Part shown: positions 1 through 63,004 of the stretch, piece after piece
How positions within the stretch are numbered: position 1 is the first letter of the stretch
Layout: every line of letters starts with the position of its first letter
NCBI GenBank assembly: GCA_021785655.1
Contig: JAJYET010000010.1
Span: 1 to 63,004 of the forward strand
DNA from: a bacterium
GTDB lineage: Bacteria > Chloroflexota > Dormibacteria > Aeolococcales > Bog-877
Length of the DNA stretch: 63,004 nucleotides
Direction: 5' to 3'
The notes under the pieces: generated by a model
The model's input: the letters and a program-made list of their open reading frames with translations, nothing else
Database searches by the model: none
Told to the model about the DNA's origin: nothing
Made by a program: the position numbers and the translations under genes

Positions 1-1500
1 GCGGTGATGGTCAACAGCAACCCGGAGACCGTCTCCACCGACTACGACTGCAGCACTCGCCTTTACTTCGAGCCCCTGGACCTGGAGTCGGTTCTGGAGG
101 TCTGCCGGGTGGAGCGACCGCGGGGGGTGGTGGTCCAGTTCGGCGGACAGACCGCGGTCAACCTCGCCCCCCGCCTGGAACGCGAGGGCATCCCCCTCCT
201 CGGGTCCCCGGGGCGCTCGATCCAGGTGGCGGAGGACCGTGGCCTCTTCGACGCCCTCCTCGGGGAGCTGGGAATCGCCCGGCCCGCGGGGGGTTCCACC
301 ACCGACCCGGACGAGGCCGCCCGGATCGCCGCCCGGGTGGGCTACCCGGTCCTGGTCCGACCCTCCTACGTCCTGGGGGGCCGGGCGATGGACGTGACCC
401 ACGGCGAGGAGGACCTGCGCCGCTACCTCAAGGAGGCACTGCGGGCCTCGGGCGGGGAAGAGGTCCTCATCGACAAGTACCTCCTGGGCCTGGAGGTCGA
501 GGTGGACGCCATCTGCGATGGTGCGGCAGTCCTGGTCCCCGGGGTCATGGAGCATGTGGAGCGCGCCGGGGTGCACTCCGGCGACTCGATGGCGGTCTAC
601 CCGCCCCAGAGGCTGGGCCCGGAGCTGGTCTCAGAGCTGGTGCAGACCACCTCCCGGCTGGCGCTGGCCACCGGAACCCTGGGGCTGATCAACGTCCAGT
701 ACGTGATCCACCGGGGCCGGATCCTGGTCATCGAGGTCAACCCCCGTTCCAGCCGCACCGTCCCCTTTCTCAGCAAGGTCACCGGGGTCCCGATGGTGGA
801 GGCTGCGGTGCGGGCCATGCTGGGAGAGTCGCTGGCGGAGCAGGGCCGGACCCCGGGCCTGTCCCCGGTGCCGCCGCTGGTGGCGGTGAAGGCGCCGGTC
901 TTCTCCTCGCGCAAGCTGGACCTGGTGGACACGGTACTGGGCCCGGAGATGAGCTCCACCGGCGAGGTGATCGGGGTCGACCGCGACCTGCCCGCGGCGC
1001 TGGGCAAGGCCTTCCTGGCCGCCCTCGGCTCGGTGCCGCGCTCCGGGGGCGCACTGGTCAGCATCGCCGACCAGGACAAGCCCGAGGGGCTCGCGGTGGC
1101 GGCCCGGCTGGCGGAGCTGGGCTTCCACCTCTACGCCACTCCGGGCACGGCGGCGGCGCTCCGGGCCGCCGGGGTGTCGGTTCGCGAGGTGGCCAAGCTC
1201 CACCGGGGCCGGCCCGACGTCGTCGACATCACCGTGGGCGGCCAGGTTCAGCTGGTGATCAACACCATCTCCCGGGTCGCCACCGACGAGATGGATGGCG
1301 AGGAGGCCGGAGGACGGCCGGTCAGGGACGGCTTCCGGATCCGCCAGGCGGCGGTCCAGCGGGGCATCCCCTGCCTCACATCCCTGGACACCGCGGCGGC
1401 GCTGGTCCAGGCTCTGGAGGTATGGCAGGCGGGGCTTCCCGGCCACTCCGCCACCATCACCGAGCACCGCGAGCGCCGCCTTGCGTCCGCCGCCAGTTGA
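1..1500 (+). CDS. carB: Carbamoyl-phosphate synthase large subunit, C-terminal half (5' end outside window)
   Basis: Makes carbamoyl phosphate from bicarbonate, ammonia and two ATP for pyrimidine and arginine synthesis. The frame is open at the window edge and begins within the motif MVNSNPETVSTDYD, which in CarB opens the second synthetase half, so about 500 of roughly 1070 residues are present. The fragment contains the second ATP-grasp domain (FGGQTAVNLA, VLVRPSYVLGGRAM, IEVNPRSSRTVPFLSK), which phosphorylates carbamate, followed by the MGS-like allosteric domain (GFHLYATPGTAAAL). The stop overlaps the start of pyrK, and pyrD follows, so this is the distal part of a pyr operon. Identification is secure; only the N-terminal half is missing. 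Confidence 0.97.
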   Translation, partial: AVMVNSNPETVSTDYDCSTRLYFEPLDLESVLEVCRVERPRGVVVQFGGQTAVNLAPRLEREGIPLLGSPGRSIQVAEDRGLFDALLGELGIARPAGGSTTDPDEAARIAARVGYPVLVRPSYVLGGRAMDVTHGEEDLRRYLKEALRASGGEEVLIDKYLLGLEVEVDAICDGAAVLVPGVMEHVERAGVHSGDSMAVYPPQRLGPELVSELVQTTSRLALATGTLGLINVQYVIHRGRILVIEVNPRSSRTVPFLSKVTGVPMVEAAVRAMLGESLAEQGRTPGLSPVPPLVAVKAPVFSSRKLDLVDTVLGPEMSSTGEVIGVDRDLPAALGKAFLAALGSVPRSGGALVSIADQDKPEGLAVAARLAELGFHLYATPGTAAALRAAGVSVREVAKLHRGRPDVVDITVGGQVQLVINTISRVATDEMDGEEAGGRPVRDGFRIRQAAVQRGIPCLTSLDTAAALVQALEVWQAGLPGHSATITEHRERRLASAAS

Positions 1501-2345
1501 GCCCGGTCCAGCTCCCGGAGAGCGACCTCAGCCGGGCTCACGACGAGGCCGCCACCTGTCTCGGGGTGGACGAGCTGGGACCGGACCTCCATCTGCTGAC
1601 CCTGGAGGCGCCGGCTGCGTCCCGGGCTGCCCTGCCCGGAGAGTTCGCCCAGCTCCAGGTGGCGGCGGGCCCGCTCCTTCGCCGGCCCTTCTCCTTCTGC
1701 GCTGTCGATCCCGGCCAGGGCACGGTCTCCTTCTACCTGCGGGTCTACGGCGAGGGGACGCGGCGGCTGGCGCATCTCACCCCGGGGTCCTGCCTCCGGC
1801 TCCTGGGGCCGCTGGGGAGAGGCTTCACCCTGCCGGAGACCCCGGGGACATCCCTCCTGGTCGCCGGGGGAGTGGGGGCAGCGCCCTTCCCCCACCTCGC
1901 CGCCCAGCTGCTGGCCCGAGGGGAGCGCGTCCACTGGCTCAACGGGGCCGCCGGCTCCGCCCAGCTGCTTCCCCTTCGCCTCATGCCCGGGGGCCTGGCC
2001 GGATCGGTGCAGGTCACCTTTGACGGCTGCTCGGGGAGGCGAGGGCTGGTCACTGACGCCCTCCCCGAGCTGCTGGGCGCGGTGGACCGCGTCTATGCCT
2101 GCGGCCCCAATCCCATGCTCCAAGCGGTGGCCGAGATGGTGTCCCGACTTCGGCCCGAGGCGCTGGTCGAGGTCTCGATCGAGGCCCCCATGGGGTGCGG
2201 CTTCGGAACCTGCCTCGGCTGCTCCATCCCTCTCCTGGCCCAGGGCGTCCGGGTGCCGGGGCTCTGCTGCCGCCAGGGACCGGTTCTGGAGGCGGGCCAG
2301 GTGGACTGGGAGGGGCTGCGCCAGCAGCCCGCCCACCTGGAGTAG
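1497..2345 (+). CDS. pyrK: Dihydroorotate dehydrogenase B, electron-transfer subunit
   Basis: PyrK passes electrons from PyrD to NAD+ through FAD and a [2Fe-2S] cluster. The protein of about 282 aa has the ferredoxin-reductase layout: a flavin-binding beta barrel (LLRRPFSFCAVD), a nucleotide-binding fold (SLLVAGGVGAAPFPHLA, VYACGPNPMLQAV) and a C-terminal cysteine cluster (MGCGFGTCLGCSIPLL then GLCCRQGPV) for the iron-sulfur centre. The frame stays open upstream into carB, but the likely start is the TTG at 1497, whose last two bases form the carB stop (TTGA), indicating translational coupling. pyrD starts 4 bases after the stop. Together with the class 1B PyrD this gives an NAD-linked dihydroorotate dehydrogenase. 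Confidence 0.93.
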   Translation: MSPVQLPESDLSRAHDEAATCLGVDELGPDLHLLTLEAPAASRAALPGEFAQLQVAAGPLLRRPFSFCAVDPGQGTVSFYLRVYGEGTRRLAHLTPGSCLRLLGPLGRGFTLPETPGTSLLVAGGVGAAPFPHLAAQLLARGERVHWLNGAAGSAQLLPLRLMPGGLAGSVQVTFDGCSGRRGLVTDALPELLGAVDRVYACGPNPMLQAVAEMVSRLRPEALVEVSIEAPMGCGFGTCLGCSIPLLAQGVRVPGLCCRQGPVLEAGQVDWEGLRQQPAHLE

Positions 2346-2349
2346 GGGC

Positions 2350-3219
2350 ATGGGTGCCGAGGTGGTCATCGGCCGGGGCCTCACGCTCACCAGCCCGGTG
2401 GGGGCGGCGTCCGGCACCTTCGGCTACGGCTTCGAAGCGGAGCGCATGGGCAACCTCGCGGGGTTGGGAGCCATCTTCACCAAGGGCACCACTCCCGACC
2501 CCAGACCGGGCAACACGCCTCCCCGGATCGCCGAGGTCCCGGAGGGGATGCTCAACTCGATCGGGCTGCAGAACCCGGGAGTCGAGGTGGTGGCCGCCGA
2601 GTACGCGCCCCGCTGGCGGGGGTGGGCCCCCAAGGTGATCGTCAATGTGGCCGGAGCCACGATCGAAGACTACGTGCGGGTGTGCACGCGGCTGGACCAG
2701 GTTGCCGAGGTTGCGGGGGTCGAGCTGAACATCTCCTGCCCCAACATCGCCCACGGGCTCGACCTGGGGGTGGACCCCCACGCCGCGGCCGCCTGCACCA
2801 GGGCGGTCCGGGCGGCCACCAACAAGGCGGTGATCGTGAAGCTGACGCCCAACGTCACCGACATCGCGGAGATCGGACGCGCGGTCCAGGACGGCGGGGC
2901 GGACGCGGTCTCGGCGGTGAACACCTATCTCGGGCTGAAGTGGTCTCGCGTCCGGGGGACACCCGTCCTTCCGGGGTCTGGGATGGCGGGCCTCAGCGGT
3001 CCGGCCATCAAGCCGCTGGCGCTGGCCGCGGTGGCCCGGCTGGTGGCCGCCCTCAGGATCCCGGTGATCGGGATCGGGGGCATCGCCAGCGCCGATGACG
3101 CGCGCGAGTTCCTGGGGCTGGGGGCCCGGGCGATCCAGATCGGGACAGCCAACTTCTACCTCCCGGGGCTAGCCGCCTCATGTGCGGCCGAACTTCGGCA
3201 GGACGGGGGGTCTGCCTGA
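2350..3219 (+). CDS. pyrD: Dihydroorotate dehydrogenase, catalytic subunit (class 1B)
   Basis: Oxidises dihydroorotate to orotate on FMN, the fourth step of UMP synthesis. The 289-aa protein shows family motifs in order: SPVGAASGTFGYG near the N terminus, NTPPRIAEVPEGMLNSIGLQ, NISCPN with the cysteine used as active-site base in class 1B, KLTPNVTD, and the phosphate-binding end IPVIGIGGIASADDA. The ATG at 2350 follows the pyrK stop by 4 bases and has a GGGG sequence just upstream; the longer open frame upstream only overlaps pyrK. A cysteine base plus a neighbouring pyrK marks the NAD-dependent type 1B. No pyrF or pyrE follows; the operon appears to end here. Confidence 0.96.
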   Translation: MGAEVVIGRGLTLTSPVGAASGTFGYGFEAERMGNLAGLGAIFTKGTTPDPRPGNTPPRIAEVPEGMLNSIGLQNPGVEVVAAEYAPRWRGWAPKVIVNVAGATIEDYVRVCTRLDQVAEVAGVELNISCPNIAHGLDLGVDPHAAAACTRAVRAATNKAVIVKLTPNVTDIAEIGRAVQDGGADAVSAVNTYLGLKWSRVRGTPVLPGSGMAGLSGPAIKPLALAAVARLVAALRIPVIGIGGIASADDAREFLGLGARAIQIGTANFYLPGLAASCAAELRQDGGSA

Positions 3220-3345
3220 CGCCGGCCGGCTGGGGCGCGGGGGCGGCCCCAAGTCCACGGTGACGCGAGAGCGCGGGCCACTGTGGGCAAGATCGTGACC
3301 GCCACCGCGGGATGCACGAAACGGTCACAACAGCCGGGAGAGGCG

Positions 3346-3374
3346 TTGACACCGCCTCCAGGGCGCCTCATGAT
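3346..3374 (+). promoter_or_regulatory. Sigma-70-like promoter of the S53 peptidase gene
   Basis: A perfect TTGACA (3346-3351), a 17-base spacer and CATGAT (3369-3374, four of six matches to TATAAT) precede the peptidase ATG by 44 bases, with a GGGGAGGT ribosome binding site just before the ATG. The predicted RNA start is near 3381. Seen by pattern only. Confidence 0.55.
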
Positions 3375-3418
3375 CTGGACCACATATCAGGCAGCGTCCG
3401 CGGCTGCGGGGAGGTCTC

Positions 3419-4636
3419 ATGAGAGCTTGGGCACCGGTCTTGGTCGCCACGGCCCTGACAGCGGGGCTTCTCAGCATCCCGGTCCAGGCTGCCCGCACAA
3501 GCTCGGGCCAGCACTTCGCCAGCCCGCCGTTTCGGGTGAAAGTGCTGGGATACCTCCCCAACGGCAAGCCCAAACTGACCTCCCCCTCACCGACCGGGCT
3601 TTCCCCGTCGGCGATCCAGGGCGTGTACAACCTCTCTGGGCTTTCCAGCACATCGTCAGATGGGAGCGGTCAGATCATCGCCCTGATTGACGCCTACCGG
3701 GATCCCAACGCGCTCAGTGACCTAAACACCTGGAACGCGGAATACGGCTATCCGAAGCTGAGCACCTGCAAGAGCCTCACTCAGAAGCTCCCCTGCTTCG
3801 AGCAGGTGGACCCGCAGGGGATCCCCAAGGTGAACAGCGGCTGGGTGCTGGAGGAGTCGCTGGACATCGAGTGGGCGCACGCCGAGGCGCCCGGGGCCAA
3901 GATCGTCCTGGTGCAGGCGGCCAGCAACTCTAACGCCGACCTCTTCGGGGCGGTCCAGTACGCGAACAATCTGGGGGCGACCGAGGTCTCCATGAGCTTC
4001 GGCAGCAGCGAGTACAGCGGTGAGACCAGCTACGACAGCTACTTCCTAAACGCAGGTACCTTCTACACAGCATCGGCCGGTGACAGCGGGCACGGCACCG
4101 AGTACCCAGCCGCGTCACCGAACGTGATCGCGGTCGGCGGGACCACGCTCAACGGCTGCTCCGGCACCTCCTGTGCCCACTTCTCCACTGAGACCGCGTG
4201 GTCAGGATCCGGCGGCGGCGCCTCCTCGGTGGAGTCCATCCCGGGCTACCAGTCGGATTACTCCGGAGCGGTTTACGGAGCCACCACCATCACCGCCCTC
4301 ACAAGCGGGGCGCGGGGCATCCCCGATGTCTCCTTCGAGGCCAACCCGAACACCGGGGTATCCGTCTACGACAGCACCCGCTACCAGGGACAGGCGGGCT
4401 GGTTCACGATCGGGGGGACCAGTGTGGGCGCTCCCGACTGGGCCGGCATCCTGGCGGCGGGAGCGTCCACCGGAGCCACCGCGCTGCAGGGCGCCTCCGC
4501 CATCTACTCCGGCGGCTACTCCACCAACCTGAGGGACATCACCAGCGGCACCAACGGCAGCTGCGGGACCGACTGCACCGCGGGCCCAGGCTACGATCTG
4601 GCCACCGGCCTGGGCAGCCCGATCAACTACCCGTAG
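3419..4636 (+). CDS. Secreted S53 (sedolisin/kumamolisin-like) serine-carboxyl peptidase
   Basis: A predicted exported endopeptidase of the sedolisin family, usually active at acid pH. The 405-aa protein starts with a signal peptide (basic MRAW, hydrophobic stretch, cut near PVQA-AR). The S53 residues can be placed: Glu145 and Asp149 in LEESLDIEW, the oxyanion Asp222 in SAGDSG and the nucleophile Ser335 in GGTSVGAP. The C terminus has the calcium-site pattern DITSGTNG..GPGYDLATGLGSP. The ATG at 3419 is preceded by GGGGAGGT and its own TTGACA promoter. Odd: only about 50 residues lie between the signal peptide and the catalytic core, whereas S53 zymogens usually carry a propeptide of about 170-190 residues, so activation must differ. 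It stands alone between pyrD and a tRNA gene. Confidence 0.88.
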   Translation: MRAWAPVLVATALTAGLLSIPVQAARTSSGQHFASPPFRVKVLGYLPNGKPKLTSPSPTGLSPSAIQGVYNLSGLSSTSSDGSGQIIALIDAYRDPNALSDLNTWNAEYGYPKLSTCKSLTQKLPCFEQVDPQGIPKVNSGWVLEESLDIEWAHAEAPGAKIVLVQAASNSNADLFGAVQYANNLGATEVSMSFGSSEYSGETSYDSYFLNAGTFYTASAGDSGHGTEYPAASPNVIAVGGTTLNGCSGTSCAHFSTETAWSGSGGGASSVESIPGYQSDYSGAVYGATTITALTSGARGIPDVSFEANPNTGVSVYDSTRYQGQAGWFTIGGTSVGAPDWAGILAAGASTGATALQGASAIYSGGYSTNLRDITSGTNGSCGTDCTAGPGYDLATGLGSPINYP

Positions 4637-4771
4637 CCAATTTCTGAAGCGGCCACCGCCGAGGGCCAGCGTTCGACGAGGGCCGCCCGCGCTTGCCGTG
4701 AAGGTTGCCGTCAACGGGTCGCAGAGCCCGCCTTGGCACAATTACCGACGTCCGCTCTGAGATCGGAAATG

Positions 4772-4846
4772 TGGTGCCGCCAGCAGGATTCGAACCTGCG
4801 ACCCTGGGCTTAAAAGGCCCCTGCGCTACCACTGCGCCATGGCGGC
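4772..4846 (-). tRNA. tRNA-Lys(TTT)
   Basis: Read on the minus strand the sequence folds as a complete cloverleaf. The acceptor stem GCCGCCA pairs perfectly with TGGCGGC; the D arm is GCGC-AGTGGTA-GCGC; the anticodon loop is CTTTTAA with anticodon TTT; the T arm is GCAGG-TTCGAAT-CCTGC; the discriminator is A and CCA is encoded. The anticodon stem has one G-A mismatch at its outer pair. The five-base variable loop fits a class I tRNA. The anticodon reads AAA and AAG lysine codons. Confidence 0.95.
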
Positions 4847-4983
4847 TCAGGGGGAGCGTAGCGCAGCCGACGCCCAACCCACGGTCACACCCGGGCTCTC
4901 GCCCGCAGTCGGAAGACTAGAATTCACTGGTAACGGGAGCCGATTTGAGGACCGGGCCGGAGGTCCGGCTCGGGGATGGTGAT

Positions 4984-5883
4984 ATGAGCCAGAACGGACA
5001 CGTCGAGACGGGCACGGCGCGGGTCAAGCGGGGCCTGGCCGAGATGCTCAAGGGCGGGGTGATCATGGACGTCGTCACCCCGGACCAGGCGGAGATCGCC
5101 CAGGAGGCCGGGGCCGTTGCGGTCATGGCCCTTGAGCGGGTGCCAGCCGACATCCGGGCCCAGGGCGGGGTGGCGCGGATGAGCGACCCCTCGCTGGTCA
5201 AGGCGATCATGGGCGCGGTGTCTATTCCGGTGATGGCCAAGTGCCGGATCGGGCACTTCGTGGAGGCCCAGATCCTGGAGGCGCTGGGGATCGACTACAT
5301 CGACGAGTCCGAAGTCCTGACCCCGGCAGACGAGGAGAACCACGTCGACAAGTGGCAGTTCAAGATCCCCTTCGTCTGCGGAGCCCGCAACCTCGGTGAG
5401 GCGCTGCGCCGCATCTCCGAGGGGGCGGCCATGGTCCGCACCAAGGGCGAGGCCGGCACCGGCGACGTGGTGGAGGCAGTGCGCCACATGCGCTCGGTGA
5501 GCCAGGGGATCCGCCGGTTGCAGGGGCTGCGGGGAGATGAGCTGGCCTCCGCGGCCAAGGAGTTGGGGGCGTCTCTGGAGCTGGTCCGCGAGGTGGCCAC
5601 CACGGGCAAGCTGCCGGTGGTCAACTTCTCCGCCGGGGGGATCGCGACCCCCGCGGACGCCGCCCTCATGATGCAGCTGGGTTGCGACGGCAACTTCGTC
5701 GGCAGCGGCATCTTCAAGAGCGGGGACCCGCTGCGCCGGGCCAAGGCGATCGTCCAGGCCACCACCTACTTCGACAAGCCGGAGATCCTGGCCGAGGTCA
5801 GCGAGGGGCTGGGCGAGCCGATGGTGGGGATCAGCACGCGCAGCCTGCGCCCTGAGGAGCTGCTGGCGGGAAGGGGCGTCTGA
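4984..5883 (+). CDS. pdxS: Pyridoxal 5'-phosphate synthase, synthase subunit
   Basis: PdxS condenses ribose 5-phosphate, glyceraldehyde 3-phosphate and ammonia into pyridoxal 5'-phosphate. The (beta/alpha)8 protein of about 299 aa is highly conserved: [38 protein letters not shown], the lysine-containing [18 protein letters not shown], the phosphate loop [19 protein letters not shown], and [17 protein letters not shown]. The open frame extends upstream to 4945, but the ATG at 4984 after GGGGATGGTGAT fits the family N terminus. pdxT, the glutaminase that feeds it ammonia, starts 19 bases after the stop, so the two are surely co-expressed. Confidence 0.97.
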
Positions 5884-5902
5884 GAGCTTCCGGCCCGAAC
5901 AG

Positions 5903-6481
5903 TTGAGTGCTGTCAAGGTAGGGATCCTCGCCCTCCAGGGGGACGTGCGCGAGCACCGGCAGGTGCTGGAGTCCCTGGGGGTGGAGGTTCGGCAGGTGCG
6001 GCTGGCCGCGGAGCTGGAGGGGCTCAGCGGCCTCGTCATCCCCGGGGGCGAGAGCACCACCATGAGCCGGCTGATCCAGCGCTTCGACCTCCTGGGGCCG
6101 CTTCAGGAGGCGTTCGCCGGCGGCCTGGCGGCGCTGACAACCTGCGCCGGCACCATCCTGGCGGCCCGCGAGATCCGGGACGGCCTCCCCGACCAGGTGA
6201 GGCTGGAGCTCCTGGACATCGTCGTCCGGCGCAACGCCTTCGGCCGCCAGCGGGAGTCGGCAGAGGTGCTGCTGGAAGTCCCCGCGGTCGGGAGCGAGCC
6301 CGTTCCGGTGGCCTTCATCCGGGCCCCCGCCATCGAGGAGGTGGGGCCAGGCGTCGAGGTCCTGGCCTCCTACCGAGACGAGCCCGCCGCGGTACGCCAG
6401 GGCCGGCACCTGGCGCTCACCTTCCACCCCGAGATCACCGGGGACCCCCGGCTTCACCGGCTGTTCCTCTCCGGCCTGTAA
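5903..6481 (+). CDS. pdxT: Pyridoxal 5'-phosphate synthase, glutaminase subunit
   Basis: PdxT hydrolyses glutamine and channels ammonia to PdxS. It is a class I glutamine amidotransferase of 192 aa, the usual length, with the start motif GILALQGDVREH, the glycine loop LVIPGGESTTMSRL, the nucleophile cysteine in TTCAGTILAA and the His-Glu pair in TFHPEI. The TTG at 5903 is the only plausible start. Its end overlaps by 47 bases the end of the convergent ogt gene. Confidence 0.95.
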   Translation: MSAVKVGILALQGDVREHRQVLESLGVEVRQVRLAAELEGLSGLVIPGGESTTMSRLIQRFDLLGPLQEAFAGGLAALTTCAGTILAAREIRDGLPDQVRLELLDIVVRRNAFGRQRESAEVLLEVPAVGSEPVPVAFIRAPAIEEVGPGVEVLASYRDEPAAVRQGRHLALTFHPEITGDPRLHRLFLSGL

Positions 6482-7049
6482 GCCCCTGGCGGCCCGAGAT
6501 CCTGGTCCCCGGGGCGATCTCGGACGGCTGGTCAGCCCCCGATTTCGGATGAGCTCCCTCATGAGCCAGCAGCCATCGCTTCCGGTCCAGCCCCCACCCG
6601 TACCCCACAAGGTGACCGCCCGCACCGATCACCCGGTGACAGGGCACGACGATGGAAACGGGGTTGCTCCCCACCGCACCCCCCACCGCCCTGAAGGCGC
6701 CTGGCCGCCCCAGCTCCAGCGCCACGTCCCTATACGAGCGCGTCTCACCCCAGGGGATCCTGAGGAGTGCCTCCCACACCCGCAGCTGGAAGGGAGTGCC
6801 CCGGAGGTCGAGGGTGAGGTCGAAGGACGAACGCTGGCCTGCGAAGTACTCGGCCAGCTGGCGCCCGGCTGGGGCCAGCGCCTTGTCGTCCCGGATCCAG
6901 CCGTCCCCGATCCGAGGTGCGTGGTCGTGGCCGGCGAAGTGCAGCCCGGTGAGGCTCTTCCCGTCCCCCACGAGTAGGAGGGAGCCGAGCGGGCTGTCGA
7001 CCAGGTCGTAGTAGGTGGCCGGGCTCGCCGAGTGGGGCAGCGACTTCAT
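6435..7049 (-). CDS. ogt: Methylated-DNA--[protein]-cysteine S-methyltransferase
   Basis: A suicide repair protein that takes methyl groups from O6-methylguanine onto its own cysteine. The 204-aa product has the Ogt/Ada C-terminal domain: FQLRVWEALLRIPWGETRSYRDVA (quoted here only as a region near residues 90-113), then the active-site motif VVPCHRVIGAGG with the acceptor cysteine, and the closing KRWLLAHEG. About 35 residues follow that are Gly/Arg-rich and not typical of the family; they lie where the gene overlaps pdxT and may simply be read-through to the next stop. It diverges from the ada-alkA fusion, with an inverted repeat in the 100-base gap, which suggests joint control of alkylation repair. 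Confidence 0.93.
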   Translation of the reverse strand: MKSLPHSASPATYYDLVDSPLGSLLLVGDGKSLTGLHFAGHDHAPRIGDGWIRDDKALAPAGRQLAEYFAGQRSSFDLTLDLRGTPFQLRVWEALLRIPWGETRSYRDVALELGRPGAFRAVGGAVGSNPVSIVVPCHRVIGAGGHLVGYGWGLDRKRWLLAHEGAHPKSGADQPSEIAPGTRISGRQGLTGRRGTAGEAGGPR

Positions 7050-7092
7050 GAGCCGAGCATGACACCGGCGAAAGGCCCCGTCTAGACAGATC

Positions 7093-7115
7093 CGGACAGA
7101 GCCGAATCCTGTCCG
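7093..7115. promoter_or_regulatory. Inverted repeat between divergent alkylation-repair genes
   Basis: CGGACAG (7093-7099) and CTGTCCG (7109-7115) are perfect 7-base arms around a 9-base spacer, and a further GTCCGG copy follows at 7121. The position between divergent ogt and ada-alkA suits an operator, possibly for the AraC-type domain of the fusion itself. Function is inferred from position only. Confidence 0.4.
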
Positions 7116-7150
7116 AATCCGTCCGGCGCAGCCCCGGCCGCGGCCCTACC

Positions 7151-8557
7151 ATGCGGGCCGTGGGTCCCTATCGCGCGGTGGTGACGACCGGCATCTACTG
7201 CCGCCCCGGCTGTTCCGCCCGGCCGCTGGAGGTGAACGTCCTCAACTTCCCCCTCGCCGCAGCGGCCGAGGCTGCGGGCTTCCGCGCCTGCCTCCGGTGC
7301 CGCCCGTACCGCTGGGAGCCACCGCCGAGCGAGGGTCCACCCCAGGTGGTGCGCCGCGCACTCCGGTTGGTGCTGGAGGGAGCGCTGGACACCGGTACCG
7401 AGGAGCGCCTGGGGGCCGAGATCGGGGTGTCCGCCCGGCATCTGCGGCGGCTGTTCCTCTCCCACCTCGGGGTGAGCCCGGCTCGGCTGGCCGGCTCCCG
7501 CCGGGCTCACTTCGCCCGCCGCCTCCTGGACGACACCGACCTCAGCGTCACGGAGGTCGCTCTGGCCTCGGGGTTCGGCAGCGTGCGCCAGCTCAACCGC
7601 TCCTTCCTGGAGATCTTCCGCGCAACTCCCACCAGCCTGCGGGCCCGCCGTCGGGCCGCCGACCGCCTGGCGGCCGACGGGGGGCTACCGATCAGACTGC
7701 CGCTGTCCGGGCCGCTGGCGTTCCGGGAGATGCTCGGCTTTCTCCGGACCCGGGCCATCCCCGGGGTGGAGGCGGTCACCGAGGGAACCTACCGGCGCAC
7801 CGTGGCCATCGACGGGGACCCGGGCGTCATCGAGATCGACCAGCTGGATCCGGAGACCCTCCTGCTGCGGGCCCATCTCCCCCACTGGGAGGGCCTTTTC
7901 GACGTGGTCCGGAGGGCCCGGCGCATCTTCAACCTCGACGGGGAGGTGGCCGCGGCCAACGAGCTGCTCTCGGCGGACCCCCGGCTCGGACCGCTGGTGG
8001 CGAGGCGCCCGGGCATGCGCCCGCCGGGGACCTGGGACGGATTCGAGGTCGGGGTGAGGGCGATCGTGGGCCAGCAGGTGAGCGTCCGGGGCGCAACCAC
8101 GATCATCGGCCGGATCGTGGCCCGGTACGGCACCGAGGTGGAGGGTCTGGCCCCCCTCGGGCTCTCGCGTCTCTTCCCCGGGCCTGAGGCGCTGGCGGGC
8201 GCGGAGATGGACGGCATCGGCATGCCCGCGACCCGGGTGGCGGCCATCCGGAACTTCGCGGCCGCGGTCGCCGAACACCGCCTCCATCTGGAGCGAAGGG
8301 CTCCGCTTGAGGGGCTGGTGGGCGAGATCACCGAAGTCCCCGGGCTCGGCCCGTGGACCGCGCACTACCTGGCGCTGCGCCTGGGCGAGCCGGACGCCTT
8401 CCCGGCCTCCGATCTCGGGCTCAGGCGGGCGCTGGGCACCGCTGGGGGCGAGCCGCCGCGCCCCTCGGAGGTGGAGCAGGTCGCGACTGCCTGGCGGCCG
8501 TTTCGGGCCTGGGCCGCCCTCCACCTGTGGACACAGCCGGGATCCCAAGGCGCCTGA
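7151..8557 (+). CDS. Ada-type zinc/AraC regulator fused to AlkA 3-methyladenine DNA glycosylase
   Basis: A 468-aa fusion of three parts. Residues about 1-55 are an Ada N-terminal zinc domain with Cys17 and Cys21 (GIYCRPGC) and Cys47 and Cys50 (FRACLRCRP); the first cysteine of this domain accepts methyl groups from phosphotriesters in Ada. Residues about 70-175 are an AraC helix-turn-helix (GVSARHLRRLFLSHLGVSP, VALASGFGSVRQLNRSF). Residues about 185-465 are AlkA with the helix-hairpin-helix and catalytic Asp in PGLGPWTAHY..FPASDLGLRRAL. So one protein may sense methylation, activate repair genes and excise alkylated bases. The zinc domain looks about 10 residues shorter at the N terminus than usual. 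It diverges from ogt. Confidence 0.92.
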   Translation: MRAVGPYRAVVTTGIYCRPGCSARPLEVNVLNFPLAAAAEAAGFRACLRCRPYRWEPPPSEGPPQVVRRALRLVLEGALDTGTEERLGAEIGVSARHLRRLFLSHLGVSPARLAGSRRAHFARRLLDDTDLSVTEVALASGFGSVRQLNRSFLEIFRATPTSLRARRRAADRLAADGGLPIRLPLSGPLAFREMLGFLRTRAIPGVEAVTEGTYRRTVAIDGDPGVIEIDQLDPETLLLRAHLPHWEGLFDVVRRARRIFNLDGEVAAANELLSADPRLGPLVARRPGMRPPGTWDGFEVGVRAIVGQQVSVRGATTIIGRIVARYGTEVEGLAPLGLSRLFPGPEALAGAEMDGIGMPATRVAAIRNFAAAVAEHRLHLERRAPLEGLVGEITEVPGLGPWTAHYLALRLGEPDAFPASDLGLRRALGTAGGEPPRPSEVEQVATAWRPFRAWAALHLWTQPGSQGA

Positions 8558-8586
8558 ACCCTGCGCGGCCGTAGCACACTTAACTC

Positions 8587-9627
8587 ATGCAGGTGCGATC
8601 CGCCAGCTACCGGGACCTGAGCCAGGTGGAATACCTCTACCGGACCACCATGGTGGTGGAGGAGGAGCTCACCCGGCAGCTGGCGGCGGCCGGGCCGCAG
8701 AGCCCCGTGCCCGGTGCCGCTCTGGCCCGGGCGTGGTCGATCCTCACCAAGAGCCTCTCGGCACTCATGCCCCTCGCGGACGTGGGGGATCAGCTGTACG
8801 TGGCCGAGGAGCACGGGCGGATCACCGGCTTCGTGCAGGCGGAGCCGGCCGCCGGCGGCCGGGCCTGGCAGGTGCTGAACCTCTGCCTCGACCCCAGCGC
8901 CGAAGGCCACTTCGCCGGGGTGCCGCTGCTCCAGCACCTCTTCGACGAGGGGCTGGAGCGCGGGGTCACCCGCTTCCTGGTCCGGATCCCGGACGGCCAC
9001 CCGCTGACGGGACTGCTCCGGGAGCAGGGCTTCCAGCCCTATGCCTCGGAGCAGATCCGCTTCCGGGAGCTTCCTCGGCCCCCTGGTCGCCCCTCCAGCC
9101 CCTGGATCCCGGCCCGGCGCGACCACCTGGCCGGCGTGCACCTCCTGTACCTCAGGACCGCTCCCCATTCGGTGGCCGCGGTCGAGGCCCCCAGCTTCAA
9201 GCAGTGGCGCACAACCTTCCAGCTGGGGTGGTTGAGCCGGATGGACTCCCGCAGCGGCGACTCCCGCCACTACGTCATCGAGCGCAACTCCGAGGTGGTG
9301 GCCTGGGCGGGGGTGCGCAGCCCCTCCCGGGCCCGGCCGACCCAGATGAGCCTGATGCTGGATCCGCAGCAGGGCCAACTGGCGGTGGAGGCGGTCCACG
9401 GAATCCTGGGCCACATCCCGGCAGGCCCGACCATCTGCCTTCTCCGCCACTACGACGGCGAGCTGGCCCGCGCCGTCGCGGCCCGCGGCTTCGAGCCGGT
9501 GGCCACCCAGCTCCTGATGGTCAAGGACCTTCCCCTCAAGGTGCGGGCCCGGCGGCCGCTGGAGGCCAAGCGGGCGCTGGCCGGGGCGCTCCCGGTGGCC
9601 CAGGCGCGGGGAGCGGCCCAGACCTGA
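8587..9627 (+). CDS. Tandem GNAT-like N-acetyltransferase, substrate unknown
   Basis: A 346-aa protein that looks like two GNAT folds in a row. The first (about 1-160) begins VRSASYRDLSQVEYLY and ends with the typical C-terminal LLREQGFQPYASEQIRF; the second (about 170-320) contains HYVIERNSEVVAWAGV and ends ARGFEPVATQLLMVKD. The usual pyrophosphate loop (Q/RxxGxG/A) is not clear in either half, so one or both may be inactive. It starts 30 bases after ada-alkA and precedes the SpoIIIAA-like ATPase gene. Assignment to the superfamily is moderately sure; no function can be given. Confidence 0.6.
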   Translation: MQVRSASYRDLSQVEYLYRTTMVVEEELTRQLAAAGPQSPVPGAALARAWSILTKSLSALMPLADVGDQLYVAEEHGRITGFVQAEPAAGGRAWQVLNLCLDPSAEGHFAGVPLLQHLFDEGLERGVTRFLVRIPDGHPLTGLLREQGFQPYASEQIRFRELPRPPGRPSSPWIPARRDHLAGVHLLYLRTAPHSVAAVEAPSFKQWRTTFQLGWLSRMDSRSGDSRHYVIERNSEVVAWAGVRSPSRARPTQMSLMLDPQQGQLAVEAVHGILGHIPAGPTICLLRHYDGELARAVAARGFEPVATQLLMVKDLPLKVRARRPLEAKRALAGALPVAQARGAAQT

Positions 9628-9765
9628 GAGGTGGCAGCTGGGTGCGCTATATTCCAGCCGTGACAGGGCGCTCGGCCGGGCCAGGGGTAGGGGTGGTCGG
9701 CGGAGCTGGCTCCGGCTTTGGGCCGTCGCGCTGAGGGGGCACGCCTGAACGCCGGCGAGGGCTTG

Positions 9766-11340
9766 GTGACCCCCAGCTTCCCCGAGGAGCTGGCGCTGCT
9801 GATCGGGACGCTGCCCGAGCCCATCCGCGATGCCCTCGCGGCACTTCCCGAGGGGCTGGAGGACCTCCTGGAGATCGTCCTGGACCTGGGCAGGGAGCCG
9901 GAAGCCCGCTTCGACGGCCGCGAGGTGCTGCTCTCCCAGGATCCGGTGTCCCGCGCTGACATCGAGTACGTGACCGAGCGGGTGGGCGCGTTCGGAGGGG
10001 ACAACCGGGCGGGGATCGCCCGGACCCTGCACCGGATCTCCGCCATCCGCAACCGCAAGGGGGAGGTGGTCGGCCTGACCTGCCGGGTGGGGCGGGCCGT
10101 GACCGGTCGGGTGGAGATCATCCGGGACATCGTGGTGGGGGGACAGAGCCTGCTGCTGCTGGGCAAGCCTGGGGTGGGCAAGACCACCATGCTGCGGGAG
10201 GTGGCCCGGATCCTGGCGGACGAGAGTCGAAAGCGGGTGGTGGTGGTGGACACCTCCAACGAGATCGCCGGGGACGGGGACATCCCCCACCCCGGGATCG
10301 GGCGGGCCCGGAGAATGCAGGTCGCGCGCCCCGAGCTGCAGCACGCCGTGATGATCGAGGCGGTGGAGAACCACATGCCCGAGGTGATTGTGATCGACGA
10401 GATCGGGACCGAGCTGGAGGCGGCCGCCGCCCGGACCATCGCCGAGCGGGGGGTCCAACTGGTGGGGACGGCCCACGGCAACACCCTGGACAACCTCCTG
10501 ATCAATCCCACCCTCAACGACCTTCTGGGAGGTATCCAGACGGTGACCCTCTCGGATGAGGAGGCGCGCCGCCGGGGGACTCAGAAGTCGGTGCTGGAGC
10601 GCAAGTCGCCTCCGACCTTCGACGCGCTGGTGGAGATCGTGGACCGGCACCGGGTCACCGTGCACATGCCTCTCGCGGACGTGGTGGACGATGCCCTGCG
10701 GGGGCGGCCACACCCCGCCCAGCTTCGAGAGATGAGAGCCGGGCAGGGGCTGACCACCCGCCTGGTGGAGCCCACCCCCTTCGACGATCGCGGCTCCCGT
10801 GAGCTCTTCGAGGGACAGCTGGCGGAGCCCCGCCCGGGGTTGCGCCAGCTCCGAGTTCAGAGCGGACGGGATTCCACCGCTGGCACCTCGGTCTTCCCCT
10901 ACGGGGTCTCCCGCGTTTACCTGGAGCAGGCGGTGCGGGAGCTCCGGGTCCCGGTCCGGATCCAGCACCACGTGGACGACGCCGACCTGGTCCTCACCCT
11001 CAAGAACTACTACCGGCGCCGGGACTCCCCGCTGCGGGCGGCCGAGGCCGAGGGGATCCCCATCTCCATCCTCCGCAGCAACACGGTGGCCCAGGTTCGC
11101 ACCTTCCTGGCCCAGCTCTACAACCTGGAGCCGGCGGACCCCACCGACGCCGCCCTGGCCGAGGCCCGCGACGGGATCGAGAGGGCCCGCCAGGGCACCG
11201 CGGTGGAGCTCTCCCCCCAGAACGCCTACATCCGCCGGCTGCAGCACCAGCTGGTGGAGGAGAGCGAGCTGGTGGCCCGGAGCACGGGCAAGGAGCCGCG
11301 CCGGAGGCTGCGGATCTACCCATCGAGCCAGGCCTCCTGA
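9766..11340 (+). CDS. SpoIIIAA/Ycf45-like AAA ATPase with C-terminal R3H domain
   Basis: A soluble ATPase of about 524 aa. The N-terminal half is like SpoIIIAA and Ycf45: Walker A in [17 protein letters not shown], then [19 protein letters not shown], Walker B in [13 protein letters not shown] and [14 protein letters not shown]. The last 60 residues form an R3H-type single-strand nucleic-acid-binding domain ([28 protein letters not shown]). SpoIIIAA energises the sporulation export channel, but R3H-bearing homologues occur in non-sporing lineages and are of unknown function. GTG at 9766 with GAGG five bases before is preferred; a TTG at 9718 is also in frame. tmk follows after 16 bases. Confidence 0.85.
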
Positions 11341-11356
11341 GGCTGGGGACCAAGGG

Positions 11357-12007
11357 GTGGCGCCGGAGGGTCGCGGTGGCTTCTTCATCACCGTGGAGGG
11401 GATGGACGGGTCGGGCAAGACGACCCACGTGGGGCGGCTCGCCGAGGCTCTGAGCCACGACGGCCACCAGGTCCAGGTGGTCCGGGACCCCGGCACCACC
11501 GCCCTCGGGGAGCGGTTGCGCAGCCTCCTCCTGGAGCCCTCGGCGGACTGGAGGCTGGAGCCCCTAGCGGAGGTGGCGCTCTTCCTCGCCGGGCGGGTGC
11601 AGCTGGCGGCGGAGGTGGTGTCCCCGGCGCTGGCGACCGGGAAGGTGGTGATCGCGGACCGCTTCCTGGACTCCAGCCTGGTGTACCAGGGAGCGCGGGG
11701 AGTCCCTTGGGAGGCCATCCTTGAGCTCCACCGAATCTGCGGCGTGGACGTGACTCCCGACCTCACCCTCATCCTGGACCTGGAGGCCGAGGTGGCACGC
11801 GCCCGGCGTGCGGACCGCCTCACCCTGGACCGGCTGGAGGCATCCCCAACCGCGTACCATGAAAAGGTCAGGAGGGGCTACCTGGAGATCGCCCGACACT
11901 TCCCTGAGCGGGTCGTGGTGGTGTCGGCGACGCGCGAGGCGGATGAGGTGGCACTGGAGTGCCTGGAGCTGGCCCGCGCTCGCCTGGGGACGAGGAGGAA
12001 CGCTTGA
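11357..12007 (+). CDS. tmk: Thymidylate kinase
   Basis: Phosphorylates dTMP to dTDP. The 216-aa protein has the P-loop VEGMDGSGKTTHVGRL, the DR motif in VIADRFLDSSLVYQGA that contacts dTMP, and the later LTLILDLEAEVARAR before a lid region (RADRLTLDRLE). The P-loop and lid pattern fit the type II-like bacterial enzyme. GTG at 11357, after an AAGG-rich stretch, gives a normal N terminus; the longer upstream reading overlaps the R3H gene. The stop is shared with the TTG start of darA, the same gene order as tmk-yaaQ in Bacillus. Confidence 0.93.
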   Translation: MAPEGRGGFFITVEGMDGSGKTTHVGRLAEALSHDGHQVQVVRDPGTTALGERLRSLLLEPSADWRLEPLAEVALFLAGRVQLAAEVVSPALATGKVVIADRFLDSSLVYQGARGVPWEAILELHRICGVDVTPDLTLILDLEAEVARARRADRLTLDRLEASPTAYHEKVRRGYLEIARHFPERVVVVSATREADEVALECLELARARLGTRRNA

Positions 12008-12312
12008 AGCTGGTGGTGGCGGTGGTTCACGAGCAGGATGCTGCTCGGGCCATCGAGGCGCTGGGGCAGCAGGGCTTCTCCGTCACCCGCCTGAACAGTG
12101 AGGGGGGATTCCTGGAGCGCCGCAACTCGATCCTCCTGCTGGGGACCGATGACAGCCTGGTGGACGAGGCGGTGCGCACCCTAAGGACGGTCTGCCGGCC
12201 CCGACACGAACAGCTGGGGGCCGGCGGAGGCACCGAGGGCGCCGACGTGGAGGTCGAGATCGGGCGCGCCACGGTGTTCGTCCTGGACCTCGGCCGGGTG
12301 GAGCGCCTCTGA
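12004..12312 (+). CDS. darA: PII-like cyclic-di-AMP receptor protein
   Basis: A small protein of 102 aa matching the DarA/PstA (YaaQ, DUF970) family, trimeric PII-like proteins that bind cyclic di-AMP. It opens with KLVVAVVHEQDA, then GFSVTRLNSEGGFLERRNSILL and the VDEAVRTLRTVCRPR segment, all typical. The start is the TTG at 12004, overlapping the tmk stop as TTGA. The target of DarA is not settled in any organism. The presence of a KimA-like permease at the end of this window, a family controlled by c-di-AMP in Firmicutes, supports c-di-AMP signalling here. Confidence 0.88.
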   Translation: MKLVVAVVHEQDAARAIEALGQQGFSVTRLNSEGGFLERRNSILLLGTDDSLVDEAVRTLRTVCRPRHEQLGAGGGTEGADVEVEIGRATVFVLDLGRVERL

Positions 12313-12341
12313 GCCGGAGCGCCCGACCCGCGCCTCGGACG

Positions 12342-12347
12342 TATACT
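12342..12347 (+). promoter_or_regulatory. Possible -10 element before moxR
   Basis: TATACT lies 49 bases upstream of the moxR ATG in the first non-coding gap after darA. No good -35 hexamer is seen at the normal distance, so this is a weak call. Confidence 0.25.
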
Positions 12348-12396
12348 GCCGCCTGATCCCGGCCCAACGGCCGCCACCCCGTCATGGGAGCACCGG

Positions 12397-13356
12397 ATGG
12401 AAGGCAGCGCCACCGCCACTGTTCGCCGCCTGGCGGACGCCGTCAGCACCGTGATCGTCGGCAACCGTTTGCAGATCGAGCTGTGCACGGTGGCCTGGCT
12501 GGTCGGGGGACACGTGCTGATCGAGGACGTGCCCGGGGTGGGGAAGACCATGTTGGCCAAGGCGCTGGCCCGGGCCACAGGCTGCGACTTCGACCGGGTG
12601 CAGTTCACCCCCGACCTCCTGCCGGGGGACATCACCGGGGCCAACATCTACCTCCCCTCACAGGGCACCTTCGAGTTCCGCAGGGGGCCGGTCTTCACCC
12701 AGGTCCTCCTTGCCGATGAGATCAACCGCGCCACCCCCAAGACCCAGGCGGCGCTGCTGGAGGCGATGGAGGAGCGCCAGGTCACCATCGACGGAACGAC
12801 CCACCAGCTCCCCGACCCCTTCGTGGTGCTGGCGACCCAGAACCCCATCGAGTACCAGGGCACCTTCCCGCTCCCCGAGGCCCAGATCGACCGCTTCCTG
12901 GTGCGAGTCTCCCTGGGGTACGCGGACCTAGAGGGCGAGCTGGAGATCCTCGACCGCTTCGGCCTCTCCTCGCCGCTGGCAGGTCTGGAGCCCGCCACCT
13001 CCCCCGACGAGCTGCCGGCCTTGCGGGCGGCGGTCGCGGAGGTCCACGTGGACCCGGAGCTCAAGTCCTATCTGGTGCGGCTGGTGCAGCGGACCCGCCA
13101 GCACCCCGACCTCGCCCTCGGAGCCAGTGCCCGGGCCAGCCTTGGGCTCCTTCGAGCCGGTCAGGCGTACGCCCTTCTGCGGGGACGGGACTACATGAGC
13201 CCGGACGACGTCAAGGTCCTGGCCCCCTCGGTGCTCACCCACCGGCTGGTGGTGCGGGCCAGCGCCGAGCTCCGCGGGGTGACCGCCGAGGCCATCCTCG
13301 AGGAGATCCTGCAGAGCGAGCCGGTCCCGGTGACGGGGCGGCGCGCCGCCAGCTGA
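12397..13356 (+). CDS. MoxR-family AAA+ ATPase
   Basis: A chaperone-like AAA+ ATPase of 319 aa. It shows Walker A in [17 protein letters not shown], Walker B in [20 protein letters not shown], sensor 1 in [20 protein letters not shown] and the arginine-rich [10 protein letters not shown]. The C-terminal lid domain ends at HRLVVR. MoxR proteins are almost always next to DUF58 proteins and transglutaminase-like membrane proteins, as here; they are thought to help mature or assemble partner proteins, often ones with a von Willebrand-like domain. The ATG at 12397 opens a three-gene unit. Confidence 0.93.
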
Positions 13357-13397
13357 CGCGGTGGCCGCCCGCCGGCGCCCCCTCTGAGGTTGGGCGG

Positions 13398-14594
13398 GTG
13401 GCCCGAGCTGCGCTCCTGGCGGTGGTGGTCGTGTGTGGCTTCTTCGCCTTCATCAACGGGGTGGCGCTGGCTTTCGTCCCGGTGTATGGGGCCGCCCTGG
13501 TGGTCCCCCTCTCGCTCGCCTGGAGCTGGTGGGCGGAGCGCCACCTGAGGCTCTCGCGGACGGCCCCCGACCGCCACCACATGGTCGGCGAGCTGTTCCC
13601 CCAGCAGTTCACGCTGCGCAACACCTCCTGGCTGCCGATCGCCATGGCCGAGGTGGTGGACCGCTCCGGGCTGCCCGGGGGCGAGGAGGCAGTGGCGGCC
13701 TCCCTCGGCCCCCACCAGCAGGCCTCGTGGGGCCAGGAGCTCCGGCTCACGACCAGGGGCCAGTACCGCCTGGGGCCGACGGAGGTGCGGGTCTCCGACC
13801 CCTTCGGGCTCTTCCCCCGCACGGTGAACTTCCCGGCCACCGGCTCAGTGCTGGTTTTCCCGCTCCTCTACCCCCTCTCCGACCTGGCCCTCGTGGGGGC
13901 GCGGGCGGGATTGGAGAGTGAGCGGGGCGGGCGCCCGCGCGACCTGCCCCCGAGCGCCTCGGGGGTCAGGGAGCATGACCCGGCCGATGGGATCAACCGC
14001 ATCCACTGGATCTCCACCGCCCGCCAGGGAAGGCTGATGAGCCGGACCTTTGACGCCGAGGAGGGAGCTGACCTCCTGGTGGTCCTGGACCTCCGCCGCG
14101 GGGTCCAGGCGGGCACCGGGCCAGAGAGCTCTCTGGAGTACGCGGTGACCATGGCGGCCTCGTTGGCCCATGCGGCCCTGCGGCGGGGCCGGGCGGTGGC
14201 TTTCCTGGGAACGGGGAGGTCCCTCACCTGGCTGCCCGCCGCCAGGGGGGATGCCCAGGACCAGTTGCTGCTGGAGAAGCTGGCCCTCTGCCAGGCCGAC
14301 GGGCAGGTGCCCCTGGGGCAGATCCTTCCCCGCCACCTGCCGGAGTGGCGTTCCCGGGGCAGCGTGGTGGTGGTGACCTCAGACCCCTCCGGGGAGTGGG
14401 TGGAGGCGGTAGCCGCCGGCTCGCAGCCGGGAAGGCGCGCGGTGGCCATTTTCGTGGACCCCATGAGCTTCGCCCCCCAGCCCACCCTCACCCGGATCCC
14501 CGCCCAGTGGCGGCTGGTGCTCGACTTCTGGGTCATCCGCCAGGGCGACGATCTCGCCCGGGTGGATCCCTCGTTCCGGCGCGCCGTTGGCTGA
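13398..14594 (+). CDS. DUF58 domain protein (MoxR partner)
   Basis: A 398-aa membrane-anchored protein. Two hydrophobic helices span about residues 5-45, followed by a beta-rich region (GELFPQQFTLRNTSWLPIA) and the DUF58 core, with the diagnostic EHDPADGINRIHWISTARQGRLMSR and the von Willebrand-like DLLVVLDLRRG. Start is GTG at 13398. The stop overlaps the next start by 8 bases. In this gene set DUF58, MoxR and the transglutaminase-like protein probably form one complex at the membrane; its substrate is unknown. Confidence 0.9.
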   Translation: MARAALLAVVVVCGFFAFINGVALAFVPVYGAALVVPLSLAWSWWAERHLRLSRTAPDRHHMVGELFPQQFTLRNTSWLPIAMAEVVDRSGLPGGEEAVAASLGPHQQASWGQELRLTTRGQYRLGPTEVRVSDPFGLFPRTVNFPATGSVLVFPLLYPLSDLALVGARAGLESERGGRPRDLPPSASGVREHDPADGINRIHWISTARQGRLMSRTFDAEEGADLLVVLDLRRGVQAGTGPESSLEYAVTMAASLAHAALRRGRAVAFLGTGRSLTWLPAARGDAQDQLLLEKLALCQADGQVPLGQILPRHLPEWRSRGSVVVVTSDPSGEWVEAVAAGSQPGRRAVAIFVDPMSFAPQPTLTRIPAQWRLVLDFWVIRQGDDLARVDPSFRRAVG

Positions 14595-16938
14595 GCTCCT
14601 GGTCCCCCTGCTCGCCGCCCTGGCCATCTTCGGGGGAGGAGCGCTGGCGCCGGACCTGGTCCACGACCTCAAAGTGGGCGAGGGGATCCAGCGCACCCTG
14701 GGGCGGTGGCTGGGGGTGGGCCTGGCAGTTGCCCTGGCGTTGGAGTGCGCCGGCGCCCTCTCGCTGACGGCCCTCGCCCACCTGGGCGGGGGCGCCCTCC
14801 TCGCCGCCACCTCCGGCACCCTGCTGGCAGCCGGCGCCGGCCGCTGGCTCCGGTGGCGGGCCCTCGGACTGGCGCTGCTCGCAGGGGCCACCGTTGCGGT
14901 GGCCGTCGTGGCCGGCGCGGCGGTGGCCCGGGCCTACGGAGGCAGCCCCCAGCCCTGGACCCTGGTGCAGGCCCAGCTGCACCACCTGAGCCCCGCCGGC
15001 TTCGCGCCACTGGCGCTGCTGCTGGTCTCCTGGGGCACCGGGGCGTGGGTGGGATGGCTGGGCCTGCGGGAGCGTTCTGGGGTGCTGGCCTGCGCCGTCC
15101 CCCTGGTGGTCCTCACCGCGGACCTTGTCAATGTCCCCAAGGACCTCGTAGGGCTGACCTTCTGGCCCGTGCTGGGCGCGCTGGTATGCGGGCTGGCCCT
15201 GATCGGCTGGACCCACCAGGAGCGTCAGGCCCGGCGCTGGCAGCGGCTGGCGAGCACATCGGCCCTCCCCCGTTCCGGCCTCGGCCTGGCGCTCATCTCC
15301 GCCCTGGCCCTCTCCGGGGTGAGCCTTCTGGTCCCGCCGCTCAACCGCCACAACTTCAGCTCCCGGTTCTTCCACTCCGGACCGGTGGTGCCCGCCGGGT
15401 CCCACAGCCAGCTGATCTCCCCCATCTCCGGATACGCCACCGAGGTGGTCCCCGGCGGCCCGATCCGGCAGGAGCGGACCCCGGTCCTCAGCTACTCGAC
15501 CTCGGCCCCCGGGGGCACGACCTACCTCAGCGGCATCGCCCTCAGCCAGTTCGACAACGGCAACTGGTACCCGGGGCCCCAGCAGTCCCTGGTGGTCGGG
15601 AAGGGGACGCAGCTCCCGTACAGTGAGCGCGCGGCCAACGACACCAGCGCCATCCAGCTCGACCGCAAGGCCGTCTCCCTCCAGGTGACCTACCTCGGCA
15701 CCGGCGCTCAGGAGGTCCCGGACCTGCTCTACCCCGGAAGCCCGATCGAGACGCCGTACCTGAGCGGCCGCTACCGCCTGTCCGGCCTCGCCACCTCCGG
15801 GCAGTTCCTCACCGTGGACTCGGTCGCGGCCGAGGGTGGCTCGTCGCAGATCCTGCCCTCCAGCCAGGAGGTGACCACGGTGGGGACGGTGTCGACCGCG
15901 ACCCCCTCCCAGCTCGAGGCCGCCGGCCAGAACTACCCCAGCTGGGTCCTGCCGGACGCCACCCTCCCGGAGCTGGCGGACTTCCTGGACGAGAGCCAGC
16001 TGGCCGCGGATGCCCTGGCGATGTCCGGGGGAGCCTCCAATCCCTACCTCGCCGCCATCAATATCCAGAACTCCCTACGGCAGGACGAGATCTACACCCT
16101 GGACCCGCCCACTCCGCCCAGCGGGGTGTGGCCGATCCTCTACTTCCTGGACCAGTCGCACCGCGGCTACTGCCAGTACTTCGCCTCCGCCATGGGGGCG
16201 ATGCTGCGGGCCCTGGGAATCCCCGCCCGGCTGGTGAACGGCTTCGGTCCCGGCCAGGAGGGCCAGCTCAAGAACGGGCAGTGGCTGATCACCCAGGCGG
16301 ACGCCCACACCTGGGTGCAGGTCTACTTCCCACATTACGGCTGGGTCAACTTCGAACCGACCCCGGACGGCTTCTACCAGCCCACCGGGGCGGCCGCCAG
16401 GGTGGCCCCGCTGCCGGCTCCGCCCCCCTTGGTCCGGGCGCCCCACCCGGGGGTCCGGACCGTCCCCCCTGCCAGCGGCCGCGGGGCCCGGGTGACCCAC
16501 CGCCCGCGGCAGCTCGTGCCCGCCCTCGCCGCCGGAACCGGCGGCGCCGCTTTGATCCTTCTCCTTCTCCTCGTCGGGGCCTGGTGGCGCCGGGTGACCT
16601 CGCCCCAGGCCATTAGGCGGCGGCTGGAGCTGCCGCTGCGGCTGGCCGGGGAGCGACGGCCGGAGGGCCGCACCCTCATGGAGCTGGCCGAGCTCTGCGC
16701 CTCGCTGAGGCGTGACCCACCCCTCCGGGCCGGGCTCAAGAAGGTGGCCGTCGCGGGGGACGAGATGGCCTTCGGCCGCTTCCGAGAGCGAGCGCGGTCG
16801 GAACTGGTCGCCGGCTGGAGCGAGGTGCGTGGCGCCTACCCCCGCCTTCTCTGGGCCGCCGTGCGGGCCCGGGGCCGCGGGCCCCGGCTGGCCCCGGTGC
16901 GCCAGGTGGCGGTCGCCAGAGCGCGGGCCCGGAGATGA
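14587..16938 (+). CDS. Membrane-anchored transglutaminase-like protein
   Basis: A 783-aa protein with about seven N-terminal membrane helices (residues about 5-260), a long extracytoplasmic region, a transglutaminase core and one more helix (around 645-665) before a cytoplasmic tail. The catalytic Cys lies in HRGYCQYFASAMGAMLRALG, the His in ADAHTWVQVYF and the Asp/Glu in GWVNFEPTPDGF, so the Cys-His-Asp-type triad is intact. The TTG start at 14587 overlaps the DUF58 gene. Members of this family beside MoxR and DUF58 are presumed proteases or cross-linking enzymes at the cell surface, but the activity is untested. Confidence 0.9.
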   Translation: MAELLVPLLAALAIFGGGALAPDLVHDLKVGEGIQRTLGRWLGVGLAVALALECAGALSLTALAHLGGGALLAATSGTLLAAGAGRWLRWRALGLALLAGATVAVAVVAGAAVARAYGGSPQPWTLVQAQLHHLSPAGFAPLALLLVSWGTGAWVGWLGLRERSGVLACAVPLVVLTADLVNVPKDLVGLTFWPVLGALVCGLALIGWTHQERQARRWQRLASTSALPRSGLGLALISALALSGVSLLVPPLNRHNFSSRFFHSGPVVPAGSHSQLISPISGYATEVVPGGPIRQERTPVLSYSTSAPGGTTYLSGIALSQFDNGNWYPGPQQSLVVGKGTQLPYSERAANDTSAIQLDRKAVSLQVTYLGTGAQEVPDLLYPGSPIETPYLSGRYRLSGLATSGQFLTVDSVAAEGGSSQILPSSQEVTTVGTVSTATPSQLEAAGQNYPSWVLPDATLPELADFLDESQLAADALAMSGGASNPYLAAINIQNSLRQDEIYTLDPPTPPSGVWPILYFLDQSHRGYCQYFASAMGAMLRALGIPARLVNGFGPGQEGQLKNGQWLITQADAHTWVQVYFPHYGWVNFEPTPDGFYQPTGAAARVAPLPAPPPLVRAPHPGVRTVPPASGRGARVTHRPRQLVPALAAGTGGAALILLLLLVGAWWRRVTSPQAIRRRLELPLRLAGERRPEGRTLMELAELCASLRRDPPLRAGLKKVAVAGDEMAFGRFRERARSELVAGWSEVRGAYPRLLWAAVRARGRGPRLAPVRQVAVARARARR

Positions 16939-17690
16939 CAGGGGAGCTGCGGCTGAGCATCCTCGGCAGCGGGGCCGCCTTCTCCGAGATCGGGCACAAC
17001 TCCGCGCACCTGGTGGACCGGAAACTGCTCCTGGACTGCGGGGCACCGGTGACCAGCCTGCTCCCCGGCCTCGGGCGCTCGGTGGGCGAGCTGGAGGCGA
17101 TCCTGATCAGCCACTTCCACGGGGACCACGTCATTCACCTCCCCACCCTTCTGGTGGCGCGCCGCCTGCAGCATCCGGAGGCACCGCCGCTGCGCCTCAT
17201 CGGGCCGCCGGGGTTGCTCCGCCACCTGGCGATGCTCGGGGAGGCCGCCTTCGGGGCCGGACTCTGGTCCCGAATCGAGTCCGAGGACGGGCCCCTCTGG
17301 GCCGGGGTCGAGGAGTGGGAGGACGGCCGCGCCGGCGAGGTGGCCGGCTATCAGGTAGAGGCGTTCTCGGTGATCCACTCCGCGGAGCTGGAGTGCCTGG
17401 GATTCCGGGTGGCCATCCCCGGGGTGAGCCTCGGCTACACCGGCGACACCACCTACTGCCCGGGCCTCCTGCGGCTGGCGAGATCGGTGGACCACCTGCT
17501 CTGCGAGTGCACCTCCTTCAGCGCCCCGCAGCCGACCCATCTCTGGGGGGAGGAGGTGGCGGCTCTGATGCGGGAGGTGCCGTCGCTCCGGCTGATCCTC
17601 ACCCACCTCAACGAGCGCCGGCCGCTCCCCGGAGCGCTCCTGGCCTCGGACGGCCTGACCGTCACCCTCCGAGGATGTGCCGCGGGCTGA
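16935..17690 (+). CDS. Metallo-beta-lactamase-fold hydrolase, ribonuclease Z-like
   Basis: A 251-aa metal-dependent hydrolase. It starts LRLSILGSGAAF, typical for the RNase Z/ElaC branch, and contains the metal motif ISHFHGDHV (HxHxDH), a later His in FSVIHSAELE, the Asp in LGYTGDTTYC and a His in LILTHLNERR. It is shorter than tRNase Z (about 300 aa) and lacks a clear flexible arm, so tRNA 3' processing is possible but not certain; a phosphodiesterase or arylsulfatase-like role is an alternative. The ATG overlaps the preceding stop as ATGA. Its end overlaps thiO convergently by 29 bases. Confidence 0.85.
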   Translation: MTGELRLSILGSGAAFSEIGHNSAHLVDRKLLLDCGAPVTSLLPGLGRSVGELEAILISHFHGDHVIHLPTLLVARRLQHPEAPPLRLIGPPGLLRHLAMLGEAAFGAGLWSRIESEDGPLWAGVEEWEDGRAGEVAGYQVEAFSVIHSAELECLGFRVAIPGVSLGYTGDTTYCPGLLRLARSVDHLLCECTSFSAPQPTHLWGEEVAALMREVPSLRLILTHLNERRPLPGALLASDGLTVTLRGCAAG

Positions 17691-18783
17691 AGGCCAAGAG
17701 CCCGGCCGGCTCGCGCCCTACGGCCAACAACTCCCCCACCAGCTGGGCCGTGACGGGCGCCAGCAGGATCCCATTGCGGAAGTGGCCCAGTGCCAGGATC
17801 ACCCTGGGGTCCTGGGGCAGCGGCCCGATCACCGGGCCCGACTCCAGGAAGGGCCGCAGTCCCGCCCAAGCCCCGGAGAACGCGGCCTGGCCCAGGTCGG
17901 GGATCAACGACCGGGCCATCGCCGCCAGCCGGGCCACGCCCTCCAGGGTCGTCTCGGCCAGGTACCCGACCCGCTCCTCGGTGGCCCCGGCCAGGACCAG
18001 TCCGGAACGTTTCTGGAGGACGTAGCCGAAGTCCCCGAAGACGATCTCCGGCAGGGGCCGGCCGCGAGGGCGCAGGGCCAGCATCTGACCGCGCACGGGC
18101 TCGGGGCGCAGGCTCACCCCGAGCCCCCGGAGTAGCTGTTCCCCCCAGCTCCCGGTGGCCATCACCACCCGCTGCACGAGCTGGCGTTCCGCGCCCACGC
18201 TCACCTCCAGGAGGTCGCCGCGGGGACGCACCCTGGTCACCTCGGCCGAGAGTCGGAGCTGCACCCCGGCCCGGGTCCCGGCCAGGGCCAGGGCCTCAGC
18301 CAACCGGTGGCTGTGGACATGAGCGACGCCAGCGTAGTGAAGCCCGGCGACCACCTCGGGGCCCAGCTGCGGCACCTCCTGGCGCAGCTGCTCGAGACTC
18401 AGCAGCTCGGACACCTCCAGCCCCTGGGCCAGCTGCCATGCCCGGCGGATCTCCAGGTCCCCGACCACTTCCGAGCTGGTGGTGACCCGCAGCAGCCCGG
18501 AACCCTGGTACTCCACGTCGACGCCCGACTCCTCCCGGAGCTGCTCCGCCCACCCCGGCCAGAGGCCGGCGCTGCGCCTGGCGAGGTCGAAGAAGGGGCC
18601 CGGGGAGTGGGCCTCGGCGGCCGCGGCCAGCATCCCGGCGGCGGCCGCGGTCGCCTCGGCCCCCGGCTCTGACCTCCGCTCCAAGAGCGCCACGGAGCGG
18701 CCGGTCCTGGCGACCTCCCGGGCCACCGCCATCCCGATCACGCCAGCGCCGATCACCAGGCAGTCGAGCGGAGCGTCTCCCAT
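17662..18783 (-). CDS. thiO: Glycine oxidase ThiO-like FAD-dependent amine oxidase
   Basis: A DAO-family flavoenzyme of 373 aa that probably oxidises glycine to the imine used in thiazole (thiamine) synthesis. The FAD fold is at the start (DCLVIGAGVIGMAVAREVA), followed by the ThiO-like AAAAGMLAAAAEA; the C-terminal half has VRGQMLALRP, GYVLQKRSGLVLAGATEE and the closing GLRPFLESGPVIGPLP..ALGHFRNGILLAPVTA. The ATG at 18783 is taken rather than an upstream in-frame start. It is the last gene of a minus-strand run ppx-CHAD-thiO, 31 bases after the CHAD gene. No other thi gene is nearby, so a different glycine or sarcosine substrate remains possible. Confidence 0.85.
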   Translation of the reverse strand: MGDAPLDCLVIGAGVIGMAVAREVARTGRSVALLERRSEPGAEATAAAAGMLAAAAEAHSPGPFFDLARRSAGLWPGWAEQLREESGVDVEYQGSGLLRVTTSSEVVGDLEIRRAWQLAQGLEVSELLSLEQLRQEVPQLGPEVVAGLHYAGVAHVHSHRLAEALALAGTRAGVQLRLSAEVTRVRPRGDLLEVSVGAERQLVQRVVMATGSWGEQLLRGLGVSLRPEPVRGQMLALRPRGRPLPEIVFGDFGYVLQKRSGLVLAGATEERVGYLAETTLEGVARLAAMARSLIPDLGQAAFSGAWAGLRPFLESGPVIGPLPQDPRVILALGHFRNGILLAPVTAQLVGELLAVGREPAGLLAFSPRHILGG

Positions 18784-18814
18784 GTTCCCAGGATATCGGG
18801 GCGAGAAACCGGGA

Positions 18815-19738
18815 TCAGCTCCCCCCGGCACGGGAGGAGCGCCGCCTCTCCGGAAGGCAGGCCTGAGCCGCGGTGCGCCACCAGCCCCCCTGGTCCAGTC
18901 GGGCGAGCTCGATCTCGGCAGACTCCTGGGCCGCCTCCGTCTCCAGCTCCGCCCGGACCACGATGCGGCGCAGGGCCGGGCGCAGATCCGCCGGCCCCTG
19001 CTTGGCGGCCCGGTCCACCCACTCCACCAGCTCCCGCCACTCCCGAAGGGGCCCCAGCAGACCCAGGACGCTTGTGAGCTCCGCGATCACCACCTGGTGC
19101 TCGCGCGCCAGCGCCGGTGAGAAGAGCTCCAGCCCGTGCAGCAGGCGCTGGACCCGGCGCCGGCGGGAGGGCTCGAGTGGGCGGCCGGTCCGGGAGGCGG
19201 CCTCGAACAGCACGGGAAGCCGGACCCGGGCGAGCTGCACCGCCTCGGTGGCGGAGCCATCCCGCCGGACGACCGCGCCGAAGTTGGCCGCTGCCTCGAG
19301 CTCGGAGATGAGGCGGCGGCTAAGGATCTGCTCCCGGAGGGTGGCCTCCTCGAGGCGGGCGGATTCCAGAAGGGAGCGCAGCGCCTCCGGCTCCCGGCCT
19401 CGCCACCCGGGGGTGCTCGGCCCCTGGAGGGTTCCCCCCGGCGGCCCGACCGGCCCCAGGAGCTCCATGAGTAGCCGGATCCTAGCCCCGGCGCGCTCCA
19501 GGGGGCGGAGCTCGGCGGAAAGCTGGCGAAGCCGTCGCCGGGGCCCCCTCGAGTGCGGCTCCAGCTGGTCCGCGAGCGCCATCCAGAGCTCCCGCAGGCG
19601 GCGCGACGCCATCCGGCAGTCGGGGACCGCCTCGAGGTCCGCCGCCAGGGGAAGGCGGGCGGCCGCCCAGCGCAGCTGATCCGAGCGGTCGGCAAGGGTG
19701 AGGCGAGCCAGCTCCCCCGCCGAGACCCGCTCAGGCAC
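18815..19738 (-). CDS. Divergent CHAD-domain protein
   Basis: A 307-aa helical, Arg-rich protein. CHAD domains bind polyphosphate and are often beside Ppx or polyphosphate genes; this gene overlaps ppx by 8 bases. Two repeats of the family can be seen: AVPDCRMASRRLRELWMAL aligns with the usual VHxxRVxxRRLR start, and RRRRVQRLLHGLELFSPAL with the second-half motif. Odd: the first conserved His (VHD) is Pro here (VPD), and few histidines remain in the protein, although the basic positions are kept. It may still bind polyphosphate through Arg. Identification rests on pattern plus context. Confidence 0.7.
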   Translation of the reverse strand: MPERVSAGELARLTLADRSDQLRWAAARLPLAADLEAVPDCRMASRRLRELWMALADQLEPHSRGPRRRLRQLSAELRPLERAGARIRLLMELLGPVGPPGGTLQGPSTPGWRGREPEALRSLLESARLEEATLREQILSRRLISELEAAANFGAVVRRDGSATEAVQLARVRLPVLFEAASRTGRPLEPSRRRRVQRLLHGLELFSPALAREHQVVIAELTSVLGLLGPLREWRELVEWVDRAAKQGPADLRPALRRIVVRAELETEAAQESAEIELARLDQGGWWRTAAQACLPERRRSSRAGGS

Positions 19739-20693
19739 CGGCTCCCACCGCCACCTCGACCAGCCGCTCCTCGGCCCGCCACCAGCCCTCCCCGCGGCGC
19801 AAAAGCGCCAGGATCATGCCGTCCCTCAGCCCCCGCTCGGAGGCCCGCACCGACCGCAGCTGCAGCAGGTCCATGAGCTGGGCGAGGATGACCGCCCCCC
19901 CACGGCAGAGCCGCACCCGCTCCAGGTCAACCCCGCTGCGGCGGGCAAGGTCGGTGGCGGGTCCGACCCGGAAGAGCTCCAGCAGCAGCTCGACCTCGCG
20001 CGGACGGAGCGAGGATCCCTTGGCCTTTCCCAGCAGGCGCGGGAGGTTGGTGATGGTCCCACCGGTGCCCAGGACGAGGTGCCCGGTAGCCGGCTCGAGG
20101 TCCCGGTGCACTCGGCTCGCCACCAGCCGCTCCATGCTCCGCCATTCGGCGCTGGTCGGCGGATCGCCGCCCACAGCGGCCAGCAGCGTCCCCGACCCGA
20201 CCTTGATCGAGCGATCCCGGCAGATCCCCCCGGCGGGCCCGCTGGCCACCTGCGTCGAGGCTCCACCGATGTCCAGCACCATGCACTCCGCCCTCGGGGT
20301 CACCCCCAGGGTGGCGCCGTCGAAGGCCAGCTGGGCCTCGAGCTCGGGGGGGAGGATGTGGAGCCGGTCCACCCCCGCGCGCTGGGCGAGCTGCGCCGCC
20401 ACCTCCTCTCCGTTGGAGGCGGAGCGCAGCGCCTGGGTGGCCCCAACCGCGATCAGACGAGCCCCGTGGCGCCGGGCCTCCTGCACCTGGGCGGCGAGCA
20501 CCCTCCCCGCCAGCTCGAGCCGCTCCGGCCCCACCCTGCCGCTGGCAGCCACGTCCAACCCCAGCTGGACGAAGGCTCGGCGACGGAAGAGGGGCCGGGG
20601 ATGGGCGCCCTCGGGGGCGGCTGCCACCAGCAGGTGCACGGTGTTGCTGCCCACGTCGATGGCCGCCAGCCGGTCCGCCCGGGCCACCCGCAA
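19731..20693 (-). CDS. ppx: Ppx/GppA-type exopolyphosphatase or pppGpp phosphatase
   Basis: A 320-aa ASKHA-fold phosphatase that releases phosphate from polyphosphate or from pppGpp. The family motifs are present: AAIDVGSNTVHLLVA at the start, VLDIGGASTQVA for the phosphate 2 loop, and LVLGTGGTITNLPRLL. There is no C-terminal HD domain, so this is the short form common in Actinobacteria. The overlap with the CHAD gene and the divergent SixA-PhoR-PhoU-PhoB operon point to phosphate and polyphosphate metabolism as the theme of this region. Confidence 0.9.
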   Translation of the reverse strand: MRVARADRLAAIDVGSNTVHLLVAAAPEGAHPRPLFRRRAFVQLGLDVAASGRVGPERLELAGRVLAAQVQEARRHGARLIAVGATQALRSASNGEEVAAQLAQRAGVDRLHILPPELEAQLAFDGATLGVTPRAECMVLDIGGASTQVASGPAGGICRDRSIKVGSGTLLAAVGGDPPTSAEWRSMERLVASRVHRDLEPATGHLVLGTGGTITNLPRLLGKAKGSSLRPREVELLLELFRVGPATDLARRSGVDLERVRLCRGGAVILAQLMDLLQLRSVRASERGLRDGMILALLRRGEGWWRAEERLVEVAVGAGA

Positions 20694-20875
20694 ACCTCAG
20701 CCAGGCCAGCTGGCACTGCCGATCACGTCCCAAGTTTGCGCCGCCAGGCCGGCGGCCCGCCCGCTCCGGCCGTGTACCCTGGAACCGCAGTGCGGAGCGT
20801 ACGACGCCGACAGCCAGCCCCCCTCCCGCCCCGCCGGAGAGGGTTCCGCGGTTCGCTTCCTATGCCGGCCGGGCG

Positions 20876-21382
20876 ATGAGCGGCCAGCGAGCCATCTACC
20901 TGGTCCGGCATGCCGTGGCCGGCGAGCGGGGCGCCTTCGCCGGGCCGGACCCACTGCGGCCCCTGACCGTCACCGGCTGGCGCCAGGCGCTCGCCGTGGT
21001 GGACGTCCTGGTCCCGGTCGGGGTGAGGAGGTACCTTTCCAGCCCCTCGGTGCGCTGCCGTGACACGTTGATCCCGGCCGCCCACGCCGCCGCCCTGGAG
21101 ATAGAGGACGAGCCAGGGCTGTTCGAGGACCAGGAGCCATCCGGCCCCAAGGAGGCGCGTGAGCGGCTCGTCCAGCTCCTGGGGAAGGGGCCGGGGCCGC
21201 TCGCCATCTGCACCCACGGCAACCTCATGCTGGCCTTCGTGGAAGCTGCCGGAGGGCGCTCGCCTCGCTGTCCCAAGGGCGGGGTTTGGCGGTTGGAGGT
21301 GGACGGGGATGGCGCTGAGTGGGCCAGCCCGCTTTACCTCGGGCGGCTGGACCCGCAACAGCTGAGCTGGCGGGCGGAGTGA
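20876..21382 (+). CDS. sixA: SixA-like histidine phosphatase
   Basis: A 168-aa histidine-phosphatase-superfamily protein. The catalytic His is in YLVRHAVAGERG (RHG-type motif), a second Arg in YLSSPSVRCRDTL and the second His in LAICTHGNLML. SixA removes phosphate from phosphohistidine in phosphorelay proteins. The stop is fused to the GTG start of the PhoR-like kinase (GTGA), so the two are likely coupled and the kinase pathway could be its target. A five-codon reading frame (ATG at 20862) ends with a TGA that overlaps this ATG. Confidence 0.85.
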   Translation: MSGQRAIYLVRHAVAGERGAFAGPDPLRPLTVTGWRQALAVVDVLVPVGVRRYLSSPSVRCRDTLIPAAHAAALEIEDEPGLFEDQEPSGPKEARERLVQLLGKGPGPLAICTHGNLMLAFVEAAGGRSPRCPKGGVWRLEVDGDGAEWASPLYLGRLDPQQLSWRAE

Positions 21383-22446
21383 CCGGACCGGCGACCCCGG
21401 GGCCCACCCTGCAGGGTCAGGTCCTCCGGCTCCTGACCGAGCTGGGCTCGGATGCCACCCTGGTCGTGGGGCCCGACCGCAAGGTGGTCTGGGCCAGCCC
21501 CAACGCCGCCCGGATCCTCGGGCCCGAAGGTTCCCCCACAGAGCCGCTCCATGGAAGGGCCCTCAGCCAGGTGCTCCAGGACCCCCGGGCCGGAGAGCTG
21601 GTGGGGAGGGCGCTCGCAGAGGAGACGGTCCAGCGCGGGGAGATCGGCCACCAGGGGTGGCGGCGGGTGCTGCGCACGGTGGTGGCTCCCCTGCCCGAGG
21701 CCGATCACCAAAGGCTGGCGGTGGTGATCCTCTCCGACATCACCCATGAGCGCCGGCTCGGCCGCGCCCACCAGGACCTGATCGCCAACCTCTCCCATGA
21801 CCTGCGCACTCCACTGGCCAGCCTGACGCTCCTGGCGGAGACCCTGAACGGCGCCGCCCGGGACGATCCCGAGGCCACCCGGCTCTTCGCCGGGAGGATC
21901 GCGGCCGAGGCCGACCGCCTGCACGGGCTCGTGGCTGGGATCCTCGACCTGGCCCGGATCGAGGCCGGGGTCGAGGAGCCCACCCTGACCGAGGTCGACC
22001 TCCTGGAGCTCTGCCGAGAGGTGGTGGCCGCGCTCTCGCCCCAGGCCGAGCGCCGCCAGGTGCGGGTGGAGATCCAGGGCTCGGCCGTGGCCGCCAGCGC
22101 CGACCAGCCCCGGCTCTCGCGAGCCCTCTCCAGCGTCCTGGACAACGCCATCAAGTTCAGCCATCACGGGGGCGTGGTGCGGCTGGAGGTGGGGCCGGGT
22201 GACGGGGGGCCCCGGATCGCGGTCCGCGACCAGGGGCGAGGGATCTCGGCGGCGACCATGGCCCGCATCTTCGACCGCTTCTACAGCGGCGACCGCTCTC
22301 GCTCGGTGCCGGGCAGCGGGCTGGGGCTGACTATCGCCAAGGAGGCGGTCGAGCTCCAGGGGGGGGGGATCGAGGTCTCCAGCACCCCCGGTGAGGGGAC
22401 CGAGGTGGTGATCTCGCTGCGGAGCGCGCCGCCCCCCGGCGGCTGA
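21379..22446 (+). CDS. phoR: PhoR-like sensor histidine kinase without membrane segments
   Basis: A 355-aa histidine kinase. A PAS-like domain covers about residues 10-125 (DATLVVGPDRKVVWASPNAA, VVILSDITHERRLGR), followed by the HisKA box NLSHDLRTPLASLTLLAETL with the phospho-accepting His, then the N box LDNAIKFSHHGGVV, G1 VRDQGRGISAATMARIFDRF and G2 GSGLGLTIAKEAVELQGGG. The gene is followed by phoU and phoB, hence the name. Odd: no transmembrane helix, although PhoR proteins normally are membrane-bound and sense the Pst transporter, so it may read a cytosolic signal. GTG at 21379 overlaps the sixA stop. Confidence 0.87.
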   Translation: MTGPATPGPTLQGQVLRLLTELGSDATLVVGPDRKVVWASPNAARILGPEGSPTEPLHGRALSQVLQDPRAGELVGRALAEETVQRGEIGHQGWRRVLRTVVAPLPEADHQRLAVVILSDITHERRLGRAHQDLIANLSHDLRTPLASLTLLAETLNGAARDDPEATRLFAGRIAAEADRLHGLVAGILDLARIEAGVEEPTLTEVDLLELCREVVAALSPQAERRQVRVEIQGSAVAASADQPRLSRALSSVLDNAIKFSHHGGVVRLEVGPGDGGPRIAVRDQGRGISAATMARIFDRFYSGDRSRSVPGSGLGLTIAKEAVELQGGGIEVSSTPGEGTEVVISLRSAPPPGG

Positions 22447-22468
22447 GAGGTCATCTACCATCGCAACG

Positions 22469-23125
22469 TTGTCTGAGCCAGACCCGGGAAGCTACGAGAT
22501 CTCCGCCCTGCGCGACGGCGCGCGGGTGCAGGGCCAGATGGTGGCCGAAGCGGTGGCGGCCGCCATGGAGGGGCTGGCCGACCGGGACGGCGACCGGCTC
22601 CGCCGGGTGGTGGCCCGAGATCTGGAGATCAACGAGCGCCACCGGCAGGAGCGGGAGCTGGGAATCTCCATCCTCGCCACCCAGCACCCGGTCGGCGACC
22701 TGCTGCATGAGGTCTTCGGCCTGCTCCTCATCGCCTCGGAGCTGGAGCGGATGGGGGACCACGCCAAGAGCTGCGCCCGCTACGCCCTCCCGCTCATCGA
22801 GCTCAGCTCCCGGCCCCGGCTGGATTCGATCCTGAGCCTTGGCCACTATGTGGAGGAGCAGGTGTCCGACATCCTCTCCGCTGTCGCCGGCAGCGACTCC
22901 CGCCGGGCCCGGGACATCGCCGAGCGGGACGACCGCATCGACCGCATCTACCACCGGGTCTTCGACGACATGGTGGAGACCATGCGGGAACGGCCCGACT
23001 GGGCCTACGCCTGCACCAATCTGCTCCTCATCGCCCACAACCTGGAGCGGATCGCCGACCGGGTGACCAACATCGCCGAGGACCTGGTCTTCATGGCCAC
23101 CGGACAGCTGGTGGAGCTCGGCTAG
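22469..23125 (+). CDS. phoU: Phosphate uptake regulator PhoU
   Basis: PhoU links phosphate transport to PhoR and limits PhoB activation. The 218-aa protein has the two three-helix repeats with metal-binding patterns ELERMGDHAKSCARYA and NLERIADRVTNIAEDLVF. The start is a TTG at 22469, 22 bases after phoR, and the stop abuts phoB. No pstSCAB genes occur in this window. Confidence 0.93.
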   Translation: MSEPDPGSYEISALRDGARVQGQMVAEAVAAAMEGLADRDGDRLRRVVARDLEINERHRQERELGISILATQHPVGDLLHEVFGLLLIASELERMGDHAKSCARYALPLIELSSRPRLDSILSLGHYVEEQVSDILSAVAGSDSRRARDIAERDDRIDRIYHRVFDDMVETMRERPDWAYACTNLLLIAHNLERIADRVTNIAEDLVFMATGQLVELG

Positions 23126-23862
<737 letters not shown>

Positions 23863-23866
<4 letters not shown>

Positions 23867-24789
23867 GCCCAAGTCCGGTGGTGTCGCTGCGGGGGGTGAC
23901 CAAGTCCTACGGACCTCGAAGGGGGGTGATGGACCTCGACCTGGAGGTGGCCGAGGGCGAGCTGCTGGCCGTCCTCGGCCCCAACGGGGCTGGCAAGACC
24001 ACAAGCTTGGAGATCATGGAGGGATACCGCCGCCCGGACCGGGGCACGGTGCGGGTCCTGGGGCTCGATCCGGTTCGCGACCGCCGACGCTGCATCCCCC
24101 AACTGGGAATCATGCTCCAGGAGGGCGGGGTCTACCCCAGCCTCGCGGTGGGCGAGGCGGTGCGGCTGTTCGCCGCCTACTTTGCGAACCCGGTGCCCCC
24201 CGAAGAGCTCCTGCAGCTGGTCGGGCTCAGCGACCGGGCCCGCTCCCGCTACCGCACCCTCTCGGGGGGGGAGCGGCAGCGGCTCTCGCTGGCACTGGCT
24301 CTGGTGGGCCGCCCCCGGGTGCTGTTCCTGGACGAGCCCACCGCGGGGATGGATCCCAGGGCGCGCCTCCTCACATGGGAGGCCGTGCGGGAACAGCGCC
24401 GGAGGGGGGTCACGGTGCTGCTGACGACCCACTCCATGGAGGAGGCGGAGCGGCTGGCGGACCGGGTGGCCATCATCAACCAGGGCCGGCTCGTGGCCCT
24501 GGACACACCATCGGCGCTGATCGGGGCCGGTGGAGGTGGGGTGGTGGAGCTGGAGACTATCGAGGCCCTCACTCCCGAGGGCGAGGCGCGGCTCCTCGCC
24601 CTGGCTTCGGTGGAGAGGTCCCGGGAGGTGGCTCCGGGGCGATACCTGGTGAGGACCGCCAGCCCACCCCAGGCGCTGGTGGAGATCGCCTCGCTGCTGC
24701 GGGACGAGGGGCCCCCGGTGCTGCGGCTCCAGGTGGGCGGCGGCTCGCTGGAGGAGGTCTTCCTGGAGCTCACCGGGGGCAGCGAGTGA
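23863..24789 (+). CDS. ABC-2 type exporter, ATP-binding protein
   Basis: A 308-aa ATPase of the DrrA/CcmA class. Walker A is in AVLGPNGAGKTTSLEIMEGY, the signature in TLSGGERQRLSLALAL, Walker B in VLFLDEPTAGMDP and the switch His in VLLTTHSMEEAERLADR. A C-terminal domain of about 90 aa follows, as in drug and lipid exporters. The start is the GTG fused to the phoB stop. With the next gene it forms a complete exporter; the substrate is unknown, and its place in the pho operon suggests control by phosphate. Confidence 0.92.
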
Positions 24790-25532
24790 GGGAGCCCCAG
24801 CTGGTGGCGCCCTGGCCCCGGTCCCTCCGGGCCCAGCTCCGGGTCGAGCTTCTCCTTCTGCTGCGCCAGCCGGAGAACCTCCTCGTGATCCTGGTGCTGC
24901 CGGTCCTGCTCCTCGCCCTCTTCGCCGGGGCCCGGATCTTCCCGGCCGGCGCCGGGCGACCGGCAGACTTCCTCATCCCGGGAGTGATCACCGTGGCCCT
25001 CATGTCCACCGGCATGGTGACCCTGGGCATCTCCACCGCCTATCAGCGCTACTACCGGGTCCTGAAGCGGCTGGGAGGATCCCCGCTCCCGACCTTCGTC
25101 CTGGTGCTGGCCAAGGCGGGCGCGGTTCTCCTGGTGGAGGTCGGGCAGGTGGCGCTGCTGCTGGTCATCGGCCGGCTGTTCTTCGGCTGGAGCGGCGAGG
25201 TCCTGGGGGCCCTCCCCCTGATGCTCCTGGGCTCGGTCTGCTTCGCCGGCCTGGGGCTCACGCTGGCCGGGGCACTCCGCGCCGAGCTGACCCTGGGTGG
25301 GGCCAACGGCCTCTACCTCCTCTTCCTGGTGGTGGGTGGGGTGGTCCTGCCCATCGACCACCTTCCGGGCTGGCTCCAGCCGGTGGCGGGCGCACTGCCC
25401 CCAGCCCTTCTCAGCTCCGCCCTCAGGGCGGCGCTGGGCTCCACCGCCCAGACCGGGTCCACGGTCCTCCTGCTGGCGCTCTGGACCGTGGTCCTGGCCG
25501 GGTCCGCCTCCCTCCTCTTCCGCTGGGAGTGA
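24786..25532 (+). CDS. ABC-2 type exporter, membrane protein
   Basis: A 248-aa integral membrane protein with about six helices (for example LLVILVLPVLLLALFAGA, VALLLVIGRLFFGW, LYLLFLVVGGVVLPIDHLP). The ABC-2 pattern LPIDHLPGWLQPVAGALPPALLSSALR near the C terminus is typical of DrrB-like permeases (shown as a region near residues 183-209). The GTG start overlaps the ATPase stop as GTGA; the upstream part of the open frame lies inside the ATPase gene and is not translated. Confidence 0.88.
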   Translation: MREPQLVAPWPRSLRAQLRVELLLLLRQPENLLVILVLPVLLLALFAGARIFPAGAGRPADFLIPGVITVALMSTGMVTLGISTAYQRYYRVLKRLGGSPLPTFVLVLAKAGAVLLVEVGQVALLLVIGRLFFGWSGEVLGALPLMLLGSVCFAGLGLTLAGALRAELTLGGANGLYLLFLVVGGVVLPIDHLPGWLQPVAGALPPALLSSALRAALGSTAQTGSTVLLLALWTVVLAGSASLLFRWE

Positions 25533-25580
25533 GCTCTCAGGACGTGGTACGGTGAGCTCGCCACCTCAGGAGAGCCGCAA

Positions 25581-26237
25581 TTGAACCCCTTGGCGCGCCG
25601 CCACCAGCTGCCCAGCCCGCAGGAGGCGCTTTCCGGGCGCCCCCAGCCCATCCCCACGGCCGACACCCATTTCGTGCTGGGAACCCCGATCCTCCCCCCA
25701 TTCCCTGAGGAGCTGGGGCGCGCGGCCTTCGGGATGGGGTGCTTCTGGGGGGCAGAGCGCCTCTTCTGGAGGGTTCCCGGAGTCCGCGCCACAGCTGCCG
25801 GGTACGCCGGGGGGACGACCCCCAACCCCACCTACAAGGAGGTCTGCACCGGCCTCACCGGTCATGCTGAGGTGGTCCTAGTGGTCTTCGACCCCGCCCA
25901 GCTGAGCTATGACGGGCTGCTTCAGCTTTTCTGGGAGGGGCACGACCCCACCCAGGGGATGCGCCAGGGCAACGACGTAGGGACCCAGTACCGTTCCATC
26001 GTGCTCTGGACCGACGAGGGCCAGGCCGAGATCGCGGAGGCTTCCCGGGCGGCCTACCAGGTCGAGCTGGAGCGGGCCGGCCTGGGGCGGATCACCACCA
26101 CCATCGAGGAGCTGGGATCTTTCTACTACGCGGAGGAGTACCACCAGCAGTACCTGGCCAAGAACCCCTCCGGCTACTGCGGGCTGGGCGGGACGGGTGT
26201 CGCCTGCCCCACCGGGGTCCTCCAGGCCGAGGGCTGA
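25581..26237 (+). CDS. msrA: Peptide-methionine (S)-S-oxide reductase
   Basis: Repairs oxidised methionine (S epimer). The 218-aa protein has the catalytic cysteine in [13 protein letters not shown], then [27 protein letters not shown] and DHNPTQ-like [19 protein letters not shown]. Cysteines near the C terminus ([14 protein letters not shown]) probably resolve the disulfide. A TTG at 25581 with CAGGAGAG upstream is the start; a TACGGT at 25548-25553 may be a -10 element. An N-terminal extension of about 45 residues precedes the fold, as in several actinobacterial MsrA proteins. Confidence 0.94.
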
Positions 26238-26298
26238 GGCGGGGGACGGAGCGACCCGGGGGGCGCCCATCCGCAGGGCGCAGCCGGACCGGGACCGC

Positions 26299-26304
26299 TA
26301 GACT
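26299..26304 (+). promoter_or_regulatory. Possible -10 element of the hydrogenase operon
   Basis: TAGACT lies 57 bases before the GTG of the first hydrogenase gene, in the only gap upstream of the operon. No clear -35 hexamer is found 17 bases above it. Weak, based on position. Confidence 0.25.
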
Positions 26305-26361
26305 CAGCGGCGGAGGGACCGGCTCGCATCCGATCTGATCCGGTCTCGGCCCAGGGAGTGC

Positions 26362-27546
26362 GTGGCCGACCAATTTCCGCAGCCGGGGGACGATCGCGGG
26401 GCCGCGGCCGGTGCGGCTCGGATCGTGGACGGAGCCGGCCTGGATGCCGTCATCAGGGGCTTGCGGGGCCGGGGCTACCGGACCGTGGGCCCGGCGGTCC
26501 GGGACCGGGCCATCTCGCTCGCCGAGATCAGCGGCGTGGCCGACCTGCCCCGGGGATGGCACGACTCCCAGTCCCCTGGAAGCTACCGCCTGACACGGGG
26601 CACCGACCGCGAGATCTTCGGCTGGGCGGTCGGGGCGGACTCGGTGAAGCGCCAGCTTCTACCCCCGCGCGAGGTGGTCTGGCGGGCCGGTGCCTCCGAC
26701 CGGCTCCCGAGGGAGGAAGGGCCGGCCGAGTCGGTACCGCTGGCCCTGGTGGGAGTGAGGCCGTGCGAGGTGGCAGCGCTCAGGATTCTGGATCGGGTGC
26801 TGGGAGGAGGGCAGGTTGCCGATCCCCGGTACGCGGCCCGTCGGCAGGACCTGTTCGTCTGCACCGTGGAGTGCGGCTCCCCGGCCAGCACCTGTTTCTG
26901 CACCTCCATGGGCACGGGTCCGGGAGCCGAGTCGGGCTTTGACCTCGCCATTACGGAGATCCTGGAGGATGAGGAGCCCCGGTACCTGGTCCGGGTGGGC
27001 TCGGACCGCGGAGCCATGGTCCTCAACGAGGTGGAGAGCCGGCCGGCCACGCCCCAGGATGAGGCGGCCCGCCAGGAGGTTCTGGACCGGGCCGAGTCCC
27101 AGATGGGACTCAGGTTGGTGACCGACGGCCTGCCCGAGCTCCTGGAACGCAACCTGGAGCATCCCCGCTGGGACCAGGTCGCGTCGCGCTGCCTCTCCTG
27201 CGGCAACTGCACCCAGGTCTGCCCCACCTGCTTCTGCGTCTCGGTGGAGGACACGACCGACCTTGGCGGGACGGTCGAGCGCCGGCGGCGCTGGGCATCC
27301 TGCTTCGAGGTGGGGCACTCATACATTCACGGAGGGCCCGTGCGCCCCACCACCCGGTCCCGCTACCGCCAGTGGGCCACCCACAAGCTGGGAACCTGGC
27401 ACGCCCAGTTCGGGACCTCCGGATGTGTCGGCTGCGGCCGCTGCATCGCCTGGTGCCCGGTGGGAATCGACCTGCGAGAGGAGGTCTCGGCGATCCGGGC
27501 CGGCGACGGGCTCCGGGCGGCGGGACCGAGATCAGGAGGGGGATGA
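26362..27546 (+). CDS. hydB: [NiFe] hydrogenase (group 3b type) beta subunit, 4Fe-4S protein
   Basis: An electron-transfer subunit of a bidirectional NAD(P)-linked hydrogenase or sulfhydrogenase. The 394-aa protein carries [18 protein letters not shown] and [19 protein letters not shown] in the middle and two [4Fe-4S] motifs near the C terminus, [16 protein letters not shown] and [16 protein letters not shown]. This layout is that of HydB / anaerobic sulfite reductase subunit A. GTG at 26362 follows AGGGAG. It heads an operon that continues with a cyclic-nucleotide-domain protein, HydG, HydD, HydA and maturation genes, which fixes the assignment. Confidence 0.92.
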
Positions 27547-27547
27547 G

Positions 27548-28018
27548 ATGGCGGAGTCGATCGCGGAGCTCATCGGGCGGCACCCGGTCCTGGAGGGCCT
27601 CTCTCCAGAGGACGTGGAGCAGGTGGCGGGGTGCTCCCACAACATCGTGGCCGAGATGGGCGAGATCCTCTTCCGGGAGGGAGACCCCGCCACCACGCTG
27701 TACCTCATCCGGCGCGGCCAGGTCTCGCTCGAGATTCACGCCCCGGGCCGGGAGCCGCTGGTCATCGAGACGGTCGGCGACGGGAGCGTCGTGGGCTGGT
27801 CCTGGCTCTTCCCCCCCTACCGCTGGACCCTGACCGGCCGGGTGACCGCCACCCTGGGGGCGGTGGCCATCGACGGCAGCTGTCTCCGGGGCAAGGCGGA
27901 CGCCGACCGTGCACTCGGCTACGTCCTGATGCGGCGATTCGCCGCCATCATGCTGCAGCGGCTGCTGGCCACCCGGTTGCGCCTCCTGGACCTGTACGGT
28001 GATGGCGCTGGCAGCTGA
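27548..28018 (+). CDS. Single-domain cyclic-nucleotide-binding-like protein of the hydrogenase operon
   Basis: A 156-aa Crp-type domain without a DNA-binding helix-turn-helix. The beta roll is clear ([54 protein letters not shown]). The phosphate-binding cassette is not canonical: the usual FGExAL...R-A-T is replaced by [13 protein letters not shown], so binding of cAMP is doubtful. It sits between hydB and hydG, one base after hydB and overlapping hydG by 20 bases, so it is probably an accessory or regulatory subunit of the hydrogenase. Its actual ligand is unknown. Confidence 0.82.
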
Positions 28019-28865
28019 GGCCGGGTCGGAGGTCCGGCACCCGCTCACCCCCCTCCGCTACCGGGTGGTGGGGAAGAGGCGGGAGACGGAGGACACGGTG
28101 ACGCTGAGCCTGCTCCCCGTGGATCGGCCGATCGCGCTGACCAGACCCGGGCAGTTCAACATGCTGACCGGGTTCGGGGTGGGCGAGATCGCGATATCGA
28201 TCAGCAACGACCCGGCCGCGGAGGAGCCGCTGGAGCACACCATCCGGGCGGTGGGAGCGGTGAGCTCGGCCCTCTGCCAGACGCCGCCCGAGGGGGTGAT
28301 CGGGGTGCGCGGCCCCTTCGGCACCGATTGGGGAGTGGCGGAGCTGAGCCAGACCGACACCATCGTGGTGGCCGGGGGGATCGGTCTGGCCCCCCTGCGA
28401 GGGGCGATCAGGGCCCTGCTGGAGCGGCGCCGACCCTCCGGGAAGGGGCACCTGCTGTCGGTGGTGGTGGGGGCGCGCAACCCCTCCCAGCTCCTGTTCG
28501 AGGAGGAGATGCTGGCCTGGCAGCGAGCTGGGGCGCACCTCCAGGTGACCGTGGACACCGCGCGCCCGGGGTGGAGCGGTCCGGTTGGCGTCGTCACCGA
28601 CCAGCTGGCCAGGGTGCCCGCCGACTTCTCCAACGCGGTGGCGCTGGTGTGCGGACCGGAGGTGATGATCCGCTACACCGCCCGCGCCCTGGTCGACCTG
28701 GGCATGCCTCGGGATCACATCCGGATCTCCCTGGAACGCAACATGCAATGCGGGGTCGGGCTGTGCGGGCACTGCCAACTCGGCCCCTGGCTGACCTGCC
28801 GGGATGGCCCGGTCTTCACCTACGACTTGAGGGCCGAGGGAATCCTCGCCTCGCCGCACCGATGA
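27999..28865 (+). CDS. hydG: [NiFe] hydrogenase gamma subunit, FAD/NAD(P)- and 2Fe-2S-binding
   Basis: Couples the hydrogenase to NAD(P)H. The 288-aa protein is a ferredoxin-NADP reductase-like module: flavin domain ([19 protein letters not shown]), nucleotide-binding domain ([32 protein letters not shown]) and a C-terminal [2Fe-2S] site ([19 protein letters not shown]). GTG at 27999 or the next codon ATG at 28002 can start it. The stop is fused to the ATG of the small subunit gene. Confidence 0.92.
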
Positions 28866-29662
28866 ACAGCATGTCCACCGGCTTCCACCCCACGATCGCG
28901 GTCTTCAAGTTCGCCTCCTGTGACGGCTGCCAACTGAGCCTTCTGGACTGCGAGGACGAGCTCCTGGCCCTGGCGGGGGCGGTGCGGATAGCCAACTTCC
29001 AGGAGATGTCGCGGGCGACCATCGAGGGACCCTACGACATCGCCTTCGTGGAGGGCTCGATCACCACATCCGCCGACCTGGAGCGGCTGGAGCGGATCCG
29101 GGCCACCTCCACCGCCCTCATCACCATCGGGGCCTGCGCCACCGCCGGAGGGATCCAGGCGCTGCGCAACTTCGCCGACGTCCAGGAGTACACCGCGGCG
29201 GTCTACCCTCGGCCGGAGTTCATCAGGACCCTGGCCACCTCGACCCCGATCGCCGAGCACGTCCGGGTCGACTTCGAGCTCAGGGGCTGCCCGATCAACC
29301 GGCACCAGCTCCTGGAGGTCATCACCGCGGCGCTGGCCGGCCGCCGCCCGGCTGTGCCCCACCACAGCGTCTGCGCCGAGTGCAAGCAGCGGGGCACCAC
29401 CTGCGTCCTGGTCGCCGGGGGCACCCCCTGCCTGGGGCCGGTCACCCAGGCCGGCTGCGGCGCCATCTGCCCGGCCGTGGGGAGGGGCTGCTACGGCTGC
29501 TATGGGCCGGCCGAGGCGGCCAACCCGAGAGCTTTGGGGGATCGCCTCCTGGCCGGGGGGATGGCCCCGGCCGATGTCACGCGCTGGTTCCGGACCTTCA
29601 ACTCCGCGGCCCCCGCCTTCAGCAAGGAGAGCCTCCGCCATGACCCACAGCGCCAGCGATAG
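28862..29662 (+). CDS. hydD: [NiFe] hydrogenase small subunit (delta)
   Basis: Carries the iron-sulfur relay from the NiFe site. The 266-aa protein starts with [14 protein letters not shown], the proximal-cluster CxxC pair, continues with [13 protein letters not shown] and [14 protein letters not shown], and has further cysteines in [26 protein letters not shown] and [16 protein letters not shown], enough for three clusters. There is no Tat signal, so it is cytoplasmic, as expected for group 3. The ATG overlaps the hydG stop; its own stop overlaps the start of the large subunit by 23 bases. Confidence 0.93.
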
Positions 29663-30950
29663 CGAGCGGCTCCTCGAGGTCCATGGCCTCGCCCGGGTGG
29701 AGGGGGAGGGAGCACTGCGGGTGGTGGTCCGGGGGGGCCAGGTGGCGGAGGTGGCGCTCAGCATCTTCGAACCACCGCGCTTCTTCGAGGCCCTGCTGCG
29801 GGGCCGCCGCCATGACGAGGCCCCCGACATCACCGCCCGGGTGTGCGGGATCTGCCCGGTCGCCTACCAGACCAGCGCCTGTGCCGCCATGGAGCAGGCC
29901 TGTGGGGTCCGGGTCGAGGGGCAGATCGCCGCGCTCCGTCGGCTCCTGTACTGCGCGGAGTGGATTCAGAGCCACGCCCTGCACATCCACCTGCTGCACG
30001 CCCCCGACTTCCTGGGGTGCCAGGATGCGGTCGGGCTGGCTCAGTTCGACCGCGCCGCGGTGGAGCGTGGCCTCCGCCTCAAGCGCACCGGCAACCTCCT
30101 CATGGAGACCGTGGGGGGAAGGGCGATCCACCCGGTGAACGTTAGGCTGGGGGGGTTCCACCGGGCCCCTGGCCGAGCTGAGCTGGAGGCCCTCCGCCCT
30201 CACCTGGAGCAGGCGGTGGAGGACGCCGCCGCGACCATAAGCTGGGTCGCGAAGTTCGACTTCCCCGATGTGGAGCAGGACTACCTCTTCGTCTCCCTGG
30301 TCGGCGACGGTCGCTATCCGATCGAGAGCGGCCGAGTGGGGACCTCCCACGGTTGGGACCTCGCCGTGGAGGAGTTCGAGCCACTGGTGATCGAGGACCA
30401 CGTCGAGCGCTCCACCGCGCTGCACGCTCGCCTGGAGGGCCGGGATCCCTACCTCACCGGGCCGCTCGCCCGCTATGCCCTGAACAGCGAGCGGCTGCCG
30501 GAGGAGGTGCGTCGGGCGGCCGGCGCCGCCGGCCTCGGCGCGGTGTGCCGCAACCCGTTCCAGAGCATCGTGGTGCGGGCGGTGGAGCTGCTGTACGCCT
30601 GCCAGGAGGCGCTGCGCCTCATCGACGGGTACCAGCCTCCGGACCCCCCGGCGGTGGAGGTGTCGGCTCGGGCCGGCGCCGGGACCGGGGGATCCGAGGC
30701 CCCGCGGGGATTGCTGCTCCACCGTTACGAGATCGACGCGGAGGGGATCATCCGCGCCGCTCGGCTGGTGCCGCCCACCTCCCAGAACCAGCTCAGCATC
30801 GAGGCGGATCTCCGCCGGGTGGTGGAGGACGGGCTGCAGCTGCCCGACCCCGAGCTGACCTGGAGGTGCGAGCAGGCGGTGCGCAACTACGACCCCTGCA
30901 TCTCCTGCGCCGCCCACTTCCTCGAGGTCTCCGTGGAGCGGCTGGCTTGA
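29640..30950 (+). CDS. hydA: [NiFe] hydrogenase large subunit (alpha)
   Basis: The catalytic subunit that holds the Ni-Fe(CN)2CO centre. The 436-aa protein has the L1 motif [14 protein letters not shown] and the C-terminal L2 motif [13 protein letters not shown], giving all four Ni-binding cysteines. The L1 motif has Tyr where many groups have His (CPVAH), which I recall as usual for group 3b. The processing endopeptidase should cut after the His of DPCISCAAH, removing about 10 residues. With HydB, HydG and HydD this is a complete heterotetramer that can take up or evolve H2 with NAD(P). The protease gene is translationally coupled (TTGA). Confidence 0.95.
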
Positions 30951-31417
30951 GCGGGATCCTGGTCGCTGGGGTGGGCAACCGGGACCGCCGGGACGACGGG
31001 GCGGGACCGGAGGTGGTGCGGCGGGCGGCGCTGCGCGTGGAGCCGCGCTCCGGGTCCCCCCGGTTCCTGGAGGTCCCGGAGGCGCTGGAGCTCCTGGACC
31101 TCTGGGAGAGGAGCTGTTCTTGCCTGGTGGTGGACGCCGTCCGGACCGGCGCCCCGCCGGGCACCGTCCACTCGATCGACATCGGCTCCTCCCCGCCCCC
31201 CTGGACGCGGGGCGGGAGCACCCATGGCCTGGGGGTTGCCGAGGCCCTGCTGCTGGCTCAGCTTCTGGGGAGGGCACCGGACAGGGTTCTCCTGGTGGGC
31301 ATAGAGGGCGCTGAGTTCGGCCACGGCGTTGGGCTCAGCCCCGAGGTGGAGAGGGCCGTGGGCCCGGCGGCCGGCCGGGTCTGGGAGCTGCTGGAGGAGC
31401 TGCTCCCGTGTGCCTGA
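30947..31417 (+). CDS. Hydrogenase maturation protease
   Basis: A 156-aa endopeptidase of the HycI/HyaD family that trims the large subunit after nickel insertion. It begins ILVAGVGNRDRRDDGAGPEV, with the conserved G-N-x(3-4)-DDG nickel-sensing pattern, then DLWERSCSCLVVDAVRTGAPPG with the second Asp, and STHGLGVAEALLLAQLLG with the conserved His. The TTG start at 30947 is fused to the large-subunit stop. Its place right after hydA indicates that HydA is its substrate. Confidence 0.9.
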   Translation: MSGILVAGVGNRDRRDDGAGPEVVRRAALRVEPRSGSPRFLEVPEALELLDLWERSCSCLVVDAVRTGAPPGTVHSIDIGSSPPPWTRGGSTHGLGVAEALLLAQLLGRAPDRVLLVGIEGAEFGHGVGLSPEVERAVGPAAGRVWELLEELLPCA

Positions 31418-31650
31418 GTCGGCTCCACCGGGTGCTCGGCCCAGCGGGGCCCGGCGAGCTGAGCCTGGAGGACGCCACCGGCCGCAGGGTTCGGGCCTCG
31501 CTCCTGGCCCTGGAGGGCCCGACGCCCGGACCAGGCGACTGGGTGGTGGTGCACACCGGCTTCGTCCTGCACCGGGTCGACGGCCGGGAGGCGCAGGCGA
31601 CAGTTGACGAGCTGCGGCGGGCGGGTCTGCCACCCAGCGGCCAGGGATGA
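31408..31650 (+). CDS. hypC: HypC/HupF-type hydrogenase assembly chaperone
   Basis: An 80-aa chaperone that helps deliver the Fe(CN)2CO unit and holds the large-subunit precursor. The protein starts MCLSRLHRV, with the essential second-position cysteine, and contains the family core PGDWVVVHTGFVLHRVD. GTG at 31408 overlaps the protease gene by 10 bases. No other hyp genes (hypA, B, D, E, F) are in the window, so they must lie elsewhere. Confidence 0.92.
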   Translation: MCLSRLHRVLGPAGPGELSLEDATGRRVRASLLALEGPTPGPGDWVVVHTGFVLHRVDGREAQATVDELRRAGLPPSGQG

Positions 31651-31666
31651 GAGGAGGGCGCGGTCG

Positions 31667-32626
31667 GTGAGGGTTTGGAGTCGGCAGTTGAGCTTTGGCG
31701 GTGGGGGCCCGATTCCAGGGCTGGCGTTGGCGGCCGGGACCGCCGTGATCAGCGGGGTGTCGGTGTACCTCAACAGCTACGGGGTCCGGTCGGTCCCCGA
31801 CGCCGCGGTGTACACCACCGCCAAGAACCTGGTGGCCGCGGCCGTCCTGCTGCTGGCGGTGACCCTCTGGCACGGGACGCGGGGAGCCCGGTCGGTGCCC
31901 GGTGCGCCCCCCTCCCCCGAGGCGCGGCGGAACAGCTGGGGCCGGCGCCTGGGCCTGGCCTACGTAGGGGTTGTCGGGGGCGGGGTGGCCTTCATCATGT
32001 TCTTCTCCGGCCTGGCCCAGAGTTCGGCCCAGCCGGCCGCCTTCCTGCACGACACCCTGGTGGTCTGGGTGGCCGTGCTGGCCTGGCCGTTCCTGCGCGA
32101 ACGCGTCTCCGGCTGGAACCTGCTGGCGATCGGGCTACTGGTCGCCGGAGAGGTGGCGGTCGCCGGGGGCACAGGCCAGCTCAGCATGGGCCCCGGGGCG
32201 GGGCTGGTGCTGGGGGCGACCCTGCTCTGGGCGCTGGAGACGGTGGTGGCCAAGCGCCTGCTGGGCACCCTCTCGCCGGGCCGGGTGGCGGTCACCCGGA
32301 TGGGGGTTGGGGTGGCGGTGCTCCTGGCCTATCTGGGCTTCACCGGGTCCTTTGGAGGGCTCCTCACCCTGGCGCCCGGCCAGTGGTCGTGGGCGCTGGT
32401 CACCGGCCTCCTCCTGGCCGCCTACGTGGGCACCTGGATGGGGGCGCTGGCCCGGGCCCGGGCCGTGGACGTCACCTCCGTCCTGGTGGGCTCGGTCCTG
32501 GTGACCACTCTGCTCTCGGCCGCCTTCGGAGTGGGTGGGCTCGCCACCGAGGGAGCCGGGCTGGTGCTGGTGGCCGCGGGGGTGGTTTTGGTGGCCCGCA
32601 TGGGCCCCCGCGAGGCGGCCGCGTGA
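31667..32626 (+). CDS. EamA/DMT-family transporter inside the hydrogenase operon
   Basis: A 319-aa drug/metabolite-transporter-type permease with about ten helices arranged as two EamA repeats (VSVYLNSYGVRSVPDAAVYT, FIMFFSGLAQSSAQPAAFL, WALETVVAKRLLGTLSPG, YVGTWMGALARARAVDVTSV). GTG at 31667 is preceded by GAGGAGGG at a good distance. The stop is fused to the next start (GTGA). A DMT carrier is not a usual hydrogenase gene. Substrate unknown; it could import a cofactor precursor or be only positionally linked. Confidence 0.85.
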   Translation: MRVWSRQLSFGGGGPIPGLALAAGTAVISGVSVYLNSYGVRSVPDAAVYTTAKNLVAAAVLLLAVTLWHGTRGARSVPGAPPSPEARRNSWGRRLGLAYVGVVGGGVAFIMFFSGLAQSSAQPAAFLHDTLVVWVAVLAWPFLRERVSGWNLLAIGLLVAGEVAVAGGTGQLSMGPGAGLVLGATLLWALETVVAKRLLGTLSPGRVAVTRMGVGVAVLLAYLGFTGSFGGLLTLAPGQWSWALVTGLLLAAYVGTWMGALARARAVDVTSVLVGSVLVTTLLSAAFGVGGLATEGAGLVLVAAGVVLVARMGPREAAA

Positions 32627-33432
32627 CCCCGGTCCCCGGGCCCAAGGACGATCCCAGGCCGGCGGGTCCCGTGCCGGGAGCCGTTCTGTTCGCCCGCTAC
32701 GCCTACCCGCCCAACGCCCTGGGCTACTGCGGCCCGGGGGATCCGGACGGGCTGCTGGGCGCCGCCACCCGGGGGGGCGACCTGCGGGAGCTGAGATCGC
32801 TGGCGCCCCAGTTCGAGGGGGCCTGGCCCTACCTCCAGCTGATCGCCGCGGCCACCGGGGTGGACGACCCGCTGGATGCGCGGGTGGTCGCCGCCTACTG
32901 GCTGGGAAGCCCTCTCCTGGAGCGCATCCCGGCAGCCCTCCTCCTCAGCTCCCTGGACCAGCGCTTCGGGCGCCGGGCCCGGGAGGACTTCGCCTCCATC
33001 GCGAGCGCCGTTCTGGCAGGCGGGACCCCCCACCACTCGTTTCACGTGTTCGCCATCTACCCCTGGCTGGGCCTCCTCCGCCGGGGGATGGAAGGGGCTC
33101 CCCTGGAGGTGATGGATCGCTGCCGAATCCGCCCTGGGCAGGTGGTCGCCATCTCGGGTGAGCGGGCCGTGGTGCGCAGTCGCGGGCTCACCTTCCGGGG
33201 GGGGCGTCTGCTGATCGGGGAGGAGAAGCTCGAGGAGGTCAGCTGGAGCCAAGAGGGGATGGCACTCTCGGGCCGGCTGGAGCCGGGCGACAGCGTCTCG
33301 CTGCACTGGGACTGGATCTGCGACCGGCTGTCGCCGGACGGCGAGCGGCGCCTCACCCAGGTCACCCGGCGCAACCTTCGGGCGGTCAACTCCCTCGCCC
33401 GGCCGGGACCGGCGGTCGCCTGCGGGGCCTGA
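32623..33432 (+). CDS. Uncharacterised hydrogenase-operon protein (DUF6390-like)
   Basis: A 269-aa soluble protein. Visible features: an N-terminal LFARYAYPPNALGYCGPGDP, a central THHSFHVFAIYPWLGLLR-like segment (HHSFHVFAIYPWLGLLRRG) and a C-terminal part that resembles a small barrel with SWSQEGMALSG and DSVSLHWDWICDRLS. I recall similar proteins in actinobacterial hydrogenase operons under the label DUF6390, but I cannot verify this. The coupling GTGA to the transporter and its place at the end of the operon suggest a maturation or assembly role. The conserved Cys, His and Trp residues might bind a metal. Confidence 0.7.
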   Translation: MTPVPGPKDDPRPAGPVPGAVLFARYAYPPNALGYCGPGDPDGLLGAATRGGDLRELRSLAPQFEGAWPYLQLIAAATGVDDPLDARVVAAYWLGSPLLERIPAALLLSSLDQRFGRRAREDFASIASAVLAGGTPHHSFHVFAIYPWLGLLRRGMEGAPLEVMDRCRIRPGQVVAISGERAVVRSRGLTFRGGRLLIGEEKLEEVSWSQEGMALSGRLEPGDSVSLHWDWICDRLSPDGERRLTQVTRRNLRAVNSLARPGPAVACGA

Positions 33433-33451
33433 GGCCGAGGTGCGGCGGAGG

Positions 33452-33472
33452 AGCGCCCCCGCGACCGGCGCT
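33452..33472. terminator. Weak hairpin between convergent hydrogenase operon and malic enzyme gene
   Basis: AGCGCC (33452-33457) and GGCGCT (33467-33472) form a 6-base stem with a 9-base loop in the 39-base gap between convergent genes. It has no T-tract. Low confidence. Confidence 0.25.
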
Positions 33473-35160
33473 CACGCCAGGGGAAGGTACCCGGGCTCCC
33501 ACATCTCCAGGTCCACTGCTCTCTCCAGGGCCTCGTTCGAGCAGAGCTGTCCCACCCCCTCGGAGCGCGCCTGCCGGGCGACGGCCAGCGCGATCTCGCG
33601 GGAGATTAGGCGGAGCTCTTGAAGGTTGGGGTACATCGCTCCCGCCTCAAGCCTCTCCTGGCTCACCAACCGAGATAGGGTCTGCGCCGCCGCCAGGAGC
33701 ATCCCGTCCGTGACCTCCCGCGCCCGGGCGAGGATCGCGCCCAGCCCGATCCCGGGGAACACGAACACGTTGTTGGCCTGTCCCACCACCCGGTCCCGGC
33801 CCTCCACCCGGACCGGGTCGAAGGGGCTGCCGGTCGCGACCACAGCCCGGCCGCCTGTCCAGCGCATGATCTCCTCGGGCGTGGCCTCGGAGTTGAGCGT
33901 GGGGTTGGAGAGCGGCATGACTATCGGGCTAGGGCATCCCCTGGCCATCGCCCGGACGGCCCGCTCGGTGAAGCTCCCCGCCACCCCGCTGACCCCCACC
34001 AGGATCGTCGGGGAGACCTTCTCCACCACCTCCTCCAGGTCGTGCCGCGGGCCGGTGGCCATCCGAAGCTCGGAAAGGAGCTGGGCCGGCACCGCGAACG
34101 GCAGGGTGTCGTCCTTGAGCGCATCCCGTCCCTCGAACACCAGCCCCCGCGAGTCCAGCACCATGACCCGGCGGCGACGCTCCAGGGGGTCCGTCCCCTC
34201 CCGCTCCATGAATGCCTCGGCCATCCGGGCGATCCCGGTTCCGGCAGCCCCGGCACCGAGGAAGACCAGGCGCTGGTCGGAGAGCCGCTCGCCGCGGTGG
34301 CGGAGCTCGGCCAGGATTCCTCCGAGAACCACGGCCGCGGTGCCCTGAACGTCGTCGTTGAAGCTGGCGACGCGGCGGCGGTAGCGGTCCAGGAGGCGGA
34401 TGGCGTTGTGCTGCTTGAAGTCCTCCCACTGGAGCAGGGCCCGAGGGAAGACCTCCAGGACCGCCTCCACGAAGCCCTCGATGAAGGCGTCATACTCCGG
34501 CCCGCGCAGACGCGGCCGGGGGTACCCTAGGTAATGGGAATCGGCGAGGAGCTCCTGGTTGTCCGTGCCGCAGTCCAGGGACACCGGCAGGGTGTGGCTG
34601 GGATGGATCCCCGCCCCGGCGGTGTAGAGCGCCAGCTTGCCCACTGGGATCCCCATCCCCCCGGCGCCCTGGTCCCCCAGTCCCAGGATCCGCTCGTTGT
34701 CGGTGACCACCAGCAGCCTCACCTCGCCCTCGGCGGCGTTGCGCAGCAGCTCCGGGATGTGGCCCACGTCGTCCGGGGTCACCCAGAGGCCGTGGGGGCG
34801 GCGGACCACGTGGCTGAACTCCCGGCAGGCCTGGCCGACGGTGGGGGTGTAGACGATCGGGGCCAGCTCCTCGAGGTGGTCGATGAGCACCCGGTAGAAG
34901 AGCGTCTGGTTGCGCTCCTGGAGCGCGGCCAGCCCGATGTAGCGCTCCAGGTCGTCGCCCTTCCGGCGCAGGTGCTCCAGCTCCAGCTCCGCCTGCTCCT
35001 GAATGGAGACCACCCGCCAGGGCAGGAGGCCCCTGAGGCGCAGCTGCTGCCGCTCAGCCGCCGTGAAGGCGGCGTCCCGGTTGAGCCCCGGAGTTCCCAG
35101 CAGATCCCGTCCGCTGCGAGCGATGCTCCCCCCGTCGCCCCCCTGATCCCCTCTCGCCAT
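33472..35160 (-). CDS. NAD-type malic enzyme (oxaloacetate-decarboxylating)
   Basis: Converts malate to pyruvate and CO2 with reduction of NAD(P). The 562-aa protein is of the large (about 60 kDa) malic enzyme type: LNRDAAFTAAERQQLRLRGL near the start, the substrate loop PIVYTPTVGQACREFSHV, the metal and catalytic region VVTDNERILGLGDQGAGGMGIP and FNDDVQGTAAVVLGG, the nucleotide fold LVFLGAGAAGTGIARMAEAF and the end GQANNVFVFPGIGLGAI. The ATG at 35160 has a strong GGGGGGAGAGG just upstream. It stands alone and converges with the hydrogenase operon. Confidence 0.95.
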   Translation of the reverse strand: MARGDQGGDGGSIARSGRDLLGTPGLNRDAAFTAAERQQLRLRGLLPWRVVSIQEQAELELEHLRRKGDDLERYIGLAALQERNQTLFYRVLIDHLEELAPIVYTPTVGQACREFSHVVRRPHGLWVTPDDVGHIPELLRNAAEGEVRLLVVTDNERILGLGDQGAGGMGIPVGKLALYTAGAGIHPSHTLPVSLDCGTDNQELLADSHYLGYPRPRLRGPEYDAFIEGFVEAVLEVFPRALLQWEDFKQHNAIRLLDRYRRRVASFNDDVQGTAAVVLGGILAELRHRGERLSDQRLVFLGAGAAGTGIARMAEAFMEREGTDPLERRRRVMVLDSRGLVFEGRDALKDDTLPFAVPAQLLSELRMATGPRHDLEEVVEKVSPTILVGVSGVAGSFTERAVRAMARGCPSPIVMPLSNPTLNSEATPEEIMRWTGGRAVVATGSPFDPVRVEGRDRVVGQANNVFVFPGIGLGAILARAREVTDGMLLAAAQTLSRLVSQERLEAGAMYPNLQELRLISREIALAVARQARSEGVGQLCSNEALERAVDLEMWEPGYLPLA

Positions 35161-35916
35161 GGCCTCTCCCCCCTGCGGCACCACCCTGCAGGTTATCGGC
35201 GCGGGCGGCGCACAACCTGCGGGATTCCGCCTGCTACGGGCAGGGGGATCGGGCAAAGGTGACCACAGCCGGACCGCCCCGGGCATCACGGGGACGACTC
35301 ATTTGGAGCACCGGGGGAACCTGGCCCAGCGAAGGTGCAGCCAGCGGCCCTCGGGCACGGTGCTGATGCCAACGGCTGCGTCCAGCTCCTTGACTCCGAG
35401 CGGAGGGTGTGCGCCCAGGTCGGGGCCAGGATGTGGGACGAGCCCCGGGCCGCTCGGGGTGGGCAAGGTGCGCCCGCTGCAGCGGCGGGGCTTCGGCGGG
35501 GGCGGTGAGCGGTGCGACCTTGCCCCGGACGGGCTTCCCCGCGCCCCACTCGGGCCGGCAAAGCTCGTCCGGTGCCTCTTCCGGGCAGCCTACGCGGGCA
35601 GCGACCTGAGGGAGGTGTCGGTTGGCCCCCCGCGACCTGGTGCGGGCAGCACGTATGGGCCCGGCCACGGCGCGCGGCCCGGAATGGCTGGCTCCGGCCC
35701 AGAAGCCGTCTCGTGAAGACCGATGAGTTGGGCGCCTTTCAGGCGTCTTAGGGTTCGTGCGCCTCTTCTCGCTTGCGCCGATCCGGCTCCCGGTGTCCGG
35801 CGGCGCGGTTGGCCGGAGTCGGCGGTCGGAGCCGGCGGCTGCGGCACGGGGACCCAACCTTGATGTAGCCTTGCTCAACTCGGTTTTCGGGCCGGTCCGG
35901 CCCGTGGAGGAGTTTC
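35161..35916. other. Intergenic region, about 750 bases, no gene recognised
   Basis: This gap lies between the divergent malic enzyme and propeller genes. Long reading frames exist on both strands but are Arg/Pro/Gly-rich, match no family I know and have no convincing start. A short inverted repeat GGCGCCT-ttc-AGGCGTC (one mismatch) is near 35728-35744. It may be decayed coding sequence or a long regulatory region. Confidence 0.4.
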
Positions 35917-37014
35917 ATGACTGAAACCACGCTGTTGATCGGTACCCGCAAGGGGGCGCTGGTGGCCCGCCGTCCGCGCCCCGGAGCGGCGTGGGAGCTG
36001 GGGCCGCTGGAGCTCCCGATGTCCGAGGTCTACGGAACCGGGATCGACGCCCGGGGCGCCAGCCCCCGGCTCTTCGCCGCCGCTGACAGCCCCCATTGGG
36101 GGCCCACCCTGTTCCACTCCGACGACCTGGGCCGGACCTGGGCGGAGCCCGGGGAGGCACCCGTGGCCTTCCCCAAGGAGACGGGGACCACTCTCATCCG
36201 CATCTGGCAGATCCAGGCAGCCGCCGAGTCGGCTCCGGGAGTCGTGTACGCCGGGGTGGAGCCCCACGCCCTGTTCCGATCCGAGGACGGGGGTCTCACC
36301 TTCTCCCTGGTGGAGGGGCTCTACAACCACCCCCACCGGAGTGAGTGGGTCCCGGGCAACGGGGGCGCCTGCCTGCACACCGTGGTCCCCCATCCCACCG
36401 ACCCTGAGCGGGTGCTGGTGGCCCTCTCCGCGGGGGGCGTCTACCGGACCAGCGACGGCGGCACCACCTGGGAGGCCGCCAACCGGGGGATCCAGTCCTA
36501 CTGGATGCCCGAGGACCAGCGCTTTCCTGAGTTCGGCCAGTGCGTCCACAAGGTGGCCTCCCACCCCAGCTTCCCCGATCGCCTCTACGCCCAGAACCAC
36601 TTCGGGGTCTACCGCTCGGAGAACTACGGCACCAGCTGGGAGCCGATCGAGAGCGGCCTGCCCTCCACCTTCGGGTTCCCCATGGTCGTCCATCCCCAGG
36701 AGCCGGAGACCATCTACGTCTTCCCGCTCAAGGCGGACTCGCACCGCTTCCCGGCCACCGGCCGGTGCGAGGTCTATCGCAGCCAGGATGGCGGAAAGAG
36801 CTGGACCGCGCTGCATCACGGGCTCCCCGAGGGCGATTACCGGGCGGCGGTCCTCCGCGACGCCATGTGCACGGACGGGGGCGAACCCGCGGGGATCTAC
36901 TTCGGCACCAGGGCAGGCGAGGTCTACGGCAGCCCGGATGGAGGCGACCACTTCGAGAAGATCGCGGAGCACCTCCCGGATGTGCTCTCCGTGCGCGCCG
37001 TGCAGCTCAGCTGA
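35917..37014 (+). CDS. Sialidase/BNR-type beta-propeller protein
   Basis: A 365-aa protein built of repeated propeller blades with Asp-box (BNR) motifs: LFHSDDLGRTW, LFRSEDGGLTF, VYRTSDGGTTWE, VYRSENYGTSWE, VYRSQDGGKSW and VYGSPDGGDHFE, six copies. There is no signal peptide or catalytic set of a true sialidase, so it is probably a cytoplasmic protein of the exo-alpha-sialidase / YCF48-like class with an unknown role. The ATG at 35917 follows GTGGAGGAG. A ThiS/MoaD-like gene starts 7 bases after the stop, a pairing that I believe recurs in actinobacteria. Confidence 0.85.
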   Translation: MTETTLLIGTRKGALVARRPRPGAAWELGPLELPMSEVYGTGIDARGASPRLFAAADSPHWGPTLFHSDDLGRTWAEPGEAPVAFPKETGTTLIRIWQIQAAAESAPGVVYAGVEPHALFRSEDGGLTFSLVEGLYNHPHRSEWVPGNGGACLHTVVPHPTDPERVLVALSAGGVYRTSDGGTTWEAANRGIQSYWMPEDQRFPEFGQCVHKVASHPSFPDRLYAQNHFGVYRSENYGTSWEPIESGLPSTFGFPMVVHPQEPETIYVFPLKADSHRFPATGRCEVYRSQDGGKSWTALHHGLPEGDYRAAVLRDAMCTDGGEPAGIYFGTRAGEVYGSPDGGDHFEKIAEHLPDVLSVRAVQLS

Positions 37015-37021
37015 GGCGGAG

Positions 37022-37297
37022 GTGACTGCCACCCTGGTACTCCCCACCGCCCTTCGAGAGGCGGCCGGCGGCGCCCCGGAGCTGGAGATCGCCGAGGGCA
37101 CGGTGCGCTCGGCGCTGGATCTGCTGGCCGGCACCATGCCCCTGCTCGAGCGCCGGGTGCGCGACGAGCAGGGGCGGGTGCGGCCCCACATCCGCCTCTA
37201 TCTGGGGAGCTCGGACATCGAGGACCTGCAGGGGCTGGACACCATGGTGGGAGCCGGCTCGCGGCTCTACGTGATCCCGGCGGTCTCGGGGGGCTGA
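37022..37297 (+). CDS. ThiS/MoaD-family ubiquitin-like protein
   Basis: A 91-aa beta-grasp protein: ATLVLPTALREAAGG, TVRSALDLLAGTMPLLERRV, HIRLYLGSSDIEDLQGLDT and a C terminus ending VSGG. The GG end is the site that E1-like enzymes adenylate for sulfur transfer or protein conjugation. No MoeB/ThiF, ThiG or MoaE gene is nearby. The GTG start at 37022 is preceded by GGCGGAG. Pairing with the propeller gene, rather than with thiamine or molybdopterin genes, suggests a different sulfur-carrier or protein-modifier role. Confidence 0.85.
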   Translation: MTATLVLPTALREAAGGAPELEIAEGTVRSALDLLAGTMPLLERRVRDEQGRVRPHIRLYLGSSDIEDLQGLDTMVGAGSRLYVIPAVSGG

Positions 37298-37382
37298 GGC
37301 GCCCCGCTGGCCTCCGGGTCTCCCGCCCGCTGCGTCTCAGGGGCGGACCCGGTGACCCTTCGCCCTGCCGCCGCGTCCCGGG

Positions 37383-38360
37383 TCAGGAGTCCAGGTGCGC
37401 TGGCAGTCCGAAGGCTCGGAAGATGGCCTCGCCCAGGAACACGTGCAGGACCGCGACCTTCCCACCGGACAGCTCCAGGACGTGCAATCCCCAGGGCCGG
37501 TGGCCCCCCTCTGGATCAACCCGGTACTGGCCGAAGGCGGGGCAGCCGTTGGCCGAGGTGGGCAGCATCCTGGAGCCCCGGCACTCCGCGCCCGGGCCCA
37601 GCATCCACCTGGCGATGTCCGCCGAGCCGCGGAGCCAGAGGGCGAAGGGCGGCATCATCTGGATGGCATCGTCGTGCATGAGCTGGACCAGGGCGTCGAT
37701 GTCGTAGGCCTCGAAGGCGCGCAGATAGCTTTCCGCCAGCTGGCGGTCCGCCGCCGAGACGGGCCTGCCCTCCAGGGCGGGCTGCGCTGCCAGCTTGGCT
37801 CGGGCGCGCTGCAGGGCGCTGTTCACCGCCGGTACCGAGGAGTCCAGAAGGGTCGCGATCTCCCGAGAGCGCCAGCCGAGGACGTCGCGGAGGATCAGCA
37901 CCGCCCGCTGCAGCGGGGCCAGCTGCTGCACGGCGGCGATGAAGGCCAGCCGGACCGTCTCCCGGTAAACCACCATCTCGGCCGGGTCCTCCTGGCCGGT
38001 GAGCAGGAGGGAGTCGGGCACCGGCTGCACCCAGGGGAAGTCGGTCATCATCTCGCCGAGGTAGGAGATCTCCGGGGGCGAGGATGGCCCGAGGTCCACC
38101 GGACGGGCCCTGCGGGGCTGGCTGCGCAGCAAATCCAGGCAGATGTTGGTGGCGATCCGGTAGAGCCAGGAGCGGACCGAGGACCGGCCCTCGAAGCCGG
38201 CGCGCGCCCTCCAGGCCCGGGCCAGGGTCTCCTGCACGGCGTCCTCGGCGTCGAAGACCGAGCCCAGCATCCGGTAGCAGAGGGCGGTGAGGCCGGGGCG
38301 ATGCGCCTCCAGCTCCTCCGCCGAAAGGGGGTACGGACTCTCCGAGAGCTGAACCTGCAC
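37383..38360 (-). CDS. ECF sigma factor with C-terminal SnoaL-like domain
   Basis: A 325-aa group IV sigma factor of the SigG/SigJ kind. Region 2 is at about residues 20-85 (CYRMLGSVFDAEDAVQETLA, SWLYRIATNICLDLL) and region 4 at about 150-200 (LQRAVLILRDVLGWRSREIA, PAVNSALQRARAKL). The rest is a SnoaL-like cone domain (YLRAFEAYDIDALVQLMHDD, MMPPFALWLRG). In such factors the C-terminal domain controls activity in place of an anti-sigma protein, and none is encoded here. The start is GTG. It diverges from the GNAT gene across 82 bases. Confidence 0.9.
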   Translation of the reverse strand: MQVQLSESPYPLSAEELEAHRPGLTALCYRMLGSVFDAEDAVQETLARAWRARAGFEGRSSVRSWLYRIATNICLDLLRSQPRRARPVDLGPSSPPEISYLGEMMTDFPWVQPVPDSLLLTGQEDPAEMVVYRETVRLAFIAAVQQLAPLQRAVLILRDVLGWRSREIATLLDSSVPAVNSALQRARAKLAAQPALEGRPVSAADRQLAESYLRAFEAYDIDALVQLMHDDAIQMMPPFALWLRGSADIARWMLGPGAECRGSRMLPTSANGCPAFGQYRVDPEGGHRPWGLHVLELSGGKVAVLHVFLGEAIFRAFGLPAHLDS

Positions 38361-38442
38361 CTTTGGATCCTAATCCGTCCGGGCTGATCGGGGTGGGAGC
38401 TGCCCAGGGGGACGCAGCCGCGGCTGGTAGTCTGCGGCGGAG

Positions 38443-39012
38443 ATGGCGGCGCCTCCCCCAGTTCTGCGCACCCCGCGACTGACCATGCGGCCCTTTCGGC
38501 AGGAGGACCGGGAGCCGTTCGCCAGGATAAACGCCGACCCGGAGGTCATGGAGCACTTCCTCGCGCCCCTCTCCCGGGAGGACAGCGACCGGCTGATAGA
38601 CCGCATCAACTCCGGCTTCGCCGCCCACGGCTTCGGTCTCTGGGCACTGGTCGGGGCCGCGGAGGGCCAGCTCCTCGGGTTCACCGGGCTCTCAATCCCC
38701 CGCTTCGCAGCCCCCTTCAGCCCCGCTGTGGAGATCGGCTGGCGGCTCCGGCGCAGCGCCTGGGGCCAGGGGCTGGCCACCGAAGCGGCCACCGCCGCCC
38801 TGGACTTCGGGTTCGGATCAGCCGGGCTGGAGGAGGTGGTCTCATTCACCAGCGTCGGCAACATCCGCTCCCAGGCGGTGATGCGCCGGCTGGGGATGAC
38901 CCACGATCCCGGAGACGACTTCCAGCATCCCCTGGTGCCGCCGGGCCACCCCCTCGCCCCGCACCTCTTGTTCCGGATCTCCCGGGAGAGGTGGGTGGGC
39001 AGGCGCCGCTGA
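38443..39012 (+). CDS. RimJ/RimL-type GNAT N-acetyltransferase
   Basis: A 189-aa acetyltransferase: LRTPRLTMRPFRQEDREPFA at the start, EIGWRLRRSAWGQGLATEA with the acetyl-CoA loop (W-G-x-G-L-A), and FTSVGNIRSQAVMRRLGMTH at the end. This is the subfamily that acetylates ribosomal protein N termini or small amines; the substrate cannot be told. A TAGTCT at 38428-38433 ends 9 bases before the ATG, so the message may be leaderless or nearly so. Confidence 0.92.
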   Translation: MAAPPPVLRTPRLTMRPFRQEDREPFARINADPEVMEHFLAPLSREDSDRLIDRINSGFAAHGFGLWALVGAAEGQLLGFTGLSIPRFAAPFSPAVEIGWRLRRSAWGQGLATEAATAALDFGFGSAGLEEVVSFTSVGNIRSQAVMRRLGMTHDPGDDFQHPLVPPGHPLAPHLLFRISRERWVGRRR

Positions 39013-39051
39013 CCGAGCCGCCCGCCGCGCCCAGCCCCTGTCGATGGGGCC

Positions 39052-39600
39052 CTACCCGAGGCTGGCGGCCAGTGCCTCGTAGGCGGGGATGAGGACCCCC
39101 CATCGCGCTTCGGTGTCGCCGCGAGCCCTCCCCGCCAGGTGGCCCGCGAGGTTCTCCACGTGGATCTGCCAGCCGGCTCCGTAGGCGGCGAGCGCCTCCA
39201 GCGGAAGACCTCGTACCTCCACCATGGTGGTGGTCCCGTCTCCATCCGCCTCCAGCCGAACCTCAAGGAGCGAATCGAAGGGGGCGGCCCCCCTCCCCCG
39301 CCGCCAGGACTCCTCCGACTCCCGGGACGTCACAGAGAGCCGCTGGGGCGGCTCGCACCGCATGACCCGGCCGGTGCCCTCCCAGTCGTCCGCCTCGACG
39401 AAGATCCGAAACTCCCCTCCCGGGCGCAGGTCGCCCGCCACCTGGGAGTGCCACCGCGCGAGGCGGCTGGGGTCGGTGATCGCCGACCAGACTTCATCGA
39501 TCGAGGCTGCCAGGCGCTCCTGTAGGCGCACCACCCCCCTCCCGTCCGCCGAACTCAAGGCTCCGAGGATCCGGGGCCCCTCTGATGCGACCGGTTGCAT
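39052..39600 (-). CDS. SRPBCC/AHSA1-domain protein
   Basis: A START-like fold protein of 182 aa: VRLQERLAASIDEVWSAITD, SRLARWHSQVAGDLRPGGEF and the closing GWQIHVENLAGHLAGRA are typical of the AHSA1 (activator of Hsp90 ATPase-like) group, often annotated as polyketide cyclase-like or stress proteins that bind hydrophobic ligands. The ATG at 39600 has a strong GAGGAGGAG. The gene converges with the GNAT gene over 39 bases. Role unknown. Confidence 0.88.
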   Translation of the reverse strand: MQPVASEGPRILGALSSADGRGVVRLQERLAASIDEVWSAITDPSRLARWHSQVAGDLRPGGEFRIFVEADDWEGTGRVMRCEPPQRLSVTSRESEESWRRGRGAAPFDSLLEVRLEADGDGTTTMVEVRGLPLEALAAYGAGWQIHVENLAGHLAGRARGDTEARWGVLIPAYEALAASLG

Positions 39601-39949
39601 GGTGTCTCCTCCTCTCCTGGTTCCGATCCTGTCATCCAAGACGCCGCCAGGAGCCGAAATCATCGCTGATCCCTCGGATCCGAGGGTAGTCGGGGCTGGA
39701 TTTGAGCCCGCCCCTCCTCCGCGAGGGCCCCGGCTCAGGCCGCCCCCGGTGCACTCCCCTCACGGACCGGCGGCAGATTATCGCCTGGGTGGCGACGTGG
39801 TCCTCCCCGCGGGCTGAAGGACCACCTGCAGCTGCCGGACTCGGCCTTCGCCGCCATGCCGGCGGTGTTCCAGAGCGGCCATCACCCCGGTGACGGTCCT
39901 CAACTGACCCGGCGGCAGCTGACTATTCGGACGGACTCCGCCGGCTGCA

Positions 39950-40618
39950 CCGAGGCCTTGGTTCCGAGTCGCCGGTAGCGCGACCAGGAGCCGCCGGCGG
40001 CCCAAGGCCAGATCCTCGGCGCTCAGGGTGGGGACCGAGCTGTGCAGGAGGTACTGGCCGTCCGAGATGCCGGTCGACGAACACCGTGCCCTGGTCGATC
40101 TGCAGCAAACCCTGGGGGGGTCGGCGCACCGACCGTGCCCTCCCGGGCTTCGTTCGCAGCTGTCCCAGCGGCTCGGAGCGATTGCTCGGCGTCAGCCGAT
40201 CGCCCGGGACGTTCAGCTCCTCCGGCGGCTGGAGGGGCCGCTCGCGGCCCGCTCAGTCCCGAACGGCCTCTTCGGGGTGGCGGCAGCTCACTGACCGGAC
40301 CCGCATCGTGACTTGCTCCCGCACAACGTCCTGGGTCTCCAAGGTGTCGCGCACCTTCAGGTGGCGCCCTGGCGAGACAGGGCCGCCAGTGCCTCCTGGT
40401 CATTGTCCCGCAGCGTCTCGCCCAGGATGTAGCGCCCCCCCGGCCCGCTGCAGGTGGCGCCGGTTCTCCTTCGAGCACAACCCGGTGTCGCCCGCCCCTA
40501 CCACCCGGCCCAGCTTCCACTCCAGGTGGTCGTGGGCTACTTGCAGGTAGGGGGCCCTGGAACCGTCACCGAGGCGGGACGCGGTGGTCCGCAGGTAGAC
40601 GGGAGAAGCCCACACCAC
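39950..40618 (-). pseudogene. Decayed IS1634-type (IS4-like DDE) transposase
   Basis: On the minus strand, pieces of one transposase can be read in changing frames: VYLRTTASRLGDGS..PYLQVAHDH (the N terminus), then GDTGLCSKENRRHLQRAGG, RYILGETLRDNDQEALAALS, LKVRDTLETQDVV, RHPEEAVRD followed by a stop, LRTKPG..PPQGLLQID, and DGQYLLHSSVPTLSAEDLAL. In order these match IS1634-family transposases, but the N terminus joins directly to the later part, so roughly 200 central residues with a catalytic Asp are gone, and several frameshifts and stops are present. I saw no terminal inverted repeats. It is dead, and marks this area as an old insertion site. Confidence 0.75.
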
Positions 40619-40795
40619 CTTGCCTTGGGTGCGAAGTGTGAGGGACCACGTCCCTGGCAGCTATGCGATCCGCTCCGGAAACCGCCACCCCACCCTTCCC
40701 CACTTCGACTGGGCCCCGACCACGCCCCCTCGAGGTCCCCCAAATGCGGAAGGCCGGCGTCCTGGCGCACCTGCTTCCCGAGTACGATTTGTTCT

Positions 40796-41206
40796 ATGGC
40801 CGACCCGACCCCGTACGTGCATTTCCCCGGCACCGCTCGTGAGGCCCTGACGTTCTACGGTGACCTCTTCGGCTGTCGAGTTCAGTTGCACACCTTCGCG
40901 GAGTTCAACCGGTCAGACGGTCCGGCCGATGCCATCGCCCACGGCGGCCTAACCGGGGGACCCGTGGCGCTGTCCGGCTCTGACGTGTCCGGGGACGAGC
41001 GCCCACTCCGATCGGAAGGCATGATGCTGGCCCTGCTTGGTACGGCTGCTCCCTCCACTCTGCGCACCTGGTTTGCCCGGCTGAGTGAAGGTGGCCGGGT
41101 CGTGGACGACTTGCAGAAGCGGCCCTGGGGCGCATCCGACGGTCAAGTCATCGACCGTTATGGTCTCCACTGGCTCATCGGGTTCGAAGGTGACGAGAGC
41201 GACTGA
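40796..41206 (+). CDS. VOC-family (PhnB/glyoxalase-like) protein
   Basis: A 136-aa protein with the PhnB-like beta-alpha-beta-beta-beta pattern: TPYVHFPGTAREALTFYGDL at the start, then MLALLGTAAP, LSEGGRVVDDLQKRPWGASD and the end DRYGLHWLIGF. Such proteins are common, often called 3-demethylubiquinone methyltransferase-like, with unknown ligand. The ATG at 40796 lies 7 bases after a TACGAT, which suggests a leaderless message; there is no ribosome binding site. Confidence 0.82.
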   Translation: MADPTPYVHFPGTAREALTFYGDLFGCRVQLHTFAEFNRSDGPADAIAHGGLTGGPVALSGSDVSGDERPLRSEGMMLALLGTAAPSTLRTWFARLSEGGRVVDDLQKRPWGASDGQVIDRYGLHWLIGFEGDESD

Positions 41207-41627
41207 GAGCGGCCATCCGTGAGAGCTGCCCGGACCGGCCACGGACCGTCCCCGGCACGAGGCGGCTGCGCACGGAATAGCTGACAGGTCACGGGTCTCC
41301 CGCATCCATAGCAGTGCTCCTGAACCCGGCCCGCCCTGAGCTCCCCTCGCCGGAACTCTCCCGGGAACCCGTAGCGGTCCGGACCTCCGGGCTGGGGAAC
41401 GAAAGACCACGCGAAGGTGGGAGTGGGGCGTGAGAGGGGGGCCGTCCCATGCCCGATCGGAGGTGCGCCATGTCGAACGGCAGTGTGCCTCGGGGAGTCG
41501 ACCGCACGGCCACGCCGGGAGCTTGTCGCTTTTCGCTCCGATCGTGTCACCGACATCCGGTGTCGGCCGTCCTGACTTCGGCGCTGAACTGGCGTGATCC
41601 CCGGACCCGGTGATACCGTTCGCGGGG
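41207..41627. other. Intergenic region of about 420 bases
   Basis: Nothing recognisable as a gene. Reading frames here have no family signature. The part next to the cyclase start is presumed to hold its promoter; a TGATAC at 41611-41616 is the only -10-like string, with no -35. Confidence 0.4.
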
Positions 41628-44600
41628 ATGAGCGCTGCCAATCCCGGGGCCGGATCCAGCCGGGTCCTGTGCGTCTCCTGCGGGGAGGACATCCCCGCGA
41701 GCAGCCGTTTCTGTCCCCAGTGCGGGGTGGAATTGGGACGGACCTGTCCCGCCTGCGGAGTGCTGACCGGCACTCAGGCCCGCTTCTGCAGCTCCTGCGG
41801 GGCTCCGCTCCCAGCCGAACCGCCCCGGGCCCAGGAGGAGGTCGTCAGCCCGCCGGTCCGAGAGAAGGATGCGGCAGGACGGCGGGTGGTGACTGTGCTC
41901 TTCGCGGATCTGGTGGGTTTCACGCCCCTCGCCGAGGGCGAGGACCCCGAGGTCCTGCGGGAGTTCCTCAGCGGTTACTTCGATCTGGCCCGGACGGTTA
42001 TCACCCGAACCGGCGGGGTGGTCGAGAAATTCATCGGGGATGCGGTGATGGCGGTGTGGGGGGCCACCACCGCCCAGCAGGACGATGCCGAGCAGGCGGT
42101 CCGCGCCGGGCTGGAGCTGGTGACCGAGGTGGCCGCCTACGGGGAGCAGCGCGGGAGATCAGGACTCAGCACCAGGGTGGGAGTGGCGACCGGTGCCGTG
42201 GCGACCTGGTCTCGGCCCGGGGAGGGACTGGTGGTGGGAGACCGGGTGAACCTGGCCAGCCGGGTGCAGGCGGCGGCCGATCCCGGGACGGTGTTCGTGG
42301 ACGGCGCCACCCGGGAGGTCAGCCAGGCCGGCCTCGAGTACCTGGCCGCGGGGACGCACTCGCTCAAGGGGATATCCGAGCCCGTGAATCTGTGGCGGGC
42401 GGTCAGGGTTCTGGCGCGGCGTGGTGGCGCCGGCCGCTCCGGCGGCTGGGAAGCTCCCTTCGTCGGGCGAGCTCGCGAGCTGGCCTGGTGCAAGGACCTG
42501 TTCCACGATGTCTCCGACCGCCGCCGGGCGCGGCTGCTCTCGATCACCGGCCAGGCCGGGGTGGGCAAGTCCCGCCTCACCTGGGAGCTGGAGAAGTACC
42601 TGGACGGACTCCAGTCGGACACCTTCTGGCACCGCGGGCGCTGTCTGGCCTACGGCGACGGCGTGGCCTTCTGGCCACTGGCTGAGATGATGCGCACCCG
42701 CCTCGGGCTGCAGGACGAGGAGAACCTATCCCGCGAGGGGTTGGGAGCCGGGATCGATCGCGGGCTGGCGGCGCTGGCCCTGCCCGCCGGGGAACTTCCC
42801 GAACTCAGGGAGGCGCTGGCTGTGCTCCTGGGACTGGAGGGAGCCGAGGTGGAGCGCGCCCAGCTGTTCGCGAGTTGGCGGCGAATCTTCGAATTGCTGG
42901 GAGAGCGCGGCACGGTGGTCATGGTCATCGACGACTGTCAGTGGGCGGACAGCGGACTCCTCGAATTCGTGGAGTCGCTCCTGGACTGGTCGGCCAACGC
43001 TCCCCTGCTGATAATCACCCTGGCCCGCCCCGAGCTCGGCGAACGTCACCCCGGGTGGGGGACGGGACGGCCCACCGCCACCGCGCTGGCGCTCGAGCCG
43101 CTGGCCCCAGAAGAGATGTCGGAGCTGCTGGAGGGCCTGGTGCCGGGACTGCCCGCCCCGACGATCGCCAGGATCGTGGGGGCGGCCGAAGGCATCCCCC
43201 TGTATGCCGTGGAGCTCGTCCGGGCGCTGGCGGAGCGCGGCAGCCTCGCCCGCCGCGGGGAGCGCTACGCGCTGGTCGGAGAGGTCGGGGAGCTGCCTGT
43301 ACCCGCCTCCCTAACCGCGCTCCTGGCCGCTCGCCTGGACACCCTGAGCCCGAGGTCGCGAGCGCTGGCGAGCAGGCTCTCGGTGTTCGCCGGGGCGATC
43401 CCCCCGGCGGCGGCTCGGGAGGTCGCGGGGATGCCTGAGGCGGAGATGGAAGCGAGCCTGGCCGAGCTTCGCCGCGCGGAGGTGCTGGCGGTCCGGACCG
43501 ACGCCCTGGCCGCCGACCGGGGCCAGTTCGTCTTCACCCAGGGTCTGCTGCGGACGGCCGCCTACGACCGGCTGGGCCGGGGGGAGCGGCGGGCGGCCCA
43601 CCTCGACGCCGCCAGGTACCTGCAGAGCTCCCTTCCGGACTCCGGCCTCGAGGTGGCCGAGGCCGTCGCCATGCACCTCGAGGCTGCGCTCGAGGCCACG
43701 GCAGCCGGCGATGATGCCACTTCCCTGCGGGCGTCGGCAGCCGAGGCGTTCGCCAGGGCCGGTGCCAGAGCGCGTGCTGTGGGGGCCCCGGCGTCGTCCC
43801 AGCGCTCCTACCAGCGAGCGCGCCGGCTGGCCCCGGAGAGCCGGGATGCGATCACCTGGCAGATCCAGGCCGCGGAAGCCGCCGCCGACAGTGGCGACTA
43901 TGGGGCGGCTCTCGAGGAGGCTGCCAGCCCGGCGGCCCTGCTCGACCCCACCTCCCCCGAGGGCACGAGCCTCGCCATCCTCCGGACTCGAGCGCTCACC
44001 CGTCAGGGGCGCATCGACGAGGCGGTCGAGGAGCTGCGGCGAGCTCTGCAGGCGAGAGCGGGGCTCGACCCCGACGAACAGTCGGCGCGTTTGCACGGTG
44101 AGTTCGCCTCGCTTCTCTTCAGCGCCGGCCAGTTGGAGTCCGCCGACGCTGAGGCCGAGCTCGCCCTTGCCGAGGGCCAGGCCTTCCAGGTCCCCCTCGC
44201 GGTGGCCCGGGGGGCCGAGGCGAAGGGGTGGGTCCTGGCAGTAGATGGTCGGGTCGAGGAAGCGCTGTTGCACCTGGAGTGGTGCGCTCGGCTGATCACC
44301 ACCCATGGGTCCCTGCGCGATCAGGCGCGGGTGATCATGAATGTGGGGGACCTTGAGGCCCAGTACGACCGCCCAGGAGCCATGGGGCACTTCGAGTCCG
44401 CCGCCGCCCTCTGCCGCCGGGCCGGCGCTCGTGACCTCCTCCCCACCGCCGTGTCCAACCTGGCCTGGGTCTGGGGCCTCACCGGAAGATGGCGGGAGGC
44501 GGAGCAGCTCGCCTCCGAGCTGCTGGCGGACCTGTCCCCGGTGGTGGACCGCGCCGTCCTGCTCCTGAGCGTGGCGTTCATCCCGCTTTGGCGCGGGGAC

Positions 44601-45221
44601 GTCGAGATGGCGGCGCAGCAGCTCTCGGCCGCCATGCCACTTCCCTCCGGGATCGAGATCCAGCTGAAGGCGGAGGCGGACGGGATCGACTGCGGCATCA
44701 AGCTGGCGCAGGGCAGGCCGCGGGACGCGCTGGCGGTCGCGGAGCCGGTGCTCGCCTCCCACATCAACGCTCTCGGGATCAGCCATCAGGCAGTTCGCCA
44801 GCTCTGGACGGACGCGGTGGAGGCGGCGCTCCGGTGCGGCTCTCACGAGCTGGCCGGCCGCTGGCTCGCGGAGATGGCGAGCCGTCCGCCGGGGCTGGTA
44901 CCGCCCTACCTGACCAGCCAGCTGGCCCGGCTGGGCGGCATCAGCGCGGCGGAAAGCAAGGAATACCGTGAGGCAGATTCCCTTCTCGCCCGTGCGGCCG
45001 AGGGCTTTGAGAAGCTGGGCTACCCGTACTGGCGGGCCCGTGCCCAGCTCGACCGGGCCCGGGTGCTCGCCGCCCTCGGTGACGGCGGCGCGGCCCCCCT
45101 TTCGGCCGCGGCGGCGGCCACCTTCCAGGATCTAGGCGCCTCCGGCTGGCAGCACGAGGCACTCGGGGTAGCCGGAGACGCAAGCCTCGTGACGGCAGCT
45201 GGATCCCAAGGCCTGGACTGA
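41628..45221 (+). CDS. Class III adenylate/guanylate cyclase with zinc ribbons, AAA-type ATPase and TPR region
   Basis: A 1197-aa signalling protein. Residues about 10-60 hold zinc-ribbon cysteine pairs (CVSCGEDI, FCPQCGVE, CPACGVL, FCSSCGAPL). Residues about 85-260 are a class III cyclase: metal-binding Asp in VLFADLVGFTPLAEG and EKFIGDAVMAVWGA, and the Asn-Arg pair in VVGDRVNLASRVQAAAD. From about 275 to 620 there is an ATPase of the AAA/MalT type: P-loop in SITGQAGVGKSRLTWELE, Walker B in VVMVIDDCQWADSG. The rest is helical and Ala/Glu-rich, TPR-like. The catalytic residues look intact, so it should make cAMP (or cGMP) under control of the ATPase-TPR part. A cyclic-nucleotide-binding gene lies 2.8 kb downstream. 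Confidence 0.9.
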   Translation: MSAANPGAGSSRVLCVSCGEDIPASSRFCPQCGVELGRTCPACGVLTGTQARFCSSCGAPLPAEPPRAQEEVVSPPVREKDAAGRRVVTVLFADLVGFTPLAEGEDPEVLREFLSGYFDLARTVITRTGGVVEKFIGDAVMAVWGATTAQQDDAEQAVRAGLELVTEVAAYGEQRGRSGLSTRVGVATGAVATWSRPGEGLVVGDRVNLASRVQAAADPGTVFVDGATREVSQAGLEYLAAGTHSLKGISEPVNLWRAVRVLARRGGAGRSGGWEAPFVGRARELAWCKDLFHDVSDRRRARLLSITGQAGVGKSRLTWELEKYLDGLQSDTFWHRGRCLAYGDGVAFWPLAEMMRTRLGLQDEENLSREGLGAGIDRGLAALALPAGELPELREALAVLLGLEGAEVERAQLFASWRRIFELLGERGTVVMVIDDCQWADSGLLEFVESLLDWSANAPLLIITLARPELGERHPGWGTGRPTATALALEPLAPEEMSELLEGLVPGLPAPTIARIVGAAEGIPLYAVELVRALAERGSLARRGERYALVGEVGELPVPASLTALLAARLDTLSPRSRALASRLSVFAGAIPPAAAREVAGMPEAEMEASLAELRRAEVLAVRTDALAADRGQFVFTQGLLRTAAYDRLGRGERRAAHLDAARYLQSSLPDSGLEVAEAVAMHLEAALEATAAGDDATSLRASAAEAFARAGARARAVGAPASSQRSYQRARRLAPESRDAITWQIQAAEAAADSGDYGAALEEAASPAALLDPTSPEGTSLAILRTRALTRQGRIDEAVEELRRALQARAGLDPDEQSARLHGEFASLLFSAGQLESADAEAELALAEGQAFQVPLAVARGAEAKGWVLAVDGRVEEALLHLEWCARLITTHGSLRDQARVIMNVGDLEAQYDRPGAMGHFESAAALCRRAGARDLLPTAVSNLAWVWGLTGRWREAEQLASELLADLSPVVDRAVLLLSVAFIPLWRGDVEMAAQQLSAAMPLPSGIEIQLKAEADGIDCGIKLAQGRPRDALAVAEPVLASHINALGISHQAVRQLWTDAVEAALRCGSHELAGRWLAEMASRPPGLVPPYLTSQLARLGGISAAESKEYREADSLLARAAEGFEKLGYPYWRARAQLDRARVLAALGDGGAAPLSAAAAATFQDLGASGWQHEALGVAGDASLVTAAGSQGLD

Positions 45222-45555
45222 TTGGAAACCGCGGGGCTTCGGGCCCACCGCGGACCGCCCAGCCCCCCACCAGTCCAGCCCGGCTGCCCCCCTGGCCCCG
45301 GCCGGCGGGACTCAGCAGCCACCCTCTCCGGGAACCAGGCCACCGCTGCCGACCGCGGGCCGAGCTCCTCATGAATGCGCCGGGTGGGCGTACTCTTGCG
45401 CAGGGCGCCTGCCACGCCAGCGGAGCAGACGAGGCCGACCGGGTGCAGGGGCGCGTCCTATAGGCCGGGCCGCCTTGCGGTTCGCCTGCCAAGGACCCAT
45501 AATCCCGCCCCAGTGCCGCAGGAGCACCTCAGTCGAAGCGAAGGGGACCCACCCA
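45222..45555. other. Intergenic region of about 330 bases after the cyclase gene
   Basis: It holds a GC-rich hairpin just after the stop (CCGCGG repeated around 45231-45256) that may end transcription, and a candidate promoter at 45475-45503 for the next operon. No gene is seen. Confidence 0.45.
45475..45503 (+). promoter_or_regulatory. Candidate promoter of the split dikinase operon
   Basis: TTGCGG (45475-45480), a 17-base spacer and CATAAT (45498-45503, five of six matches) lie 52 bases before the GTG of the next gene. Pattern only. Confidence 0.35.
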
Positions 45556-47193
45556 GTGACGAATTCCGAAACTACCGACCTTCGCTTTGAACCGCCGGGC
45601 CCGGGATCCTGGGGACGGGATCCCGTTCACTTTCCCCGCCCCGCGACGCGCTACTGGGCGGAGACCCATCCCGCCTCCATGCGCTCCGGGACACGCTCTT
45701 TCACCAGCTACTACGGGATGCTGTTCGACGGCATGGAGGCGGCGTACGTGAACGGTTACGCCTACAACCGCACCCAGCCGCTGGACGACGGAGAGGTCCC
45801 CCGGCGCTTCCAACGAGCCGAGGAGGTGTTCCAAAACCGGCTCTGGCGAGAGCAGCTGCGGGAGTGGGACGAGGTCAGGAAGCCCGCCTCAATCGCCACT
45901 GATCGGGAGCTGCAGGCGGTCGATCCCGACGCCCTCTCGGACCTGGAGCTGGTCGCGCACCTGACCCGTTGCCGCGACCACCATGCGGCCATGCTTTCCC
46001 AGCACATGAGCTTCACCGGGGCGGCGATGCTGCCCACCGGGGACTTCCTGGTGCATGCCGCAGAGTGGACCGGGCTTCCAACCGCCCAACTGCTGGGTCT
46101 GCTCCGAGGGTCGGCGGAGGTCTCCGCCGGGGGATCCGCCGAGCTGGAGCGGCTCACCTCCACCCTCGCCGCGGACCCCGCAGCCCGGGAGCTCCTCCGC
46201 TCCGGCGATGACCCGGCTCGGGTGCTGGCGGCGCTGAGGGGCCTCCCCGGACCAGCCGGAGCCGCGGCTTCCGACTACCTGGATCTGGTCGGCTTCCGGC
46301 TCCTGGACGGCTTCGACATCTGCGAGCCATTTGCGTTGGAAATGCCCGACGCCCTGCTGCGAGCGATCCGGTTGGCCGTGGAGGCCGGGCCCCGGGAGGG
46401 GACGGACCTCGATAAGAAGGTCTCGGAGGTCCGGGACCGGGTCCCCGAGGAGCATCGCACCGAGTTCGACGAGCTGCTGGGAGAGGCGCGGCTGACCTAC
46501 CGGCTGCGGGACGAGCGCGGGATCTACAGCGACATCTGGGCATCGGGGCTGATGCGCCGGGCGGTTCTGGCGGGCGGTCGCCGGCTGGCTGCCCGGGGGC
46601 GCATCAACGACCCCGTCGACCTTATCGACGCCGGCTTCGAGGAGATGTGCTCGCTCCTCACCAATTCGGACGGCCCATCAGGGGACGAACTGAGGCGGCG
46701 CCGGGAGTACCGCACCACCCACGGCCCCAACGATGCGCCCCCGTTCCTGGGGGATCCGCCGTCAGCTCCTCCCGACCCCTCTGGCCTTCCACCCGCAATG
46801 GCCCGCCTCATGCGCGCCACCGGTTTTGCCATGGGCGAGATCTTCGGAGGCTCGACGGCTGAGCACGACGAATTCCTCCTCCGGGGGCTGGCGGCCAGCC
46901 AGGGGGTCTACGAGGGTCCAGCCAGATGCGTGGCGGGGCCCCAGGAGTTCAACCGGATCGCCCAGGGGGACGTCCTGGTCACCGAGTCGACCTCCGAGGC
47001 CTTCAACATCCTTCTACCGCTCCTGGGAGCGATCGTGACCGACCATGGGGGACTGCTCTCCCACTCCGCCATCGTGGCTCGCGAGTACGGCATTCCCGGG
47101 GTCGTGGGCACCCGCGAGGCGACCAGACGCATCACCGACGGGACCAGGGTGCGGGTCGACGGGGACCGCGGTGAGGTGACCGTCCTCGCGTGA
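45556..47193 (+). CDS. PEP-utilising (phosphohistidine) domain protein, half of a split PEP-synthase/rifampin-phosphotransferase-like enzyme
   Basis: A 545-aa protein. The last 90 residues are the mobile phosphohistidine domain: LAASQGVYEGPARCV, GDVLVTESTSEAF, and GGLLSHSAIVAREYGIPGVV with the catalytic His, then DGTRVRVDGDRGEVTVL. The first 440 residues are mostly helical (for example YYGMLFDGMEAAYVNGYAYN, LTRCRDHHAAMLSQHMSFTG) and compare best with the middle, substrate-binding part of rifampin phosphotransferase-like enzymes. GTG at 45556 with AAGGGG upstream is chosen over earlier in-frame starts. The matching ATP-grasp half is the next gene, coupled as GTGA. The substrate is not known. 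Confidence 0.85.
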   Translation: MTNSETTDLRFEPPGPGSWGRDPVHFPRPATRYWAETHPASMRSGTRSFTSYYGMLFDGMEAAYVNGYAYNRTQPLDDGEVPRRFQRAEEVFQNRLWREQLREWDEVRKPASIATDRELQAVDPDALSDLELVAHLTRCRDHHAAMLSQHMSFTGAAMLPTGDFLVHAAEWTGLPTAQLLGLLRGSAEVSAGGSAELERLTSTLAADPAARELLRSGDDPARVLAALRGLPGPAGAAASDYLDLVGFRLLDGFDICEPFALEMPDALLRAIRLAVEAGPREGTDLDKKVSEVRDRVPEEHRTEFDELLGEARLTYRLRDERGIYSDIWASGLMRRAVLAGGRRLAARGRINDPVDLIDAGFEEMCSLLTNSDGPSGDELRRRREYRTTHGPNDAPPFLGDPPSAPPDPSGLPPAMARLMRATGFAMGEIFGGSTAEHDEFLLRGLAASQGVYEGPARCVAGPQEFNRIAQGDVLVTESTSEAFNILLPLLGAIVTDHGGLLSHSAIVAREYGIPGVVGTREATRRITDGTRVRVDGDRGEVTVLA

Positions 47194-48008
47194 ACGAGGT
47201 CCTGCCCCTTGGCGAGGCGCGCGACCCCACGGTCTTCGGCTCCAAGGCCGTGGGGCTGGGCGAGGCCACCCGGGCCGGCCTGCCGGTCCCTCCCGGCATC
47301 GCCCTCTCCGGCCTGATTGTAGAGGCCGTGGCCAGCGGGGAGGAGGAGGCGGTGGCCACTGTGGTGCGGTTGGCGGAGCACCTGCCGCTCCCACTCGCCG
47401 TCCGTTCCTCCGCCGCGGACGAGGACGGCGCCCAGGCCAGCTTCGCTGGCCAACACCTGACCCTCCTCAATGTCCCATCCCCTTCCGAGCTGCCCTCGGC
47501 GGTGCGGGACATCTGGTGGTCGGCCAACTCGGACTCCGCGATAACCTACCGACAGCGGGTCGGCCTCTTCACCCGACCCAGCGTGGGAGTCGTGGTGCAG
47601 TCGCTGCTCAACCCGGACGTCGCCGGAGTCATGTTCACCCAGAACCCCATGAACGGAGCGGATGAGCGGGTCATCGAAGGCAGTTGGGGGCTCGGCGAGG
47701 CCGTGGTCGCCGGGACTGTGATCCCAGACCACTTTCGCGTCGACCGGGAGGGCCGGACGCTGGAGCGCATTCCCGGGTTTAAGCAGGTGGCGATCCGCGC
47801 CCTCCCGGGCGGCGGTACTGTTGAGGAGGCGGTCCCGGCCGGCGATGTCGAGCGGCTCTGCCTTAACGACGGCCAGCTGAAGATGCTGAGCGAGCTGGCG
47901 CTTCGGTGTGAGCAGGTGTACGGGCCGGCCCGCGACATCGAATGGGCCATCGCCGACGGGACCCTGTCTCTGCTGCAGTGCCGAGCGGTCACCCGGTCAG
48001 GGCGCTAG
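47190..48008 (+). CDS. PEP/pyruvate-binding ATP-grasp domain protein (other half of split dikinase)
   Basis: A 272-aa protein equal to the N-terminal ATP-grasp part of PEP synthase, PPDK and rifampin phosphotransferase: GSKAVGLGEATRAGLPVPPG, LAVRSSAADEDGAQASFAGQ, VGVVVQSLLNPDVAGVMFTQ, VIEGSWGLGEAVVAGTVIPD and the closing DIEWAIADGTLSLLQCR. These enzymes move the beta-phosphate of ATP to a His on the mobile domain, here made by the previous gene. Order is inverted: in single-chain enzymes the ATP-grasp comes first. The GTG start overlaps the upstream stop. A cyclic-nucleotide-binding gene follows after 10 bases. Confidence 0.92.
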   Translation: MNEVLPLGEARDPTVFGSKAVGLGEATRAGLPVPPGIALSGLIVEAVASGEEEAVATVVRLAEHLPLPLAVRSSAADEDGAQASFAGQHLTLLNVPSPSELPSAVRDIWWSANSDSAITYRQRVGLFTRPSVGVVVQSLLNPDVAGVMFTQNPMNGADERVIEGSWGLGEAVVAGTVIPDHFRVDREGRTLERIPGFKQVAIRALPGGGTVEEAVPAGDVERLCLNDGQLKMLSELALRCEQVYGPARDIEWAIADGTLSLLQCRAVTRSGR

Positions 48009-48018
48009 GTCCAGGGCG

Positions 48019-48429
48019 ATGGCCGGCGCTCCGATCGAGCTCCTGCAGCGGGTGCCCCTGTTCGCGGAGCTGGATCGCGGCGAGCTGGAGCAGGTGGCCC
48101 GGCTCTTCAAGGAGCGCCGCTTCTCGCGGGGCGAGACGGTGGTCATGGAGGGGTCGGGAGGCGCCGCCTTCTTCGTCATCGCCGCCGGGGAGGCCACGGT
48201 GGCGGTCGGTGACGCCCAGCGCCCGCCCCTCCAAGCCGGTGATTACTTCGGTGAGATCGCGCTGATCGACGAGGGCAGACGTTCGGCGACGATCACGGCT
48301 GCCAGCGACCTGCTCTGCTACGGGCTCACCTTCTGGGAGTTCCGACCGCTGGTGGAGGGGAGTGGGGTCATCGCCTGGAAGCTGCTTCAGTCCCTGGCGA
48401 AGAAACTCAGGGCGGCTCAGGCGGACTAG
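48019..48429 (+). CDS. Single-domain cyclic-nucleotide-binding protein with intact cassette
   Basis: A 136-aa Crp-like domain with no DNA-binding helix. It reads LLQRVPLFAELDRGELEQVA, GETVVMEGSGGAAFFVIAAG and a canonical phosphate-binding cassette YFGEIALIDEGRRSATITA, with the Glu that contacts ribose and the Arg that contacts the cyclic phosphate. So it most likely binds cAMP or cGMP. Its position directly after the two dikinase halves and downstream of a class III cyclase suggests that it is a cAMP-responsive subunit of the split enzyme. Confidence 0.88.
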   Translation: MAGAPIELLQRVPLFAELDRGELEQVARLFKERRFSRGETVVMEGSGGAAFFVIAAGEATVAVGDAQRPPLQAGDYFGEIALIDEGRRSATITAASDLLCYGLTFWEFRPLVEGSGVIAWKLLQSLAKKLRAAQAD

Positions 48430-48597
48430 GCATCTGCCCGCGGCGGGGCGGAAAGGGACCGAGGTCGACCGAGGCCGGCCTCGAGCCGGATGCGGTCCGG
48501 ATCCGACAGCACCGAGGATGGGGCGCGCGGGAGGTCACGTCAGCGCCAGCCACTCGGGCGTGGGAGGGGAGCCCTGCCCAAAGAGGTCGAGGTCACT

Positions 48598-49322
48598 GTG
48601 AGGCTTCTGCTCACCTCAGCGGGAATCCGGAACCCGAGCATCCTCAGGGCGCTTGTCGACCTCTTGGGCAAGCCGATCGCCGAGTCCAGCGCCTCTGCAT
48701 CCCCACCGCAGGATACGGGCAGCCACAGGGCGCCCCTGCTTCCGCTTGGCGCTTCGTGAGTGGGAGTCAGCCCAACTGCCCGCTGACCGGGTTGGGTGGG
48801 GAATCCCTCGGGGTGCTGGAGCTTACCGCGCTGCCGATCATCGACGAAGACAGGTGGGTCCCTCTGCTGCGCGCGGCCGACGTCCTGCTGGTGAACGCAG
48901 GCGATGCGGCCTACCTCTGCTACTGGACCCGGCGGTCGGGGCTGGCCGACCTCCTGCCAACACTCGGTGCCGTGTGGGTGGGTCTGAGCGCCAGAAGCAT
49001 GGTCATGACGCCCAGCATTGGGGAGGACTTCGTCGGCTGGCACTCGCCCCCAGGTGGCGACAGGACGCTCGGGCTCGTCGACTTCTCTATTTTCCCGCAC
49101 CTGGACCACGAGATGCTTCCCGACAACTGCATGGCGAAGGCGGAGAAGTGGGCCTCCAAGATGCCGCAGCCGTCCTACCTCATTGATGATGAGACGGCGA
49201 CCAGGGTCGCGGACGGCACCGTCGAGGTCATCTCCGACGGACACTGGAAACTGGTCACGCCCCGACCGGAAGGCGCTCTGTGGTTTCTGGACCGGGAGCT
49301 GTGGGCCAGATCCGAGCCGTAG
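48598..49322 (+). pseudogene. Frameshifted S51 (dipeptidase E-like) peptidase
   Basis: The gene starts at GTG 48598 with RLLLTSAGIRNPSILRALVD. Around 48692 one base is missing: the family sequence continues in another frame with LCIPTAGYGQPQGAPA, then GVLELTALPIIDEDRW, DVLLVNAGDAAYLCYW and TLGLVDFSIFPHLDHE through to 49322. Beyond the frameshift, the nucleophile loop reads GLSARSMVM where the family has GLSAGSM, so the active site is also altered. Either a decayed gene or, for the frameshift alone, a sequencing error. Related enzymes cut Asp-X dipeptides or cyanophycin. Confidence 0.75.
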
Positions 49323-49464
49323 CTGGTCGAGCCCGGGGAAAGGAGGGCCATGGAAGGGCGCCGACTAGTGCTTCCGGCCGGTCGCGCACCGGACGCCAAT
49401 TGAAAGGGGATCTGGGGGAGCGCCGGGACGCGATTGGCCGGGACCACCGTGCGCTCGAAGTCCG

Positions 49465-50565
49465 CTATCCGCCGGGGAACAGCAGAACCGGCTTCACAGT
49501 ATCGCCACGCAGCGAATCCTCGATCGCCTCATTGACCTTTTCGAAGGGATAGTGGCGCACCAGGCGCTCGAAGGGAAAGCTCCCTGCCTCGTGCAACTTG
49601 AGCAGTCGCTGGAGCCCCAGGGTCCCCGAGGAGTCTCCCTGGATGATCCCTCGGACGGACTTGCCACCCACCATGAGTGACCCGAGGGGCACACCAGGCT
49701 CTCCGCCCCCACCGGCGACTCCCAGCTGGCCGAGCACGGCGAGTGCCGCTACCGCGGCCAGCTGCAGTTCGCCCGAGCCAGTGGTGTCGAGAATCGCATC
49801 GCACCCGCCGTCGCTGATGGCGCGCAGGGTGTGGGCCAGGTCGGGGGTGAAGTCGGTGTCGACGAGATGGGTCGCCCCGAGCGCTCTCGCGTGCTCGAGC
49901 CGCGCCCCATTCTTGTCGACGGCGACGATGGTGCTCGCTCCCGCCGCCCGGGCGGCCATGACCGCTGCCAGCCCCACCGTGCCCGTCCCCATCACCGCCA
50001 GGCTGCGCCCTGGGCCGACCGGGAGGACCTGGAGAACAGCCCCGACTCCGGTGACCATGCCACAGGTGGTGGCGGCGAACAGCTGGAGAGGGACGTCGTC
50101 ACCCACCCTGAGCGCTTGGCGCTCGCTGGCCAGCGCATAGGTCGCGAAGGCCGACTGCCCGAAGAACGAAGCCCGGATGTCTTCGCTGCCCATTCGCGCC
50201 CGCGTCGAGCCATCGGGGCGGACCGCTCCGAAGGTCCGCCGGGGGCCCTCCTCGCAGTAGGAGGTCCGACCAGCTCGGCAGCGGTCACAGCGACCACAGA
50301 AGTCAGACACCAAGAGCACGCGGTCCCCCGGTACCAGACCGCGCACCGTGCGACCGACCTCGACGATCGTGCCGGCCCCCTCGTGGCCGAGAACGATGGG
50401 GAAGACGACCGACCCATAGCCGTCGCGAGCCTTGGCGTCCGTGTGGCACACGCCACAGGCCGCCATCCTGATCAGGATCTCATCGTCTCGAGGGTCGTCG
50501 AGCTCAATCTCCTCCAGAGAGAGTGGTCCTCCGCGTTCGCGGGCCACCGCGGCCACAGCTCGCAC
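49465..50565 (-). CDS. Zinc-dependent alcohol dehydrogenase (MDR family)
   Basis: A 366-aa medium-chain dehydrogenase. Catalytic zinc ligands: Cys in AACGVCHTDAKARDG and His-Glu in VLGHEGAGTIVEVG. Structural zinc cysteines: FCGRCDRCRAGRTSYCEEG. The Rossmann motif is SLAVMGTGTVGLAAVMAARA followed by VAVDKNGARLEHARALGATH. It resembles aryl- or benzyl-alcohol dehydrogenases. A GTG at 50565 with GGAGGAGCGGGAG upstream is likely; the TTG one codon earlier is also possible. It stands alone in a gene-poor stretch. Confidence 0.92.
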   Translation of the reverse strand: MRAVAAVARERGGPLSLEEIELDDPRDDEILIRMAACGVCHTDAKARDGYGSVVFPIVLGHEGAGTIVEVGRTVRGLVPGDRVLLVSDFCGRCDRCRAGRTSYCEEGPRRTFGAVRPDGSTRARMGSEDIRASFFGQSAFATYALASERQALRVGDDVPLQLFAATTCGMVTGVGAVLQVLPVGPGRSLAVMGTGTVGLAAVMAARAAGASTIVAVDKNGARLEHARALGATHLVDTDFTPDLAHTLRAISDGGCDAILDTTGSGELQLAAVAALAVLGQLGVAGGGGEPGVPLGSLMVGGKSVRGIIQGDSSGTLGLQRLLKLHEAGSFPFERLVRHYPFEKVNEAIEDSLRGDTVKPVLLFPGG

Positions 50566-50568
50566 CAA

Positions 50569-51221
50569 CTCCCGCTCCTCCTACGGATCGACCTAGACCA
50601 GATCCTAGCCATCCCGGCCTAGGTACACCGCCTGAGTCGCCCCGAGCGAGACCGCGGGAGGCGGCAAGCCGGCCGGACTCGCATCCGGAGCTGGACCTCC
50701 CGCCACCCGCCGCTACGCAGGGCGCGGTCCCACGCATGGCGCCCTTGAGCCGGAGCCGACGGCCTGCCCGCGGGCACCCGGGCTCGGCCTCCGGCCAGCC
50801 CATCCGCCGCGCTCTCGGGGGCGGCGCAGCCGTCGCCGCCGGGCGGCAGCGATCGTGGCGGCAGCCTTCACGGCGCCCGTGATCGCTCATGGCGGAGCCG
50901 TGGAGAGGCGGACATGGCCTTGGGCGGTAGCTCCGGAGGGCGCACACCTAGGTCACCGGACATCTTTCAAGGGGCGGGATCCAACCGTCAGCTTTTCTCA
51001 CCCGTCGCCCGCAGCGGCCCTCTGGCCGCCGGGCCTGACCGTGGATCCGAAGCTCAGACCCGGTCGGGCGGCCGCGCCGCGGTGGAGGCGGGGGTGGCCG
51101 GCGGGCGCCCTCACCGCGATTGGAACGCGGTGAGCGGCGCCAAATGCGTGGAGCCCCGGGTCACTCCGGCGCCCGGCTCCGACCTTGACAGTCTGGTGGG
51201 CGCGCCACAATACTTCGACCG
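50569..51221. other. Intergenic region of about 650 bases between ADH and MarR genes
   Basis: The reading frames are Arg/Pro/Gly-rich and match no family. The 5' part serves the minus-strand ADH gene, the 3' part has the MarR promoter. Otherwise nothing recognisable. Confidence 0.4.
51185..51214 (+). promoter_or_regulatory. Strong promoter of the MarR-like pair, leaderless arrangement
   Basis: TTGACA (51185-51190), an 18-base spacer and AATACT (51209-51214) lie just 7 bases before the GTG at 51222. RNA would start at or next to the start codon, so the message is predicted to be leaderless. No ribosome binding site is present in those 7 bases. Confidence 0.55.
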
Positions 51222-51695
51222 GTGAAGGATCTGGAGGCCGGGCAGCGCCGTGGCGGGGATGCGCGCCCCGAGCTGATCGAGCGGATGCTGAACCTTCAGC
51301 CCCGGGTGCAGCGGGCGCTGGACCCCGCCCTGCCGCCGGAGATTCTGGAGCGCCTGGGGAGCGTGACCTACCATCAGCTCGAGGCGCTCGCCTGTCTCCC
51401 CGAGGGCGGCACCACGATGAGGCGGTTCGCCGATGCGGTCGGGGTCACTGGGGCTGCGGCCACCGCGCTCGCCAACCGCATGGTCAAGCGCGGTCTGGCC
51501 GTGCGGCGGCACGACTCGAACGACCGGCGTCGGGTTTGGCTGGCGCCAACGGCGACCGCCCTGGACATGGTTCGCACACTTCGGGAATGGCAGCGTCAGT
51601 CAATGGCTGAGACACTCACGCGGTTGAGTGCGGACCAAGTTGAGACCTTCCTAGAGGTGCTTGGGGTGCTCGAGGCAGAGGATGAAGCCAAGTGA
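51222..51695 (+). CDS. MarR-family transcriptional regulator
   Basis: A 157-aa winged-helix protein: LGSVTYHQLEALACLPEGGT, the recognition part MRRFADAVGVTGAAATALAN, and the wing RHDSNDRRRVWLAPTATAL, with C-terminal dimer helices. Start GTG 51222. The stop overlaps the start of a second winged-helix gene, so the two are made together. Target and ligand are unknown; the divergent ADH gene is a possible target. Confidence 0.9.
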   Translation: MKDLEAGQRRGGDARPELIERMLNLQPRVQRALDPALPPEILERLGSVTYHQLEALACLPEGGTTMRRFADAVGVTGAAATALANRMVKRGLAVRRHDSNDRRRVWLAPTATALDMVRTLREWQRQSMAETLTRLSADQVETFLEVLGVLEAEDEAK

Positions 51696-52183
51696 GCCAG
51701 ACCGAACTAAGTGACGGGCCACGAGCCGTCACCGCCCCCCCCGACATCGTGGAGCGCTGGATGCGAGCCCAGCTCCTTCTGGAGCGGCGGTACTTCCGCG
51801 CCGTGGGGCGCGCCGCAAACCGGCGGGAGCAACTGCTCAGCCTTCTGGAGATGGACATCATCACCCAGTTGCCCGACGAGGGGGCGGCGGCTAGCGCCAT
51901 TGCCACAGAGCATCGCGCCTCCGCCGGTGAGGTCCGCTTGGCGGTGAACCGCCTGGCGCGCCGGGGGCTGCTACGGCGCGAGCGGAGGGGCCGGGCCGGG
52001 GTGGTGGTGCGCACCTCGGCCGCCGACGATTTGATCGAGTTGATCCGCAGTGCGCAGGTCGACCTGATGACGAGCGTCCTCAGCCAGCTCGATCGAGATC
52101 TCCAGGAGCGCCTCCTGAACCTTATGGAAAGCGGCGCCCTGAGACCTCGCCGCCCTCAGGAGAGGAACGGCCCAGCTTCTTAG
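51692..52183 (+). CDS. MarR-like winged-helix protein, coupled to the upstream MarR
   Basis: A 163-aa protein with the same general plan: helices at about 20-60 (RWMRAQLLLERRYFRAVG), a winged helix (DEGAAASAIATEHRASAGEV, AVNRLARRGLLRRERRGRAG) and a C-terminal helix (DLQERLLNLMESGAL). It starts at a GTG fused to the stop of the first MarR gene. The sequence is quite different from its neighbour, so they may form a heterodimer, or one may antagonise the other. Confidence 0.78.
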   Translation: MSQTELSDGPRAVTAPPDIVERWMRAQLLLERRYFRAVGRAANRREQLLSLLEMDIITQLPDEGAAASAIATEHRASAGEVRLAVNRLARRGLLRRERRGRAGVVVRTSAADDLIELIRSAQVDLMTSVLSQLDRDLQERLLNLMESGALRPRRPQERNGPAS

Positions 52184-52828
52184 GAGCGCTGCCTACCTGC
52201 GGTGGCGCCCTTACCCGCCCAGCGCGGAGCCGGAGCGGATCAAGCCACCGCGCGAGGTGGGCGAGTGTCCCGGTCCGGGGCCGAGTCGGCATGTGGTCCA
52301 CGGCGTCGGCCAGCCGGTTACCGCGCGGACCGCACCAGCCGCCGGAGGTCGAGGATGTCGGGCCGGCCTGGGGAGGTGAGCCTCGCCGCCAGCGTCCAGT
52401 TCTTCGTGGTGTTGCGGATCACTGAAATTCCCCGGGCCCTCGGACAGTCCTGCGGGCCCGCCCGCGTTCATCCCGCGCCCAGGGCGCCTCATGGCCGGAG
52501 CCAACTGACCTCCTTCTGGCCCCACTGGTGGGCGATGTGGCCGGCGCAGATCCCGGTGGTGCCCCCGACGGCCGCCGGGATCGCGGGGACTCCTTGGGCT
52601 CCCTCAGCGACTCCCATAGCCGCCGAGTCCGGCGATGAAGCACACAGCGCGGAGCAGGATCACGGAAATCCGGTGGCGGCTCGCCGGGACCAGGGGCACC
52701 AGGGACCGCCCTGGGGCGTCCTGGCTCCACCAGGACGCCTCACGCCCCGGCCGCACTTGTCACGGACTGAGGAACGGCGGGACACAGCCGCTGACCGCCC
52801 GGCCGCGCTTCTTCTGCTCCCCTGGCGC
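52184..52828. other. Intergenic region of about 650 bases, possibly decayed coding DNA
   Basis: No intact gene is seen. On the minus strand short protein-like pieces occur (for example GICAGHIAHQWGQKEV and RNTTKNWTLAARLTS, around 52360-52560) that are broken by stops, so this could be the remains of a gene, but I cannot name it. Confidence 0.4.
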
Positions 52829-53527
52829 CTACACGAACACCGTCCCGCGGAGGGAGACCGGCGTCCGGCTCTCGGGGGGCCGCGAGGGCCCCTCTCGCCG
52901 GGCGCCCGCCCTTACCCTCGCCGGACGCAAGCGGCGGGTTGTCCAGAAGTGCGCTGGCACGGGTGCGGCCGCCCTCGCCGGCTTCGGCGCCTCCGAACGA
53001 TCGGCATCGCCAGCGGCCAGCATCTTGCGGACCCCGCGCACTCCGCGATGGAGGAGCAGCTTCACCGCTTCCACACTGCGCCCCATTCGAGTCGCGATCT
53101 CCTTCAAGTCCCGGTCCTCGCCGTAGCGCAGCCATAGAGCCACCCGCTGGGAGTCGGGCAGGGCTCGAGAGCACTTCCAGATCAACTCCAGGTCCTGGCG
53201 CTGCTCCACCACTTCCGCAGGTCCGACCTCCGTACCCGCCAGCTCGACGATCCCGTCCAGGCTGTGGGTCTCGCGCCGCCGACGGTAGTGGTCAGCCACC
53301 CGGTTGGATGCGATGGTGTAGAGCCAAGGCAGCGGGGACTCCCGCAGCCGACGGTACCGGGGCGAAGCGGCGACGGCGTGGCAGAAGATGTCACCCACCA
53401 AGTCTTCCGCGATGTCGCTGGTGGCCACGCGAGCACGCACGTAGCGCCAAACCGCGGCGTAGTGATCGCGGTACGCCTGCTCGATGTCGAGCCCTGCATG
53501 CTCCTGCAGCAAAGCACTTGCATTCAT
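52829..53527 (-). CDS. ECF-type RNA polymerase sigma factor
   Basis: A sigma-70 family protein of 232 aa. Region 2: IEQAYRDHYAAVWRYVRARV, DIAEDLVGDIFCHAVA, LPWLYTIASNRVADHYRR. Region 4: LPDSQRVALWLRYGEDRDLK, EIATRMGRSVEAVKLLLHRG. The ATG at 53527 has GAGAGGAGG eight bases before it. After region 4 a tail of about 70 residues rich in Arg, Pro and Ala is left, unlike typical ECF factors of 170-190 aa; it may be read-through into non-coding DNA after loss of the original stop. No anti-sigma gene is adjacent. Confidence 0.9.
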   Translation of the reverse strand: MNASALLQEHAGLDIEQAYRDHYAAVWRYVRARVATSDIAEDLVGDIFCHAVAASPRYRRLRESPLPWLYTIASNRVADHYRRRRETHSLDGIVELAGTEVGPAEVVEQRQDLELIWKCSRALPDSQRVALWLRYGEDRDLKEIATRMGRSVEAVKLLLHRGVRGVRKMLAAGDADRSEAPKPARAAAPVPAHFWTTRRLRPARVRAGARREGPSRPPESRTPVSLRGTVFV

Positions 53528-53885
53528 GTTGGTACCTCCTCTCGGGAATGTGGTGCCACCGAACTGCGGGGCGCACCATAGCACGCAGGTGCCGTATCAT
53601 GCAACCCCTGCATCATCTAATCTCCAGTTTCTACTAGTGTTTTATACGAGTCGTAGATCATCCACGCGGTTAGCGATTAGCGGCTGCAACCGTGTTGCAG
53701 TGAGATGATGTGCCACGCCAGCAAATTCACATGTGCACCAACCAATAGGCAAAAGGTTCATCACGCGAAGGATTCACGCCTCGTCGCGCCACGTCCTCCA
53801 CACGCGAAACAGATCGAATCTCTGTGCGTTTCCTATAGCGACGAACAGATCGGGACCAACGACTTGGAGCCAAGTTGGAGAAGAT
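53528..53885. other. AT-richer divergent control region
   Basis: The 358 bases between the sigma factor and the next gene have clearly more A and T than the rest of the window (for example around 53605-53680). They hold the palindrome at 53684-53700 and must carry promoters for both sides. A reading frame from 53733 is open into the next gene, but its N-terminal part looks non-coding. Confidence 0.5.
53684..53700. promoter_or_regulatory. Perfect 17-bp palindrome, probable operator
   Basis: CTGCAAC-CGT-GTTGCAG: two perfect 7-base arms around 3 bases. It is in the AT-richer gap between the divergent sigma gene and the small gene at 53886, 157 bases from the former ATG and 186 from the latter. 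The size and symmetry fit a dimeric helix-turn-helix regulator. The binder is unknown. Confidence 0.5.
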
Positions 53886-54311
53886 ATGACTGCTCTGCAA
53901 CCATCGGCGGAGACCGTCAGGCCCTGCCGGGCTGGGCCAACCGACCGCGAGCCGGCAGCGGCGCGAACGGCCCGCCACTTGCTTCGGATCATCGATGACT
54001 TGCTCGGTGATCTGGAGGACCTGCACGAGGCCGGGCAGTATCTGAGGCGGCGCCGCACATGTCAGCAATTCGTTGGCCGAATCACACGGCCACTTAGGGT
54101 CATGCCGCCGGATCAGGTGCTTGCGGCCCGCACCTCGTTTGCCCTGCACGCCGCTCTGCTCGAGTGGCAGGCGACGATATTCGACCGGCTCGTCCCCGGG
54201 CGGCGGGAGTTGTTCCCTGATCTCCAGGAGCAAGATGAGTGGACCGTGCCGAGCTTGCGGCAGGTGATCCGACGCCGGTCCGGGCGTGATGGCCTGCGTG
54301 GGGCCGCCTGA
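53886..54311 (+). CDS. Hypothetical helical protein
   Basis: A 141-aa protein that I do not recognise. Acidic-hydrophobic helices are predicted in the first half (ARTARHLLRIIDDLLGDLED), the rest is Arg-rich (RVMPPDQVLAARTSFALHAA, WTVPSLRQVIRRRSGRDG). No signal peptide, membrane helix or metal site. The ATG at 53886 follows GGAGAAG at a good distance, which supports expression. It converges with a small Cys-containing protein gene, with a perfect hairpin in between. Confidence 0.55.
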   Translation: MTALQPSAETVRPCRAGPTDREPAAARTARHLLRIIDDLLGDLEDLHEAGQYLRRRRTCQQFVGRITRPLRVMPPDQVLAARTSFALHAALLEWQATIFDRLVPGRRELFPDLQEQDEWTVPSLRQVIRRRSGRDGLRGAA

Positions 54312-54323
54312 GGGAAGATCGAA

Positions 54324-54353
54324 GTGCCGCCCGGGGGGCGTCCCGGGCGGCAC
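54324..54353. terminator. Perfect 12-bp hairpin between convergent genes
   Basis: GTGCCGCCCGGG (54324-54335) and CCCGGGCGGCAC (54342-54353) pair perfectly around a 6-base loop. It lies 13 bases after the stop of the plus-strand gene and 8 bases after the stop of the minus-strand gene, so it can serve both. It has no T-tract on either side. Confidence 0.65.
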
Positions 54354-54360
54354 ACCAGGG

Positions 54361-54543
54361 TCAGGCCGTGGTCGGCTCCTCTTGGCGCTGAACCGCCTTG
54401 AGAATGTTCTCGGCGACCTGCTCTGGGTTCAGCCCGTGGAGGGTCCCCGCCTGCACGAGGTCCTCAAGCGTGATGTCGCGCGCTTCGTGCCTTTCATTGG
54501 GTTCCGCACACCCGCAACTTGCGCACATGCCCCTTGCCTCCAT
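54361..54543 (-). CDS. Small protein with N-terminal MCxSCGC motif
   Basis: A 60-aa (or 55-aa, if the ATG at 54528 is used) protein starting MCASCGCAEPNERHEAR, then DITLEDLVQAGTLHGLNPEQ and an amphipathic helix. I recall conserved small proteins of the form MCATCGCG..N..H.....IT..D...A....G.....A in soil bacteria, with unknown function. The Cys-x2-Cys-x-Cys and His suggest metal binding. Conservation of this pattern makes it a real gene in spite of its size. Confidence 0.65.
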   Translation of the reverse strand: MEARGMCASCGCAEPNERHEARDITLEDLVQAGTLHGLNPEQVAENILKAVQRQEEPTTA

Positions 54544-55100
54544 CGGTTGGCGCCCTGTACTTCTTGGCGGCCGGACGCCACGGCCAGCCCGACTAACGTC
54601 TGGACTCCGGCCCTGTTTCGCAGCCGGTGGTGAGGCTCACGGCGATCGAGGATGACCTGCCCGGCACGACAGAGGGCCGGCCCGTTCCCGCCCTGCACCG
54701 GTGAGAGAGGTCGACTCTGGACCGGTCGACCCCTGCCCGGAGGATTGATCGCCGGCGCGGCGCGGCGAGTTGGGCGACTTCCGAGATCCTGTGGTAGGGG
54801 CCGGGCTCACCTTCGGGCATCGGGGAGGACCGTGCCCGGTCTTGACCGCAAGGACGCGTTCCCAGCTCAATGCGACCTCCCCGGCTGCGAGTGGCCCAAA
54901 CGTCGATCTCTCTAGCAAGCGGGTTGCAGCCATGCTCCAGTCCCGCGGGCGATCCACTCAGCGCGGTAGCGCTCCTGAGCCTGGCTCTCAAGCTCGCGAT
55001 CCTCCCGGACCGAAACGGACGGGAGGACCCGGCGTTAAGCGCTGCGCCTGATGGCGAAGGGCCCTGTGAGGGTCCGCAACCACCAAAGGAGGTACCGATT
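54544..55100. other. Long leader region upstream of the first YggT-like gene
   Basis: 556 bases with no recognised gene. It contains several perfect inverted repeats: GGTCGAC/GTCGACC (54709-54715, 54725-54731) and TCCTCCCG/CGGGAGGA (55000-55007, 55020-55027), the latter 73 bases before the start. A TTGACC at 54842 is the best -35-like string. Might be a structured 5' leader or hold a small RNA. Confidence 0.45.
55000..55027. repeat. 8-bp inverted repeat in the leader of the YggT-like gene
   Basis: TCCTCCCG and CGGGAGGA are perfect arms around a 12-base loop (GACCGAAACGGA). It is followed 60 bases later by the ribosome binding site of the gene at 55101. It could be a regulatory stem; there is no T-tract for a terminator. 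Confidence 0.35.
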
Positions 55101-55517
55101 GTGATCGACCAGAATGCGCCCCGTGAAGAGAGGACTGTAACCCAAGTCTCGCAGGAGCCCGGCGAGCGACAGGAGGTCACCTATCGTTCATCGACCCCGG
55201 TGGCCACCTCGGGGTTTCGAGCGCGGCAGCTTGTCTGGCTTGCCGCCGGCGTGGTCGACGCCATTCTGGCCCTTGACTTCCTGTTCAAGCTGATCGGGGC
55301 CAGCTCAGTGGGATTCGTATCGTTCATCGGCGGGATGGCCACGGGGCTCTCCGCGCCGTTCCGCGGCGTCCTGGCGACCAGCGTAACCGCAGGCGCTCAC
55401 GTGGCCTACTGGCCTGACGTGGTAGGGATCGTCGTCTACACCATGGCGGCATGGATCGTGGTGGCCTTGGTCAACATTGCGCTGGCGCCGCGGCCGCGGG
55501 CGCAGGGTTCGCGCTGA
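55101..55517 (+). CDS. YggT-like membrane protein (copy 1)
   Basis: A 138-aa protein with a soluble, charged N-terminal part (PREERTVTQVSQEPGERQEV) and two or three membrane helices: LVWLAAGVVDAILALDFLFK and DVVGIVVYTMAAWIVVALVN. The pattern hydrophobic-helix, loop with FxGVLATS, helix, is that of the YggT/YlmG family. The GTG at 55101 is well placed after AAAGGAGGT. A clear paralogue lies at 57370 (shared WLxAGVVDAxLALDFLF and VAIVVYTxAAWI). YggT proteins affect osmotic balance or cell division in some bacteria; here the role is unknown. Confidence 0.8.
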   Translation: MIDQNAPREERTVTQVSQEPGERQEVTYRSSTPVATSGFRARQLVWLAAGVVDAILALDFLFKLIGASSVGFVSFIGGMATGLSAPFRGVLATSVTAGAHVAYWPDVVGIVVYTMAAWIVVALVNIALAPRPRAQGSR

Positions 55518-55549
55518 CATTCCCACATCCGTCAAGGGGGTATTGAACT

Positions 55550-55705
55550 GTGTTGGCACTCTTGCTCTTTCTGCTACTGGTGGCGGTCCTGTTCGGACTG
55601 GGGACCGCCATCCACCTCTTCTGGATCGTTGCCGTAGTCGCCTTGGTGCTTTGGCTGGTGGGGTTCCTGTTCCGACCGCGCGGCGGGCGGTGGTTCTACT
55701 GGTAG
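55550..55705 (+). CDS. Small hydrophobic membrane protein (51 aa)
   Basis: A reading frame from GTG 55550 to TAG gives 51 residues: two hydrophobic helices (LALLLFLLLVAVLFGLG, IVAVVALVLWLVGFLF) and the basic end RPRGGRWFYW. This fits the family of very small envelope proteins (DUF5670/Lmo0937-like) whose end is RxGGRW.. and that are often induced by envelope stress. AAGGGGG lies 11-17 bases before the start. It is 32 bases after the YggT-like gene and probably in the same transcript. Confidence 0.75.
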   Translation: MLALLLFLLLVAVLFGLGTAIHLFWIVAVVALVLWLVGFLFRPRGGRWFYW

Positions 55706-55736
55706 GGCGCTTGCAGCTTCGCAGGTGGGCCGGGGT

Positions 55737-55758
55737 GGGGAAGGCCTCAACCTTCCCC
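55737..55758. terminator. Strong hairpin after the small membrane protein gene
   Basis: GGGGAAGG (55737-55744) and CCTTCCCC (55751-55758) pair perfectly around CCTCAA, and the stem can extend outward through a G-T pair and GGG/CCC (about 55733-55762). It lies 31 bases after the stop. There is no T-tract. Confidence 0.45.
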
Positions 55759-55907
55759 GCCCGGTCCGGCCTCGGAGGGGGCGCGGGCTGATGGGGACCG
55801 GCGCAGAGCCCTTCGACCCTTGACTGCCCGGCTCCTGGCAGCCCCTGGTCGTACTCGACGGGGAGTCGAGGACGCGACCCGGAAAGCGTCAGTGGAGGAG
55901 GCGGCGA

Positions 55908-57071
55908 ATGGAGACACGGGTCACGCTGCCGAGCTCGCCGCCCCGCGGAGCCGAGAGCGGTGTCAGTACCATCCCGAGGCCCAGAGTGGCGACGGCGGCC
56001 CATCTACCAGAGGCGGACCTGGTGCGCGCGGCGGCCGCGGTTCTGGTGGTGCTGATCCACTGCCTCCCGTGGCCCGCCCAGAACCAGGGGCTGGCGCACT
56101 CGGTCTACCCCCAGGCGGGATTGCTGGCAAGGGTATCGGTGCCGCTGTTCGTCATCCTCAGCGGCCTTCTCCTGGCCCATTCTTCCCGCGCGACCGCGTC
56201 CGCTCGCCAATTCTGGGGCAGGAGATTGCGCCGGACTTTGCTCCCCTGGCTCCCGTGGGCCGGCATCTACTTCGTCCTGACGGTCCGCTTCCAGGGAATG
56301 TCCCCCCTCCCCTCCCAGAGCTGGGGCTGGTGGACAGGTGGTGCGGGGCACCTCTACTTCCTCCTCTTGATTCCGCAGCTCTATCTGCTGTACTGGGTCT
56401 GGCCCAAGAGCGCCCGCGGGGCGACCCTCGCCATGGTTGTGGCCATCGGGGTGCAACTGGGGGCCCAGCTGGCTCGGGTTCTCCTGCCCCTTCACGGCGG
56501 ATGGGGCCAGATCCTGATGCTCGACTACGGATTCGAAGAGGCTCCGTTCTGGGTGGGTTACTTTGCGATCGGTGTCGTCCTAGGGCTCCGGCCCGAGTGG
56601 CTGAGGTCGTTCGCCAGGCGGGGATGGGTCGCCGCGGCGCTCACGATCCCGGCGGCGATACTGCTCCTGGCGGGATTGCCCGGGAGGGTGGCCGCTCACT
56701 GGGGCCCGTGGGTCGGGGGCACCGGGGCCTTCTTGCGGCCCTCGCTGCTGCTCCTGACGGTCGTGGTCTTGGCCGACCTCTGGGCACTGGGGTCCTATCT
56801 GCGAAAGTGGGCAGGCCTCGCCGTGGAGCGGAGCGTCCGGTCCCTCTCCCGCAATTCGCTGGGTGTGTACATCATCCATCCGGCGTTTTTGCTTGCCTCC
56901 GGCCCCCTTCTGGAGGTCGCGCCGCGGCCCCTTTCCCTGCAGGAGCCGTTTCCCGAGTCGTTGCTGCCGCTGGCGCTCCTGGTGACCTCCTCCACGGTGC
57001 TGGGTTGGGCCTCGTCGGCCCTCCTGGCCCGCTGGCGGCTGACCGGATGGGCCGTGGGCCTGGGAAGGTGA
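55908..57071 (+). CDS. Acyltransferase 3 family membrane protein
   Basis: A 387-aa integral membrane protein with about ten helices. It starts the family core with EADLVRAAAAVLVVLIHCLP (the His in the first helix is the likely catalytic base), followed by VSVPLFVILSGLLLAHSSRA, RRLRRTLLPWLPWAGIYFVL and the C-terminal SRNSLGVYIIHPAFLL. These enzymes transfer acyl groups to sugars or lipids of the envelope. The ATG at 55908 is preceded by GGAGGCGGCGA. A glycosyltransferase gene downstream suggests an exopolysaccharide or glycolipid as target. Confidence 0.88.
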   Translation: METRVTLPSSPPRGAESGVSTIPRPRVATAAHLPEADLVRAAAAVLVVLIHCLPWPAQNQGLAHSVYPQAGLLARVSVPLFVILSGLLLAHSSRATASARQFWGRRLRRTLLPWLPWAGIYFVLTVRFQGMSPLPSQSWGWWTGGAGHLYFLLLIPQLYLLYWVWPKSARGATLAMVVAIGVQLGAQLARVLLPLHGGWGQILMLDYGFEEAPFWVGYFAIGVVLGLRPEWLRSFARRGWVAAALTIPAAILLLAGLPGRVAAHWGPWVGGTGAFLRPSLLLLTVVVLADLWALGSYLRKWAGLAVERSVRSLSRNSLGVYIIHPAFLLASGPLLEVAPRPLSLQEPFPESLLPLALLVTSSTVLGWASSALLARWRLTGWAVGLGR

Positions 57072-57095
57072 TGGGCTCCCCTGGTTGTCGCCTGC

Positions 57096-57112
57096 CGCCG
57101 CTGTCAGCGGCG
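57096..57112. terminator. Hairpin after the acyltransferase gene
   Basis: CGCCGCT (57096-57102) and AGCGGCG (57106-57112) form a perfect stem with a 3-base loop, 25 bases after the stop. No T-tract. Confidence 0.4.
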
Positions 57113-57173
57113 AGATACCTCCAGCGAGGCCGGGAGCCCAAAAGGTCCTGGGCCTCGCCCGGCTTTCGTCCCC

Positions 57174-57199
57174 GAGTCCTGGATGCGCATCCTGGACTC
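57174..57199. repeat. 26-bp near-perfect palindrome
   Basis: GAGTCC, T, the 12-base palindrome GGATGCGCATCC, T, GGACTC: 24 of the 26 bases are in perfect symmetry, with one T-T mismatch pair. It lies 171 bases before the YggT-like ATG. Either an operator or, in RNA, a hairpin. Confidence 0.5.
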
Positions 57200-57369
57200 T
57201 CACCAGCCCCCCTTGGCCTGGGTCGCATCCCTGGGAGCAGCGCGCTGCCCTCAACCCCGCGCTGCCAGGAGGACCGTGAAACACCTGGGGGCTTGCGGCG
57301 TTGGTTGGGGTCAGAAGGCTTGCTGGACGAGGGTTGGCGGCGGCAAGCCCGCCACACGGAGGGATTGAT

Positions 57370-57963
57370 ATGAGTGCCAACGAGGATCTGCACAGGACAG
57401 GGGGTGCCTCAGCACCGTCCGAGCCGACCCAGAAGCAGCCCTCCACATCGGGGACGATTCCCGACTGGCGAGCCACGAGATGGGAGACGTCGGCGGGGCC
57501 CGCGACGTACACCCGAGGCTCGGCATCCTCCGGCGCGACCGCCGCGGTGGGGCCGACCGCCACACACGCCGCCCCGAGCGTAGCGGCCCCTACAAGTAGG
57601 TCCGGGCCGACGGCCGCTGTCGCCCCGACCTCGTCGGTCCCAGCCCCGGCGCTGATCGGGGGCAGGCTCCGGGAGTTCATCTGGCTCTCAGCCGGGGTGG
57701 TCGATGCCTTCCTGGCTCTGGACTTCCTGTTCCGGGCCCTCGGCTCCGTCGGCGGTGGGTTCGTGAATGTGGTGACCGAGGTGGGAGGGGTACTGGCGTC
57801 ACCGTTCAGCGGCATAGTCCGGGGTGCGTCTCCGCCTACGGTGGGGCACACCGCCGACTGGCCTGTCCTGGTCGCGATCGTGGTCTATACAGCGGCGGCC
57901 TGGATAGCTGCCCGCATGTGCCTTATCCTGCTCGGACACCCTCAGCCCGTGGCACGATACTGA
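57370..57963 (+). CDS. YggT-like membrane protein (copy 2) with long N-terminal region
   Basis: A 197-aa protein, paralogue of the one at 55101. The first 105 residues are polar and rich in Ser, Thr, Ala and Pro (low-complexity, with repeated GATAAVGPT and GPTAAVAPT), and the C-terminal part has the membrane segment FIWLSAGVVDAFLALDFLFR, the loop LASPFSGIVRG and the helix VLVAIVVYTAAAWIAARMCL. The ATG at 57370 follows GGAGGGATTGAT. The two copies flank the small membrane protein and the acyltransferase. The GT2 gene starts 58 bases downstream. Confidence 0.8.
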   Translation: MSANEDLHRTGGASAPSEPTQKQPSTSGTIPDWRATRWETSAGPATYTRGSASSGATAAVGPTATHAAPSVAAPTSRSGPTAAVAPTSSVPAPALIGGRLREFIWLSAGVVDAFLALDFLFRALGSVGGGFVNVVTEVGGVLASPFSGIVRGASPPTVGHTADWPVLVAIVVYTAAAWIAARMCLILLGHPQPVARY

Positions 57964-58021
57964 CAGTTCCCAGTTGGGGGTGGGACCGTCCTGAGGGACG
58001 CGGCGGGCGGGGTGGATCCCG

Positions 58022-60238
58022 GTGATCCTGGACCTCCTCGTGGTAGCGGCCACCGGTTCAGTTGCCGCCACCCTCATCGCCATGGTCCCAGGGGCGCTGC
58101 GAGCGCCAGCGCCGGTGAGCCTGGTCCTTGGAGGCCTGGGGCTCGCGGCCGCAGGCTGGGCCGCCGACCTGCTCACACGCTCTCCCGGCTTCACGCTGGC
58201 GGGGTGCCTGGCGCTGGCCGTGGTCACCGTCGCCGCCCACCGGACAACGCGAGGCTGGACCTGGCTGGCAGCCCAGCAACTGGTGTCGGTCACCCTCGCC
58301 TTCATCCTGTACATCGCCTACTCGATCGGGGTGACCGTGGACCACGCCGGATCACGGCACCTTGTGCTCTGGGTTCTCGCTGGGTCCGTCATCATCCTGC
58401 TGGGCGAGGTGGCCGCCGTGTCCCTGGCCATCTCCTATCTCTTTGAGATACTCGATGTGCTGGGACGCCGCCGCCGGGACGCTACCCCGGCTCCGCCCGC
58501 CACCGGCGGCGACCAGCCCTGGGTCGTGGTCCAGGTGCCGATGTACAACGAACCCTACGAGCTCGTGCGCGAGACGCTGATGGCACTGGCCCATCTCGAT
58601 TACCCCAAGTACCTCGTGCAGGTGGTCGACAACAACACCAAGGACCCGGCGGTGTGGATGCCCGTCCAGGACCTGTGCGCACGGCTCGGGAGCCGCTTCC
58701 AGTTCCTTCACCTGGACCCTTGGCCGGGATTCAAGGCCGGCGCGCTGAACGAGGCCACGCGGCGGCTTCCCCCTGAAGTCGAGGTGATCGCGATCGTCGA
58801 CTCCGACTACGTGGTGCATCCAGGGTTTCTCAGTGCCACCGTTCCCTACTTCGCGGACCCCGAGGTGGGCTTCGTGCAAACTCCCCAGAACTACCGGGAC
58901 TGGCGTGACGATCGCTACCTCAGGGGCCTCTTCCACAGCTACCGCTACTTCTTCGACATCACCATGCCCGCCCGGGCGCACCGCAACGCCATCATCTTCT
59001 GCGGCACGATGGGACTCATCCGGCGGTCGGCGCTGGAAGAGATCGGCGGCTGGAACCCCGACTGCATCACGGAGGATGCGGAGGCCAGCCTGCGCATCCT
59101 CGGCCGAGGCTACCGGGGTGTCTACGTGAGAAAAGCCTTCGGGGAGGGACTCATGCCCCTCACTTTCGACGGCCTGAAGAAGCAGCGCTTCCGTTGGGCT
59201 CTGGGCGGGATCCAGATCCTGCGCCAGAACTGGCGGGAGCTGGCTCCCTTCACCCACCATGAGCTCCGCCTCACCCCGGCCCAGCGAGCCCACTACTTAG
59301 TTGGGGCCCTGCAATGGTTCGGGGACGCCACCCTGGGCGCCTTCACCGTGCTGCTGCTGGGGACCGCCATCGCCACCGCAGCGCACCACCGGCTACCTGT
59401 TGCCCAGCTCACCGGTGCTGTTCTGGTGATCCCGGTGGTGTTCCTGGCCTTCGGCCTCCTGCGCGCGGTCTGGGCGCTGCGCTCCAGCGGCGACCTCACC
59501 TGGGGCGACGCCGGCCGCGCCCTTCGGGTCTGGTTCGCTCTGAGTTTCACCGTGACCCGCGCCGACATTCAGGGACTGCTGGTCGCCAAGGCCCAATTCC
59601 TGCGCACCCCCAAGCGCCGGGACGGCATGGGCTCCTTGGCCCGAGCACTGTGGTCGGCGCGAGCCGAGACGGCTTTGGCGGTGGCTTCGATCCTCGCGGC
59701 TACGGCGATGGAGGTCCGCTCATTCGGGTTCACCACCACCATCCTGGCCGCACTGCTCCTGTTCCAGGGCTCGGTGTACCTGTGCGCTCCCTGGGCCAGC
59801 CTCGCCGCCGATGGAGTCACGTTGACCCCCCTGCGAAGGATCTATCTGAACTCCCCACGCTCTGTCGGGGAGCGTGCCGATGAGCGCTCGCGGGCGGCGG
59901 CGGTCCCGCTGGGGATTGGGGCGGTCGCCTTCGCCGGACTCGTGGTCGCCTTCGCGACGGCCGGCCCGAGCGGTCCCCAGCCCTTCTCGTCTGGGGTGGG
60001 TGGCCCGGTCATAGCCGCGGCCCCCCCACCTACCGGTGCCACGCCGACTCCATCTCCATCTGCTTCACCCAGCCCTTCCCTCAGCCCATCGCCGTCACCC
60101 ACCACCTCCCCCACGCCGTCGCCGACCGCTGGGCCGTCCGCCTCCCCGTCGCCTAGGCCGTCAGCGTCGCCGTCCGCTGCTCCATCGCCAACGGCATCCA
60201 ATTCTCCGAGCCCCTCGCCCAGCAGCTCCCCCTCCTGA
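58022..60238 (+). CDS. Processive family 2 glycosyltransferase (cellulose-synthase-like) with Ser/Pro-rich tail
   Basis: A 738-aa membrane glycosyltransferase. After about four N-terminal helices the GT2 domain starts (VVVQVPMYNEPYELVRETLM), with the first Asp in LVQVVDNNTKD, DxD in IAIVDSDYVVHPGFLS, the TED base in NPDCITEDAEASLRILG and the processive motif QRFRW in GLKKQRFRWALGG. Further helices follow at about 430-590 and one near 625-645. The last 65 residues are a repeat of Ser and Pro with Thr and Ala, probably outside the cell and possibly O-glycosylated or wall-bound. It likely polymerises a beta-linked polysaccharide or a glycolipid head group. The start is GTG at 58022. Confidence 0.92.
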   Translation: MILDLLVVAATGSVAATLIAMVPGALRAPAPVSLVLGGLGLAAAGWAADLLTRSPGFTLAGCLALAVVTVAAHRTTRGWTWLAAQQLVSVTLAFILYIAYSIGVTVDHAGSRHLVLWVLAGSVIILLGEVAAVSLAISYLFEILDVLGRRRRDATPAPPATGGDQPWVVVQVPMYNEPYELVRETLMALAHLDYPKYLVQVVDNNTKDPAVWMPVQDLCARLGSRFQFLHLDPWPGFKAGALNEATRRLPPEVEVIAIVDSDYVVHPGFLSATVPYFADPEVGFVQTPQNYRDWRDDRYLRGLFHSYRYFFDITMPARAHRNAIIFCGTMGLIRRSALEEIGGWNPDCITEDAEASLRILGRGYRGVYVRKAFGEGLMPLTFDGLKKQRFRWALGGIQILRQNWRELAPFTHHELRLTPAQRAHYLVGALQWFGDATLGAFTVLLLGTAIATAAHHRLPVAQLTGAVLVIPVVFLAFGLLRAVWALRSSGDLTWGDAGRALRVWFALSFTVTRADIQGLLVAKAQFLRTPKRRDGMGSLARALWSARAETALAVASILAATAMEVRSFGFTTTILAALLLFQGSVYLCAPWASLAADGVTLTPLRRIYLNSPRSVGERADERSRAAAVPLGIGAVAFAGLVVAFATAGPSGPQPFSSGVGGPVIAAAPPPTGATPTPSPSASPSPSLSPSPSPTTSPTPSPTAGPSASPSPRPSASPSAAPSPTASNSPSPSPSSSPS

Positions 60239-60265
60239 CGTTGCTCTCCCTGGCTCTTCAGCCCC

Positions 60266-60290
60266 CGCCCGCCTGGGACCGGGGCGGGCG
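60266..60290. terminator. GC-rich hairpin after the glycosyltransferase gene
   Basis: CGCCCGCC (60266-60273) and GGCGGGCG (60283-60290) pair perfectly over a 9-base loop, 27 bases after the stop. No T-tract follows. Confidence 0.35.
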
Positions 60291-60350
60291 CCGGCGCCGG
60301 CGCGCGGGCCGCGGTGATGCGCGGCCGCCCGCTGCTACGCTCTGTGGGTC

Positions 60351-60740
60351 ATGGACACCGCGAAAGGGACCTTCACCATCTCGATGATGCCCGCGCCAGG
60401 CGAGGTCGGGGGACACGTGGACAGGTTCGACTTCACCAAGGTATTTCAGGGGGATCTGGAGGCCAACGGCATCGGGGTGATGCTGTCGTGCGGTGATCCG
60501 AAAAGCGGCTCGGCCGGATATGTCGCCATCGAGTCGGTCGATGGTCGGCTTGGGGACCGAGCCGGAGGCTTTGCGCTGTCGCAGCTTGGAATGCTGCATC
60601 ACGGCTCGCAAACTCTGCACTACCAGGTGGTGCCCGGCTCGGGTCGCGGTGGACTTCAGGGAATCGCCGGAACCTTCCACCTCCAAGTCGATGCCGACGG
60701 CACCCATCGCTACGTCTTGGACTACGACCTTCCGGGGTGA
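60351..60740 (+). CDS. DUF3224 domain protein
   Basis: A 129-aa protein of the DUF3224 family: AKGTFTISMMPAPGE, RFDFTKVFQGDLEANGIGVM, SAGYVAIESVDGRLGDRAGG, FALSQLGMLHHGSQTLHYQV, VPGSGRGGLQGIAGTFHLQV and HRYVLDYDLPG. These are small beta-barrel proteins (allene oxide cyclase barrel-like) with no known function. TACGCT ends 9 bases before the ATG at 60351, so the message may be leaderless; no ribosome binding site is seen. Confidence 0.88.
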   Translation: MDTAKGTFTISMMPAPGEVGGHVDRFDFTKVFQGDLEANGIGVMLSCGDPKSGSAGYVAIESVDGRLGDRAGGFALSQLGMLHHGSQTLHYQVVPGSGRGGLQGIAGTFHLQVDADGTHRYVLDYDLPG

Positions 60741-61313
60741 CACCGGGTGGGAGTCGCACCTTAAACCGGACCACCCCTGCAGTGATGGCGGTCACTCCGC
60801 ACATGTCCATCGGTCCGCCGTCGCTGCCGTGGCGACTCTGGGGCGATCGATCGGGACCAGTTGCCGAGCCGCGCGGCGACCCGTGGCCTCGGCTCCCTGG
60901 CGACGGCACCGGGGAAGTGCTGGGTGCCAGTCCCGAGGGTCATGCTCGCCCAGAGGCTTGCTGCCGACGGGACCTACCCCAGCACACCCTCGGTGTGGGG
61001 CGCCTCTGGGGGCCGGGGGCGCAAATGTGAGCTTTCCCCTGGCCGGGGGCATCCCCCGCGCTCGAACGAGGGTGGATCGCCACAATGTGGGGCTTGGCCG
61101 CCTCCAGTTGCTCGGCGGCCATCTGAAGGCGTGCCACTTGTGCTCTGAACTATCAGCCTCGGCGGGAAGCCGACGACGTCGTTCTCCTCCGGCCATTCCT
61201 GACCCTTCTTGGCGCGCCTCGCGCGCAGCCCGCCCGCCATCCACCGACCGCACCATGCCTCAGGCGATGGCGATCTCGTGGGGTCTGGGCCCAGTGCGCT
61301 TGCCGAGAAGCAG
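60741..61313. other. Intergenic region of about 570 bases before the permease gene
   Basis: No gene is recognised. Short pieces on the minus strand such as KWHAFRWPPSNWRRPSPTLW and LQMAAEQLEAAKPHIVAIHP are in different frames and could be remains of a transposase-like gene, but the match is too weak to name. No riboswitch motif that I know is visible before the permease. Confidence 0.4.
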
Positions 61314-63004
61314 TTGACTCTCAAGCTGGTCCGTCTCGTGTTGGGACGCCCGCTCCGATCGAGCGAGGCGGCAACGGAGGAGATCAGTCCGGTCGAGGGG
61401 CTGTCGGCCCTGTCCCTGGACGCGCTGACCTCGGTTGCCTACGGTCCCCAGGCGCTCTTGGTGGCGCTGGGTGCCGGAGGTCTCGCCGCTCTGCGCCTGA
61501 GCCCATGGATAAGCCTCGGAATCGTGGGGCTGCTCTGCCTGCTGGTGGCCTCCTACCTCCAGGTGATAGTCGCCTTCCCCGGTGGAGGTGGAGCCTATGC
61601 GGTGGCCCGTGCCCACCTGGGACACTCGCTGAGCCTCTTGGCTGGGGCCGCCTTGATTGTCGACTACACCCTCACGGTCGCGGTGTCGATCGCAGCTGGT
61701 GTCGGCTCGCTGACGAGCGCGTTCCCGGTCCTGTACTCTTCGTCGGTCCCAATATGCCTCGGCATTTTGGCGATCATCACGATCCTCAATCTGCGCGGGC
61801 TCGGAGAAGGGGCGCGCGCCTTTCTGTTGCCCACCCTGGGATTCATTGCGGCCGTCTTGGTCGTGATCGCGGTGGGCCTCATCCACCCGTTGGCGCCGAA
61901 TCTAAGGCAGTTCGGAAATGCCCAAGTGGCGACCCAGGGTCTCCAGGCTGTCGGTGTGCTCTTGATCCTGCAGGCGTTTTCGGCCGGATGCAGCGCCTTG
62001 ACCGGCGTCGAGGCCATCGCCAACGGTGTCCCCCTGTTTCGGAAGCCCCGGGTCAGGACGGCGCGCCAGACCGAGCTTCTGCTGGGGATTCTGCTGGCCG
62101 CGATGCTGCTGGGACTCGCGGTGCTGGTGCAGAAGTTTCACGTCGAGCCTCGGGCCGGAAACGCCGTACTCAACCAGATCGTCGCCTTCGCCTTGGGCCG
62201 AGGCTGGCTCTTCGATGGAATCTCGCTCCTGGTGACGGTAGCCCTGGCCCTCGCCGCCAACACCAGCTTCGGAGGGCTCCCCGTCTTGGCCAGCCTCCTG
62301 GCCTCCGATCACCGCCTGCCCCACGCTTTCGCCGTCCGGGGCGACCGCCTCGTCTTCACCTACGGCGTCCTGGCGCTGGCAGTCCTGGCCGCGGTGCTGT
62401 TGGTGGCTACGGGAGGCAACACCAACTCGCTAATCCCACTCTTCGCCATCGGCGTGTTCACCGGGTTCACCCTGGCTCAGTCGGGGATGGTGCGCCACTG
62501 GCTCGGCGGCCGTGAGCGGGGCCGGCGGTGGCGGGCCGCCCTCAACGCCGCCGGTGCCACCGCGAGTGGCATTTCCACTTTGATTTTCATCCTGACCAAA
62601 TTCCGCGAGGGGGCGTGGGTGGTGGTCATCGCCATGCCCCTGCTGATCCTGCTCTTTGTGAGGGTCCAGAGGTATTACCACCGCGTTGGGGCGGAGCTTC
62701 GCCTCGGCGCCCGCCCCGCCAAGCCTACCCCGGGCCGCTCAATCGTGGTGGTGCCCTTCACCGAGGTTTCCACCTTGACCCGGGAGGCCCTCTCCCAGGC
62801 CCTCTCCATGGGTCATGAGGTGCATGCGGTCACCGTGGTCTTCGCTGAAGACAAGGACCGCCGGAAGGCGGTGGAGGAGGAATGGGCGCGGTGGAATCCG
62901 GGCGTCCAATTGGTGGTGCTCACCTCCCAGTACCACTCGGTCGCTCGGCCCCTGATCCGATACATCAGCAGCCTCAAGCCGTCCCCTAGCAGGAGAGTCG
63001 TCCT
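61314..63004 (+). CDS. KimA/YdaO-like APC-superfamily permease (3' end outside window)
   Basis: A membrane transporter, 563 codons up to the window edge. It begins LVRLVLGRPLRSSEAATEEI and LSALSLDALTSVAYGPQALL, which matches KimA (YdaO) potassium importers and related APC permeases; then VIVAFPGGGGAYAVARAHLG, IVDYTLTVAVSIAAGVGSLT, and about 11-12 helices. After the last helix a soluble domain starts (SIVVVPFTEVSTLTREALSQ), as in KimA, where it takes part in c-di-AMP control in Firmicutes. TTG at 61314 is the most likely start; the frame has no better one upstream. Potassium is the probable substrate, amino acids the alternative. Confidence 0.85.
   Translation, partial: MTLKLVRLVLGRPLRSSEAATEEISPVEGLSALSLDALTSVAYGPQALLVALGAGGLAALRLSPWISLGIVGLLCLLVASYLQVIVAFPGGGGAYAVARAHLGHSLSLLAGAALIVDYTLTVAVSIAAGVGSLTSAFPVLYSSSVPICLGILAIITILNLRGLGEGARAFLLPTLGFIAAVLVVIAVGLIHPLAPNLRQFGNAQVATQGLQAVGVLLILQAFSAGCSALTGVEAIANGVPLFRKPRVRTARQTELLLGILLAAMLLGLAVLVQKFHVEPRAGNAVLNQIVAFALGRGWLFDGISLLVTVALALAANTSFGGLPVLASLLASDHRLPHAFAVRGDRLVFTYGVLALAVLAAVLLVATGGNTNSLIPLFAIGVFTGFTLAQSGMVRHWLGGRERGRRWRAALNAAGATASGISTLIFILTKFREGAWVVVIAMPLLILLFVRVQRYYHRVGAELRLGARPAKPTPGRSIVVVPFTEVSTLTREALSQALSMGHEVHAVTVVFAEDKDRRKAVEEEWARWNPGVQLVVLTSQYHSVARPLIRYISSLKPSPSRRVV

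Follow-up and report, generated by a model that had tools for sequence, protein, structure and literature searches.

Bacterial cAMP acts mostly through transcription factors, and it is known to control an enzyme directly in only a few cases, such as Pat. Pat, a protein acetyltransferase (Rv0998, MSMEG_5458), has a fused cyclic-nucleotide-binding domain and is switched by cAMP (PMC5861322). A second relevant group is the two-component dikinase type represented by HpeHI, CreHI, and PpsAB, in which a split enzyme has its histidine protein first and its ATP-grasp protein second (JBC 2025, PMC12167813). Homologues in other processes were anticipated in the HpeHI paper, and the word "cyclic" is absent from its main text (PMC12167813). 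In the open-licence PMC literature, we found no paper joining cyclic-nucleotide gating to such an enzyme or to rifampin phosphotransferase (RPH).

We analyzed a window of 63,004 nucleotides (the whole stretch of DNA studied), which contains four neighboring genes, referred to here as A, B, C, and D. Their features are as follows.

41628..45221, + strand: gene A (1197 aa), a nucleotide cyclase of class III that also has a double zinc ribbon at its N terminus, an AAA ATPase, and TPR-like helices
41886..42371, + strand: cyclase catalytic domain of A, with metal Asp94 and Asp138, Lys134, and an NLASR motif
42456..43016, + strand: AAA_16 ATPase domain of A (Pfam)
45556..47193, + strand: gene B, HpeH-like substrate-binding and swivel (phosphohistidine) protein (545 aa, GTG start)
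46960..47172, + strand: PEP-utilizers mobile (swivel) domain of B (Pfam)
47062..47064, + strand: codon of the predicted phospho-accepting His503 of B, in TDHGGLLSH, which fits T/SXXGGXXXH (PMC12167813)
47190..48008, + strand: gene C, compact ATP-grasp (PPDK_N) protein, HpeI-like (272 aa, GTG start)
48019..48429, + strand: gene D, lone cyclic-nucleotide-binding domain (136 aa)
48247..48291, + strand: phosphate-binding cassette of D, FGEIALIDEGRRSAT, with Glu79 and Arg88 (Glu and Arg kept in 35/35 D sequences)

The first-pass annotation had proposed these four genes, and all were confirmed in place and in spacing, with a gap of 334 bases from A to B, a 4-base overlap of B and C, and a gap of 10 bases from C to D. 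B would gain 27 codons if it began at TTG 45475, the first start listed for it, but GTG 45556 was preferred because this is where the 545-aa homologues start. The dN/dS values were 0.06 to 0.22 for A, B, C, and D (against two relatives, or three for D), and all four look to be under purifying selection. At E ≤ 0.001, 5154 proteins match B, a set wider than the clade described below; among the matches listed (the best 120 of the 5154), identity is at least 68%. Together, these matches and the selection signal exclude chance as the origin of the gene set. A scan of the locus found no promoter, and the gap between A and B had no terminator. The single terminator-like site from that scan is inside B, and shuffled sequences average 1.8 such sites, so the scan gave no useful evidence on an A-B operon.

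All four proteins were scanned with Pfam, accepting E values up to 0.01. The only family in B was PEP-utilizers (PF00391), with His503 as the predicted catalytic histidine, and the only family in C was PPDK_N (PF01326). The phosphohistidine-domain protein and the separate ATP-grasp protein of the first-pass annotation were both found. According to the protein database listing, homologues of B carry an additional family, PF27448. The histidine of the catalytic motif is invariant, in 24/24 rows of one alignment and 36/36 of another. In C, we take K19, R72, E251, Q263, and R265 to be the ATP-grasp residues; all are present, align to HpeI, and are invariant in 16/16 fused homologues, and the site is predicted to be complete.

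B and C are homologues of HpeHI, CreHI, and PpsAB. They share with this dikinase type two separate proteins (one substrate-binding and swivel protein and one ATP-grasp protein), an H gene that precedes the I gene, the T/SXXGGXXXH motif, an RPH-type substrate fold, and the lack of a PEP-binding barrel. The split, inverted enzyme had been thought to resemble no described system, and this idea falls with the HpeHI precedent (PMC12167813). The new element is D, the cyclic-nucleotide component. The locus also differs in that C has 272 residues, compared with 387 in the HpeI chain, and in that no conserved aromatic catabolic cluster is alongside. In an alignment of the two proteins, about 50 of the residues missing from C fall in the stretch from the Lys loop to RSSA. 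Phenylphosphate synthase reportedly has a third, stimulating CBS-domain protein (attributed to Schmeling, 2004), which would be a precedent, of another fold, for a third subunit that is small and regulatory.

RPH has all three domains and likely the same swivelling-histidine mechanism, but it is a single chain with the ATP-grasp domain first and the His domain last. To our knowledge, it has no cyclic-nucleotide domain. In a structure comparison, the confident predicted model of B has the fold of the RPH core, and its substrate domain is predicted to have the RPH fold rather than a PEP/pyruvate barrel. Because the chain is split, we rejected RPH as a label for B-C and kept it as the fold model. 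B and C also score far below the Rph model cut-offs. In a plasmid collection, a single relative aligned over 80% or more of B, at 45% identity; the other rows listed were swivel-domain matches.

The Pfam scan of D found cNMP_binding (PF00027), plus a CDC48_2 match below cut-off. The first-pass annotation had described a lone cyclic-nucleotide-binding domain with a canonical cassette, and Glu79 and Arg88 are indeed intact. In such cassettes, the Glu and Arg hold the ribose and the cyclic phosphate. The best relatives of D are cAMP or cGMP receptors, and so is the majority of the relatives listed in a second comparison for the D part. Its top NCBIfam match is the Pat model, at 33.9 bits against a cut-off of 460. 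Pat resembles this locus in joining an enzyme to a cyclic-nucleotide domain, but it is a GNAT enzyme that modifies proteins, whereas D is paired with the ATP-grasp half of a dikinase whose predicted substrate is a small molecule.

A search of other genomes for the three-gene set found it repeatedly. D directly follows C in 35/37 loci of a B clade (about 60% identity or more), and the two remaining contigs stop at C. The records span seven phyla. One of the 37 loci (L067, with B in two frames) was assigned to the top band by hand, and two others (L013 and L014) are from one genome. None of 48 relatives outside the clade had D; in its place, many have a gene for an MFS transporter, and others have an Hpe-like cluster. 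The tree built in this analysis omits 18 named loci (duplicates, fragments, and broken frames) and rows scoring below 300. In 20 of the 35 clade loci, C and D form one open frame, as in Bradyrhizobium sp. LY.54 (L030). This natural fusion and the constant position of D argue that B, C, and D are one system, as had been suspected. A model of the C-D fusion was of moderate quality (mean pLDDT, 72.5; pTM, 0.57), too weak to show a regulatory interface.

Because B, C, and D form one system, a cyclic-nucleotide-gated dikinase is the best reading. We give a probability of roughly 60% to B-C being a split dikinase, homologous to HpeHI and RPH, whose ATP-grasp half is switched by D when D has bound a cyclic nucleotide, probably cAMP and likely from A. 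Direct switching by a second messenger is suggested by the ATP-using part being encoded next to, or fused to, a predicted cyclic-nucleotide-binding domain. The reading builds on gene order, the fusion, homology, and conserved catalytic and ligand-contact residues, all observed, and on the fold of a confident model. We infer the ligand cAMP, the direction of control, the substrate, and A as the source. The gated dikinase proposed by the first-pass annotation thus stands as the preferred interpretation, but a PEP synthase or PPDK reading is unlikely (see below). In the proposed mechanism, A would make cAMP on a cue sensed through its AAA/TPR part, and cAMP-bound D would release or close the ATP-grasp lobes of C. 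C would then present ATP to His503 of B, from which the swivel domain would deliver the beta-phosphate to the acceptor in B's helical domain. This acceptor would be a small molecule with a hydroxyl group, most likely a phenol. The products would be a phosphate ester, AMP, and phosphate.

The Pfam domains of A are a double zinc ribbon (residues 15 to 58), Guanylate_cyc (87 to 248), and AAA_16 (277 to 463). Together with alignment, they bear out the proposed class III cyclase fused to zinc ribbons, an AAA ATPase, and TPR-like helices, with the TPR match under the curated Pfam cut-off. Two metal Asp residues and the active-site Asn and Arg of this class are present. The metal, active-site, and base-selecting roles given to these catalytic-domain residues are those usual in class III cyclases. 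The base-selecting Lys, K134, suggests adenylyl specificity. However, the second base-selecting position, usually Asp or Thr in adenylyl cyclases, is Leu (in GLVVGD), so the product of A is uncertain.

The trio might work as proposed with A incidental, D reading a general cAMP pool from other cyclases, and we regard this as plausible but less likely than not. It fits the 0 to 26 cyclase matches in each of 28 searched genomes. It also fits 23 of the 27 clade genomes outside the window's genus, which have no cyclase within 10 kb of the trio in the available sequence, partly short contigs; the trio is linked to one in 3/27. Six loci outside this test (L021 and L094 to L098) likewise had none within 10 kb. 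In the window's genus, however, A is beside B in 7/7 full-length B loci (two show only the 3' part of A), even where gene order has changed (G001). Furthermore, two genomes of the genus without B also lack A, and there are only 2 to 4 cyclase matches per genome in the genus. This linkage test was post hoc, and the cyclase counts include double-domain genes. Co-occurrence of the cyclase was borne out within the genus and, at a lower frequency, outside it, and a dedicated cyclase is not a general part of the system. Variovorax sp. YR216 is a member with flanking cyclases. Among the three linked loci outside the genus, one (L032) has a broken C, and in another (L028) the cyclase is a fragment at a contig end. 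The cyclases beside the trio are not one family (27 to 32% identity to A over 169 to 622 residues for three compared), and the upstream cyclase of L029 has Gln at the Lys position. An incomplete second copy of B (C51, genome G001) sits on a contig with no cyclase match. Loci without D also had no cyclase hits, which is a hint only because the profile was built from D-clade loci. HMM searching found more cyclases than a motif-pattern search did.

Another possibility concerns the substrate. Instead of a catabolic phenol kinase, the enzyme could be a xenobiotic- or antibiotic-inactivating phosphotransferase like RPH, also under cyclic-nucleotide control. We consider this unlikely but not negligible. 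B has the RPH fold, and in 23/30 loci of the neighboring B-C band (by clustering) an MFS gene follows C. The three such proteins scanned are closest to DHA2/EmrB-type efflux, but they score just below the EmrB model's own cut-off, and such pumps could also serve to expel a phosphorylated product, whatever metabolism it comes from. A TetR-like family is ahead of B in five neighboring-band loci and in L079 (one of six scanned). Within the D clade, an MFS protein that itself carries a cyclic-nucleotide domain is encoded divergently upstream of B in one locus (L034), but among the 10 neighbors scanned this is the only transporter beside the trio; other members of the MFS cluster are 5 to 9 kb away in L017, L022, and L032. 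Furthermore, the two-gene layout is shared by a more remote group, which is Hpe-like.

It is improbable that the barrel of D senses an aromatic substrate or product instead of a cyclic nucleotide. Ligand change is known within the CRP superfamily, in which the regulator CprK senses chlorophenols, and D is found with an enzyme that likely acts on phenols. However, the complete conservation of the cassette Glu and Arg and the cAMP/cGMP receptors among its best relatives argue for a cyclic nucleotide.

Still less probable is an anti-phage role of the Pycsar type, with A and D as the pair and the dikinase as effector. As in Pycsar, a cyclase and a cyclic-nucleotide-domain protein are encoded together, and A matches PycC models (best, 55.6 bits) and D matches TIR/PycTIR effector models (best, 39.8 bits). 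These matches are at the superfamily level, limited to the shared cyclase and cyclic-nucleotide domains, and we rejected a Pycsar identity on that basis. D lacks a TIR or membrane part, A carries zinc-ribbon and AAA/TPR regions, and B and C match no defense model (PADLOC, seven proteins).

Finally, it is hardly credible that B-C is a PEP synthase or PPDK of central metabolism divided into two chains. Automatic names such as "pyruvate,water dikinase" and the swivel and ATP-grasp matches point that way, but this reading was rejected because Pfam identified PF00391 alone in B and PF01326 alone in C, with no PEP/pyruvate-binding barrel domain in either. In addition, sequence alignment of B to these enzymes is confined to the swivel domain, which also accounts for most of the structural alignment.

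Returning to the gated dikinase, we think the chances are about even that it represents a widespread class in which a receptor, fused to the ATP-grasp half or bound to it, couples a cyclic nucleotide directly to phosphorylation of a small metabolite or xenobiotic, with no transcription step. In certain lineages, a dedicated cyclase would complete the signal-to-chemistry cassette. If so, this dikinase family of environmental bacteria would add a cAMP effector of a new kind, one that acts on small molecules. The system is compact, with one fused C-D protein and one B protein, and both signal and substrate could be screened in vitro. The B-C-D clade is also a candidate group for the homologues expected by the HpeHI paper (PMC12167813).

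The distribution of the system across genomes looks patchy, because wider-group searches found few genomes with members: 5/299 at an E value of 1e-100, and 4/395 and 8/399 at 1e-170 (at most 3 to 4 candidates scored per genome). In another group, members were in 3/151 genomes at 1e-60. Clustering of predicted genes up to 10 kb on each side found no informative conserved neighbor of the D-clade trio; ten neighbors were profile-scanned, and the others were inspected by name. Five D loci (L021, L032, L067, and, in the window's genus, L012 and L013) share a zinc-alcohol-dehydrogenase-like family, with varying place and distance, and an ABC-ATPase-like family also occurs in five; both are large superfamilies. 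In two of the D-clade loci, a gene of the trio is interrupted, with C in two overlapping frames in L032 and B in two frames in L067, from either assembly errors or decay.

Domain searches confirmed the four-gene cluster that the first-pass annotation had described at 41628-48429, with every gene on the + strand:

41628-45221, + strand: gene A, class III cyclase (Pfam cyclase, AAA and double zinc ribbon)
45556-47193, + strand: gene B, substrate-binding and phosphohistidine swivel protein (Pfam PEP-utilizers)
47190-48008, + strand: gene C, ATP-grasp protein (Pfam PPDK_N)
48019-48429, + strand: gene D, lone cyclic-nucleotide-binding (cNMP) domain (Pfam cNMP_binding)

C starts within the last 4 bases of B and ends 10 bases before D. 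The window is a single 63-kb contig (C52) in a 2.3-Mb draft genome. In the substrate domain of B, W19, H25, R84, W104, H150, and E363 are invariant across 36 aligned rows, down to 27% identity, and from this alignment they are possible active-site residues.

B-C is a predicted split small-molecule dikinase, and the new component of the system is D. We searched a genome collection with one alignment of B homologues, taking the best 80 loci of more, and added further loci from searches of more genomes. Loci drawn from L012-L099 were scored in three B-score bands (37, 32, and 16), with the fragments L077 and L093 left out; L087 lacks C, and L067 was assigned manually to the top band. In that band (the D clade, at roughly 60% B identity and above), D followed C in 35 of 37 loci, and the sequence of the other two ends 1 to 2 bases past the C match. 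D did not follow C in any of the 32 middle-band or 16 lowest-band loci. The earlier proposal of one three-gene set is therefore supported. Its broader interpretation was partly supported: B-C-D is a widespread variant of an already known enzyme kind, with a concrete, predicted mechanism.

C and D form one open frame with a short linker in 20 of the 35 loci. When a C-D fusion was used to query a protein database, the best 120 of 7609 matches, among which fused proteins rank first by design, all carried PF01326 and PF00027. The D clade grouped together in a quick-method B tree of 86 rows (SH-aLRT 99), on which the fused state needs 6 changes, at least 3 of them forced. Record titles and tree labels place the clade in Dormibacterota, Actinomycetota, Chloroflexota, Cyanobacteriota, Pseudomonadota, Acidobacteriota, and Verrucomicrobiota, although many records are MAG contigs and single labels may be wrong. 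Frames are broken in two members (B in L067 and C in L032).

Known cNMP receptors bind the ribose through a Glu and the cyclic phosphate through an Arg. Of the 35 D sequences, 34 match the pattern FGE[ILMV]AL[ILV]D.G.R.AT; L098, the exception, keeps this Glu and Arg but is shifted by one residue. Most relatives of the D part are receptors for cAMP or cGMP. The dN/dS of D in the genus (0.19 against L012, 0.06 against L035, and 0.12 against L013) looks like purifying selection. PF00027 has four matches across the window's genome; one is in a second cNMP-binding protein on this contig (27263-28018, 251 aa, PF00027 at residues 131-192).

We propose that D binds cAMP or a related nucleotide and that nucleotide-bound D would change how far the ATP-grasp lobes of C open. 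C would then phosphorylate His503 of B, whose swivel domain would deliver the phosphate to the acceptor. For HpeH and HpeI, the two proteins of a known two-component dikinase, no stable complex was observed in solution (PMC12167813), which makes the ATP-grasp half a plausible rate-setting control point. The nearest functional precedent is the acetyltransferase Pat, a bacterial enzyme that itself carries a cNMP domain (PMC5861322). Searches of the open-licence PMC literature found no publication on such a cNMP-gated enzyme.

The link to the neighboring cyclase, the suggested source of the signal, held within the genus. Six of its eight genomes have full-length B, at seven loci (two in G003), and an A-type cyclase adjoins B at all seven. 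The cyclase domain was seen at five; G003:C16 and G006:C135 break off within A, so that just its 3' part is on the contig. G004 and G007 lack both full-length B and the A-type cyclase, and the sole cyclase kept is another, double-domain one. The locus with 81% identity to the window's B (L035) also lies within the genus; its genome, G060, is the same as G001, as identical cyclase coordinates show. In G001, the cyclase is 1.1 kb downstream of the trio rather than upstream, and only the trio and cyclase align between its 8973-base contig and 20 kb of the window. Therefore, either the link survived a change of gene order or trio and cyclase moved together as one cassette. G001 also has a second B copy (L093, G001:C51:52229-52841), two N-terminal pieces in different frames with 57-64% identity, which is partial or decayed; no A-type cyclase is on its contig. 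G003 seemingly has two cyclase-trio cassettes on different contigs (L102 on C16 and L103 on C1), either a paralogue or a binning mix.

Outside the genus, the link was less frequent. Given the cyclase counts of the 27 genomes, 0.37 would be expected to have a cyclase within 3 kb of the trio, and 3 did (P about 0.005); within 10 kb, 0.96 would be expected, and 4 did (P about 0.013). The three within 3 kb are L028 (a fragment at a contig end), L029 (two cyclases, one per side), and L032 (divergent). The other 23 genomes had no cyclase within 10 kb in available sequence, and none was present at L021 and L094-L098, which were outside the linkage test. Because these tests were post hoc, devised after the data were seen, and 23 of 27 genomes show none, the cyclase accompanies the trio in some lineages but is not obligatory. 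In Variovorax sp. YR216, a cyclase directly after the trio (L029:13135-14457) is fused to 2Fe-2S ferredoxin and globin-like domains, which suggests a redox or gas cue.

Lys134 of A occupies the position of the Lys in adenylyl cyclases. Two solved relatives, 2W01 and 6FHT, differ at this site (Glu and Lys), a change from guanylyl to adenylyl specificity. At the other base-selecting position A has Leu, which leaves its product uncertain.

Four loci (L025, L034, L040, and L041) have another cNMP-domain gene upstream of B, no more than 1 kb away. The L040 and L041 proteins each have one such domain near the C-terminus (Pfam scan for L040 only of these two). The others, both divergent from B, are:

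L025:6393-8624, - strand: patatin-like phospholipase with two cNMP domains
L034:7877-9613, - strand: MFS transporter with one C-terminal cNMP domain

The latter is possibly a cNMP-gated transporter beside a predicted cNMP-gated kinase.

Clustering of predicted genes, names, and scans found no informative conserved gene besides the trio in D-clade neighborhoods. A zinc-alcohol-dehydrogenase-like family occurs in five loci (L012, L013, L021, L032, and L067), in varying places; the window has a zinc-dependent alcohol dehydrogenase gene, of a large superfamily, downstream of D (49465-50568). By clustering, an MFS gene follows C in 23 of the 30 middle-band loci with at least 600 bases past C. Across the sister group L046-L076, whose kinase-plus-transporter set is uncharacterised, an MFS transporter is the third gene in 24 loci; three scanned proteins were closest to DHA2/EmrB efflux, just under the model's cut-off. 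At a more distant B group (L081, L083-L086, and L088-L091; 28-31% identity), carboxyltransferase, biotin carboxylase, and HAD phosphatase families recurred in clustering at 9, 8, and 8 loci, the 9 including L087, with one representative scanned per family. These cluster as described for the Hpe pathway (PMC9618137). A related enzyme, Desulfatiglans phenylphosphoamidate synthase, acts on aniline and phenol (PMC7500099). The neighbors of relatives, this synthase, and the fold together point to a small, hydroxylated, probably phenolic acceptor, phosphorylated for use or for inactivation.

Elsewhere on the contig, an ECF-type sigma factor with a C-terminal SnoaL-like domain is encoded at 37383-38360 on the - strand.
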